A DNA stretch of 37,653 nucleotides, taken from NCBI GenBank assembly GCA_944325635.1, contig CALVBD010000010.1:1-37653 (forward strand), written 5' to 3'. This document shows, in pieces, positions 1-37,653 of this stretch; within the stretch, counting starts at the first letter, position 1, and each line of letters starts with the position of its first letter. The stretch is from Candidatus Gastranaerophilales bacterium. Its GTDB lineage: Bacteria > Cyanobacteriota > Vampirovibrionia > Gastranaerophilales > Gastranaerophilaceae. The position numbers were made by a program, and so were the translations under genes. A model generated the notes under the pieces. That model was not told the DNA's origin. It saw nothing but the letters and a program-made list of their open reading frames with translations, and did not search any database.

Positions 1-80
1 AAAATGTCGAGACTCCGGCGAATATTTGGCTAAGTGATTTAAACAAAAATCGTTCCTGTGTAGTGATGTGGCTCAGCCAC

Positions 81-158
81 AAAAAAAAGCCGTCTTAGAT
101 AAGAACGGCTACCAGACTTGGGGAGGTAATACAAGAACAAATGCTCTTGTATTTAATA
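81..158 (-). ncRNA. Candidate small RNA with C-rich loop and intrinsic terminator
   Basis: Read on the minus strand, a 9-bp perfect hairpin (arms 145-153 and 128-136) is followed by a single-stranded C-rich stretch (ACCTCCCC, about 120-127). A second hairpin (arms AGCCGT and ACGGCT, 110-88) then runs straight into eight T residues (88-81), a textbook intrinsic terminator. A possible promoter lies upstream: TTAAAG (194-189), 18 bp, TATACA (170-165). No convincing ORF is present. The exposed CCUCCC could pair with Shine-Dalgarno sequences, as C-rich loops do in known Gram-positive sRNAs. The terminator is clear. The RNA and its role are inference; it could instead be the tail of a longer transcript. 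Confidence 0.4.
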
Positions 159-210
159 TGTTTTTGTATACGACCGGCTAAAATTTTTCTTTAACACAAA
201 CTTTCAAATA

Positions 211-226
211 TCCTCCAAACGGAGGA
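211..226. other. Perfect 6-bp hairpin TCCTCC/GGAGGA
   Basis: TCCTCC, a 4-nt loop and GGAGGA form a perfect stem followed on the plus strand by a T-rich stretch (GAATTTGTTTTTG). It lies just upstream of the promoter at 253-281. It may be a weak terminator that insulates the operon, but no plus-strand gene upstream is visible in the window. Confidence 0.3.
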
Positions 227-252
227 GAATTTGTTTTTGTTATGTAAAAACT

Positions 253-281
253 TTGCACTTAAATATAAACTATGCTAGAAT
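253..281 (+). promoter_or_regulatory. Promoter of the motA-like operon
   Basis: TTGCAC (253-258), 17 bp, TAGAAT (276-281), placing the transcript start near 288. An SD-like GGAGAA (294-299) then sits 6 nt before the ATG at 306. Confidence 0.6.
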
Positions 282-305
282 TTTTTATAGAATGGAGAAA
301 TCAGT

Positions 306-1211
306 ATGAATTTAGCACATATTTTAAGCGACCCGCCGATTTTGGTTGTAATATTTGCATTTATATCAGCAATGACATATTGTACTGTGATGTACAGTAA
401 AGTAAAAAAGAATCTTAATATACTTTATCAATTTACAAGCAATTTCAAAAAAAGCGACTTAAACTACAGGTTTAAAGAGATTGATGAATGGATGTCGCTA
501 AATCCGTACGTATCTGCGATATGGCTGGAATTTAAAAATACACTTGTATTCTCCGAGTCTGTAGCATTAAAAGGGCAGAATAATACTCTGACATATAAAG
601 AAGTTTCTTCTACCATTCAAAATATTCAAACAACAGTTGATCCTGCATACTTTTTCAATGAAGAATCTCTTGTAACGGGAAAATTTAATAACAAACTTAT
701 GGTATCATGGCCGACAATCCTTACAGGTTTAGGCCCGTTGTTTACATTCTTGAACATCGCAATTGCGTTCGGTAAAATTGACTTTTCAAGCCAGGAAGCA
801 ACAATCGCATCCGTTGCAAACCTGATGAGTTCCATGCAGATTGCAGCGTTGGTATCAGTATTCGCACTTTGTGCTTCCCTGATTTTTATCGTATATGAAA
901 AATTTGCCTATGCTATTTTATGCCACGCACCTTTTGCAAGAGTTATTGATGTTATCGGAAAATTATTTGACAATATTTCTTCCGAAAAATTCTTATTGGA
1001 ACTTCTGAAAGAAACAAAAATTCAAAACAATGCACTTCAACACTTGATTACAGAACTGCCTAATCACTTTAAAGTTGCATTGAATTCAGGTATTGCAGGT
1101 AACCTTGTTCCATATCTTGAAAACCTTATTTTCGGTATGAACCTAATGAACAAACAGATGAAAGAAATGGCTAAAGCCACTAAATCCGATGCTGTAGACG
1201 ACTTATTCTAA
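306..1211 (+). CDS. MotA/TolQ/ExbB-family proton channel subunit, ZorA-like
   Basis: 301 residues. One membrane segment lies at about 10-30. A cytoplasmic stretch follows, then two further hydrophobic segments at about 133-155 (containing TGLGPLFTFLNIAIAF) and 177-200. The C-terminal 100 residues are helical. The GLGxLFTF signature and the TM2-TM3 spacing fit the MotA/TolQ/ExbB family, where such subunits form a pentamer around a MotB-type dimer and couple ion flow to work. The short N-terminal topology and its pairing with an OmpA-domain partner resemble ZorA of the Zorya anti-phage system more than flagellar MotA. No flagellar, Tol or TonB genes are nearby. An SD (GGAGAA) supports the start. 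The family is well supported; the ZorA label is inference. Confidence 0.7.
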   Translation: MNLAHILSDPPILVVIFAFISAMTYCTVMYSKVKKNLNILYQFTSNFKKSDLNYRFKEIDEWMSLNPYVSAIWLEFKNTLVFSESVALKGQNNTLTYKEVSSTIQNIQTTVDPAYFFNEESLVTGKFNNKLMVSWPTILTGLGPLFTFLNIAIAFGKIDFSSQEATIASVANLMSSMQIAALVSVFALCASLIFIVYEKFAYAILCHAPFARVIDVIGKLFDNISSEKFLLELLKETKIQNNALQHLITELPNHFKVALNSGIAGNLVPYLENLIFGMNLMNKQMKEMAKATKSDAVDDLF

Positions 1212-1223
1212 CGGAGGGAAAAC

Positions 1224-1928
1224 TTGGGAATTCTGGCAGGAAAAAGTAAGCACGCAGAAGAAGGCGATAATAACGTATTCTGGACGACGATGTCCGACCT
1301 TATGTTAGGTCTGGCAATTATCTTCATGACACTGTTCGTACTTGCCATGACAGGTTTTACACAGGAAACTGTCGAACTCCAGCAAAACCAGATTAAAGCC
1401 TCGGAACAGATGGCGGAAAAACTTAAAGAAGCAGATATAGATGCCGAAGTTGATAAACTTACCGGAAATGTTAAGATTTCAGACCTTCAGCTTTTTGAAG
1501 TCGGCAGCTACACTCTGACGGAAAAAGGGAAACGTTACCTTGATAAATTCGTTCCTATCTATATAAATACTATTTTTTCAAATCCAGCATTGTATGAAAA
1601 TGTTGTAAATGTAGTTGTTCAGGGGCATACGGATTCCCAGATGTTTAAAGGTCTGAAATCTCCAAACGACCAGTTCGTAAAAAACATGGAACTGAGTCTT
1701 TTACGTGCAAATGCTGTTGAACAATATATGTTTAAAACAGGATACGACAGAAAATACGATGCAACATTAAGAAAAATGATTACAGTAGAGGGTAAAAGTT
1801 TCTCGGAACCTGTCCTGACGGCTGACGGGAAAGAGGATTTAGCAAAGAGCCGTCGTGTAGAACTTAAATTAAGAGTAAAGGCAAAGAACATATCAAGAAT
1901 GTTCGGGTTAAACTTTGGCGGTTATTAA
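1224..1928 (+). CDS. MotB/ZorB-like OmpA-domain motor subunit
   Basis: 234 residues with a TTG start chosen because GGAGGG (1213-1218) lies 5 nt upstream. A single membrane helix (about 19-45) carries Asp25 in the motif [11 protein letters not shown], the position of the proton-binding aspartate of MotB and ZorB. A coiled linker leads to an OmpA-like peptidoglycan-binding domain (about 95-225) with VVVQGHTDS, a run ending in [10 protein letters not shown], and SRRVELKL. It begins 12 nt after the channel gene, so the two almost certainly form one ion-driven complex anchored to the cell wall. Its stop lies inside the start of the next gene. What the motor drives is unknown; no Zorya effector gene (zorC, zorD, zorE) is visible. 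Confidence 0.75.
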
Positions 1929-3282
1929 CGAAAATTTCATACTTGAAACAATTAATATGATTAAGCTGTACAATCTCGATATCAGGACAGTTACGCTTGC
2001 CCTGAGCCTGAGAGACTGCATGGACAGCGACGTAGATGTCGTGTGCAATAATATTTATAATAAGATTAAACATTACGCAAAAAACCTTGTGGAATACGCA
2101 AACGAACTGGAAAATGACTATTCCATCCCGATTATAAATAAACGGATAGCTGTAACACCTATTTCTCTTGTTGGCGAAGCCTGTAAAAATCCTGATTACG
2201 TAAAAATCGCAAAAACTCTGGATAAAGCAGCCGAAGAAGTTGGCGTAAACTTTATCGGCGGGTTTTCGGCGCTTGTGGAAAAGGGCTGCACAAAAGGCGA
2301 CAAACTCTTAATAGAAAGTATTCCGGAAGCTTTAGCGCAAACTGAAAGACTCTGTTCATCGGTAAATCTTGCTTCGTCAAAAGCCGGAATTAATATGGAT
2401 GCTGTTTTAAAGATGGCTGAAATAATCAAGAAATCTGCAGAACTTACCAAAGACCGCGATGGAATAGGGGCTGCAAAACTTGTATGTTTCTGTAATTCAG
2501 CAAGTGACAACCCGTTTATGGCAGGGGCTTTTTGCGGAATAGGCGAGCCTGAATGCGCGTTAAATATAGGGGTTTCAGGACCTGGAGTTGTGCGAGCGGC
2601 CATCGCATCTATGCCAAAAGACGCAGATTTATCGGAACTTGCCAATAAAATTAAACAGATAGCCTATAAAATCACGTCCACAGGCGAACTTGTAGGGCGT
2701 AAATTAGCGAAAAAACTGGATATCCCGTTTGGTATTATAGACCTGTCACTGGCGCCGACACCGGCCGAAGGCGACAGTGTCGCAGGAATATTTCAGGCAA
2801 TGGGGCTTGAACATGCCGGCGCACACGGAACAACAGCAGCACTTGCTATGTTGAATGACGCTGTAAAAAAAGGCGGAATAATGGCAAGTTCGCATGTCGG
2901 AGGACTTTCAGGGGCATTTATACCCGTATCCGAGGACGCGGGAATGATTGAGGCTGCAGCAAAAGGCTATCTTACATTTGATAAACTTGAAGCTATGACA
3001 TGTGTATGTTCTGTCGGGCTTGATATGATAGCAATCCCGGGCGATACACCATCAAGCACAATTGCGGGAATGATAGCAGATGAGATGGCAATAGGTATGA
3101 TAAACAAAAAGACCACTGCTGTACGCGTAATTCCTGCTTATGGAAAAACTGTCGGCGACAAAGTCTCTTACGGCGGACTTCTGGGCGAAGCTCCTATTAT
3201 GCCTGTAAATACGCTTTCATCCGCAGGCTTTGTAAACCGCGGCGGACGAATTCCTGCCCCTATTCACAGTTTAAATAATTAA
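1915..3282 (+). CDS. PFL family protein, UPF0210/DUF711
   Basis: 455 residues, full length for the UPF0210 family. TTG at 1915 is preferred over ATG at 1957 because the family begins with a helix ahead of the [15 protein letters not shown] motif, which the TTG start preserves. Glycine-rich motifs include [29 protein letters not shown] and [12 protein letters not shown]. The family shares a fold with pyruvate formate-lyase-type proteins, but its reaction is not established. The gene overlaps the motB-like gene by 14 nt, which suggests translational coupling. The functional link to the channel pair is unknown and may be only transcriptional. Confidence 0.85.
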
Positions 3283-3310
3283 TCGTGCTTTTTAGATTTA
3301 GAAAATATTA

Positions 3311-3340
3311 TTGGAATTATTATTAATTCTATGATATAAT
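3311..3340 (+). promoter_or_regulatory. Promoter of peptide locus 1
   Basis: TTGGAA (3311-3316), 18 bp, TATAAT (3335-3340), giving a start near 3347 and a leader of about 69 nt. The sequence around the -10 box (TATAATTTTTGC) is repeated at the second locus (25792 onward). Confidence 0.65.
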
Positions 3341-3415
3341 TTTTGCGGGGTAAGACTTATCTCCCTCCAACTACACATCAACATTACTGTAAAATGGTGG
3401 AAAGGGGGTGAGAGA

Positions 3416-3490
3416 ATGAAAAGACTTATAATAAAAGATGCCCTATCGGTAGTAGGACATCTTTTACAAATATTATCGATTTTCATTTAG
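3416..3490 (+). CDS. 24-residue hydrophobic peptide, candidate type I toxin (locus 1)
   Basis: A 24-codon ORF beginning MKRLIIKDAL and ending LQILSIFI. A strong purine-rich SD (AGGGGGTGAG, 3403-3412) lies just upstream. The C-terminal two-thirds is hydrophobic enough to insert in a membrane. The peptide at 25870 is exactly the same length and shares M1, I5, K7, V12 and L17-Q18-I19. The leader carries a C-rich segment (CTCCCTCC, 3361-3368) that could pair with the SD. It also carries AAGACT (3352-3357), complementary to GGTCTT (3491-3496) just after the stop. A convergent antisense promoter lies downstream. The arrangement matches type I toxin genes. Toxicity is inference; a leader peptide is an alternative. 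Confidence 0.6.
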   Translation: MKRLIIKDALSVVGHLLQILSIFI

Positions 3491-3531
3491 GGTCTTGTAA
3501 AGGTCGCTTTGTACAGCGACCACCCTTTATA
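3430..3531 (-). ncRNA. Candidate antisense antitoxin RNA (locus 1)
   Basis: A promoter on the minus strand, TTGAAA (3564-3559), 16 bp, TATAAT (3542-3537), would start an RNA near 3530. This RNA would run across the 3' hairpin, the stop codon and the back half of the peptide ORF. An inverted repeat in the ORF (arms 3433-3443 and 3455-3465) followed on the minus strand by TTTTATTAT can end it. The predicted length is about 100 nt. Because it covers GGTCTT (3491-3496), it would compete with the leader/3'-UTR pairing of the mRNA. Confidence 0.5.
3502..3521. terminator. 3' hairpin of peptide locus 1
   Basis: GGTCGCT, a 6-nt loop and AGCGACC form a perfect 7-bp stem. It may be extended by AGGG (3489-3492) pairing with CCCT (3523-3526). 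A T/A-rich tract follows. It can act as terminator for the peptide mRNA and as a stable first hairpin of the antisense RNA. Confidence 0.55.
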
Positions 3532-3536
3532 TTATT

Positions 3537-3564
3537 ATTATAACGTATTTCGGAAAATTTTCAA
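3537..3564 (-). promoter_or_regulatory. Antisense promoter, locus 1
   Basis: TTGAAA, 16 bp, TATAAT on the minus strand. The same boxes, in the same place relative to the peptide gene and with the same flank (ATTATAACGTA on the plus strand), occur at locus 2. Confidence 0.6.
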
Positions 3565-3582
3565 GTCCTGCAAATAAAATCG

Positions 3583-3787
3583 CTATGTTAATTTTGTTAT
3601 ATTCCCGTTCTCATCGCAGTCATACCAGATTTCATTTATTTGTTTGCCATCTGCGTCGTATTCATAATCAACGTAACAATTTACCGAACCGTCACTGCAT
3701 AGATTAATTTTTTGAGTTACTCGTCCGTTTTCGTCCAAAATCTGCGATACATACCCGTTTTCATCAAAAGAATAAGTTGTATTTATT
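3583..3787 (-). pseudogene. C-terminal remnant of a YD-repeat-like protein
   Basis: On the minus strand about 67 codons are open from just after a TGA near 3790 down to a TAG at 3585-3583. There is no start codon with an SD. The translation has repeated units such as FDENGYVSQI, LDENGRVTQK and CDENGNITKL, the style of YD/RHS-type or MORN-like repeat proteins. It lacks the rest of such a protein and is best read as the decayed 3' end of a larger gene lost by deletion. No function should be assumed. Confidence 0.5.
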
Positions 3788-3838
3788 CAAAACAACCTGC
3801 TTACATTTTTTTTTGAGTATTTGTGATAAAATAGAAGT

Positions 3839-4480
3839 ATGTTCACAGGGATTGTAGAAGAAATCGGAATAGTCAAAGGATTTACTAAAAAAACTCACGG
3901 GGCCGATATCATTGTAGAATGTCAAAAGGTTCTGAAAGATACTGTTATTGGTGACAGTATTTCTATTAACGGCTGCTGCCAAACCGTTGTGGCACTTGAT
4001 GATTGCACGTTTATGGCAAACGTAAGCGACGAAACCTTAAAAATTTCTACACTCGGAAATTTTAAATCAGGCGACAGGGTTAACCTGGAACGTGCGCTTA
4101 CACCAACAAGCAGAATGGGCGGACATATCGTTCAGGGACACGTGGATTGCAGGGGAAAATTCCTGCGATTTGAAAAGCTCGCTGATTTTTATAATCTGAC
4201 CTTTGAAATTCCGCACGAAGAAAGCAAATATGTGGTTTATAAAGGTTCAATCACCGTTAACGGAGTAAGCTTAACGGTTGCAGACATCAGAGATAATATT
4301 TTTACCATTGCAGTAATCCCGCACACGTACCAAAATACAACCCTTAACACCCTCAAAAGCGGAGACTATGTAAACATTGAAACAGATATTTTAGGACGAT
4401 ACGTTGAAAAATTTCTGTCCGTGAATAATAATGGAAGCAGACTTAACGAAGATTTTTTAAAGGAGAACGGATTTATATAA
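3839..4480 (+). CDS. ribE: Riboflavin synthase, alpha subunit
   Basis: 213 residues, the normal length. It converts two molecules of 6,7-dimethyl-8-ribityllumazine to riboflavin plus a pyrimidinedione in the cytoplasm. The classical N-terminus MFTGIVEEIG is present. There are two tandem lumazine-binding domains (about 1-95 and 96-195), with GHIVQGHVDC in the second domain region and NGVSLTV. The stop overlaps the next ATG by one base (TAATG), so it is coupled to ribBA. No FMN riboswitch is recognisable in the 5' region, and the SD is weak. Lumazine synthase (ribH) and ribD are not in the window. Confidence 0.93.
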   Translation: MFTGIVEEIGIVKGFTKKTHGADIIVECQKVLKDTVIGDSISINGCCQTVVALDDCTFMANVSDETLKISTLGNFKSGDRVNLERALTPTSRMGGHIVQGHVDCRGKFLRFEKLADFYNLTFEIPHEESKYVVYKGSITVNGVSLTVADIRDNIFTIAVIPHTYQNTTLNTLKSGDYVNIETDILGRYVEKFLSVNNNGSRLNEDFLKENGFI

Positions 4481-5688
4481 TGGAAGATTTCAAATTTGAC
4501 TCAATAGAAGAAGCTTTGAAAGATTTTGCAGCAGGAAAGCCGCTAATCGTAGCAGATGACGAGGATCGCGAGAACGAAGGCGACCTAATCTGCTCAGGAC
4601 AAATGGTTACGCCTGAAATCATAAAATTTATGGCAGAAGAAGCCAAAGGACTTGTATGTCTTGCAATATCAAAAGAGATTGCGCAAAAGCTTGATCTGCC
4701 GCAAATGGTTGAACAAAACACTGAAGGGATGAAAACAGCTTTCACGGTAAGTATTGACGCAGCAGAAAAATATGGTGTCACAACAGGAATTTCGGCATTC
4801 GACCGTGCAAAAACAATTGAAGTTGCAATAGCACCTGATGCAGTTCCGTCAGACCTTCGCCGTCCGGGGCACATGTTCCCGTGCGTTGCAAGAGAGGGCG
4901 GAGTTCTCACAAGAACAGGTCACACAGAAGCTGTAGTTGATCTTGCAAGACTCTGCGGTCACATTCCTGCAGGTCCTATGTGCGAAATTATGGACTCTGA
5001 CGGCCACATGATGCGCCGAGATAATTTGAGAAAATTCGCTGATAAACACGGGATTAAATTCATCTCAGTTGCTGAACTTATTGCCTACCGCCTGAAATCC
5101 GAAAAATTCGTAACCCGTGAAGCAGAAGCCGATCTTCCGACAAAATACGGCCACTTCAAGATTTACGGCTATAGAAATAATCTCACCGGACAAGAACACG
5201 TCGCACTCGTAAAAGATGACGGAAGCGATAAAATTCCGCTCATCCGTGTTCACAGTGAATGCCTGACAGGGGATATTTTCCACAGCCTAAAATGCGACTG
5301 CAATTCACAGCTCCACGGCGCGCTCAGAAAAATTGAAGAATACGGCAAAGGCGCGGTTGTCTACATCAGAGGCCACGAAGGCCGTGGGATAGGGCTTATC
5401 AATAAAATTAAAGCCTACCACCTGCAGGAATGCGGACAGGATACGGTTGAAGCAAATATATCGCTTGGTTTTAAGCCTGATCTTCGGGATTACGGAGTCG
5501 GAGCACAGATAATCCTAGATTTAGGATTTAATAACTTTAACCTGATTACAAATAATCCTAAAAAAATCGTGGGTCTTAAAGGCTATGGCTTAACAATTCA
5601 CGATATTGTTAAGCTGGAATCGGAGATTACATGCTATAATAGACGTTATATGGAAACAAAAAAACAAAAAATGCAGCATATGTTATAA
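4480..5688 (+). CDS. ribBA: Bifunctional DHBP synthase / GTP cyclohydrolase II
   Basis: 402 residues. The N-terminal half (about 1-205) is 3,4-dihydroxy-2-butanone-4-phosphate synthase with DDEDRENEGDL and the conserved THTEAVVDLARL. The C-terminal half (about 206-402) is GTP cyclohydrolase II with the zinc cysteines in CLTGDIFHSLKCDC and the catalytic RGHEGRGIG stretch. Together they supply both precursors of the riboflavin pathway. AAAGGAGAA lies about 10 nt before the ATG, inside ribE. Both active sites look intact, so both activities are expected. Confidence 0.94.
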   Translation: MEDFKFDSIEEALKDFAAGKPLIVADDEDRENEGDLICSGQMVTPEIIKFMAEEAKGLVCLAISKEIAQKLDLPQMVEQNTEGMKTAFTVSIDAAEKYGVTTGISAFDRAKTIEVAIAPDAVPSDLRRPGHMFPCVAREGGVLTRTGHTEAVVDLARLCGHIPAGPMCEIMDSDGHMMRRDNLRKFADKHGIKFISVAELIAYRLKSEKFVTREAEADLPTKYGHFKIYGYRNNLTGQEHVALVKDDGSDKIPLIRVHSECLTGDIFHSLKCDCNSQLHGALRKIEEYGKGAVVYIRGHEGRGIGLINKIKAYHLQECGQDTVEANISLGFKPDLRDYGVGAQIILDLGFNNFNLITNNPKKIVGLKGYGLTIHDIVKLESEITCYNRRYMETKKQKMQHML

Positions 5689-5726
5689 TATAATATTATT
5701 AGAGCAGTATTAAGGAATTAAGAAAT

Positions 5727-6704
5727 ATGAGTACAAACTTTCAGGCAAAATTACTCACTGAAAATGAATATAAATCCTTTGAAAGCGTTTATAATGACTT
5801 TAGGGAAAGAGCTAAACGCGAATATAAATTTGAACTTGAACCTCTGGATTATAAAGGATTTATTGACGCTGTAAGAAAAGAACTGATACAGTGCATCGTT
5901 CTTCTGGAAAACAGTATTCCGACAGCATTCCTTATATACACGACCTCAATCTCAGAGGCCGTTGAACTGAATATTATCCATTGTTACAATATGGAAAATA
6001 TAGAAGAACGCAGCCGCTATTTAATAAAAGAATTTCTAAAAGAAACTGAGGATGAACGAGAAGATAAAGTTGTATGTTACCCTATGCTCGGTACTCAGAA
6101 AAATCTTATTCATGAAATAGCCAAATACGGATTTAAATTCATCGGAATAGTAGTATTGCGGTTTATGATGTTCGGCACAAATTCAAAAGAAATATTTCAA
6201 ATGTATAAGCCTGAACCGCTCCCGTATGAATATACTATAACGGAATGGGATAACAGATACTTCAATGACGCTGTAAAAGTTGTTAACGAAGCATTCGAAA
6301 AAAGTGCAGATGCGTTGTTTGATCCGCGCTTTAAGACAATTGAAGGCACAAATGATATTATCCATAAAATTGTTGAAAATGTTTATGCGGAATTTTTGCC
6401 GGAAGCAACAACCGTTCTTCTCTATAACGGCAGACCTGTGGGATTTTGCTTTATGAACCTCACAGGCGGACAGATTGCAAATATTCCGATTTTCGGACTG
6501 GAAAAAGAACATCAGGGCAAAGGTTTTTCAAAAATTATGCTTGCAAACTCGTTGAAAAAACTTATTAACCTGGCAGAAACAGGAAAACGCCCGATAACAG
6601 AAGTAAACACTACAACGGAAACTAATAATTTTCAGGCATTGAAACTATACAGACACCTCGGGTTTAAAGAGGATTATAACTATCCGCAGGCGTATCTGGA
6701 TTAA
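5727..6704 (+). CDS. GNAT-family N-acetyltransferase
   Basis: 325 residues. The C-terminal part (about 165-325) has a clear acetyl-CoA-binding motif A in GLEKEHQGKGFSKIML and the downstream NNFQALKLYRHLGF that closes GNAT folds. The N-terminal part (about 1-150) may be a second, degenerate GNAT domain, as in two-domain acetyltransferases, but shows no intact motif A. The start is supported by AAGGAATT 12 nt upstream. It follows ribBA by 38 nt and may be co-transcribed. The substrate is unknown. Confidence 0.75.
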   Translation: MSTNFQAKLLTENEYKSFESVYNDFRERAKREYKFELEPLDYKGFIDAVRKELIQCIVLLENSIPTAFLIYTTSISEAVELNIIHCYNMENIEERSRYLIKEFLKETEDEREDKVVCYPMLGTQKNLIHEIAKYGFKFIGIVVLRFMMFGTNSKEIFQMYKPEPLPYEYTITEWDNRYFNDAVKVVNEAFEKSADALFDPRFKTIEGTNDIIHKIVENVYAEFLPEATTVLLYNGRPVGFCFMNLTGGQIANIPIFGLEKEHQGKGFSKIMLANSLKKLINLAETGKRPITEVNTTTETNNFQALKLYRHLGFKEDYNYPQAYLD

Positions 6705-6723
6705 AAACAAGAAAGAAGATAGT

Positions 6724-6777
6724 ATGAAAATGCAGACTATGACTGAATTACACATAGGGGGGGGGGGGCTTCCTTAA
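6724..6777 (+). CDS. Short upstream ORF containing a 12-G tract
   Basis: ATG at 6724 behind an AAGAAAGAAG purine stretch opens 17 codons that run through twelve consecutive G residues (6757-6768) and stop at TAA 6775-6777. Losing one G, or gaining two, would put it in the frame of the downstream prepilin, which is open from 6758 to its own ATG at 6851. It may be the true start of that gene in another phase. The G count may also be an assembly error. Confidence 0.4.
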   Translation: MKMQTMTELHIGGGGLP

Positions 6778-6850
6778 ACGGAATTTTTCTCGGAAACGGT
6801 TTTTAAGCAAGTATTTTACATGGTTATTTAACGAGCGTTCGGCTTTTTTC

Positions 6851-7639
6851 ATGTCGTTTTTCAATAAGAACGCTTTTCGGATTAGAAATAGAGCGAACGG
6901 TTTTACATTAGCAGAAGTTTCTTCCACACTGTCCCACGGAAATTATAAATTCGCATTTACTCTGGCAGAGGTTTTAATAACACTTGGGATTATTGGTATA
7001 GTTGCTGCTATGACGCTGCCAACACTTATACAAAAACAAAACGATGCCGCGATTATTGCAAGTTTAAAGAAAAATTATTCCATACTTTCGCAAGCTCTGG
7101 TAAAATCACAACTTAAGCTTGGCTTTTTTGAAACATGGGATATTGATACCTCTGGCAGCAACCCTGAAGAAGGAGGCACACCTGCAAACATGAAAAATGT
7201 GTACAATGCAATAAAGCCGGAATTGAAAGTTTTAAAGGAATGCGAAGATAAAGCCGGCTGCTGGCATAAAGGTACAACAAAAACTCTCAGCGGAAAAGGT
7301 TCCGGTACTATAAGAGATTCAATCGGGATAGGCAGCGGCATCTTTATATTCAAACTTGCTGATGGAACGAATATAAGTATTGATGACTTTGCCCCAGCAA
7401 CACTCAATCAAATTGGTTCAAATTATAACAAAAGCACTTATGCCTTTTGGGTAGATGCAAATGGCGATAAAAGACCAAATACAATAGGGCGTGACATTTT
7501 CCTGTTTATCTTAACAGATAGAGGACTTGTCCCCGCTGGCATTGACCATTATACTAACTGTGATACCAAAAGTACAGCACTTTATAGCGGAGCAGCATGC
7601 ACAGCAAAGGTGCTCTCAGAGGGTAAAATTGATTACTAG
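6851..7639 (+). CDS. Type IV prepilin-like protein with duplicated cleavage motif
   Basis: 262 residues from ATG 6851, which has no SD. A class III signal is present: FTLAEVLITLGIIG at about 37-50, followed by a hydrophobic helix and a variable secreted domain with paired cysteines. Prepilin peptidase cleaves before the Phe and the helix packs into a pilus or pseudopilus. A second copy of the motif (GFTLAEVSS) lies 18 residues earlier, so the leader is unusually long and partly duplicated. The C-terminal domain has the AFWVDANGDKRPN and TIGRDIFLFIL blocks shared in style with the other prepilins here. Expression may depend on the upstream G tract. Confidence 0.75.
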   Translation: MSFFNKNAFRIRNRANGFTLAEVSSTLSHGNYKFAFTLAEVLITLGIIGIVAAMTLPTLIQKQNDAAIIASLKKNYSILSQALVKSQLKLGFFETWDIDTSGSNPEEGGTPANMKNVYNAIKPELKVLKECEDKAGCWHKGTTKTLSGKGSGTIRDSIGIGSGIFIFKLADGTNISIDDFAPATLNQIGSNYNKSTYAFWVDANGDKRPNTIGRDIFLFILTDRGLVPAGIDHYTNCDTKSTALYSGAACTAKVLSEGKIDY

Positions 7640-7676
7640 GCTGGACTTTATGATAAAAATCATTTAATATAAGCAT

Positions 7677-8789
7677 GTGGATAATTTCAATCTGAGCAAT
7701 ATGATTTCGAGGTTTATGAACTACAAATCGCCGCAAATCCGCGGAGGTTCAGTAGGGAATGCAAACGTAAATCAGTCCTCTCAATCCTTCACACCGCAGC
7801 AGGCTTCACCTGCGACAAATACTCCTGCTGCACCGCAGGCAAGCCCGCAGATGGGCCAGATGGGAGGTTCAGACGCTGCTGCATACATTCGGGATTTAAT
7901 GAAACTGCCCAAAAACCTCAACGAATTTATCTACATGCTCCAGAAAAATCTCACCCAGATGCAGTTCAACAGAATGTATGAAATGGCAAACCGCCGTGCG
8001 CTTTCGCAAACTCAGGCACAAATTCTTGCCCAATTACAGGGGCTTTCAACCTCAGAACTTCAAACCGCCCTGAAAACACAGCTTTCATCGCAGCTTACAG
8101 CAACTTTGAAAACCCTCCAGATAAATTCAAACGGAATGATTAACCTTGCAGATATTGCAAACCTTATTCAGGCGAACGGTAAAGATGCCGTGACAAAACT
8201 TATTCAGAGTATGGCAGGTATGGCAAAACAAGGGGTTGCGGATTTATCTGCTATGAAAGAAACAGCTAAGCTTATCAATGCAAGTATTGCGCTCGCTTCA
8301 CCTGAAAATCCGCAGCAAACACTAAAAACTTTACTGCTTTTGTACCTGCCGTGGCTTCCGCTGGCAGAAGGCTCGGGCTTTGATTTAGAAATACAGTCAA
8401 GCGAAAACGGAGAAGAAAATGACTGCATTCTTGTTGTCACGATTTCAACAATAAATTTTGGCAATGTAACAGCAACTCTCATCCTCGAAACATCAAATTC
8501 AGTCCACGTAAACATCGAATGCTCGGAAAAATTCCCGAAAGAAGAACTCCTATCAAGAATTGAAGGGGATGAAAAACATTATTCAATGCAGTCTGTTGTT
8601 TCATTTGAGACAAAATCAACCCCGCCTGAACGCCCTGAAGGCGAACAAACCAAAGCAAAAATTAACATGTCAGCAACAAACGAGATTAATCCGTATCTTT
8701 TGTTAATGGCTCATACAATAATACGGCACACCGTGATAATTGACAACAATGCCTCTGGTGGTGTACTATCACATATAGACGAACAGTAA
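7677..8789 (+). CDS. Unrecognised Ala/Gln-rich protein
   Basis: 370 residues from a GTG at 7677; ATG 7701 is an alternative, and neither has a clear SD. The N-terminal 65 residues are low-complexity (Pro, Gln, Ser, Ala). A helical Gln/Ala-rich region follows (about 70-210). The globular C-terminal part (about 220-345) contains LPWLPLAEGSGFDLEI and a beta-rich segment. The layout (disordered front, compact C-terminal beta domain) recalls FliK-like hook-length proteins, but no diagnostic motif is visible and no flagellar genes are nearby. The function is not assigned. No signal peptide is seen. Confidence 0.6.
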   Translation: MDNFNLSNMISRFMNYKSPQIRGGSVGNANVNQSSQSFTPQQASPATNTPAAPQASPQMGQMGGSDAAAYIRDLMKLPKNLNEFIYMLQKNLTQMQFNRMYEMANRRALSQTQAQILAQLQGLSTSELQTALKTQLSSQLTATLKTLQINSNGMINLADIANLIQANGKDAVTKLIQSMAGMAKQGVADLSAMKETAKLINASIALASPENPQQTLKTLLLLYLPWLPLAEGSGFDLEIQSSENGEENDCILVVTISTINFGNVTATLILETSNSVHVNIECSEKFPKEELLSRIEGDEKHYSMQSVVSFETKSTPPERPEGEQTKAKINMSATNEINPYLLLMAHTIIRHTVIIDNNASGGVLSHIDEQ

Positions 8790-8839
8790 AACTGCTGCTC
8801 CCGCAAAATACAGCATAGAATATTACAAAGAGGTAAAAC

Positions 8840-9223
8840 ATGAAATTTTTACATTCAATGATTAGAGTAAAAGATATCGACGCATCTTTGAAATTTTACA
8901 CGGAACTTTTGAATATGAAATTAGAAAAGAAAAAAAGACTTGATGACTGTGAACTATACTTTCTTAATGACGAGGAAGGCTGCTGCCAGATTGAATTAAC
9001 TTATAATGATGAAACGCCAAAAGAAGGTTACACAAACGGCTCAGCATTCGGACACTTTGCATTTTCCGTAAAATCGCTTGATGAATTCACCGAAAAATTA
9101 CACTCGCTCGGTTATGAATATCTTTATGAACCTTTTGACCTGAATGGAAAAGGTACAAAAATTGCCTTTATAAAAGATCCTGACGGCAATGAAATAGAAC
9201 TTATCGAAAAAGTAGTTTGGTAG
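8840..9223 (+). CDS. gloA: Glyoxalase I-like lactoylglutathione lyase
   Basis: 127 residues, one vicinal-oxygen-chelate module pair. Expected metal ligands are visible at His5, Glu52 (in QIELTY), His72 (in FGHFAF) and Glu120 (in EIELIE). This enzyme isomerises the methylglyoxal-thiol hemithioacetal. An SD (AAGAGG) precedes the ATG by about 6 nt. Which thiol is used is not visible. Some VOC proteins with this pattern have other substrates. Confidence 0.8.
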   Translation: MKFLHSMIRVKDIDASLKFYTELLNMKLEKKKRLDDCELYFLNDEEGCCQIELTYNDETPKEGYTNGSAFGHFAFSVKSLDEFTEKLHSLGYEYLYEPFDLNGKGTKIAFIKDPDGNEIELIEKVVW

Positions 9224-9530
9224 ACGGGATAATAAAATAGTCGAAGCAATCCAGCCTTTTAAAAAAAGTGAATGGTGAGTTGTGAGTAGTGAAAGGTTCA
9301 ACAATAACAAGTCCCTTCACGCTTCACTCATTACTCTTAATCTAAAAGCTGGATTCTTTCGGGCTTCGCCCTCAGAATGACGTAAATTTTTCCTTAGTGC
9401 TTTAGTAACATTTAACTGCCCGCTCTTCTTATTCCATTCCAAGATGGAGAGTGGATAAGAAAACCCTTCACTCTTCACATCTCACTTTATTTGACTTATC
9501 GTCTTAATGTCTTTTCACTTAGAGCCTTCA
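9224..9530. repeat. Repeat-bearing spacer
   Basis: About 300 bp without a gene. It holds a REP-like unit (about 9349-9383) with the hairpin GGGCTTCGCCC inside GGATTCTTTC...CTCAGAATGACG, a form common between genes in gut bacteria. It also holds short TTCACTC/GTGAGTAGTGA tracts resembling those at 17075-17105. No promoter or strong terminator was recognised. Confidence 0.5.
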
Positions 9531-11105
9531 TTATGCAATCTGGCTCAGGCGTTCTTTTATATCGTTAATCAGATATGTATCGTCTGTTTTTTCGGCGAAT
9601 TTTTGAGCTTTTTTCAATAACCCGCGGGCTTTGTCCATACTATTATAATCAAGCATGATATCTGCTGCGCTTACGTAGTTTTGTGCGACCTTCAATGGAG
9701 ATTCTGCTTCTGTATAGTTTTTAACAGCGTTAGAGTATGACTTCAAAGCTTCTTGCGGCTCGCCGAATTTTTCGTATGCTCTGCCTGTGCTTGATGATAC
9801 AAAACCTTTTACTTTAGCATTATCAGTTTCAGATGCAAGATCATTTGCAACTCCGAAAAATTCAAAGGCATTTTGTTCGTACATATCAGCGAAAATATTT
9901 CCTATTCTGGTTAATGAAGTAGATTGAGCGGCAAGGTTATCGCTTTCGCCTCCGTAAGAAACTGAAACAAAGTAATGATCAAGTGCCGGTTCAATTTTGT
10001 TTGCGTCGTCATAAATCTGCGCCATAGAGTAGTGTGCTCTTGTTTTTACGTTGTTATCACCGGTTGTTTCTATTGATAAGTAGTAACTTTTCAAGGCTTC
10101 AGGCAGATTGTCCTGATCATCGTAAATCTGTCCGATTTCGTAGTAAATTTTTGATTTAGTTTCTCTGTCGCCCACTTCATCTGCACGCTGCAAGGCTTTG
10201 TTAAATGTTTCTATAGCTTTTTGCGGTTCATTAGCGTAAGCAAGTTTCTTTGATTTGATAAAGAGGGATTTTAATTCCTTATCCTGCGGAACTTTAACAG
10301 CAGGAGTCTGCGGAACCTCTTCTGCCGTTTCAGAAATCGGTTCTTCAATTGTTTCCGATACAGCGGCAGCAGGTGTTTCTTCTGCCGGAGCGGTTTGTTC
10401 TGCTTTCTGCGCCCTCTCGGTTGAACCTTCTGGGAATTTTACAAGAAACTGCGGATTGATGTCATCTTCATTATATTTAAAATCTATCTGCTGCAAGAAA
10501 AGCGCATCAACCCAGTTTTCTACGACTTTTGAATCTTTATCAAGCGTTTTTGAAATAAACGCGTCAAGAATTGAGGAGGCATTTTTGAGGTTAGATTTAA
10601 TAAGTTTTACGTTCGGGTTGTCTTTTTTAACCTGAGTGTCAATCAGTGAAAGATAACCGTCTACTTCTTCCATCAAATCGTCAGGAGTAGCTATTGCGAC
10701 TGCTGTATTTTTAAAATCCTTAAGAATTTGAGCAATATTAATATTTGAACTGCGAGCCTGAGAAGATTGTTTTGAGTCAACAGTTCGTGTTTGAGCCGAA
10801 TATTGCGGGGAAGCAGCCTGAGGTTGCGCAGAGTATTGAGAAGCTGCTGTTTGGGATTTTTGATAAGATGCCTGAGTTTTAGCATACATTTGCTGCCACT
10901 GTTCCGGCTTAATCTCCTGATACTTAGGGGCTTCCTGTTCGACATAGCTGAGGCCGCGGCTTCTTGAATTTTGGTTTTGGGCTTGTTCTTCACGTTCGGT
11001 TTGGGCAGCAGACTTGGAGGCTTCTTCGTCCTGTTTTTTCTTGACAAGCCTTCTGTCATCCTTTATATATGGCCGCTGGTTAATATTGGTTAAATTCAAC
11101 CCCAT
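9531..11105 (-). CDS. TPR-repeat protein
   Basis: 524 residues. The first 130 residues are low-complexity, charged then Gln/Ser/Ala-rich with repeated QYSAQ motifs. A helical region follows (about 125-210), then an acidic Ala/Glu/Pro linker. At least five TPR-like helical pairs occupy about 275-520 (for example AYANEPQKAIETFNKALQRA and IYYEIGQIYDDQDNLPEALK). TPR arrays bind proteins; the partner is unknown. There is no signal peptide. An AGAGGTAG stretch lies upstream of the start. It follows the U32 gene on the same strand after a 137-bp gap. Confidence 0.7.
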   Translation of the reverse strand: MGLNLTNINQRPYIKDDRRLVKKKQDEEASKSAAQTEREEQAQNQNSRSRGLSYVEQEAPKYQEIKPEQWQQMYAKTQASYQKSQTAASQYSAQPQAASPQYSAQTRTVDSKQSSQARSSNINIAQILKDFKNTAVAIATPDDLMEEVDGYLSLIDTQVKKDNPNVKLIKSNLKNASSILDAFISKTLDKDSKVVENWVDALFLQQIDFKYNEDDINPQFLVKFPEGSTERAQKAEQTAPAEETPAAAVSETIEEPISETAEEVPQTPAVKVPQDKELKSLFIKSKKLAYANEPQKAIETFNKALQRADEVGDRETKSKIYYEIGQIYDDQDNLPEALKSYYLSIETTGDNNVKTRAHYSMAQIYDDANKIEPALDHYFVSVSYGGESDNLAAQSTSLTRIGNIFADMYEQNAFEFFGVANDLASETDNAKVKGFVSSSTGRAYEKFGEPQEALKSYSNAVKNYTEAESPLKVAQNYVSAADIMLDYNSMDKARGLLKKAQKFAEKTDDTYLINDIKERLSQIA

Positions 11106-11242
11106 TTGCTGTCTGACTACCTCTATCCGCTAATTTACTTTACTACTCTACGTACTTACTATAGCTTAAATCACGGTTTCCGTACTCATACTTTTGTATG
11201 AAATCCGCATGATTTATTTAAGTATTTTTGAGAAAAAGTCAA
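11106..11242. other. Leader region of the TPR gene with long imperfect hairpin
   Basis: Between the U32 stop and the TPR start, AAATCA (11170-11175) pairs with TGATTT, and CATAC/GTATG closes an inner loop, forming a long bulged hairpin around 11168-11220. No T tract follows on either strand, so it is not a clear terminator. A TTGACT lies near the U32 stop on the minus strand, but no good -10 box is seen. Confidence 0.3.
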
Positions 11243-13000
11243 TTAATCAAAGATTAGCATGGTGCAATTTTTACAGTCGAATTTGAGGGGATATTTTTTC
11301 CCTTTTTCATCTATAAGGAACAGCTTTTTCGGACTTTTGCACATATTAAAAGCGTATTTGAGACAATGTTTGGTCTGCATAAGGCATTTCCCTTTCGGGG
11401 AAACACCGCTTTCTAATGACATTTCACAAACCTTACAGCCGCAATTTTCATAGAAAGATTTTGCACACCTGTTATGGATATTCGAAAGATAATCAAGTTC
11501 TTTTTTAGGAAATTCGGTATAATGGAGTGGTTTTTGGAATTCCCTTTTGTAATTTTTCAGCCTCTCTGCCATAAGCTTTGTTAAGATTTCGCGGCGTAGT
11601 TTGTTGACCTCTGATACAGGCAAAAATGGAAGATTGTCTTTTATATCAACCTTTCGTACATAAAAATCAGTTTCCCCTGTTTTTTGAAGTTGTGTAATAA
11701 AAGTTTCGCGCATTTTGTCGGGATTTTTAGGCTCTTCATTCGCGTTAATGCCTACGGTTACTGAATTTCCGTCCTCGTCCTGCGCCTTCAAAATTCCGTT
11801 TGCGAATTCAAAATACACTCCGATTTGACGTTTTGTGCGGGAAGTTTTCAACTGCTTTTCAAATTCTGCATCTTGATTACGGTAAACCAGAGTTCCAACA
11901 GTTATTTGCGGCATTTTATTAGGGAAAATTTTGTTTCCGTCAACACGGTTCACAAGGCACCCTTGCATTTCGCCGTTTATACACCAGCACAACCCGTCCT
12001 GCACATTTACTTTTGCCGCCAATTCAAAGCTGTCGCGGTTAACTTTTGTAACTTTGCCGAGCTTTTCACCGAGAGATTTCGGGGTATCAAAGTTGTAGCA
12101 CCTTTTGCGCCCGTCAAGAAAATAATCAGTATATCCGCGGTTAAATGTTTTGTTTACGTCTGGTACAAAATCAAGTGTAACTCTGCCTGACGATATTTTT
12201 TCAGCATATTTGTCAATTTCGCGGCGGTAGTAAGCAACTATATTTTTTACATAATTTATATCTTTTAATCTGCCTTCTATTTTGAAAGATTTCACGCCTG
12301 CTTTTATAAGTTCTTCTATATGCCTTGAGGCGTTAAAATCACGCAGACTCAAAAGGTATTTGTCTTTTACAATCACATTGCCGCCCTCATCGACAAGTGT
12401 ATATTTTTTGCGGCACGCTTGCGCGCATTCGCCCCTATTGGCAGAGCGTCCGCCAATTGCATAACTCATATAGCATTGCCCGCTATAGGAAACACACAGC
12501 GCGCCATGGATAAAAGTTTCAATCTCAACATTTGTATTTGCGCAGATATTTCTAATCTCATCAAGCGAAAGTTCCCGCGCAAGAATGACACGGGTGACGC
12601 CGAGATTTTCAAAAAACTTAACCTTTTCAAGAGTTCTGTTGTCGCACTGGGTGCTTGCGTGGAGTGCTATCGGCGGAAGTTTTCCGTCAACCGCCAGCTT
12701 TAAAATTCCCATATCCTGTACTATAATCGCATCAACCCCGATTTCGTAAAGTTGTTCGATTAAAACACGCGCCTTTTCAAGTTCCTCATCGGTTAAGATT
12801 GTGTTAATTGTGACGTGGACTTTTGCATAGAATTTATGCGCATATTCAACAACATCTTTAATATCATCAAGAGAATTCGGCACCGCACGCCGCGCCCCGA
12901 AATCGGAAGCTCCGATATAAACGGCATCCGCGCCGCAATCTATTGCGGCAAACGCAGTTTCTTTATCTTTAGCCGGTGCAAGAAGTTCCACTTTGTTCAT
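11243..13000 (-). CDS. Peptidase U32 family protein (RlhA/YdcP-like)
   Basis: 585 residues. The N-terminal TIM-barrel part begins with ELLAPAKDKETAFAAIDCGADAVYIG-type sequence. The family cysteine block follows at about 170-195 (SYSGQCYMSY and RGECAQACRKKY). A C-terminal domain has further paired cysteines (NCGCKVCEMSLESG, KGKCLMQTKHCLKY, DCKNCTM). U32 proteins were named for collagenase activity, but characterised members modify RNA (RlhA hydroxylates 23S rRNA C2501) or support hydroxylation of cofactors, probably through an iron-sulfur site. The length and cysteine pattern favour an RNA-modifying member. The exact substrate is open. Confidence 0.8.
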   Translation of the reverse strand: MNKVELLAPAKDKETAFAAIDCGADAVYIGASDFGARRAVPNSLDDIKDVVEYAHKFYAKVHVTINTILTDEELEKARVLIEQLYEIGVDAIIVQDMGILKLAVDGKLPPIALHASTQCDNRTLEKVKFFENLGVTRVILARELSLDEIRNICANTNVEIETFIHGALCVSYSGQCYMSYAIGGRSANRGECAQACRKKYTLVDEGGNVIVKDKYLLSLRDFNASRHIEELIKAGVKSFKIEGRLKDINYVKNIVAYYRREIDKYAEKISSGRVTLDFVPDVNKTFNRGYTDYFLDGRKRCYNFDTPKSLGEKLGKVTKVNRDSFELAAKVNVQDGLCWCINGEMQGCLVNRVDGNKIFPNKMPQITVGTLVYRNQDAEFEKQLKTSRTKRQIGVYFEFANGILKAQDEDGNSVTVGINANEEPKNPDKMRETFITQLQKTGETDFYVRKVDIKDNLPFLPVSEVNKLRREILTKLMAERLKNYKREFQKPLHYTEFPKKELDYLSNIHNRCAKSFYENCGCKVCEMSLESGVSPKGKCLMQTKHCLKYAFNMCKSPKKLFLIDEKGKKYPLKFDCKNCTMLIFD

Positions 13001-13587
13001 AGCTTTATTTTACATCAAAAAGTGCAATTGGGTGAGGGGGGAGAAGAGTGAAGATTTATCCATTATAAGAAATGTTCTTGAATGGTGGAGCGTGTGCGTA
13101 AGCACAATAGCGGAGCCGAAAGGTGAAAAACTTTTGTTTTTCACAACATCCATTCAGTCTTGCAATGCTTTGCATTGCTGTTATATAACGTGCTTTTCTT
13201 TCTTTCTTTCTTTTCTCATCGTAATAGAAAAGAAAGAAATGAACATATAAATTAGTTCTGTAGTCTAATTAATAAAATCCGACCTGTTTACTACTTCTTC
13301 CTCAAGAGTAAGATTGAATTAAATAAAATTTCTCCGGTGCTTTCGCACCAGTCCATTTTACAGGGGAGTTATTTGACTTTTCCCCTCTTTGTAAAAGGGG
13401 GATAGAAGGGGATTTTCATATTTCAATCCCTCCGACACTTACGTGCCACCTCCCTTTACAAGGGAGGTCTTTGAATGATGGCACTCATGTAACAAATGCT
13501 TAATAATTTCCCCTTATTTTTAAAGATTTTCTTCCATCTCTCCGTAACTTTGCATGTAAGGTTAGACAGTATAAGGAGTGATTAACC
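13001..13587. repeat. Repeat-dense spacer
   Basis: About 590 bp with no convincing gene. It contains a 78-bp element bounded by TGAATGG (13079-13085) and CCATTCA (13150-13156) with an internal perfect hairpin (GTGAAAAA/TTTTTCAC, 13123-13144). A GCAATG/CATTGC hairpin lies at 13160-13177. A 14-bp perfect inverted repeat of CTTT/AAAG units has arms at 13203-13216 and 13226-13239. A dispersed GC-rich unit (13428-13469) also occurs at 16726 and 16946. These look like intergenic REP/MITE-type elements. Confidence 0.55.
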
Positions 13588-13722
13588 ATGTACGGATATA
13601 CAGCTTGGCCCGGTGCCTATAGTTTTAAAGAAGAAATCGGACTGTTTCTTGAATACGTTAGAGAACAGGTAGACGATTTGATTAAAAAGATTGAACAAAC
13701 AGAAGAAGCCATTGATGCTTAG
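13588..13722 (+). CDS. Small 44-residue protein, unrecognised
   Basis: A 44-codon ORF starts with MYGYTAWPGAYSF and ends with an acidic amphipathic helix (REQVDDLIKKIEQTEEAIDA). A good SD (ATAAGGAG, 13571-13578) lies 9 nt before the ATG. The N-terminus is aromatic, the rest helical, and there is no signal peptide. It is followed at once by a structured region ending in an intrinsic terminator (13838-13863), so it is probably a monocistronic transcript. No family was recognised. Confidence 0.55.
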   Translation: MYGYTAWPGAYSFKEEIGLFLEYVREQVDDLIKKIEQTEEAIDA

Positions 13723-13863
13723 CTGTTTGATTAGGGTATGAAAGAGATAAGTCGGCAGAAGTAGTGCCGTACTCTAAGGAGTATAAACTCCAAACTTTTA
13801 GTGACAGGTCGCCATGCGGCAAGAAGTTTATATGCGTAAGCCGGACTATATGTTCGGCTTTTT
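13723..13863 (+). ncRNA. Structured 3' region with terminator
   Basis: Several stems occur in a row: CGGCA/TGCCG around 13752-13768, GGAGT/ACTCC around 13779-13792, and a larger AAACTT/AAGTTT enclosure (about 13793-13829) with a GCC/GGC loop. The last is the terminator AAGCCG/CGGCTT (13838-13860) followed by T residues. This is far more structure than a plain 3' UTR needs. It may be a separate regulatory RNA processed from, or fused to, the 44-residue gene's mRNA. No Rfam class was recognised. Confidence 0.45.
13838..13863 (+). terminator. Intrinsic terminator
   Basis: AAGCCG, an 11-nt loop and CGGCTT form the stem, followed by TTT. It ends the plus-strand small-gene transcript two bases from the stop of the convergent clpB gene. 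Confidence 0.65.
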
Positions 13864-13864
13864 A

Positions 13865-16504
13865 TTATACGGAAACTTTTGCCTTATTAAATACAAGCCC
13901 GTCATTCACACAGTCGATTACAATTTTGTCGCCGTGTTTAAATTCATTGGCAAGAATTTTCATTGAAAGCGGGATTTCCACTGCCTGACGGATTACGCGG
14001 CGAAGCGGACGCGCGCCGTAGAGAGGTTCGTAACCCTCGTTTGCAAGATATGCTTTCGCGTTTTCAGTAATTTCAAATTCCATTCCCTGTTCCTCTACAC
14101 GTTTTTTGAGTGAAGCGGTCTGGATTTCTACGATTTTTGCAAGTTCTGCAAGCGTCAGCGGCGTGAAGGTTATTATTTCATCAATCCTGTTTATAAATTC
14201 AGGTTTAAATTTCGACCGTAAAAGAGCATGGACTTTGTCGTGCTTTTCTTGTGCGGAAAGGATATTATCAAGAAGAATATCGCTTCCGAGGTTGCTTGTC
14301 ATGATAATTACTGTATTTTTAAAGTCGACAAGTTTTCCTTGCCCGTCGGTAAGGCGTCCGTCGTCAAACATCTGGAGCATTATATTGAAGATATCCGGAT
14401 GTGCTTTTTCAATTTCATCAAATAATACAACAGAATAAGGTTTTCTCCTGACGGCTTCTGTCAACTGCCCGCCCTCTTCATAGCCCACGTAACCCGCTGT
14501 AGCGCCTGTCAGACGCGAGATTGCGGATTTTTCCATAAATTCACTCATATCTATACGGATAAGCGCATCTTCATCATTAAAAAGAAATTCCGCTAAGGTT
14601 TTGCCAAGTTCCGTCTTACCGACACCGGTCGGCCCCAGAAAAAGAAAGGAGCCTATAGGGCGCTTATTGTCACGTAAGCCAGAGCGCGAAAGCCTGATTG
14701 CGTTCGCAATTTTTTTGACAGCTTCATCCTGACCTATCAGCCGTGCGTGGATGTAATCTTCCATTTGCAATAACTTTTTGGATTCATCCTCCACAAGCCG
14801 CGTTGTAGGAATTCCTGTCCATTTTGCAATAATCTGTGAAATATCGTCACCGTCAAGGTATTCTTTTATAAGATGTTTTTTTGATTTATCGGATTGTAAA
14901 TCCTTTAATTTCTGCTCCATTGCAAGCATTTGTTTATATTTTGCTTCCAGCGCCGTTGTGACCTGTCCTTTTTTCTGCGCGATATCCATTTGCGATTTTA
15001 AAATTTCCAGATTTTTTTTGACGGTAGTAGCAGAATTTATAACTTTCTTTTCCTGCTCCCACTGGGTGCGGAGTTTATTTATTTTTGCATCTAGATTTTC
15101 TATTTTTTTATTAATCTTATTAATTTTACTTTCCGCTTCTTTGGATTTTTCTTCCAGAAGGGTGCTGCGCTCAATTTCAAGCTGGAATTTTTCACGCGAA
15201 AAGCTGTCAATATCTTCAGGAAGGGTGTCAATATTCATCCTTAAAGAAGAAGCAGCCTCATCAATCAAATCAATTGCTTTATCAGGCAGGTATCTGTCAG
15301 GGATGTATCTATCAGAAAGCTTTACCGCTTGAACAATCGCTTCATCAAGAATTTTTATCCCATGGAATACCTCATATTTATTTTTAAGCCCGCGGAGAAT
15401 ACTTACAGCGACTTCTATAGAAGGTTCATCCACAACAACCGGCTGAAAGCGGCGTTCGAGGGCTTTATCTTTTTCTATGTACTTTTTATATTCATCAAGC
15501 GTTGTAGCACCGATTACACGTATAACGCCGCGGGAAAGCATTGGTTTTAAAAGGTTCCCCGCATCCACAGAGCCTTCTGAACCGCCCATACCCATTATCG
15601 TATGAATTTCATCAATAAACAGCATTAAATCCTCTGTTTTTTCTTCAATGGCCTTTAAAACTCCCTTCAGACGTTTTTCAAACTCGCCGCGGTATGACGC
15701 GCCTGCAAGAAGTGCACCTAAATCAAGCGAAAGAATTTTGTCGTTTTTTAAACTTTCCGGAACATCGCCTTTAACAATCCTCTGTGCCAACCCTTCTATT
15801 ACGGCAGTTTTTCCGACCCCGGGTTCACCTACAATTACAGGATTATTCTTTGAGCGGCGGTTAAGAATTTGAATTACCCGTCTAATCTCATCATCTCTGC
15901 CAATTACGGGATCAAGCTTACTCTCAGCGGCAATTGCAGTTAAATCTGTCGTGTATTTTTCAAGCGGATTATCCTCTTTATTTTCATCACTACTGTCAGA
16001 AGATTTTGATAAAGAATTTTTTGACGACTTTTCAACAGCTTTTCCGTCAACTATGTCAATAGTCGTCATGCTATCTATAAAATCTTTCATTTTCATGTAC
16101 AGTTCTCTTTGTTTGATACTGTACTGTCCAAAAACATATTCCATAACAGCTGATTGTGTTTTAAAAAGAGCAAGTAAAAGATGTTCAATACTTACAACAG
16201 TATCTCCGTAAGAAAGCGCCTCTTTTTCTGCAGTTTCAAGAAGAGAAATTGTCCGCTGTGAAAGCGGCGGATCCTGACTCCGCTGGGGTGCATGTCCTCT
16301 ACGTTTGGGAATATTTGCACTGAAATCACGGATTAGACGCGGATTATTCAGCCCGATTTTTTCTAATATAATTTTCGGTAAATCATTTTCATCCATAAAC
16401 AACGCAAGCATTATATGATCAGGTTCAACTGCATCATAATCCCTTGCATAAACTATTGTTTTTGCAGAATGAATAATATACTGGACGTGTTCCGATAATT
16501 CCAT
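13865..16504 (-). CDS. clpB: ClpB protein disaggregase
   Basis: 879 residues. Two Clp-N repeats (about 1-145) precede a Ser/Asp-rich linker. AAA-1 has Walker A GEPGVGKT at 226-233. A long coiled-coil M domain (about 405-530) distinguishes ClpB from ClpA/ClpC. AAA-2 has Walker A GPTGVGKT at about 630, and a C-terminal sensor-2 motif GARPLRR follows. With DnaK it pulls proteins out of aggregates in an ATP-driven hexamer. The linker between the N domain and AAA-1 is longer and more Ser-rich than usual. The start has AGAGGTAA upstream. No CIRCE element is seen; the 5' UTR can form a GGCGGC/GCCGCC stem. Confidence 0.93.
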
Positions 16505-16525
16505 AATTTACCTCTAATCCGGCGG

Positions 16526-16562
16526 CGATCTTTTATTACTTTGGTTGGAACGTCAAGCCGCC
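16526..16562 (-). promoter_or_regulatory. GC stem in the clpB 5' UTR
   Basis: On the minus strand GGCGGC and GCCGCC are separated by about 30 nt and lie between the promoter and the SD of clpB. The hairpin is close enough to the SD to affect translation, so a temperature-sensitive role is possible, but this is inference only. Confidence 0.3.
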
Positions 16563-16569
16563 TATATAA

Positions 16570-16597
16570 ATTCTACCCGACTCCTATATATCCGCAA
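16570..16597 (-). promoter_or_regulatory. Promoter of clpB
   Basis: TTGCGG (16597-16592), 16 bp, TAGAAT (16575-16570) on the minus strand, which predicts a 5' UTR of roughly 60 nt. Confidence 0.5.
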
Positions 16598-17133
16598 TCA
16601 TTTAAACACCTGATTTATTAGTAAAAAATTTGGTCATTCTAAATTTATATTTCCCTCTTTACAAGGTGGTGGAACACAAGACCCCTCGCCCATTGCGGGA
16701 GAGGGGGAGGGGTAAAAGATAAAAACCCTCCGGCGCTTACGCGCCACCTCCCTTAATAAGGGAGGCTTTAATTTATTCCCTCTACCTCTGCGGAATACAA
16801 AGTGAGCAGACGTGGCAACGAGTCTTGCAACCCTGTATGCCTTGGGCTGAGGAACCGGGGTTTTCTTTTCCCTCTCCCTACGGGAGAGGGGGCAGGGGTG
16901 AGGGGGCGGGAATTAAGTGAGGAGTGAAGGGCTTTTGTAGAAAAACCCTCCCACGCTTACGCGCTACCTCCCTTATAAAGGGAGGCAAATCATATCTCCT
17001 CTCCCCTTGAGGGTGAGTGGTAAATTTAGTTGAAAAGTTGAAAGAATAATGAGGGATTTATTATTGTTGAACAATTCACTACTCACTATTCACCCTTCAC
17101 TTTTTTAAAAAGTCGGTTTGGCATACCTCCCAA
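16598..17133. repeat. Repeat-rich spacer
   Basis: No gene was found. It contains two copies (16726-16766, 16946-16985) of the unit CCCTCC...CGCTTACGCG...ACCTCCCTT-A/T-AAGGGAGGC also present at 13428-13469. Two palindromes based on CCTCTCCC/GGGAGAGG occur, one clear at 16871-16889 and one degenerate at 16682-16711. A TTCACTACTCACTATTCACCCTTCAC tract near 17075-17101 resembles sequence at 9271-9340. The GC content is higher than in flanking genes. These are dispersed intergenic repeats of unknown mobility. Confidence 0.6.
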
Positions 17134-17937
17134 CTAAGATACTTTAATATTCTTAAGCCCGCCTTCAAGATTTTTCAAAGAATATCCCCACGGAGTTATC
17201 TTGTATAAGTTAGTATAATATTTTTCAATAAGTTTAAAATAAGGTTCGGCATTAAGCCCAAGCTGACTTAACAAAAGTTCAGCCGGAGTGTTTCCTGCAG
17301 CACGCCCCATCCCGTATGCACTCACATCAACCGAATACGCTCCGCATTCTATTGCTGTCAAAGTATTAATAAACGCAAGCTGTTTATTATTGTGTGCATG
17401 AAACCCGATTTTTTCAAAACCCGCTTGTGCAAAAGTTTTGAAATATTTTCTGATATCTTCGGGCAAAAGTGCGCCGTAGCTGTCCGCAAAATAAATTACA
17501 TTATTTCTGTCATAAGCATTAAGAGCCTGCATCTGCTCATGCGTAATATGTGCTACATCCATTAAATGCAAAAATGCTTCATACCTCTTATCCTGCAAAA
17601 TTTTACAATACTCAACACCTGTGAAAATCTCATCGGGATGGCAGGCTACACGCACAATATCAGCATAATCATCGGTTGAAAAATTATCCGCCGCGAATTC
17701 TCTTGCGTTCACCATAACAGCAAGTTTTACTTCGCCTTTATCTTTTATAATCCCGCGGATATCCTCATCCTGAGAGTGTGCGAATTTTGCAGTTCCGTGA
17801 TTTCTGTAACCGATTTCAAAAAAGTCAATCCCGCATTTTTGGGCAGCCTCAAAGGTTTCTTGAACGCATTCATCCGAAAAATTCCACCCCGTGAGATGCC
17901 CGCCGTCTCTAATTGTACAATCCAGTATCTTTACCAT
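17134..17937 (-). CDS. DRE-TIM metallolyase, HMGL-like aldolase
   Basis: 267 residues covering one TIM barrel. The N-terminal ILDCTIRDGGHLTGW carries the Arg-Asp pair that binds the divalent metal and activates the substrate. HAHNNKQLA supplies the two metal-binding histidines, and GMGRAAGNTPAELLL is the C-terminal signature. The family includes 4-hydroxy-2-oxovalerate aldolase, homocitrate and isopropylmalate synthases and HMG-CoA lyase. The short length without a C-terminal regulatory domain fits a simple aldolase, as in some polysaccharide loci. The substrate is unknown. No SD is seen before the ATG, while a TTAAAAT box lies just upstream, so initiation may be leaderless. Confidence 0.75.
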   Translation of the reverse strand: MVKILDCTIRDGGHLTGWNFSDECVQETFEAAQKCGIDFFEIGYRNHGTAKFAHSQDEDIRGIIKDKGEVKLAVMVNAREFAADNFSTDDYADIVRVACHPDEIFTGVEYCKILQDKRYEAFLHLMDVAHITHEQMQALNAYDRNNVIYFADSYGALLPEDIRKYFKTFAQAGFEKIGFHAHNNKQLAFINTLTAIECGAYSVDVSAYGMGRAAGNTPAELLLSQLGLNAEPYFKLIEKYYTNLYKITPWGYSLKNLEGGLKNIKVS

Positions 17938-18072
17938 AAGTGAATTTTAACATAAAAAAGTTTCATATGTCGAAGCCCCCGTCACCGGCACCCTCGGCGG
18001 AAAATGGATAAGAGTTTCAATAGTGCTTTTCTGATAGTGGTGCTTTTGAAGTATATATCATACTTTATTTAT

Positions 18073-18300
18073 ATGGATTTTGAAAAAGAGACATACATAA
18101 AATTGGGTAAAAATATTAAAAAGTATCGTCTTGCCAAAAATTTATCGCAGGAAAAACTTTCCGAACTATTGGACGTTAATTCAAAGTTTATCGGACATGT
18201 TGAACGTGTCGAACGCTATATAAGTCTAAAAAAACTTATACAACTTTGCACAATTTTACAAATACCGCTTAGTAAAATATTTGATTTTACTGAAGTTTAA
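18073..18300 (+). CDS. Small XRE-family DNA-binding regulator
   Basis: 75 residues from ATG 18073. An upstream ATG at 18004 would add a hydrophobic stretch unlike any XRE protein and is rejected. A single helix-turn-helix domain covers almost the whole protein: LGKNIKKYRLAKNLSQEKLSELLDV, then the recognition helix region ending HVERVERY, then LKKLIQLCTILQIPLSKIF. Such single-domain repressors usually control their own or a neighbouring gene. It converges with the LdpA-like gene, one base separating their ends, and no partner is evident. No SD is seen. Confidence 0.65.
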   Translation: MDFEKETYIKLGKNIKKYRLAKNLSQEKLSELLDVNSKFIGHVERVERYISLKKLIQLCTILQIPLSKIFDFTEV

Positions 18301-18301
18301 C

Positions 18302-19228
18302 TTACACGCTCATAACAAGCCGCGTTGCTGAATCTACGGCTTCTGCAAAAATCCGTTCGTTTGTTAGAAAATCTTCACGCTCAATATATTTTTTCACAAT
18401 TTTTCTTGCAAAAGTTCCGATTGCTATCCCATGGTAATTTATTCCGCAAAGATGTGCAAGTTCAGAAGTTTTACTGTTTGTTCCGCCCGAAAGCATTATG
18501 TAGACAGGAATTCTCTCATTCTGAACAAGTTCTGCCGTTGCAACCGCCTGCAGGGTTGTCTTGTAATCGTCCCGTCCCCCGCTCATTGGAAAACCGTCCG
18601 CCTGAACAATCGTTGTCATTGGTTCACGCAAAGAAATCATATCTTTTATTTGTGAAATCATCTTTTCATCGCTCAACTTGCCGCGCGCGGTACATATACT
18701 CAGCATTCCGCCAAAAGCTTCATTTATATAATTCCATTTTTCCATAGTTTCGGCTGCATTATCGTTCATTGCATGGAGTTCTATACAATCAATTCCCTTC
18801 TCAATCAAAGGCGGCAAAACTTCACTTAAATCAACATCCTGCGCAACATAAGTTATCGCGCCCTTTGAACAAACTTTTTGACACTTGCCGCAGCCTATGC
18901 AGCGCATAGTTTTAACTTTATGATACTTAATCGCACCTTGCGGACATATTTCATCACACTTTCCGCAGCCGACGCATTTTTCGTAATCAATCTGCGCTTT
19001 ATTAACATGCGGATCGCCCTTAATTCCAACACTTACGCAAAGATATGCCTCTCTACCGTTTAATGCTCTTTTTGCCGCATCCACAATTTCAGGTTTTGCG
19101 GATAAATCAAAAAAACGGCAGCCTGCTTCATAATACAGGGCAACAAGTTTTTCAACTTCCGTCGCATCCTCGTTTCCAGCTCCGCAGACAAGTTTAAAAC
19201 ATTTTCCGTTTAAAATGTCCGAAAGCAT
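18302..19228 (-). CDS. LdpA-like 4Fe-4S protein
   Basis: 308 residues. An N-terminal region (about 1-85) contains LVCGAGNEDATEVEKL and ends before two consecutive ferredoxin-type clusters (CVGCGKCDEICPQGAI and CIGCGKCQKVCSKGAI, about 85-135). A C-terminal domain (about 140-308) has IELHAMNDNA, VQADGFPMSGG and IMLSGGTNSKT. This order matches LdpA, the cyanobacterial iron-sulfur protein that feeds redox state to the circadian clock. Here there is no KaiABC in view, so the role is more likely a general redox or metabolic one. It starts on the last base of the beta-lactamase-fold gene (TAATG) and should be co-translated. The LdpA assignment is from memory of motifs. Confidence 0.65.
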   Translation of the reverse strand: MLSDILNGKCFKLVCGAGNEDATEVEKLVALYYEAGCRFFDLSAKPEIVDAAKRALNGREAYLCVSVGIKGDPHVNKAQIDYEKCVGCGKCDEICPQGAIKYHKVKTMRCIGCGKCQKVCSKGAITYVAQDVDLSEVLPPLIEKGIDCIELHAMNDNAAETMEKWNYINEAFGGMLSICTARGKLSDEKMISQIKDMISLREPMTTIVQADGFPMSGGRDDYKTTLQAVATAELVQNERIPVYIMLSGGTNSKTSELAHLCGINYHGIAIGTFARKIVKKYIEREDFLTNERIFAEAVDSATRLVMSV

Positions 19229-20472
19229 TATTTCACCATATAGTTATAAATAATTTCAGACGCGCGGACTATAAAATCTTTTCCCGCAACAGAGTTATAA
19301 GGACGGTTTGCAAGAATTACGACAATATATTTCTTTCCGTTCGGCGTATAAACTATTCCCGCATCTCCGAGCATTTTTCCGATGTCGCCGGTCTTGTGCA
19401 GGAATGACGCCCCTGGCCCCAAGCCTGCCTGTATAAGCCTGTTATTTTTAACATGACCCATATAATCAAAAATCTTCTCTCTTGACGACATACTTAAGAA
19501 TTCAGGGTTCTCAATATTATAAAGCATCGTTGCCAAATCTCTTGCAGTCGTATGGTTTGTCCCGCCTAAATCAGGAAGCCAGGTTTTTACGTGGGTGTGT
19601 TTAATTCCCCAATCTCTGATACCTTGATTAATATCCGTCATAGAACCGATTTTGGACATAAGCATATTGGTTGCCGAATTGTCGGAATCCGTAATCATCA
19701 AACGAGCAAGATCATCAAGAGTATATTTTGAATTCTCCGCCTTAAACTGCAAGCCGCCTGAGCCTTCTGCCCTGTAATAGTTTGTCAAAGTCATTTCATC
19801 ATACAGAGAAACCTGCTTTGCTTCAATAGAACGGAATAACTGCAAAAGTACCGGAATTTTAATAATGCTTGCTGCTGAATATTGCTGAGAAGCATTAATA
19901 TCGGCAAAATGTCCCGTTTCATAATCCCACACGTAGACCGACGGCTGAATTGTCGGGTACTGTGCCATTAAATTTTTTATACCGTTTTCAATTCCTACAA
20001 TATGTGCATTTTCAACTAAAGGAGTCATCAAAGGCTTTCTCATTTCAGCGCCTCTGAATTGCGGAGTGTTATTAAATAAGTGATTGCTCAAATATCCGAT
20101 TGTCGGATAGCCGGTATTTTTGTAATCCGATTTAATCTCAGGGTAAGGAGATTTAAAAATCATTGATTTTGTAACTCTGTTGAACCCGAACGGCAAAATT
20201 GTGCACCCTATTGCAACCATAACTGCAACAGAAAGGCATCTGTGAATTAAATTATATCGATTGACCTTTTTCTGATTGACTTTCGGTCTCTGCCTCACAA
20301 TTCTTTGAGGAGTCTGTACAGATTGCGGGTATGGTGCTGCAAAAGGATTTCCGTCGCGTTTTAACGGTCTTACTGTTGCTGTATTATTGGTGTAAATGTT
20401 GCCGTAATAATAACGGTCGCGTTTCTCGTATTTTCTTGCTAATTCCGGCATAAAATTTATGCTCCTCCCCAA
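19228..20472 (-). CDS. Membrane-anchored class A beta-lactamase-fold serine hydrolase
   Basis: 414 residues. A basic N-terminal cytoplasmic stretch (about 1-75) and one membrane helix (about 76-97) precede an extracytoplasmic serine hydrolase domain (about 155-414). The catalytic motifs are Ser202-I-I-Lys205, Ser263-Asp-Asn265 and Lys360-Thr-Gly362. The omega-loop region (WLPDLGGTNHTTARDL) lacks the Glu-x-x-Leu-Asn of true class A beta-lactamases, so antibiotic hydrolysis is doubtful. A cell-wall or signalling hydrolase role is more likely. The long N-terminal extension is also atypical. The gene is the first of a pair with the LdpA-like gene. Confidence 0.75.
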   Translation of the reverse strand: MGRSINFMPELARKYEKRDRYYYGNIYTNNTATVRPLKRDGNPFAAPYPQSVQTPQRIVRQRPKVNQKKVNRYNLIHRCLSVAVMVAIGCTILPFGFNRVTKSMIFKSPYPEIKSDYKNTGYPTIGYLSNHLFNNTPQFRGAEMRKPLMTPLVENAHIVGIENGIKNLMAQYPTIQPSVYVWDYETGHFADINASQQYSAASIIKIPVLLQLFRSIEAKQVSLYDEMTLTNYYRAEGSGGLQFKAENSKYTLDDLARLMITDSDNSATNMLMSKIGSMTDINQGIRDWGIKHTHVKTWLPDLGGTNHTTARDLATMLYNIENPEFLSMSSREKIFDYMGHVKNNRLIQAGLGPGASFLHKTGDIGKMLGDAGIVYTPNGKKYIVVILANRPYNSVAGKDFIVRASEIIYNYMVK

Positions 20473-20540
20473 TCAATATTAATACTATTTTATACTAATT
20501 TGAAAATCAAGGCAACAACGTAACAATTTTATTTACAAAA

Positions 20541-20573
20541 AAAGCTCCGCCGGTGACGGAGCTTTTTATTAAA
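20541..20573 (-). terminator. Terminator of the ferritin gene
   Basis: On the minus strand AAAAAGCTCCG, a short loop and CGGAGCTTTTTTT form a strong stem plus T tract, just downstream of the ferritin stop. It can also work in the opposite direction. Confidence 0.75.
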
Positions 20574-20596
20574 AACATTATCCTGCAAGGCTAAGC

Positions 20597-21106
20597 TTAA
20601 CCGATAACAGGAGCCACAAATGTTCTTGTTGCTAAATCTTTATCAAGCATTAACAAAGCCTTTTTATCATCGCCGATGAGTTTCAATGTGGCAAGAACAT
20701 TACCCACATTGTCCTCTTCTTCCACCTGTTCTTTAACATACCAGTTCAGGAAGGTTAAAGCCGCACGGTCTTTGACTTCATCAGCAACATCCATCAAGGC
20801 ATTAATTTTAGAAGTAACAAGTTCTTCGTGTTTAAGAACGTGTTCAAAAACTTCGAGTGGAGAATTCCAGTGAGTTTCAGGTTTTGCAATGGCTTCAAGT
20901 TCAACTTTTCCGCCGCGGCTGTGAACATAATCAAACATACCCATAGCATGAGCACGTTCCTCTTGAACCTGAACTGTCATCCAGTTTACAAAACCTTTAA
21001 GGTTCAAAGATTCAAAGTAAGACTGCATTGAAAGGTAGAGATATTCTGAATAAAATTCCGCATTAATCTGCTCGTTAAAAGCTTTTTCCATTTTTTCGCT
21101 AATCAT
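20597..21106 (-). CDS. ftnA: Bacterial non-haem ferritin
   Basis: 169 residues in a four-helix ferritin fold. Ferroxidase-centre residues are visible: Glu17, Glu50, His53, Glu94, with Gln127 and Glu130. It oxidises Fe(II) and stores it in a 24-subunit shell in the cytoplasm. Bacterial ferritin rather than Dps or bacterioferritin is indicated by the length and by the lack of a haem-binding Met near residue 52. An SD (AGAGAGGATT) precedes the ATG. It has its own promoter and terminator, and its promoter is spanned by an inverted repeat. Confidence 0.92.
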   Translation of the reverse strand: MISEKMEKAFNEQINAEFYSEYLYLSMQSYFESLNLKGFVNWMTVQVQEERAHAMGMFDYVHSRGGKVELEAIAKPETHWNSPLEVFEHVLKHEELVTSKINALMDVADEVKDRAALTFLNWYVKEQVEEEDNVGNVLATLKLIGDDKKALLMLDKDLATRTFVAPVIG

Positions 21107-21139
21107 ATTAAATCCTCTCTTTCTACTGTTTCATTCTAA

Positions 21140-21174
21140 TCCGGCAAGATAATTTTCATCAGTCTGCCGGACAA
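21140..21174 (-). promoter_or_regulatory. Ferritin promoter with overlapping inverted repeat
   Basis: Minus strand: TTGTCC (21174-21169), 17 bp, TATCTT (21151-21146). The 7-bp perfect inverted repeat TCCGGCA (21140-21146) / TGCCGGA (21165-21171) touches both boxes. Since the predicted transcript start is near 21139, the repeat is mostly outside the RNA and looks like a DNA operator, possibly for an iron or redox regulator. It does not match a Fur or PerR box. Confidence 0.5.
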
Positions 21175-21198
21175 TTTTAGTTTAGCACGCGAAAAATT

Positions 21199-21777
21199 TT
21201 AATCAATTGTTTCTACCTTGCCTGTCGAATGATTAAAGTGGCATTTCGCGATGGAAAGTTCATTGTTATCAACGGCTTCTTTGATAATTTTTGAATTTTC
21301 CAGAAGGAATTTTTCTACCCAGAGGGTGTGTTTTTTGGCAAATTCTGTTGAACAAACAGAAGGTCCGTAATTTTCAATAACAGGGTATACACATTTTGTA
21401 AAAGCTTTAAAATCCTCAGTTATATTCGGATAATTTTCGCCGGCAAACTTCATCACCCCGCAATCATCATGCCCGAGAAGCATTAAAAGAGGCACATGAA
21501 GTTTTTTAACAGCATATTCAAGACTTTCTACAACGTTTGGTCCCGTAGTCATACCGGCAACTCTTATTACAAAAAGTTCCCCGATGCCGCAATCAAAAAT
21601 AATCTCAGGAACAACCCTCGAATCCGAACAGGTTAAAACAGCCGCAAACGGCGCCTGATATTTTTCAAATTTCTGTAAAGTTTCAAGACTTTTCGTCACT
21701 GTTTTTGGATTTCCGCTCACAAAATTCTCGTTGCCTTTTAAGAGTTTTTCAAGTTCTTCTTTTGCCTTTTCAATCAT
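21199..21777 (-). CDS. Beta-class carbonic anhydrase
   Basis: 192 residues from the ATG at 21777, chosen because AAGGAGGGC lies 4-5 nt upstream. A longer frame back to 21831 would bury this SD inside the gene. Zinc ligands and catalytic dyad are visible: Cys50-x-Asp52-x-Arg54 in CSDSRV, and His103 and Cys106 in LLGHDDCG. It hydrates CO2 to bicarbonate in the cytoplasm. The gene stands upstream of ferritin on the same strand, but ferritin has its own promoter. Confidence 0.9.
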   Translation of the reverse strand: MIEKAKEELEKLLKGNENFVSGNPKTVTKSLETLQKFEKYQAPFAAVLTCSDSRVVPEIIFDCGIGELFVIRVAGMTTGPNVVESLEYAVKKLHVPLLMLLGHDDCGVMKFAGENYPNITEDFKAFTKCVYPVIENYGPSVCSTEFAKKHTLWVEKFLLENSKIIKEAVDNNELSIAKCHFNHSTGKVETID

Positions 21778-21824
21778 TTCCGCCCTCCTTTTTAAAGAAT
21801 TATAGCAAAAACAAGCAGCAGCAC

Positions 21825-21853
21825 TTGACAACCGTAAGTTTACAGTTTATAAT
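21825..21853 (+). promoter_or_regulatory. Consensus higBA promoter with internal palindrome
   Basis: TTGACA (21825-21830), exactly 17 bp, TATAAT (21848-21853): a perfect sigma70 consensus. The spacer is an imperfect palindrome (AACCGTAAG/TTTACAGTT, 14 of 18 positions symmetrical), a likely HigA operator. The predicted start (about 21860) coincides with the ATG of higB, implying a leaderless message. Confidence 0.7.
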
Positions 21854-21859
21854 ATATGT

Positions 21860-22138
21860 ATGATTAAAAGCTTTAAGCATAAAGGGCTTGAAAAATTTCA
21901 CAAAACAGGTAACACAAAAGGTATCCAAACAATTCACGCCAAAAAGTTAAGACTTCTGTTGTCTATATTGGAAGCAATGAAAACGACAGATGATCTTAAA
22001 TTACCGTCACTACGGTTTCATCAGCTTCAAGGCGATAAGCAAAATCTTTATTCCGTAACTGTTCAGGCTAACTGGCGCTTAACGTTTGAATTCAAAAACG
22101 AAAATGTGTATATTCTGGATTACACGGATTATCATTAA
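21860..22138 (+). CDS. higB: HigB-type toxin, RelE superfamily
   Basis: 92 residues, typical of host-inhibition toxins that cut mRNA on the ribosome. Family features are the N-terminal IKSFKHKGLEKF, LKLPSLRFHQLQGD and the C-terminal WRLTFEF followed by VYILDYTDYH. The catalytic histidine at the C-terminus is in the expected place. It precedes its antitoxin, the usual order for higBA, with a 17-nt gap. There is no SD, and the ATG sits at the predicted transcript start. Confidence 0.88.
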   Translation: MIKSFKHKGLEKFHKTGNTKGIQTIHAKKLRLLLSILEAMKTTDDLKLPSLRFHQLQGDKQNLYSVTVQANWRLTFEFKNENVYILDYTDYH

Positions 22139-22155
22139 CAGAAAGGATTAAAAAT

Positions 22156-22440
22156 ATGGATATGTACAATCCGGCGCATCCCGGAGAAATTTTAAAAGAA
22201 TTATACCTCCCTGATTACAATTTATCAGTAACAGCATTTGCACTAAAACTCGGAGTTTCAAGAACAACCGCTTCAGAGCTTGTTAATTGTAAAAACGGAG
22301 TATCTGCCGATATGGCATTAAAACTTGCAAAAGCCTTTGGAACAACTGCCGAATACTGGCTAAATTTACAACAGGCATACGATTTATGGCAGGCAAAACA
22401 ACGTGTCAATCTTGATAATGTAGAAATTATTGCAATGTAA
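22156..22440 (+). CDS. higA: HigA-type antitoxin
   Basis: 94 residues. The N-terminal NPAHPGEILKE is the family signature. A helix-turn-helix follows (about 25-65: LSVTAFALKLGVSRTTASEL) with the AFGTTAEYWLNLQ segment typical of HigA/VapI. It neutralises HigB and represses the operon through the palindrome in the promoter. An SD (AGAAAGGA) lies about 8 nt upstream. ATG 22162 is an alternative start. Confidence 0.9.
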   Translation: MDMYNPAHPGEILKELYLPDYNLSVTAFALKLGVSRTTASELVNCKNGVSADMALKLAKAFGTTAEYWLNLQQAYDLWQAKQRVNLDNVEIIAM

Positions 22441-22443
22441 AAA

Positions 22444-22836
22444 TCATTTTTTTAAATAATCCTCAAAGGTTTTGACATTCACCTTATAGCCACAGCCTTC
22501 GTGAAGTTCCGCCCTGTAAGCTACCCTTTTTGCAGGATAATTCCTACACATCCGCGGGCGGTGTTTGTAATCAGAACATAACCCTTCAGGTGTCACAAGT
22601 TTACAGGCAAAAATAAGGTTGCCCTCTTCGTCTTTTCCTTTTATATAAAACCTTCTGTATGTCGGAAATAAAAACTGCATTATTTTAAATTCTTTTTCGG
22701 TATAAGTATCAACGCTGTACATATAATTACAACATTTACCGCACTTTTTGCATTCTCCGGTAACCTCATAAACAACCCGCTCCGGCACAAAATATGACCT
22801 TATTTCATTCACTATCGAACACAAAAAATCCAACAT
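22444..22836 (-). CDS. YkgJ-family cysteine-cluster protein
   Basis: 130 residues. The cysteine pattern GECKKCGKCCNYM, then CSDYKHRPRMCRNYP and a last Cys in HEGCGY, defines the YkgJ/Fliw-neighbour zinc- or iron-chelating family. Its biochemical role is unknown; members probably carry a metal cluster. The stop codon is 4 nt from the convergent higA stop. No membrane segment is evident, although the first 17 residues are mildly hydrophobic. Confidence 0.7.
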   Translation of the reverse strand: MLDFLCSIVNEIRSYFVPERVVYEVTGECKKCGKCCNYMYSVDTYTEKEFKIMQFLFPTYRRFYIKGKDEEGNLIFACKLVTPEGLCSDYKHRPRMCRNYPAKRVAYRAELHEGCGYKVNVKTFEDYLKK

Positions 22837-22942
22837 AATATTATGATATCATAAAGAATTTGCTAATATAAAGAGTTTATACTAAAATGTTCTGGTAATA
22901 TCCTTTGCTCTGTATAAGAGTAATGAAAAACAGGAGTAGTAA

Positions 22943-25132
22943 ATGGTTAGGATAAAAAGAACTGATAAAAGAATGTCTGCCAAAAATCTGGCAAAGAAAA
23001 ATATCTCTAAAAAAGATATCGGAATAATGGCTGACATAAGAAACCTTTTTATATTTGGTGCAGCATGTGTTCTTGCGGCAGGTGTTGCATTTAACCTGTA
23101 CCTTTCTTCACTTTCTCCGATAAAAAATCTTGAGGGATTTAAACCTAATATTGTTACACAATTTTATTCCGCTGACGGCGAAATTATAAAAACTTTTACT
23201 GCTTATACATTTAAAAAAATTGATATACAGGACGTTCCGCAGGATTTTATCAATGCACTTATCGCAACAGAGGACAAGAACTTTTACAAACATAACGGCT
23301 ACGATATAACAGGTCTTGCGCGCTCTACAGTTCAAAACATTCTTGCAGGACATGTTGTTCAGGGTGCAAGTACTATTACCCAGCAGCTTGCAAGAATTCT
23401 ATTCTTATCCAATGAAAGAACTTTTGACAGAAAAATCAGAGAACTCGTTGTTGCGGCGAGAATTGAAAAAACCATTTCAAAAGACAAAATTCTTGAAATG
23501 TATATGAATAATGTCTATCTTGGTTCCGGCGCCTATGGTGTGGAAGCTGCAGCGCAGACTTATTTTAACAAACATCTGAAAGACTGCACCTTGCCGGAAC
23601 TGGCATTGATAGCAGGATTGCCTCAGGCGCCGAGCGTTTATTCGCCGTTTAACAATATGAAATTGGCAGTACAACGCCGTAACCAGGTTTTGGGGCGTAT
23701 GTATAAGATGAAATACATTACAAAAGAACAGTATGAAGAAGCAAAAGAAGCAAAAGTAAAACTTACGTCTGTGCCAAGATTTTATACAACCAACAAAGCG
23801 CCGTACTTCTGCGATTACGTAATGAAAGAACTTGAAAAATTAGGATTTGATGAAACCGACATTTCTCAAGGCGGCTACAAAGTAGTTACGACAATTGATT
23901 ACAAAACCCAAGTAGCAGTAAACGAAGCAATCTTAAAAAATATGAGAAATTACGGACTGACCAAACCTAACCATCAGGCTGCCGTATTTAGTTTCTCGCC
24001 TATTGACGGAAGAATTCTTGCCTACGCAGGCGGAAAAGATTATACCCAGACACAATACGACCGTGTTCAGGCAATAAGACCGTCAGGATCCGCATTCAAA
24101 CCGTTCGTCTATGCAGCAGCTATGGAAAAAGGGATTTCACCAAATGATATGATTGAAGATGCTCCGATAAAAATTGGCGACTGGGCACCGAGAAATTACG
24201 CCTCAAAATACAGAGGGGACATTCCTGTATATTCAGCACTTATGGTATCTTCAAACGTCTGTGCTGTCAGATTAATTCAGGAAGTCGGAATTCGTGCGGT
24301 AATTCAGGTTGCAAGAGTTCTCGGAATTACAACTCCGCTTGAATACGACTACACAATCGCGCTCGGCTCAAACGGAGTTAAACTGTTTGAACTTGCAAGG
24401 GCATACGGCGCATTCGCAAACGGCGGATATGTTGTTCAGCCTTATGCTATCGAAAGAATTGAAACCTCACGCGGTAAAGTTGTATATAGAGCACCGAAAA
24501 CAAAAGTTTCAAGACAGTTGAGCCTTAAAACTGCCGCAGAAATGACTGCAATGCTGAAAACCGTAATTGCACACGGAACAGGTGCTGCCGCAAATATAGG
24601 AAAACCAGCAGCAGGTAAAACAGGTACAACCGATGATTATAAAGACGCAAGCTTTGTCGGTTACACACCGAACGTAGTAACGGGTGTGTGGGTCGGTAAC
24701 GATGACAACTCTGTTATGCGTTCAATTCAGGGTGGTACAGTTCCTGCGCTTATCTGGCGCGATGTTATGAAAGTGGCGACACAACCTTACGGAAAAGTAG
24801 ATTTCAATTATCCGGAAATTGAACTTATGCCGTTTAAGTTAAAACCTGGCAGTATAAGAGTTTATCAGGAAGACTCCCAAAACGAAACAGAAACTAAAAA
24901 CCAAGAAGAAACATCTTCTGAAACACAACAGAATACACTCGAACACCCTGAAAGATTTGCCCCGATACCTATGATGAATGAGGCGACTACACCAAAAGAA
25001 GTTCTTCAGAATTTCAAAGAACAAAATCAGACACCGCAGCCGGCAATGCAGCCTGTGGTTCAACAACCTGAACCGCCTGCACCGAAAGCACCTACACCAA
25101 TACCAATGGCAGTACCGGAGAGTTTAAATTAA
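22943..25132 (+). CDS. Class A penicillin-binding protein (PBP1A family)
   Basis: 729 residues. A cytoplasmic tail and one membrane helix (about 34-55) precede a GT51 glycosyltransferase domain with Glu110 in ATEDKNFYKH and GASTITQQLA. A transpeptidase domain follows with Ser383-A-F-Lys386, Ser436-Ser-Asn438 and Lys559-Thr-Gly-Thr562. It polymerises and cross-links peptidoglycan from lipid II. The last 90 residues are Gln/Pro/Glu-rich and disordered. An SD (AACAGGAG) precedes the ATG. Its stop overlaps the start of rnhC by one base. Confidence 0.93.
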   Translation: MVRIKRTDKRMSAKNLAKKNISKKDIGIMADIRNLFIFGAACVLAAGVAFNLYLSSLSPIKNLEGFKPNIVTQFYSADGEIIKTFTAYTFKKIDIQDVPQDFINALIATEDKNFYKHNGYDITGLARSTVQNILAGHVVQGASTITQQLARILFLSNERTFDRKIRELVVAARIEKTISKDKILEMYMNNVYLGSGAYGVEAAAQTYFNKHLKDCTLPELALIAGLPQAPSVYSPFNNMKLAVQRRNQVLGRMYKMKYITKEQYEEAKEAKVKLTSVPRFYTTNKAPYFCDYVMKELEKLGFDETDISQGGYKVVTTIDYKTQVAVNEAILKNMRNYGLTKPNHQAAVFSFSPIDGRILAYAGGKDYTQTQYDRVQAIRPSGSAFKPFVYAAAMEKGISPNDMIEDAPIKIGDWAPRNYASKYRGDIPVYSALMVSSNVCAVRLIQEVGIRAVIQVARVLGITTPLEYDYTIALGSNGVKLFELARAYGAFANGGYVVQPYAIERIETSRGKVVYRAPKTKVSRQLSLKTAAEMTAMLKTVIAHGTGAAANIGKPAAGKTGTTDDYKDASFVGYTPNVVTGVWVGNDDNSVMRSIQGGTVPALIWRDVMKVATQPYGKVDFNYPEIELMPFKLKPGSIRVYQEDSQNETETKNQEETSSETQQNTLEHPERFAPIPMMNEATTPKEVLQNFKEQNQTPQPAMQPVVQQPEPPAPKAPTPIPMAVPESLN

Positions 25133-25764
25133 TGGAAAATTTTATACCGCACATAGGAGTAGATGAATCAGGCAAAGGCGACTTTTTTGGTCCGCTTGTA
25201 ATTGCAGGAGTTCTCGTTGATGAAAAATCTGCAGAACTTTTTGCAAACCTCGGGATTAAAGACAGCAAAAAAATTACCGATAAAAAAATCCTGACACTCG
25301 AGCCGATTATTAAAGAACACGCGCCATATTCGGTCATTGCAATTTCAAACGGAAAATACAATGAGCTTTACGGGAATATGAAAAACCTGAACAAACTACT
25401 TGCCTGGGGTCATGCCAGAACAATAGAAAACATTTTGGAAAAACACGAATGCACTTATGCGATTTCCGACAAATTCGGCAATGACCATTTTATACAGGAT
25501 GCATTGATGAAAAAAGGTCGTCAGATAAAACTTGACCAAATGGTACGCGGAGAAAGCGATATAGCGGTCGCCGCCGCGTCAATTCTTGCCCGCGCTGCAT
25601 TTGTACATAAAATTGCCGACATGCAGTGCCAATATGGGATTAATTTTCCAAAAGGCTGTGCCTCCCAGGTGAAAGACTGTGCTGCGGAATTTATCTCCAA
25701 ATACGGCAAAGACCGCCTCAAAGAAGTATGCAAGACTCATTTCAAAACATATAATGAAGTTTAA
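25132..25764 (+). CDS. rnhC: Ribonuclease HIII
   Basis: 210 residues. The motif DESGKGDFFGPLV at 11-23 is diagnostic of RNase HIII rather than HII. Further acidic catalytic residues are in DKFGND and GESDIAVAAASILARA. It cleaves RNA in RNA-DNA hybrids. The N-terminal TBP-like substrate-binding domain of longer RNase HIII enzymes (about 300 residues) is missing, so this is a compact form. It is translationally coupled to the PBP gene (TAATG). Confidence 0.88.
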   Translation: MENFIPHIGVDESGKGDFFGPLVIAGVLVDEKSAELFANLGIKDSKKITDKKILTLEPIIKEHAPYSVIAISNGKYNELYGNMKNLNKLLAWGHARTIENILEKHECTYAISDKFGNDHFIQDALMKKGRQIKLDQMVRGESDIAVAAASILARAAFVHKIADMQCQYGINFPKGCASQVKDCAAEFISKYGKDRLKEVCKTHFKTYNEV

Positions 25765-25767
25765 TAA

Positions 25768-25797
25768 TCGGAAGTATTATTAATTTTATGGTATAAT
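25768..25797 (+). promoter_or_regulatory. Promoter of peptide locus 2
   Basis: TCGGAA, 18 bp, TATAAT (25792-25797) followed by TTTTGCAGGG, the same arrangement as locus 1. The start is near 25804, with a leader of about 66 nt. It begins 4 nt after the rnhC stop codon. Confidence 0.6.
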
Positions 25798-25869
25798 TTT
25801 TGCAGGGTAGTACCACAACCTCACCCACACACGTATTTAACTAGGAAGTCGGTGGAAGGAGGTGGTAAT

Positions 25870-25944
25870 ATGACCAATATAATAATGAAAACCGTTATAA
25901 CGGTAATTATAACGGTTTTACAAATTATTATCTATTGGCTATAG
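25870..25944 (+). CDS. 24-residue hydrophobic peptide, candidate type I toxin (locus 2)
   Basis: A 24-codon ORF starts MTNIIMKTVI and ends LQIIIYWL, almost entirely Ile/Val/Thr/Leu and surely membrane-seeking. GGAAGGAGGTGG lies 6 nt upstream as a very strong SD. The leader has ACCAC and CUC segments (25812-25822) that can pair with GAGGUGGU at the SD. It also has AGTACC (25809-25814), complementary to GGTACT (25945-25950) directly after the stop. The same design as 3416-3490 is present with a different sequence. A perfect 13-bp inverted repeat lies inside the coding region (25888-25900/25907-25919). Confidence 0.6.
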   Translation: MTNIIMKTVITVIITVLQIIIYWL

Positions 25945-25997
25945 GGTACTAAGCGAAGCCTCAATCAAAAGGTACTTGGTTGGGGCTTCCCCCTATA
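25880..25997 (-). ncRNA. Candidate antisense antitoxin RNA (locus 2)
   Basis: Minus-strand promoter TTGAAA (26031-26026), 17 bp, TATAAT (26008-26003) predicts a start near 25996. The RNA would begin with the 3' hairpin, cross the stop codon and the GGTACT element, and could end at the perfect 13-bp inverted repeat inside the ORF, whose last arm is followed by TTTTCATTATT. The predicted length is about 115 nt. Confidence 0.5.
25955..25989. terminator. 3' hairpin of peptide locus 2
   Basis: GAAGCCTCAATCA pairs with TGGTTGGGGCTTC along 13 positions if G-U pairs are allowed in the plus-strand RNA. TATAGGG (25940-25946) and CCCTATA (25991-25997) can close the outside. This mirrors the hairpin at 3502-3521. 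Confidence 0.55.
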
Positions 25998-26002
25998 TTT
26001 TT

Positions 26003-26031
26003 ATTATAACGTACCTTAAATACTTTTTCAA
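26003..26031 (-). promoter_or_regulatory. Antisense promoter, locus 2
   Basis: TTGAAA, 17 bp, TATAAT on the minus strand, with the -10 box in the same ATTATAACGTA context as locus 1. Confidence 0.62.
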
Positions 26032-26046
26032 GTATATAAAGACACG

Positions 26047-26757
26047 TTACTTTATCTTTTGGAAATAGTCGTTATCAATACTTGCAAAATACCCGCAGGT
26101 AGCACCGTTTTGAGAATCGGTGGAGGTTGGATTACAGTACTTACTCTTTGTAAAATCGTCAGTGTCCTCAATATATTGTGTTCTCCCTTTACAGGATGGT
26201 GAACCCAGCGGGCAGACCCTGTCCCCTTTATCTATAACAAATGCAAATGTATCATGCCCAATACGATTTGGTTTGTTGGAAGTTCCGTTTACGTCAAAAA
26301 ATATTATAGGATTTGATGTAGAACCCCCTGTTTCCACAATTACACTCATTCCGTTCTTCAGCTCCATGTAACCATCATTTAAAAGCCCCTCGTCAAATTT
26401 TGAACCTCCGGTAAATATATAATATTTCTTTGCAGCATAACTACCATTGCCATTTTTATTCAGGGCATGAATACCTGTAAATGCTTCCGCAAGCACTTCC
26501 GAAAATACACGATATTGACCATCCTTGCAGTAATCACTCGAGTTTGCGGTACAATAAGTGCTCTCGGTCATCATCAACTGCTGAGAGTGAAAATAACTTA
26601 CCGCATTATGGAGAAGATTAGCTGCAACTTTATACCTGGTTTCAAACTCCTTATACTTTGTTTTTTCAGTCAAAGATGGCAGTGTCATTGCAGCAACAAC
26701 TCCGATTATCCCCAGAGTTATCAAAACTTCAGCCAATGTAAATGCTTTCTGTCCCAT
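26047..26757 (-). CDS. Type IV prepilin-like protein
   Basis: 236 residues. A very short leader (MGQKA) precedes FTLAEVLITLGIIG, so prepilin peptidase would cut before Phe6. A hydrophobic helix and a 200-residue variable domain follow, with cysteines in pairs (YCTANSSDYC, CPLGSPSC, YCNPTSTDS). The block FFDVNGTSNKPNRIGHDTFAFVI is the same kind of segment found in the other three. An AGGAAGA stretch lies upstream of the ATG. The gene is alone on its strand. It is probably a minor pilin or pseudopilin. Confidence 0.8.
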   Translation of the reverse strand: MGQKAFTLAEVLITLGIIGVVAAMTLPSLTEKTKYKEFETRYKVAANLLHNAVSYFHSQQLMMTESTYCTANSSDYCKDGQYRVFSEVLAEAFTGIHALNKNGNGSYAAKKYYIFTGGSKFDEGLLNDGYMELKNGMSVIVETGGSTSNPIIFFDVNGTSNKPNRIGHDTFAFVIDKGDRVCPLGSPSCKGRTQYIEDTDDFTKSKYCNPTSTDSQNGATCGYFASIDNDYFQKIK

Positions 26758-26919
26758 TCTTCCTCCAATCGCTTCAGGTTACAACTAAAAAATTTCAGAA
26801 TATTTAGTGCATGTAATAATATTATATATTATACTTAATAAAAAATCAATTATTTTTTAGCTAACGGATTATTAAATTTATAAAAAATTTAGTTACCATT
26901 AATTTAAAAAGGAAAATTA

Positions 26920-27234
26920 ATGGGAAATATAAAACATCTGTTAGGAAAAAGGATTAAAGAAATCCGCAAAAGAAGAGGTCTTACACAGGAGAAACTTGCA
27001 GAATTAGCAGGAATAGAAATTCCGAGCCTCAGTAATATTGAAAACGGTAAAAATTATCCTAATAATGACACACTGGAAAAAATTTCCGATGCGCTTTCCG
27101 TAGAGCCGTATGAACTTTATATGTTTGAATACTACAGACCCAAAGAGGAACTTATAAAAGAAATGACACTGGCTATGAGTGAAAATGAGATACTTACACA
27201 GAATATGTATAAATATTTCATTTGCATAAGATAA
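26920..27234 (+). CDS. XRE-family transcriptional regulator
   Basis: 104 residues. An N-terminal helix-turn-helix (about 6-62: LGKRIKEIRKRRGLTQEKLA, then IPSLSNIENGKNYPNNDTLEKI) is followed by a short helical tail that may serve dimerisation or ligand binding. AAAAAGGAAAA lies before the ATG. It faces the minus-strand gene 27312-27620 tail to tail. The target is unknown. Confidence 0.75.
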   Translation: MGNIKHLLGKRIKEIRKRRGLTQEKLAELAGIEIPSLSNIENGKNYPNNDTLEKISDALSVEPYELYMFEYYRPKEELIKEMTLAMSENEILTQNMYKYFICIR

Positions 27235-27285
27235 TTGGGCTCAATCAAATGCCTAACTGCGGCTTATTAACACACAGATACGAAA

Positions 27286-27307
27286 AAAGCGGGGGTAAAT
27301 CCCCGCC
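27286..27307 (-). terminator. Terminator of the 27312-27620 gene
   Basis: Minus strand: GCGGGG, a loop and CCCCGC followed by six T residues, a strong intrinsic terminator 5 nt beyond the stop. On the plus strand there is no T tract. Confidence 0.7.
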
Positions 27308-27311
27308 TCAA

Positions 27312-27620
27312 TCATTGTCCGATACAACTGTTCAAGTACTCTATCGTACTGACTTTTTCTTCATACAAGTATTTTATAAAATTAAGATAAGCCTGATCGT
27401 ATGAAGTGATAACAAGATTTATCTCAAAGCCGTCAGTGCAAAACGGTTCGTAATCATAAACAACATAACTGTTGTATTTACTTTTCCATTCTTTTCTTTC
27501 AACGTGGCTGTTATTTTCTTCTACAATATCTTCTAACCACGCTACAATATCTTTATTTACATTTTTCATTTCCAAGCGATTGTACCTGTTGCAATCGTGA
27601 TAATTATTTCCGGTCAACAT
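27312..27620 (-). CDS. Unrecognised small acidic protein
   Basis: 102 residues from an ATG with GGAG 9 nt upstream. It is acidic, rich in Tyr, Asn and Glu, and has no signal peptide. A helical first half (KDIVAWLEDIVEENNSHVER) leads to a beta-rich part (YNSYVVYDYEPFCTDGFEI) and a final helix. A TATAAT box lies upstream on its strand, and a strong terminator follows, so it is a genuine single-gene unit. No family was recognised. Its size and setting next to an XRE gene are compatible with an accessory module, but nothing shows that. Confidence 0.55.
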   Translation of the reverse strand: MLTGNNYHDCNRYNRLEMKNVNKDIVAWLEDIVEENNSHVERKEWKSKYNSYVVYDYEPFCTDGFEINLVITSYDQAYLNFIKYLYEEKVSTIEYLNSCIGQ

Positions 27621-27734
27621 ACCAAATACTCCAAAAAATTATTATACTGCAATTGTAATTCTTTTTTGGCTCCAAATAATCCCCTGTAGGTCTAAGTTAA
27701 TATAGGAATATTTGGTAATTTTATTTTGGAATTC

Positions 27735-27763
27735 TTGATTTTTTTTGCTCAGCATTATAAAAT
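27735..27763 (+). promoter_or_regulatory. Promoter of the HIT gene
   Basis: TTGATT (27735-27740), 17 bp, TAAAAT (27758-27763). The start is near 27770, giving a short leader with an SD (GAGGGA). Confidence 0.5.
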
Positions 27764-27791
27764 TGCATATCAATACAAGAGAGGGACTATT

Positions 27792-28106
27792 ATGAGCGAA
27801 GATTGTATTTTTTGTAAGATAATTAACGGTGATTTCGGGACAGAATTTATTTACGAAAACGAACACCTTGTAGTATTCAAAGATATTAACCCGAAAGCTC
27901 CTGTTCACCTGCTTGTGGTTCCGCGAGTTCATGTCGCATCATTGAACGAACTTGAGGACAAAAACCTTATGGGTGAACTTTTGATGGGTGTAAAAGAAGC
28001 CGCAAAAAAAGCAGGGTTAAAATCTTACAGAACTCAGATTAATACTGGCAAAGAAGCAGGTCAGGAAGTATTCCACCTCCACATTCATGTATTAGGAAAG
28101 AATTAA
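27792..28106 (+). CDS. HIT-family nucleotide-binding protein (HinT-like)
   Basis: 104 residues from ATG 27792, chosen for the SD GAGGGA and because the family begins CIFCKIINGD just after it. The longer frame from 27726 runs through the promoter. The zinc-type N-terminal CxxC and the catalytic triad HLHIHVLG at the C-terminus identify it as an adenosine 5'-phosphoramidate hydrolase of the HIT group. The cellular role is general and not known. Confidence 0.9.
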   Translation: MSEDCIFCKIINGDFGTEFIYENEHLVVFKDINPKAPVHLLVVPRVHVASLNELEDKNLMGELLMGVKEAAKKAGLKSYRTQINTGKEAGQEVFHLHIHVLGKN

Positions 28107-28214
28107 TAAAACCGCGTGCCGGCAGAACATTTAATCTAAGTGTCGCATTTGGCTCCTACTTATCGCAAAATTTTCGCGGATACTGTTAGAAATTTAATAA
28201 GGAGAATTTTATAA

Positions 28215-29066
28215 ATGAAAAACGGAATAGAAAACGGATATTACCATGAAATTACCCCGTCAGGTTTCGGGCTTGCAATAAAGGCAGGAAAAGTTTTATT
28301 TTCCGAACAATCAGAATTTCAAAAAGTAGAAGTATTTGAAACGGAAAGCAAACTTGGCAGAGTTCTGACCCTTGACGATTTGATGATGACAACCGAAGGT
28401 GATGAATATCATTACCACGAAATGATAGCGCACATCCCAATGATGAACCATAAATGCCCGAAATCCGTCCTTGTAATAGGCGGCGGCGACGGCGGAACAG
28501 TAAGAGAAGTTTTGAAACACAAAACAGTAGAACGTGTAGTTCTTTGCGAAATCGACGGAATGGTTATCGATGCTTGCAAAAAGTACCTTCCGACAATTTC
28601 CTGCGGACTTTCCGACCCGAGAGTTGAAATTCTCGTACAAGATGCAATCGAATATATCAAAGATAAGAAAAATGAATTTGATATTGTATTAATCGACAGT
28701 ACAGATCCGATGGGCCCCGGTGAAGGTTTGTTTACAGAAGAATTTTACACCAACGTTAAAAATTCCCTGAAAGAAGGCGGCATTGTTGCGGCTCAATCAG
28801 AAAGCCCATTTGTAAACAAAGAAGAAATCAAAAAAATGTATAACTTATTGAAAAAAGTATTTCCGATTTGTTCAACATATACCTCAAACATTCCGACCTA
28901 CCCTGGCGGATACTGGGCATGGGCATTCTGCTCGGAAACCGTTCAACCTTTATCATACATAGATGAAGAACGCTGCGCAGAGATTACAAAGACCTGCAAA
29001 ATTTATAACAAAGATTATCACATGGCACGCTTTGCACTGCCTAATTATTTGAAAGAGTTACTGTAG
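28215..29066 (+). CDS. speE: Spermidine synthase
   Basis: 283 residues. It has GGGDGGTVREVLKH (decarboxylated SAM site, about 90-103), an acidic DSTDPMGPGEGLFTEEFY loop holding the catalytic Asp, and YPGGYWAW near the C-terminus. It transfers an aminopropyl group from decarboxylated SAM to putrescine. An SD (AATAAGGAG) precedes the ATG. SAM decarboxylase is not in the window. The last 9 nt overlap the convergent AbrB-like gene. Confidence 0.93.
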   Translation: MKNGIENGYYHEITPSGFGLAIKAGKVLFSEQSEFQKVEVFETESKLGRVLTLDDLMMTTEGDEYHYHEMIAHIPMMNHKCPKSVLVIGGGDGGTVREVLKHKTVERVVLCEIDGMVIDACKKYLPTISCGLSDPRVEILVQDAIEYIKDKKNEFDIVLIDSTDPMGPGEGLFTEEFYTNVKNSLKEGGIVAAQSESPFVNKEEIKKMYNLLKKVFPICSTYTSNIPTYPGGYWAWAFCSETVQPLSYIDEERCAEITKTCKIYNKDYHMARFALPNYLKELL

Positions 29067-29375
29067 GGCTTTTGAAATACTTAAAACATCATCCTCAATA
29101 ACATACTTGACCTCATCCACTTCAGGATTAATTTCAAGAAATTGAATTATTGAGTTTGATATATAAAGCCCGTAACCATTACCGCTTTTATTAAACTTTT
29201 TTATCAACAGGTTTTGATTATTAATATCAAAGCCTGTTTTTATAATTTTAAGCACATTTTTATCCATCTTAAAGAGCACCTTTGTCTCGGAAGGATTAAC
29301 ACCGAGAAGCTTTAAGACATCTTTTGGCATATAAAGTTCCCATCCGGTACCGCTCGGCACCAATTTTCTCTGCAT
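29058..29375 (-). CDS. Protein with two tandem AbrB-like half domains
   Basis: 105 residues built from two copies of the same about 45-residue pattern: SGTGWELYMPKDVLKLLGVNP then SGNGYGLYISNSIIQFLEINP, each followed by a beta strand pair ending in a KxIKT/LSISK segment. This is the SpoVT/AbrB swapped-hairpin fold, normally formed by a dimer of single copies. Here one chain could form it alone. Such proteins bind DNA as transition-state regulators or antitoxins. No toxin partner is next to it. It converges with speE and overlaps it by 9 nt. Confidence 0.6.
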   Translation of the reverse strand: MQRKLVPSGTGWELYMPKDVLKLLGVNPSETKVLFKMDKNVLKIIKTGFDINNQNLLIKKFNKSGNGYGLYISNSIIQFLEINPEVDEVKYVIEDDVLSISKALQ

Positions 29376-29470
29376 TCACAATCTCCTAATTGTCATGTTT
29401 TTGTCGCCTATTGACAAATATATAAAGGAACAATATAATAATTTGTATGTTACATTTAGGGTACATAAAC

Positions 29471-30226
29471 ATGACAAAGAATAAATATTCAATCGGCGGT
29501 TTTACTCTCGCAGAAGTTTTAATAACACTAGGAATTATTGGGATTGTCGCTGCAATGACTCTGCCGTCCCTTGTTGGAAAATACAAAGAAAAACAGAGGG
29601 TAACCCAACTAAAAAAGGCCTACTCCATTCTAAATCAGGCATTTCTAATGGCAGTAAAAGATTATGGAACTCCCGACAACTGGGGACTTGTCCAAACAGT
29701 TACCGGAGAAGTTGATGAAGAAGGCGAGCAGATTCTTGACAACAGTGGTTCTGTCAAAGCAATGGGCATTTTGAAAAAATATATAAAGCAAAAATCATTT
29801 GCCGAAAATGAAATTATAGGTTATGTAAGATCGCTTGACGGTCGTGAAGCATGGTGGCCATGGAAAGCAGAATCCGATAAATATATATATATTGCGGATG
29901 GTACAGTCCTTGCTCAAGGCTGGATAAGCTCGACAGATTCATGTGCAAAAGGCCAGTGCGGCGACTTCTGGGTGGTTTTCCCTTCCAGAAATATGAAAAT
30001 TGGCGTTGATGTTTTTAATTTCAACTTTACCACCAAAGGTTTTGTACCGAAAGGAATGCAAAATGATACAGGATATCCTTTCCCCAAGAAATGTAGCATG
30101 ACAGATACTTCTGTCGCTGCGGATCATCAGGGACGCGGCTGTACAGCATGGGTAATTTTTAATGGAAACATGGACTATTTGCATTGCAACAATCTTTCAT
30201 GGGATGGTAATACCAAGTGTAAGTAA
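29471..30226 (+). CDS. Type IV prepilin-like protein
   Basis: 251 residues from ATG 29471. The frame from 29447 would give an atypical leader. The leader MTKNKYSIGG precedes FTLAEVLITLGIIG. A variable domain follows with paired cysteines and the C-terminal signature GCTAWVIFNGNMDYLHC, shared closely with the gene at 31756. Gene order here (speE, prepilin, rseP, prepilin) does not look like a pilus operon; each prepilin appears to be its own unit. Confidence 0.8.
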   Translation: MTKNKYSIGGFTLAEVLITLGIIGIVAAMTLPSLVGKYKEKQRVTQLKKAYSILNQAFLMAVKDYGTPDNWGLVQTVTGEVDEEGEQILDNSGSVKAMGILKKYIKQKSFAENEIIGYVRSLDGREAWWPWKAESDKYIYIADGTVLAQGWISSTDSCAKGQCGDFWVVFPSRNMKIGVDVFNFNFTTKGFVPKGMQNDTGYPFPKKCSMTDTSVAADHQGRGCTAWVIFNGNMDYLHCNNLSWDGNTKCK

Positions 30227-30247
30227 ATCTTTCCGAATATTATCACA

Positions 30248-30275
30248 TTGAAGAAAACCTTTTTTATGATATAAT
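30248..30275 (+). promoter_or_regulatory. Promoter of rseP
   Basis: TTGAAG (30248-30253), 16 bp, TATAAT (30270-30275). An SD (GGGGAGAA) follows 9 nt before the ATG. Confidence 0.6.
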
Positions 30276-30308
30276 TTTTCAAGAAGAAATATCAATCGGG
30301 GAGAACTT

Positions 30309-31676
30309 ATGTCTATTATCATAATGATACTTTTACTGAGCGTGCTCATACTTGTCCACGAAGCAGGTCACTTTCTTGCTGCAAAAATGTTTAAAATGAA
30401 AGTTGCAAGATTTGGCTTCGGACTTCCAATAGGGCCTACTCTGTGGGAAAAACAGGTAGGTGATGTAAAAGTACTTGTCCATGCATTTTTGCTTGGCGGT
30501 TATGTGGCATTCCCCGATGATGATAAGGAGTTAAACCTCCCTGCGGATTCTCCTGACAGGTTTATGAACAGACCTGTTTATCAACGTCTAGTTGTTGTTT
30601 CTGCAGGCGTTTTTGCAAACGTTGTTTGTGCATTTGTTCTTGTCTTTTTAACTGCAGCTCTTTGGGGACACATGCCTTCAGGCAAATATGACATTTTTGT
30701 TAAAGATATAGTCGCTGCAAAAGAAGCATCAATATGGCAATCAGGACTTGAAAAAGGTGACAAAATTCTTAAAATCAACGGGATTAACGTCACAACAACA
30801 GCGGCTCCTGTTTTGATAGCACAGCTTAGCAAAGAAAATGACGGTAAGGTAAATAAAATCCTGGTTGAGAAAAATTTCAAAAAACTGCACTCGCTTAATC
30901 AAACATTCACCCAAGATGAAATTATTCCAAAAGATGTTTTAATCAAACTTCCGTCAAAAGAATACGAAAGTGCAATTACACTAAGTGATAATGTCTTAAA
31001 AGGACTTGAAAAATACAACGACCCCGAAGTAAAACTTTCCGAAAAACAAATAAAACTCAGAGACAAACTTGATACAAAAAATTATCTGATCTCTGATGGC
31101 GAAATTACATTGAATGACATAGCCTACGCGATTTCGGATAATGTACACCCTATCAATATGGAAGTTCTCAGAAACGGTAAAACACTTGAACTAAAACCTA
31201 TTTATCCAAACAAAGACGGGGTAATGGGTATACAAATGGAAGTAAGGGAAATCGTAATTCCGACCAAAGGGCCGAAAGCTATCGTTAAAACAAGCGTCAA
31301 TTATCTCTGGGAACAGACATCAATGCTTCTTTACGGTTTATACCAGATATTTACAGGCAAAATTCCTCTAAAAGATTTGCATGGAGTTGTCGCAATAACC
31401 AAAGTCGGCGGAGATATAATAGAACAAAACGGATTCTTTTCAGGACTTCTGTTAACTGCAATAATCTCGCTGGATCTTGCTATTGTAAACTTTTTACCGA
31501 TTCCGGCACTCGACGGAGGACATGTACTGTTCCTTCTTATAGAAAAGTTAAGAGGTAAACCTCTTGATGAAGAAACTATTGATAAAATCGGAACCGCAGG
31601 CTTTATGCTTCTTATCGCCCTCATGGTTCTGGTTGTATTCAACGATATTTATGCACTATTGACACAAAAATTATAA
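30309..31676 (+). CDS. rseP: Site-2 membrane metalloprotease (RseP family)
   Basis: 455 residues. The zinc motif HEAGH lies in the first membrane helix (about 18-22) and NFLPIPALDGGHVLF near 395 supplies the third ligand. Four membrane helices are visible. It cleaves transmembrane substrates inside the bilayer, for example anti-sigma factors. The PDZ region is unusual: GLEKGDKILKINGINV (about 148) is separated from its second half (LNDIAYAISDNVHPINMEVL, about 265) by roughly 90 helical residues, as if a charged segment had been inserted in the PDZ domain. The catalytic residues are intact. Confidence 0.88.
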   Translation: MSIIIMILLLSVLILVHEAGHFLAAKMFKMKVARFGFGLPIGPTLWEKQVGDVKVLVHAFLLGGYVAFPDDDKELNLPADSPDRFMNRPVYQRLVVVSAGVFANVVCAFVLVFLTAALWGHMPSGKYDIFVKDIVAAKEASIWQSGLEKGDKILKINGINVTTTAAPVLIAQLSKENDGKVNKILVEKNFKKLHSLNQTFTQDEIIPKDVLIKLPSKEYESAITLSDNVLKGLEKYNDPEVKLSEKQIKLRDKLDTKNYLISDGEITLNDIAYAISDNVHPINMEVLRNGKTLELKPIYPNKDGVMGIQMEVREIVIPTKGPKAIVKTSVNYLWEQTSMLLYGLYQIFTGKIPLKDLHGVVAITKVGGDIIEQNGFFSGLLLTAIISLDLAIVNFLPIPALDGGHVLFLLIEKLRGKPLDEETIDKIGTAGFMLLIALMVLVVFNDIYALLTQKL

Positions 31677-31755
31677 CCCTATATTGAACACGTTCCAAAA
31701 ATATGCTATAATAATAAATATTATTATCAACGTGAATGTCAAATATGGGGGAATG

Positions 31756-32514
31756 ATGATTAAAAGAGGTTTCACTTTGGCGGAAGTTCTTATAACACTT
31801 GGCGTTATAGGAATTGTTGCAGCAATGGTATTACCATCTGTTCTTGTACAAAACAGAGAAAGAGAGAATACCGCAAAATTAAAAAAAATATACAGCACAA
31901 TGACGCAGGCTTACACACGTGCGGTAGCAGAACGAGGAACTCCGGACTTTTGGGATTTAATGGGTAAAGATGACCCTACCGGTGCTGAAAATCTAAAAAA
32001 AATACTTTCCCCGTATTTTAACGTGAAACCTTCAGGCATAGAAGGCGAAGTATGGAGAAACGCTAACACAAGACAGCTTGATAATAGTGCAGGTCCGAAT
32101 ATCGGTGCAAGTGAGGGAAGCACATATTCTACTTTTGCTGTAGTCGACGGAATGTCGCTTGCTTTCAGAGTTGAGGATAAAGATTGTAAAGCCGTATTCG
32201 GCGATTCAAGAGCTCTTCAGAACGTCTGTGCCACATTTATTGTTGATGTAAACGGAAGCAAACATCCTAACCAGTTCGGCTTTGATATTTTTCAATTTTA
32301 TATAACAAAATACGGGCTCCAGCCTTACGGAAGTCAGTCTGATACGACATATCCGTTTGAAGACAGTTGTCAGCTTGGAAGCGACGGTTATGGCTGCGCA
32401 GCATGGGTAGTTTTTAGAGGAAATCTTGACTACCGCCACTGCTCGGATCTCGAGTGGAACGGAAAGTTCAAATGCCACGGATTAATGGATTCTAAATATA
32501 ACAGTGATTTATAA
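31756..32514 (+). CDS. Type IV prepilin-like protein
   Basis: 252 residues from ATG 31756, behind GGGGG (31747-31751); the adjacent ATG 31753 is possible. The leader MIKRG is followed by FTLAEVLITLGVIG. The variable domain carries CATFIVDVNGSKHPNQFG and the C-terminal block GCAAWVVFRGNLDYRHC, close to the gene at 29471. The two are probably paralogues made by duplication. Confidence 0.8.
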   Translation: MIKRGFTLAEVLITLGVIGIVAAMVLPSVLVQNRERENTAKLKKIYSTMTQAYTRAVAERGTPDFWDLMGKDDPTGAENLKKILSPYFNVKPSGIEGEVWRNANTRQLDNSAGPNIGASEGSTYSTFAVVDGMSLAFRVEDKDCKAVFGDSRALQNVCATFIVDVNGSKHPNQFGFDIFQFYITKYGLQPYGSQSDTTYPFEDSCQLGSDGYGCAAWVVFRGNLDYRHCSDLEWNGKFKCHGLMDSKYNSDL

Positions 32515-32678
32515 ACTGTAAATTTTTCTTGATTGTGTTATTATATAATTAATAACAGTCCCGTAATTCGCAAAAATTTTTTGAGAAACAGGAAACTTTT
32601 TTTCAGAAAAAACATCTAATAAAGAAACACTTGAGCTCAAATCGGATTTAGGGATAATTTGGAGGAAAATTTAAGAGA

Positions 32679-33899
32679 ATGAGAAAGTTTATGAGAAGAA
32701 GTTTTATTTTCTTAGGTGCATTTATCTTATTGTTTGGATGCATAATCCGTAACAATGTAATGGCATACAGCCCTGTTGACCTGTATGATCAAGTCTGGAG
32801 ACTGATTAATATTAAATACGTAGACCAGACAAACAACTCACAGGATTGGTTAAAATGGCGGCATAAATATGATAACAAAATCCTGACAAATGAGGATGCG
32901 TATGTTGCAATCAACACAATGGTTGCCAGCTTGAATGATCCTTACACTAAATTTTTAGACCCGAAAGAATTTGCAGAAGAAACAAGCTCTATTAAGGGTT
33001 CTCTGAAAGGTATCGGGGTTCAGATTGCGGTAAAAGACGGTAAGTTAACAGTAATCGCACCTCTTGAAGATACTCCTGCAGAAAAAGCAGGTCTGAAAGC
33101 TGATGATGAAATCCTTGAAATTGACGGCAAAAGTACAAAAGGAATTACTGTTGATCAGGCTGCAGATTTAATAAGAGGTAAAGAAGGTACAAGCGTTAAA
33201 CTGTTAATCAAACGCAAAGACACAGAGCCCAAGCTTTATACCATTACTCGTGCAGAAATTGAAGTAAAATCTATTTCTCAAAAAATACCTGAAAATATCA
33301 AAATGCCTGATGATATCGGTTATATCAGACTAAGTTCTTTCATCAGCAGAAATGCGGCATCGGAATTCAAGAGTATTCTTGAACAGGGTGCAGGGAAAAA
33401 AGGATTTATTATCGACCTTCGTGCAAATCCGGGCGGATTGTTAAGCAATGCAATATACATCTCTGATATGTTTCTTGACGATGGTACAATCGTAAGCACG
33501 GTTGACAGAGACGGTTATAAAGAAACTCAAAGAGCAACCCGCGGAGTTGTAACAAGAAAACCTGTAGTAGTATTGATTAACGGCGGATCTGCGTCGGCAA
33601 GCGAAATCTTCTCAGGTGCAATGAAAGATAACGGCAGAGCAATTATTATCGGTGAAAAATCTTTCGGAAAAGGTCTGGTTCAGGAAATCAATAAACTGCC
33701 TTACGAATCAGGTATAAACATTACCATCCAAAAATATCTGACTCCAAACGGAACAGATATCAACAAAAAAGGCATAACTCCTGATATTGAAGTAAAACTT
33801 ACCGAAGAAAATGTTAAAAACAAAGACGATGTTCAATTGAAAAAAGCAATTGAAGTTATGCAAAAAATAACAAGCGGTCAGGAACTTGCAATATATTAA
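32679..33899 (+). CDS. ctpA: Carboxy-terminal processing protease (S41)
   Basis: 406 residues. A signal peptide or anchor (about 1-30) precedes a PDZ domain (GIGVQIAVKDGKLTV onward, about 105-190) and the S41 core. The Ser-Lys dyad is in GGSASASEIFSGA and SFGKGLVQ. It trims or degrades periplasmic proteins; in phototrophs CtpA matures the D1 protein, which does not apply here. A leader of 164 nt separates it from the prepilin gene, and GGAGGAAAA is the SD. A strong terminator follows directly. Confidence 0.9.
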   Translation: MRKFMRRSFIFLGAFILLFGCIIRNNVMAYSPVDLYDQVWRLINIKYVDQTNNSQDWLKWRHKYDNKILTNEDAYVAINTMVASLNDPYTKFLDPKEFAEETSSIKGSLKGIGVQIAVKDGKLTVIAPLEDTPAEKAGLKADDEILEIDGKSTKGITVDQAADLIRGKEGTSVKLLIKRKDTEPKLYTITRAEIEVKSISQKIPENIKMPDDIGYIRLSSFISRNAASEFKSILEQGAGKKGFIIDLRANPGGLLSNAIYISDMFLDDGTIVSTVDRDGYKETQRATRGVVTRKPVVVLINGGSASASEIFSGAMKDNGRAIIIGEKSFGKGLVQEINKLPYESGINITIQKYLTPNGTDINKKGITPDIEVKLTEENVKNKDDVQLKKAIEVMQKITSGQELAIY

Positions 33900-33904
33900 A
33901 ATTG

Positions 33905-33934
33905 AAAAAGCTCCCGAAATCGGGAGCTTTTTTT
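33905..33934 (+). terminator. Terminator of ctpA
   Basis: AAGCTCCCG, AAAT, CGGGAGCTT and seven T residues. Confidence 0.85.
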
Positions 33935-34142
33935 ATTGAGTGGAAGCTGGTTGAAATATTTTACCCTCTCACTTTAACGCATACGCTGTGGAATGTTATG
34001 AGGAAAAACTGATGTATTTGTTTTCGAAATGATAGCGGAAACAGAGTGGGAGCGTGTTAAGAAAATAAATACATCAATTACTGATTTTCTAATATTAAAA
34101 ATTTTGTTCTACACTTGCCACTTCACCCATCTCGTTAACAAA
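33935..34142. other. Spacer with 16-bp inverted repeat
   Basis: No gene. The arms 34010-34025 and 34061-34076 are complementary over 16 bases (one position is a G-T pair) around a 35-nt loop, which would make a long hairpin in either RNA. A 12-bp sequence ACTTTAACGCAT occurs at 33971-33982 and again at 34233-34244. Confidence 0.45.
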
Positions 34143-34285
34143 TAAAAAAGGGAGCTTTCGCTCCCTAAAAATTTTTAATTCCCTTTACCTTTTATTTCCT
34201 TACATGTGCACTCTTGGCACATTTGCTACTTAACTTTAACGCATGGTACTATTTCCCCACCTATCCTATCCTATCCTATCCTATG
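34143..34285 (-). ncRNA. Candidate small RNA with five ATAGG repeats
   Basis: Minus-strand promoter TTTAAA (34317-34312), 16 bp, TATAAT (34295-34290). A tract of five ATAGG units follows. Downstream are a perfect hairpin ATGTGC/GCACAT (about 34203-34221) and a terminator AGGGAGC-GAAA-GCTCCCT followed by six T residues (34166-34143). A 15-codon ORF (MCQECTCKEIKGKGN) is inside but has no SD. It lies between ctpA and the eno terminator, belonging to neither. The transcript is inferred from the signals only. Confidence 0.4.
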
Positions 34286-34344
34286 AGGCATTATAACCGG
34301 ATTTCAGCTTATTTAAAACTCAACTTTACATTTGTTTACATTTT

Positions 34345-34371
34345 AAAAAGGAGGATTTCGTCCTCCTTTTT
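34345..34371 (-). terminator. Terminator of eno
   Basis: AAAAAGGAGGA, a loop and TCCTCCTTTTT, read on the minus strand, 3 nt past the eno stop codon. Confidence 0.8.
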
Positions 34372-34373
34372 AA

Positions 34374-37102
<2,729 letters not shown>

Positions 37103-37192
37103 ATAACTTAATTATATAGCAAAAATTTGTTAAATAAAAAGTGCTTGAAATTAAAAAACTTTTGTGCGAGAATAAAAGCCGTCAGCTCGGAC

Positions 37193-37342
37193 AGGTGCTG
37201 AAGCAACTGGGGCATATGACAACTGAATAAAGAATAAACCTTGGCTGGGTAGCTCCCGTGAGCGAAGCGAACAAGATTAATAAATTGTGAGAGCAGCGCT
37301 CGAAGCAACTGAGCCGGTTGATAATTAAATAAACTTGAAAAA
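37193..37342 (+). repeat. Degenerate tRNA-like tandem segments upstream of tRNA-Met
   Basis: GGCTGGGTAGCTC (37243-37255) repeats the first 13 bases of the tRNA at 37347, with the same AAACCTT flank. GAAGCAACTG occurs at about 37200 and 37302, and TGTGAGAGCAGCGCT resembles the tRNA's D-arm/anticodon entry. The spacing between copies is 102-104 bp. They are eroded copies, not functional tRNAs. Confidence 0.5.
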
Positions 37343-37346
37343 CCTT

Positions 37347-37420
37347 GGCTGGGTAGCTCAGTTGGTGAGAGCGCACGGCTCATACCCGTGAGGTCGAGAG
37401 TTCGAATCTCTCCCCAGCTA
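37347..37420 (+). tRNA. tRNA-Met (anticodon CAU)
   Basis: A 74-nt cloverleaf. Acceptor GGCTGGG/CCCAGCT; D arm GCTC/GAGC; anticodon stem CACGG/CCGTG with loop CTCATAC, anticodon CAT; T arm GAGAG-TTCGAAT-CTCTC; discriminator A. The elongator form is more likely than initiator, since the first pair is G-U rather than mismatched C-A. A CAU-type tRNA-Ile cannot be excluded. No encoded CCA follows. Confidence 0.92.
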
Positions 37421-37653
37421 TTTTTATTTGGTTTTTGTATATTTTTATAGCAAGAGAGCGCACGGCTACCTCTCGGAAAATGATACTTAATCATTTTCCT
37501 CGGCAGAGTCCCTGAGGTCGAGTCTTCCAATCTCTCCCATGCTATTTTTATTTGGTTTTTGTATATTTTTATAGCGAGAGAGCGCACGGCTACCTCTCGG
37601 AAAATGATACTTAATCATTTTCCTCGGCAGAGTCCCTGAGGTCGAGTCTTCCA
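37421..37653 (+). repeat. Tandem tRNA-derived units with hairpin insertion
   Basis: Two copies of a 124-bp unit, the second cut by the window end, follow the tRNA and differ by a single base over the visible overlap. Each retains GAGAGCGCACGGCT and CCCTGAGGTCGAG of the tRNA. In place of the anticodon-loop bases CATA it has about 40 nt, including a 10-bp hairpin (GGAAAATGAT/ATCATTTTCC). The ends can still pair (ATAGCA with TGCTAT in the first copy). The T arm is degraded. They look like decaying copies or a tRNA-based repeat. Confidence 0.65.

What the first reader, a model, noticed from the sequence alone, without database searches (positions are those of the whole stretch)
3300..3570. Locus 1: hydrophobic 24-residue peptide gene with convergent antisense promoter
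A sigma70-type promoter, a 69-nt leader, a strong SD, a 24-codon hydrophobic ORF, a 3' hairpin and a minus-strand promoter (TTGAAA, 16 bp, TATAAT) pointing into the ORF lie within 270 bp. This is the plan of type I toxin-antitoxin modules (family knowledge: hok/Sok, aapA/IsoA, TxpA/RatA). I do not recognise the peptide. Toxicity and antisense control are inference.
Basis: partly seen in the sequence, partly recalled or inferred. Interest (0 to 1): 0.9.

Follow-up and report, generated by a model that had tools for sequence, protein, structure and literature searches.

The report
New antisense-controlled toxin peptide family

Summary
At 3311-3564 there is a promoter, a 69-nt leader, an SD, a 24-codon ORF, a 3' hairpin and a near-consensus minus-strand promoter. 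No hit lies outside that family. Across about 100 copies: ORF intact in ~95%, pN/pS 0.52, amphipathic hydrophobic peptide; an SD-sequestering leader hairpin and a 5'-3' mRNA clamp supported by covariation; an antisense promoter in 108/108; and an intrinsic terminator for the antisense RNA inside the ORF in 91/91 distinct peptides, against ~10% in synonymous recodings (the conserved IIK codons, ATAATAAAA, supply its U-tract). It works most like B. subtilis txpA/RatA and bsrG/SR4 (3'-overlapping antitoxin) with a hok/aapA-like 5'-3' clamp, and matches no Pfam, NCBIfam, PHROGs or Rfam family. Transcripts, toxicity and antitoxin activity are untested.

The parts
3311..3340 (+). Locus 1 sense (toxin mRNA) promoter TTGGAA-18-TATAAT
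   Evidence: Consensus scan. Among 108 copies the best sense promoter averages 8.96/12 against 7.1 in shuffles.
3348..3358 (+). 5' clamp strand GGGTAAGACTT: GGGT pairs with ACCC 3522-3525, AAGACTT pairs with GGGTCTT 3490-3496
   Evidence: MFE. Alignment-free cognate versus swapped-partner duplex test -8.94 versus -6.47 (sd 0.19), 93 distinct pairs. Covariation helices 1 and 2.
3360..3368 (+). Anti-SD (TCTCCCTCC) in the leader, pairs with SD GGGGG 3404-3408 and GAGA 3410-3413
   Evidence: Fold. SD is sequestered (<20% unpaired) in 87% of 102 copies, also in nascent and 3'-truncated RNA.
3404..3408 (+). Shine-Dalgarno core GGGGG (family consensus AAAGGAGGT)
   Evidence: Sequence; alignments.
3416..3490 (+). 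Toxin-like ORF, 24 aa MKRLIIKDALSVVGHLLQILSIFI, including stop
   Evidence: about 104 of 109 copies intact, 63 of exactly 24 aa; pN/pS 0.52 and helical moment 0.34 versus 0.20 shuffled.
3432..3466 (-). Inverted repeat inside the ORF: predicted intrinsic terminator of the antisense RNA; the U-tract is the reverse complement of the IIK codons 3428-3436 (ATAATAAAA)
   Evidence: antisense terminator in 91/91 distinct peptides versus 9.8% in synonymous nulls at -8 kcal/mol; IIK codon counts.
3490..3496 (+). 3' partner of the 5' clamp, starting at the last base of the stop codon
3502..3521 (+). 3' hairpin of the toxin mRNA (GGTCGCT TTTGTA... AGCGACC), also the first hairpin of the antisense RNA
   Evidence: helix 15 has all 7 pairs with double changes.
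3537..3564 (-). Antisense (antitoxin) promoter TTGAAA-16-TATAAT
   Evidence: 11/12. In 108/108 copies at least 9/12, mean 10.85 versus 7.3 in shuffles; -35 is TTGACA in 50 and TTGAAA in 36, and the -35 lies outside the search model.
3426..3530 (-). Predicted antisense antitoxin RNA (about 105 nt here; family mean 113 nt), ends inferred
   Evidence: Promoter and terminator positions; antisense-strand fold z -5.0 for 3347-3530.
25792..26031 (+). Locus 2, second copy in the window: sense -10 25792-25797, ORF 25870-25944 MTNIIMKTVITVIITVLQIIIYWL, in-ORF hairpin, antisense -10 26008-26003 and -35 26031-26026 on the minus strand
   Evidence: covariance model 153 bits.

Best explanation
A type I toxin-antitoxin module of a new, multi-copy family. 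Sense strand: a short mRNA (about 185-200 nt) encodes a 24-aa hydrophobic, amphipathic peptide that most likely inserts in the cell's own membrane. The mRNA is born silent: a leader anti-SD traps the SD before the ORF is finished, and after termination a 5'-3' clamp buries the 5' end. Antisense strand: a strong promoter just past the mRNA's 3' hairpin drives a roughly 105-113 nt RNA that ends at a terminator encoded within the ORF. It is perfectly complementary to the second two thirds of the ORF, the stop codon, the clamp's 3' strand and the 3' hairpin. Duplex formation would trigger RNase III decay. If antisense synthesis stops and the leader is processed (loss of about 28 nt exposes the SD in folding), the toxin is translated. 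Shown by computation: conservation, ORF integrity and selection, RNA structure, promoter and terminator positions, RNase III gene in the host. Inferred: transcription, toxicity, membrane target, RNase III action, the 5'-processing activation step.
For: Conserved in 112/191 family genomes, 33/41 genera, up to 10 copies each. ORF intact in about 104/109 copies, mostly 24 aa, with in-frame length variants only; pN/pS 0.52; GRAVY mean 1.33; helical moment 0.34 versus 0.20. SD sequestered in 87% of copies in full-length and 84% in nascent RNA, only 20% after loss of 28 nt from the 5' end. 5'-3' clamp: cognate pairing 13 sd above permutation, without alignment. Covariation on 115 distinct rows: 782 double-changed cells versus 258 shuffled, at most 226 when slid. 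Antisense promoter 108/108. Antisense terminator in the ORF 91/91 versus 10%; pre-model members show the same codon bias toward the hairpin (z mostly -3 to -4.7, locus 1 z -1.9). RNase III present. Tandem arrays and different small genes at the same site in relatives.
Against: No transcript data, no toxicity data, no antitoxin data. Most copies were found with a model that includes the structure, so structure counts on them lean towards it (the -35 boxes, the swapped-partner test within copies, and the 13 pre-model members are less affected). Locus 1's own hairpin is only modestly better than synonymous recoding (45/1000 as good). The sense promoter is weak or unclear in many copies. Some peptides (32-aa group, net charge down to -3) are less typical.
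Confidence: 0.82

Rival explanations
1. Antisense-regulated small membrane protein that is not toxic: a regulatory or structural micropeptide whose dose is controlled by the antisense RNA.
For: All sequence evidence (ORF, structure, antisense promoter) is equally compatible; conserved copy at one orthologous site (between a MurJ-like flippase gene and a TsaC/Sua5-like gene) in two genera with an identical peptide (L004, L041) suggests a host function.
Against: Variable copy number (0 to 10 per genome), tandem duplication, rapid sequence diversification, absence from many close relatives, and three layers of silencing (aSD, clamp, antisense) fit a dangerous product better than a housekeeping one.
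Confidence: 0.12
2. A structured non-coding RNA or small repeat element (MITE-like or attenuator-like) whose ORF is incidental.
For: Multi-copy, intergenic, tandem, very strong RNA structure.
Against: SD and start codon conserved, ORF intact in about 95% of highly diverged copies with in-frame length changes, pN/pS 0.52 and preserved amphipathicity. No match in Rfam.
Confidence: 0.04
3. Chance assembly of AT-rich promoter-like sites, a short ORF and hairpins.
For: In the window alone the number of promoter-like sites equals the shuffled expectation.
Against: Model E-values to 1e-37 and copies in 33 genera, covariation.
Confidence: 0.01

Closest known systems
txpA/RatA, bsrG/SR4, bsrE/SR5, yonT/SR6 (Bacillus subtilis type I TA)
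   Same: Convergent cis-encoded antisense RNA that pairs with the 3' part of a small hydrophobic toxin mRNA over about 100 nt; SD sequestered in the mRNA (bsrG); RNase III decay is the known mode (PMC6562991).
   Different: No detectable sequence relation; toxin shorter (24 aa); a 5'-3' clamp is conserved here; the antisense terminator is encoded in the ORF of every copy. Whether their antisense terminators also lie in the ORF was not checked here.
aapA/IsoA (Helicobacter, Campylobacterota)
   Same: About 24-30 aa amphipathic toxin, multi-copy chromosomal family, 5'-3' long-distance interaction, SD hidden in transient upstream hairpin, small (80-nt in H. pylori) antisense RNA (PMC6733600).
   Different: IsoA's promoter lies inside the aapA ORF and IsoA covers the 5' side; here the promoter lies beyond the mRNA 3' hairpin and the RNA covers the 3' side. 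Here folding predicts that 3' truncation does not free the SD, whereas 5' truncation does. No family-level sequence match.
hok/Sok
   Same: 5'-3' pairing of an inert full-length toxin mRNA (family knowledge).
   Different: Sok covers the 5' leader; Hok is a longer toxin with a translationally coupled leader ORF, none seen here.
msoT1/msoA1 (Microcystis aeruginosa)
   Same: Proposed type I TA in the Cyanobacteriota/Melainabacteria group with antisense over the 3' end of the coding region and 3' UTR; claimed as the first outside Proteobacteria, Firmicutes and Tenericutes (PMC12390103).
   Different: The putative toxins tested there are 39-81 aa, MsoT1 with two predicted TM helices; different host class; not a multi-copy 24-aa family. 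Sequences were not compared directly.

Membership tests
Type I toxin-antitoxin system (class) | Small hydrophobic peptide ORF with conserved SD and start | tested here: met
Type I toxin-antitoxin system (class) | Antisense RNA with its own promoter and terminator overlapping the toxin mRNA | tested here: met
   Promoter in 108/108 copies, terminator in 91/91. These are predictions of sites; the RNA itself was not observed.
Type I toxin-antitoxin system (class) | Translationally inert primary toxin transcript (SD sequestration) | tested here: met
   By folding only: 87% of 102 copies.
Type I toxin-antitoxin system (class) | Peptide is toxic when expressed | not testable with these tools
   Needs expression assay.
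Type I toxin-antitoxin system (class) | Antisense RNA prevents toxin synthesis | not testable with these tools
   Needs genetics and northern blots.
aapA/IsoA | Antisense promoter within the toxin ORF, antisense covers the 5' side | tested here: not met
   Antisense promoter lies downstream of the mRNA 3' hairpin in all copies.
aapA/IsoA | 5'-3' long-distance interaction | tested here: met
txpA/RatA - bsrG/SR4 type | Antisense RNA overlaps the 3' part of the toxin mRNA | tested here: met
   Promoter and terminator positions.
txpA/RatA - bsrG/SR4 type | Sequence homology of toxin or RNA | tested here: not met
   No hit in Pfam, NCBIfam, PHROGs or Rfam gathering thresholds; very short peptides limit sensitivity.

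The most novel reading that the evidence does not exclude
The family is a Melainabacteria-specific type I TA lineage with a dual-coded core: the peptide's conserved motif (IIK, or the K-rich segment in the 32-aa group) is fixed largely because its codons are the U-tract of the antitoxin's terminator, so toxin and antitoxin cannot diverge independently; the tandem, diversifying copies act as a set of non-cross-reacting modules, for example in phage exclusion.
Probability: 0.2. Interest if true: 0.8.

Novelty: new variant of a known kind. Interest (0 to 1): 0.68.

Why it matters
Type I TA systems were known only from Proteobacteria, Firmicutes and Tenericutes until a 2025 report on Microcystis (PMC12390103), and the narrow range was suspected to be a search bias. 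A conserved family with about 60% genome prevalence and up to 10 copies per genome in gut Gastranaerophilales supports that suspicion, gives a covariance model to annotate it, and offers a clean case in which a toxin ORF also encodes its antitoxin's terminator.

Tried and rejected
RNAalifold on the MAFFT alignment recovered only 7 pairs, because the in-ORF hairpin shifts register between subfamilies and the 3' hairpin varies in length; a manual structure plus covariance model was used instead. A first terminator scan used even hairpin lengths only and wrongly missed half the copies, corrected. A first SD-accessibility script mis-placed the SD, corrected. DNA matches of the antisense promoter on contigs C3, C4 and C1 (L003, L007, L009, L012, L013, L016) were rejected: ordinary promoters of other genes. 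Phage and plasmid collections: no match. Viral contigs: five SD+IIK pattern hits, none of which is a member by the model.

Full report
Observation. Promoter counts in the window equal the shuffled expectation, so the case rests on comparison. Both strands of the element fold far better than dinucleotide shuffles (z -4.3 and -5.0). A second copy with a quite different sequence but the same plan lies at 25792-26031 of the window. A third is on contig C2 at 208865-209069 (MNRELLKKSLAVLEIFIKIVYLFL) and a fourth, encoding a 32-aa variant, at C2:109525-109762.

Family. DNA similarity to locus 1 found related loci in 9 of 13 genomes of the genus. Those that could be read through had the same plan with ORFs of 21-32 codons, mostly 24. 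A covariance model built from ten of them with a hand-derived structure hits 112 of 191 genomes and 33 of 41 genera in the host family, up to 10 copies per genome, with full-length matches down to E about 1e-37. In phylum-wide and class-wide samples every listed hit is in that one family (80 of 292 genomes; 27 of 117). Named records carrying the element are Candidatus Gastranaerophilales or Melainabacteria MAGs; L147 has the same three-copy array at the same contig coordinates as genome G004 of the window's genus. Copies occur in tandem (for example G004 C18, three copies about 290 nt apart) and lie between unrelated genes, mostly chromosomal. At locus 1's site (between a DUF711-type gene and the riboflavin synthase gene) two relatives carry other small genes instead, so the module comes and goes. 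In contrast the C2 copy, next to a TsaC/Sua5-like gene, recurs at the same site in another genus with an identical peptide; the gene names there are from reading the translations, not from a domain search.

The ORF is translated, by inference. Of 109 copies examined about 104 have an intact 21-34 codon ORF behind the SD; three have lost the start codon and two are frameshifted. Pairs at 75-99% identity give pN/pS 0.52, with most differences at codon position 3. The peptides are hydrophobic (GRAVY mean 1.33), mostly positively charged at the N-terminus, and amphipathic as a helix (moment 0.34 versus 0.20 for shuffled peptides). No Pfam, NCBIfam or PHROGs family matches.

The mRNA is built to be silent. 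The leader carries an anti-SD; in folding the SD is sequestered in 87% of 102 copies as full-length RNA, 86% when truncated at the stop codon and 84% as a nascent chain, but in only 20% when the first 28 nt are removed. The first nucleotides pair with sequence just after the stop codon and GGG pairs with CCC beyond the 3' hairpin. Without using any alignment, cognate 5' and post-stop segments pair at -8.94 kcal/mol on average versus -6.47 (sd 0.19) when partners are swapped among 93 distinct pairs. On 115 distinct aligned rows 83% of cells pair, with 782 double-changed cells versus 258 in shuffles and at most 226 when slid; that alignment was fitted to the model and leans towards it. The ten-sequence alignment made before the model shows the same (47 versus 21).

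The antisense RNA. A minus-strand promoter is found in 108 of 108 copies with at least 9 of 12 consensus bases (mean 10.85; shuffles 7.3), spacer 16-17, -35 mostly TTGACA or TTGAAA; the -35 is outside the model and thus independent of how the copies were found. It is stronger than the sense promoter (mean 8.96). Inside the ORF every distinct peptide (91/91) encodes a hairpin followed by a U-rich tract on the minus strand, stronger than -8 kcal/mol; synonymous recodings with host codon usage do so in 9.8%. Copies found by DNA similarity before any model show the codon bias too, though locus 1 itself only modestly (45 of 1000 recodings as stable). The conserved IIK motif is written ATAATAAAA in 27 of 39 cases, the reverse complement of the terminator's U-tract. 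The predicted RNA averages 113 nt (97-123) and is complementary to the second part of the ORF, the stop codon, the clamp strand and the 3' hairpin.

Mechanism. Most likely a type I TA module in which the antisense RNA pairs with the 3' two thirds of the mRNA and marks it for RNase III, whose gene is in the host, while the leader hairpin prevents translation during transcription. The clamp protects the 5' end and must compete with the antisense RNA for the same strand. Because 3' truncation leaves the SD hidden and 5' truncation exposes it, I propose activation by 5' processing; this is inference from folding only.

Comparison. The plan is that of B. subtilis systems where the antitoxin binds the toxin mRNA's 3' end over 100-140 bp (PMC6562991), combined with the 5'-3' interaction and upstream anti-SD described for aapA/IsoA (PMC6733600). 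It is not aapA/IsoA: there the antisense promoter sits in the ORF and faces the 5' side. A 2025 paper reports the first candidate type I system in cyanobacteria and states that none was known outside three phyla (PMC12390103); searches of the held library for Gastranaerophilales or Melainabacteria with type I toxins found nothing relevant. I conclude a new variant of a known kind.

Noticed in passing
L012:313 (+), L016 (minus strand, near 57), same genome contigs C4 and C3: Short ORFs starting METIDMTGF / MKTVAMTGF with an 11-G homopolymer about 10 codons after the start, near pilin-like genes; look like phase-variable tracts behind a strong promoter.
   Followed up: partly
window 3583-3738 (-): Short ORF MDENGRVTQKINLCSDGSVNCYVDYEYDADGKQ..., repeat-like, next to locus 1; looks like the remnant of a larger gene.
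   Followed up: no
window 3283-3838; L152 and L153 equivalents: The intergenic site between the DUF711-type gene and riboflavin synthase carries different small genes in different species (an XRE-type regulator in L153, an unknown small protein in L152): a turnover hotspot.
   Followed up: partly
L064, L086, L095, L141, L143 and others: A 32-aa subfamily (M[KR]L...LDFLI..YK.KAPELELLELFLNS) in which the antisense terminator sits in the second half of the ORF (codons 18-29); unusually charged for a type I toxin.
   Followed up: partly
L076, L106 (start codon ATA), L102 (no start codon): Decayed copies that lost the start codon but kept the RNA structure and antisense promoter.
   Followed up: no

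Follow-up and report, generated by a model that had tools for sequence, protein, structure and literature searches.

The window, the whole stretch of 37,653 nucleotides that was analysed, forms contig 10 in a genome of 2.01 Mb (G000) from the order Candidatus Gastranaerophilales. It carries a tract of twelve G residues within a short open reading frame, followed by a gene for a type IV prepilin. In the following, n is the number of G residues in a tract, and a tract prepilin is called ON if the reading frame of its leader continues into the prepilin and OFF if it does not. The features of the locus are as follows.

5727..6704 (+): GNAT acetyltransferase gene (PF13508 and PF00583), used as a synteny marker
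6709..6719 (+): weak, purine-rich Shine-Dalgarno (SD)-like stretch (aagaaagaaga) 5' of the leader ATG
6724..6777 (+): leader ORF (MKMQTMTELHI-GGGG-LP, then stop), the OFF-state product at n = 12
6757..6768 (+): G12 tract; the syntenic orthologues have n = 11 (G012, ON) and n = 12 (G002, OFF)
6769..6955 (+): spacer, whose translation keeps the prepilin frame open to the cleavage-site motif
6851..6853 (+): in-frame ATG, by direct read lacking an SD and unlikely to be a start codon (Lys in paralogues)
6902..6922 (+): first of two prepilin motifs, a degenerate copy (FTLAEVS) from the translation
6956..7639 (+): predicted mature part, type IV-pilin-like, from FTLAEVLITLGIIG on and including the stop (PF07963 N_methyl, 2.5e-07)

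The G tract, its leader and the prepilin

The leader ORF begins 20 nt after the end of the GNAT gene and has 17 codons plus a stop (ATG AAA ATG CAG ACT ATG ACT GAA TTA CAC ATA GGG GGG GGG GGG CTT CCT TAA). The direct read of the letters agrees exactly with the first-pass annotation, which had placed twelve G at 6757-6768 inside this ORF. No other run of at least seven G is found in the window, where the G-heptamer matches 6 times compared with about once in shuffled sequences, and an i.i.d. estimate gives about 0.007 runs of at least twelve G for the whole 2.0-Mb genome. The leader and the prepilin are in register if n is 11 or 14 (also 8 and 17), and the fused frame has no stop 5' of FTLAEV, so that removing one G or adding two joins both frames, as had been proposed; with n = 12 the window has the OFF state. 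The purine-rich stretch described before the leader ATG is present as well, although it is weak compared with the GGAGG found at most paralogues. The SD might also pair with a CTCC 3' of the tract.

The prepilin is annotated as an ORF at 6851-7639, whereas the fused frame would give an ON product of 304 aa. Its first ATG was said to lack an SD, and the upstream sequence (gttcggcttttttcATG) bears this out. The residue matching this ATG is a Lys in the paralogues L033 and L082 (AFFKSF, compared with AFFMSF here). Because of both the missing SD and the Lys at the matching position, ATG 6851 is probably an internal codon, and we rejected it as the prepilin start. The prepilin motif occurs twice at 6902-6958, as FTLAEVSSTLSHGNYKFA and then as FTLAEVLITLGIIG, and a degenerate first copy is also present 5' of the motif in L089, L094 and L098, and in L216 in related genomes.

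The protein has the two features of the prepilin class, a peptidase cleavage motif and a hydrophobic N-terminal helix (PF07963, 2.5e-07). A long N-terminal helix (38-90) also appears in the structure model, which is of low confidence (pLDDT 46); the model is too uncertain for a fold search. The genome encodes a prepilin peptidase (PF01478, G000:C4:99280-99672, 46 bits over the cut-off), and the pilin is putatively incorporated into a surface filament. Three more prepilin genes, all tractless, lie in the window at 26047-26757 (-), 29447-30226 (+) and 31684-32514 (+).

Tract prepilins as single split genes

A motif search found 89 prepilin genes in the window's genome, which also has 56 G runs of at least 8 residues. 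Such runs are long homopolymers just before or in ORFs beyond chance, as expected for homopolymer phase-variable genes: 39 of the 56 are followed within 500 nt by a prepilin motif on the same strand, where 0.6 would be expected. These 39 prepilins carry the tract in a conserved SD-ATG leader, and the 50 prepilins without a tract mostly have an ordinary start, with an SD-ATG and a short leader leading directly to FTLAEV. Counterparts of the window's leader, matching in position and similar in sequence, are present at about 38 paralogous loci of the genome, and most tract prepilins share a common leader (SD-ATG AAA ACT ATT GAT ATG ACT GGA TTT AC-G11-C).

The region between the tract and FTLAEV was translated in all three frames for 93 loci from three genomes (2156 codons). 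There are 3 stops in the prepilin frame, compared with 186 and 237 in the two others; one register is thus full length and the others stop early, which shows that a single split ORF spans leader, tract and prepilin. With tracts as long as in the assemblies, the tract prepilins in most cases offer no credible alternative start, indicating that the leader ATG is the start and that the tract sets the frame.

Orthologue pairs in which both copies are OFF have a dN/dS of 0.05-0.33 at a dS of 0.3-0.9. The OFF copies are therefore under purifying selection, which implies that the genes are functional for some of the time at least. This bears on the reading that the genes are degenerate or misassembled, with a tract that stems from an error in sequencing or assembly, or with the prepilin as a pseudogene that starts at 6851 or nowhere. 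Homopolymers are error-prone, and one related tract (L112) is interrupted and OFF, as this reading would have it. However, the architecture recurs in 43 of 383 genomes with zero matches for a reversed-pattern control, the mature frames of the tract prepilins remain full length and under selection, and these genes, in contrast to the tractless prepilins, seldom have a second plausible start. We regard degeneration or misassembly as very improbable. At loci of G010 such as L153, L245 and L247, the spacers have taken up dispersed repeats (with translations such as VIAGLTRN, HPELDSGS and STLTLKSDEAREL), and the prepilin frame is still open.

Another reading is a bank of silent genes, in which OFF copies would donate sequence to an expressed pilin locus in a pilS/pilE-like manner and the G tract helps to initiate recombination. 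The very large size of the prepilin family and its near-identical N-terminal core would suit such a bank. Each tract copy, however, keeps its own SD-ATG leader and a full-length frame in one register, none of which a donor needs, so that the silent cassettes lacking their own 5' end that a bank would consist of are not what is seen; moreover, a single G run is not the four-run G-quadruplex motif. A silent gene bank is hence a highly unlikely explanation of the tract prepilins.

Tract lengths in related genomes

We compared the locus with relatives represented by one genome per species. The syntenic orthologue in the congener G012 has a G11 tract and is in frame (ON), whereas that in the congener G002 has a G12 tract and is out of frame (OFF). 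Both lie 3' of the same GNAT gene, and the fused frame is open in the window, G012 and G002. One locus thus has ON and OFF lengths in different genomes, across species rather than strains. The idea of the first-pass annotation, that the number of G residues switches the prepilin through the upstream start, is supported by these orthologues together with the 39 loci. It had named a comparison of tract lengths in relatives as a check, which gives n = 11 in G012 and n = 12 in G002, and had seen tractless relatives or stops in the fused frame as evidence to the contrary; tract and open frame are both retained here, although a tract is missing from the homologues in the congeners G004 and G009, which have an ordinary start.

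Only 2 of the 39 tract prepilins in the window's genome are ON (L060 with n = 15 and L070 with n = 12), and most have n = 11, one above the ON length. Among the 43 relatives of the order, 15 of 136 tract prepilin loci are ON, where the loci include paralogues and are not independent, so that a binomial value is indicative only. Genus g7 has 64 of 76 tract prepilins at n = 10, one below the ON length. As the commonest tract length of dozens of loci is one G off the ON length, the repertoire is OFF by default, an extent across whole genomes that goes beyond what had been claimed from the window.

ON alleles are found in several relatives. The g7 genome G071 has 45 of 46 prepilins at n = 10, which is an OFF length for them, 11 of these tracts being C10 in the sense strand. 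Its ON prepilins include L346 and L347, both with n = 11, and a further one with n = 8. G033 has two ON prepilins at n = 11. In G062, a prepilin with n = 11 (G062:C3:193095, ON) can be compared with one with n = 10 (210026); the adjoining 5' regions of this pair are 98% identical over 186 nt, and the mature proteins differ (55% identity). The tract lengths of G188 range from 9 to 13, with a mode of 11.

The C10 tracts of G071 belong to a second leader family (MIDTKALRV-PPP-) 5' of prepilins, for example, L345 at 1287-1296. The C10-sense and G10 families have equal length and offset, and this likeness is what a mechanism acting on double-stranded DNA predicts. Nearly all tracts in G071, including those of unrelated genes, are flanked as C-G10-C. 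We dropped this flank as a general element, as other genera differ and have T or A 3' of the tract.

Tracts are also present in genes other than pilins, and these are mostly ON. About 12 of 15 such genes in G071 are ON at n = 10, with frames assigned by hand, unlike the prepilins of the same genome, which are OFF at equal n. In the window's genome, 4 of 7 non-pilin tract genes are ON, among them a Stealth-type gene (L064) at G12. L031 consists of two adjoining non-pilin paralogues (G000:C1:29972 and 30948) with the tract deep inside the gene, one OFF at G11 and one ON at G10. L034, L076 and L079 have a repeated element (gttgccgaacgtgcacgaagtgc...) adjoining short G runs, for which Rfam gave no match; the only Rfam match on the searched loci is a tRNA gene at the end of the window (37347-37420, +, RF00005).

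The main objection to slipped-strand phase variation is that some genera have a near-constant tract length. The g7 tracts are near-invariant and tighter in length than those of Campylobacter, and orthologues retain n = 10 at a dS of 0.3-0.9. Part of this tightness may arise because metagenome assemblies report the majority of a population; if the assemblies are of this kind, such reporting would hide a minority of ON cells.

A near-constant length would also fit programmed slippage, in which a fixed tract lets RNA polymerase slippage or ribosomal frameshifting yield a small, constant in-frame share at each locus, expression being low instead of switched. The offset is nearly constant in g7 as well, orthologues combine an unchanged n with a high dS and a low dN/dS, a stop follows soon 3' of the tract in the genomic frame, and the purifying selection on OFF-looking genes would agree with low constitutive expression. 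Programmed frameshifting would have a fixed direction and register, whereas the offset is mostly ON+1 in the window's genus, ON-1 in g7, and both in the window's own genome, and G and C sense tracts share the same length and offset. The ON alleles also speak against it, as do the non-pilin genes that are ON at the same n. Fixation at n = 10 was dropped as a proof of programmed slippage in view of these non-pilin genes and the 9-13 range of G188. Finally, DNA slippage typically takes place on poly-G tracts. Taken together, we consider programmed slippage unlikely, though the best placed of the alternatives.

Proposed switching and relation to known systems

The best reading is, in our judgment, slipped-strand phase variation of a large pilin repertoire that is OFF by default, and we hold it to be probable. 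It accounts for the presence of the tract and its one open register, for the ON alleles, and for the observations that G and C tracts behave similarly and that glycan-type genes carry such tracts as well. The comparative support for prepilin switching is strong, short of proof.

According to this proposal, leader, G tract, spacer and prepilin would be one gene that is split by a homopolymer frameshift. At n = 12, ribosomes starting at the leader ATG would stop two codons past the tract and no pilin would be made. Slipped-strand mispairing during replication, with the loss of one G or the gain of two, would bring the leader in frame and yield the 304-aa prepilin, to be cut by the prepilin peptidase before FTLAEV. 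Single pilins might in this way be switched on stochastically and reversibly in a few cells. We infer that the length changes arise in the population by DNA slippage, and ON cells would be expected to display the pilin at the surface. The benefit may lie in the evasion of host, phage or immunity, or in varied adhesion.

Tens to about 100 prepilins would then be one G away from expression, each lineage showing a random few. It is conceivable, though we would not favor it, that the default length is tuned or that RNA or ribosomal slippage adds a basal mosaic, which would amount to a new combined control at the DNA and RNA levels.

The default-OFF design suggests a simple rule, by which a prepilin is expressed only where its tract departs from the modal length of the genome. 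In automatic annotation, tract pilins will be given wrong starts or be listed as intact genes with an ordinary start. Poly-G phase variation is mostly known from pathogens such as Campylobacter and Neisseria, whereas it appears here in uncultured, nonphotosynthetic relatives of the Cyanobacteria that live in animal guts, and on a large scale: the window's genome has about 40 such prepilins, and one relative has 130 or more G tracts. We found no description of pilin phase variation in Gastranaerophilales or Melainabacteria in the literature searched; type IV pilus genes are reported for a termite-gut melainabacterium, with switching unmentioned in the parts of that article consulted (PMC5877343).

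Campylobacter offers the closest likeness in tract type. A PhasomeIt survey (PMC6321876) describes between 5 and 81 phase-variable genes in a genome. The commonest tract lengths there are 9G (53%) and 10G (26%), and one data set has ON/OFF proportions close to those of neutral drift. Both systems have G tracts of about 9-12 residues at tens of loci, within ORFs for surface structures in an AT-rich genome, and the frame sets the ON or OFF state. In contrast to Campylobacter, the main target here is a single family, the prepilins, whose tract sits in a separate leader at the 5' end. Almost every one of them is OFF while a single G away from ON, and some genera have tighter tract lengths.

In Neisseria, the pilC genes carry a poly-G tract near the 5' end and switch frame by slipped-strand mispairing. 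The 5' homopolymeric G tract in a pilus gene and the switching of the frame are alike, but Neisseria has one or two such pilus-associated genes, whereas the window's genome has about 40 affected prepilin structural genes and a relative has still more. The neisserial pilE/pilS system, which works by gene conversion from 5'-truncated cassettes, resembles the present repertoire in being large and mostly silent at a time. Unlike those cassettes, each of the tract copies described here has its own start and its own tract.

Follow-up and report, generated by a model that had tools for sequence, protein, structure and literature searches.

The window analysed here (the whole stretch of 37,653 nucleotides, which is contig 10 within a 2.0 Mb genome of a Candidatus Gastranaerophilales bacterium) carries two copies of a locus that belongs to a new, well-supported family of predicted type I toxin-antitoxin loci, in which the terminator of the putative antitoxin is embedded in the open reading frame (ORF) of the putative toxin. 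The two copies, locus 1 and locus 2, are built alike (Table 1). A -10 box on the plus strand precedes a leader of about 65 nt, after which come a Shine-Dalgarno sequence and a hydrophobic ORF of 24 codons; beyond the ORF lie a hairpin and a promoter on the minus strand, which points back at the ORF. It is very probable, on the sequence comparisons described below, that each locus is a type I toxin-antitoxin module with a convergent antisense RNA ending inside the toxin ORF. Two marks of a type I system are present at the sequence level, namely a short hydrophobic ORF with a ribosome-binding site and a complementary antisense RNA with a predicted promoter and terminator. The original prediction had read inverted repeats inside the two ORFs as antisense terminators; that reading was supported, but it took in neither how large the family is nor the complete type I toxin-antitoxin arrangement.

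Table 1. Predicted parts of the two window loci, with further copies from their genome and loci whose toxin is broken or lost. R1 is a covariance model of the antisense half, built from 23 sequences.
Feature	Position	Strand	Basis or remark
Locus 1, sense -10 box TATAAT	3335..3340	+	sequence
Locus 1, putative toxin ORF, 24 codons, MKRLIIKDALSVVGHLLQILSIFI	3416..3490	+	sequence
Locus 1, predicted antisense intrinsic terminator within ORF, arms 3432-3445/3453-3466	3432..3466	-	sequence comparison
Locus 1, sense terminator hairpin GGTCGCT-TTGTAC-AGCGACC	3502..3521	+	hairpin search
Locus 1, predicted antisense promoter TTGAAA-16-TATAAT, consensus 11/12	3537..3564	-	promoter scoring
Locus 1, predicted antisense RNA of ~110 nt (ends likewise predicted)	3422..3531	-	R1 match 3422-3546, fold
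Locus 2, sense -10 box TATAAT	25792..25797	+	sequence; aligned with locus 1 and other copies
Locus 2, inferred sense transcript start	near 25803-25805	+	
Locus 2, 5' element UAGUACC, complementary to 25945-25951	25808..25814	+	pairing-score permutation test, predicted fold
Locus 2, Shine-Dalgarno AGGAGGT, occlusion by 5' leader predicted	25857..25863	+	sequence, folding
Locus 2, putative toxin ORF, 24 codons, MTNIIMKTVITVIITVLQIIIYWL	25870..25944	+	sequence; class A pN/pS <1
Locus 2, predicted antisense intrinsic terminator within ORF, arms 25888-25900/25907-25919, tail into ~25880	25888..25919	-	sequence comparison
Locus 2, GGUACUA immediately after stop codon, partner of 5' element	25945..25951	+	pairing-score test
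Locus 2, sense mRNA terminator hairpin, 14-bp arms	25955..25989	+	hairpin, wobble and energy analyses
Locus 2, predicted antisense promoter TTGAAA-17-TATAAT, consensus 11/12	26003..26031	-	promoter scoring
Locus 2, predicted antisense RNA of ~110-117 nt (ends likewise predicted) with two hairpins	25880..25996	-	R1 match, fold
Further own-genome copy L009	C2, near 109526-109797		other peptide, other arm sequences
Further own-genome copy L010	C2, near 208800-209080		other peptide, other arm sequences
L119, L127 (reads same as L049), L142			toxin start and leader gone; segment abuts end of another gene
L064			early stop in toxin
L095, L130, L048 (reads same as L124)			frame breaks in toxin
L125 (same as L043)			start codon reads CTG; CTG start possible

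The repeats themselves are as first described or slightly better. The perfect 13-bp repeat with a 6-nt loop claimed for locus 2 has 13/13 Watson-Crick pairs, and its arms extend to 22 bp at 82%; the repeat of locus 1, claimed at 10-11 bp, proved to be 14 bp long with one C-A and a 7-nt loop. Their placement at the same codons holds to within 2 nt (arms start 18 nt into the ORF in locus 2 and 16 nt in locus 1), and the T-rich minus strand expected past each hairpin reads CATTATTATATT in locus 2 and TTATAAGTCTTT in locus 1. A terminator scan called the locus 2 site on the minus strand, with 3 terminator-like sites in a 401-base region against 0.3 expected; at locus 1 the scan returned 0 sites against 0.2 expected. 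The chance level was set by redrawing synonymous codons from the family's own pool, peptide fixed, in 300 draws. The observed repeat was reached in 3/300 draws for locus 2 and 0/300 for locus 1. Family-wide, 52 of 86 unique ORFs carried a repeat that no more than 1% of their 300 synonymous draws attained (mean z 2.9), and 34 of the 86 missed that 1% level. The ORF hairpins are in part A+T-rich, which counts against the terminator reading.

Four lines of evidence (wobble type, T tract, arms that stay paired while differing in sequence, and loci whose toxin is dead) point to the antisense strand as the one on which the hairpin in the ORF acts. The claim that each repeat would end an antisense RNA is thus supported by wobble type, T tail and toxin-dead loci, so far as sequence can support it. 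Wobble pairs were counted in 72 unique ORF hairpins from 110 loci, with shared ancestry uncorrected and with poorly detected hairpins retained (the bulged L050, L094 at a contig end, L125 with its short ORF, L141, and several long-loop class C hairpins). Peptide classes A, B and C follow our own text rule, one revision of which took class A from 38 to 42 unique hairpins. In these 42, G-U pairs available to the antisense RNA numbered 41 and those available to the sense RNA 2 (13 vs 2 as distinct states). Class C leaned the same way (29 antisense and 7 sense in 20 unique hairpins), and in class B the bias was weak (17 antisense and 11 sense in 10). The 3' hairpin downstream of the ORF, taken to be the sense terminator, showed the reverse: among the 29 unique cores of motif-fitting loci, sense G-U pairs numbered 54 and antisense 3 (distinct states 10 vs 2). 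Comparing class A with the 3' hairpin gives a Fisher p of 5e-22, a value that shared ancestry inflates. A search for the 3' hairpin without the motif restriction gave 152 sense and 65 antisense pairs in 64 hairpins.

Fold energy and tail composition were compared in the same hairpins. Of the 72 ORF hairpins, 63 were more stable in the antisense form and 5 in the sense form; for the 3' hairpin, restricted to the 56 unique hairpins of motif-fitting loci, the sense form was more stable in 56/56. Within the first 8 tail bases, T was more frequent on the antisense side in 65/72, less frequent in 3, and tied in 4. Some class C repeats were scored poorly by the ungapped search.

Pairing in the ORF helix has been kept through sequence change: 12 of 15 pairs have changes on both sides in 23 sequences. 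The two helices together gave a covariation score of 0.315 against 0.164 for shuffled alignments (0/500 as high) and at most 0.127 for slid versions, in an alignment that mis-registers some class B and class C rows. Comparison of synonymous substitution in the arms across copies, which the original prediction had proposed as a check, was run on 39 class A ORFs. Synonymous change was lower in arm and loop codons than in the flanks (pS 0.237 in codons 7-17, as against 0.403 in codons 2-6 and 0.387 in codons 18-24), which supports the expectation that the antisense fold constrains the peptide; pN/pS was 0.38, 0.64 and 0.64, respectively. Because pN/pS lies below 1 and pS is low in codons 7-17, the ORF is kept as a protein while synonymous change is restrained at the hairpin. 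The peptides are mostly 21-32 aa long, are preceded by a Shine-Dalgarno sequence, and have a hydropathy of +1.6 in frame vs -0.2 and -1.0 in the other frames. The curated ORF set omits 5 of 31 segments (L043, L048, L049, L060 and L064).

Eight distinct loci with a broken or missing toxin retain the hairpin and the antisense promoter region, and all eight match R1 with E 5.3e-14 or better. In the very diverged L060, an apparent strong antisense terminator lies, by eye, at the 3' end of the ORF instead, and the R1 matches are weak. One of the eight, L125 (positions ~30-440; same as L043), is flanked by two copies of a terminator-like stretch, AAAGACCGGCGATTTTGTGTGTCGTCGGTCTTT, as if inserted with duplication.

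The family extends well beyond the window. Its own genome holds four copies, with four different hairpin sequences at the corresponding position. Similarity to locus 2 at the DNA level was found in 17/99 genomes, including its own. A pattern based on the region after the stop codon returned 94 hits in all, from 86 stretches of GTDB genomes and 5 of viral contigs; 6 hits judged to be chance were excluded from the counts (L066, L115, L126, L153, L154 and L155) and 4 without an ORF by our rule (L119, L124, L127 and L142) were treated separately. Of the 80 listed GTDB matches, many are titled Gastranaerophilales or Melainabacteria, and some bear other names such as Muribaculaceae or Oscillospiraceae. 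R1 matched in 162 of 383 genomes of the order, own genome included, all of the window's family except G075, and in 66 of 292 genomes of an overlapping phylum sample, again with the own genome included and, among the matches listed, all in the window's family. At locus 2, which is itself in the model, R1 matched 25876-26012 (E 6.8e-25); built without locus 1 and L010, it recovered both (E 4.2e-6 and 3.5e-7). The predicted antisense RNAs of locus 2 and locus 1 fold with z of -6.1 and -5.9, and 0/200 shuffles were as good in either case.

Neighbouring locus copies form arrays in two genomes (G005 C18 and G004 C71). The arrays, at G005:C18:1745-2600 and G004:C71:12145-12708, are tandem with peptide classes mixed, and the gene end adjoining them looks, by eye, like that of the gene ahead of locus 2. 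Among viral contigs, PP511318.1 (Dulem virus 31) carries a locus copy at 17893-18091 (L186:4001-4199) with the peptide MNNVTIKIAITVIIAILQIILHCL; this contig of 35.8 kb has baseplate and tail genes, and its Microviridae classification is at odds with that gene content. An 11.3 kb IMG/VR contig (L151) carries a class C copy (R1 match 1059-1189, minus strand) among ORFs that look tailed-phage-like by eye. A plasmid search for the family found none.

Searches for known relatives and for further copies in the own genome gave little. Neither window locus scored above the gathering score of any Rfam covariance model (best for locus 2, tsr25 at 18.6 bits vs a gathering score of 63). Pfam and NCBIfam gave no match to the peptides, whose toxicity thus has no backing from any known family, and PHROGs gave 2 weak matches for one peptide (best E 0.44). 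Regions around weak BLAST hits in the own genome (L011-L017) held no such locus by eye. Ten promoter-pattern hits in the own genome were set aside since, save for the locus 2 promoter itself, they lead by eye into pilin-like and other genes. Those at L022, L023, L025, L026, L027 and L028 lead into type IV pilin-like genes with runs of G shortly past the start codon (some 10-16 long in most of them); these look like phase-variable pseudopilin genes. Four pilin-like ORFs with the motif FTLAEVLITLG also occur in the window, at 6851-7639, 26047-26757, 29447-30226 and 31684-32514.

Two other accounts of the repeat were weighed and rejected on strand bias and covariation. One has it act in the sense RNA, as an attenuator or a translation-regulating hairpin of the small ORF. 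The palindrome does fold in that strand too (class A mean -11.1 kcal/mol), and its right arm ends in TTTT, but sense wobble is nearly absent from class A (2 vs 41), the sense tail is T-poor (class A mean 1.76 of 6 vs 3.86), and the hairpin is retained in toxin-dead copies; we regard a sense role as very unlikely. A palindrome serving as DNA, whether as a protein-binding site or as a mobile repeat that by chance lies in an ORF, would suit the several copies per genome, the tandem arrays and the copies on phage contigs. Pairing is conserved between copies, however, and arm sequence is not; moreover, a cruciform or protein-binding site predicts no strand bias in mismatches, whereas the observed bias is strong and is reversed in the neighbouring hairpin, so that this account is scarcely credible.

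More serious is the proposal that the convergent RNA pair is real and the peptide a non-toxic small membrane protein under antisense control, given that toxicity is only predicted and that the peptides are without a match in Pfam or NCBIfam. As addiction modules do, the family shows tandem multicopy loci, patchy occurrence (162/383), antisense-only remnants and copies on phage contigs, and on this account we consider a harmless peptide improbable.

The toxin mRNA is predicted to fold back on itself end to end. In locus 2 its first bases, GGGUAGUACC, pair with the GGUACUA just past the stop codon, and the predicted folds of both window mRNAs are closed by such 5'-3' pairing. Over 53 distinct 5'-3' element pairs (the poor row L094 among them), an element's own partner scored 7.41 vs 6.72 for permuted partners (sd 0.11, highest 7.03; 0/200 permutations as high), and compensated variants are present, e.g. 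GUUCC with GGAAC. The Shine-Dalgarno sequence is mostly paired in the predicted folds of 80 mRNAs (0.21 unpaired). Truncation of the 3' end did not free it in thermodynamic folding (0.22 vs 0.21 unpaired; full length lower in 46/80); activation by 3' trimming, as in hok or AapA, is thus unsupported by these folds, and a hok-like switch is not claimed. The predicted antisense RNA of locus 2 carries the same UAGUACC as the 5' end of the toxin mRNA.

We propose the following sequence of events. The plus strand would be transcribed into an mRNA of about 200 nt, with its Shine-Dalgarno sequence tucked into a leader stem and its 5' end paired to the bases after the stop codon; the mRNA would encode a hydrophobic peptide of 21-32 aa that is probably membrane-active. 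A downstream promoter, closer to consensus and with its -10 box in the T-rich stretch that trails the mRNA terminator (in locus 2 this stretch overlaps the antisense -10 region), would give rise to an antisense RNA of about 110 nt, convergent with the mRNA. This RNA would run through the mRNA terminator, continue across the 3' half of the ORF and end at an intrinsic terminator encoded by toxin codons 6-17. The two RNAs would then pair over their 3' ends, perhaps first loop to loop at the common hairpin, and the duplex would probably be destroyed by RNase III. As drawn, the antisense RNA ends short of the start codon and could not block initiation directly.

A broader interpretation is offered tentatively, at somewhat less than even confidence. 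The gut lineage Gastranaerophilales may possess a lineage-wide type I family in which, beyond mere overlap, the stem of the antitoxin terminator is written into the toxin coding sequence, so that about half of the codons of a 24-residue toxin answer to antisense folding; near-palindromic peptides (KTVITVIITVLK and similar) may then be in part a by-product of the terminator. Because it bears UAGUACC, the locus 2 antisense RNA could also replace the 5' end of the mRNA in the closed mRNA. If the type I reading is true, a widespread RNA-controlled toxin family would be added to a gut bacterial class for which we found none described, and the loci would be a clean natural case of one DNA segment selected on one strand for a protein and on the opposite strand for RNA folding. 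Reciprocal G-U signatures in two adjacent hairpins provide a simple test of which strand a terminator serves, and the antisense-only remnants would be candidate anti-addiction genes.

In the openly licensed PMC literature we found no type I toxin-antitoxin system for Melainabacteria and no related toxin-antitoxin work for Gastranaerophilales. Within the phylum, msoT1/msoA1 of Microcystis aeruginosa is a candidate type I system called the first in Cyanobacteria (PMC12390103, 2025). In the survey reporting it, 6 of 10 candidate antitoxins overlap both the CDS and the 3' UTR; the parts of that text available to us contain 0 mentions of Gastranaerophilales or Vampirovibrio. MsoT1, the tested toxin, is predicted to have two membrane helices (PMC12390103). 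Long-distance 5'-3' pairing within the toxin mRNA is known from aapA/IsoA of Helicobacter pylori and from hok/Sok (PMC6733600, in the sections available) and is common to these systems and to our family, where it is predicted. In aapA3, however, sequestration of the Shine-Dalgarno sequence is due to the far 3' sequence itself, and the mRNA becomes active once its 3' end is trimmed (PMC6733600), an effect that folding of the present family does not reproduce.

The layout of the family is that of type I modules overlapping at the 3' end, e.g. txpA/RatA and bsrG/SR4, as described in the portions of the reports cited here. In txpA/RatA, from the skin element of Bacillus subtilis, the loop of the RatA terminator is complementary to a stem-loop of the mRNA and RNase III cuts the duplex (PMC3531473); TxpA (59 aa) and RatA (222 nt; PMC7430163) are both larger than the peptides and predicted antisense RNAs of our family. 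In bsrG/SR4, from the SPbeta prophage, a 3'-overlapping antisense antitoxin is paired with a hydrophobic toxin of 38 aa, the Shine-Dalgarno sequence is sequestered, and first contact is made via the antitoxin terminator loop (PMC7430163, PMC6562991). BLASTP of BsrG against one window peptide gave no alignment, a weak test with a 24 aa query. From the antisense promoter at 627-598 of L187 and the reported SR4 length of 180 nt (PMC7430163), SR4 is expected to end near 412, the bsrG ORF ending at 417 including the stop. In SPBc2 the likely SR4 terminator stem is at 423-447, entirely past the bsrG stop, with the U tract alone antisense to the last lysine codons; the stretch shows no better folding than its shuffled versions (z 0.17). 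A terminator stem lying fully inside the toxin ORF, as predicted for the present family, is thus a difference from bsrG/SR4.
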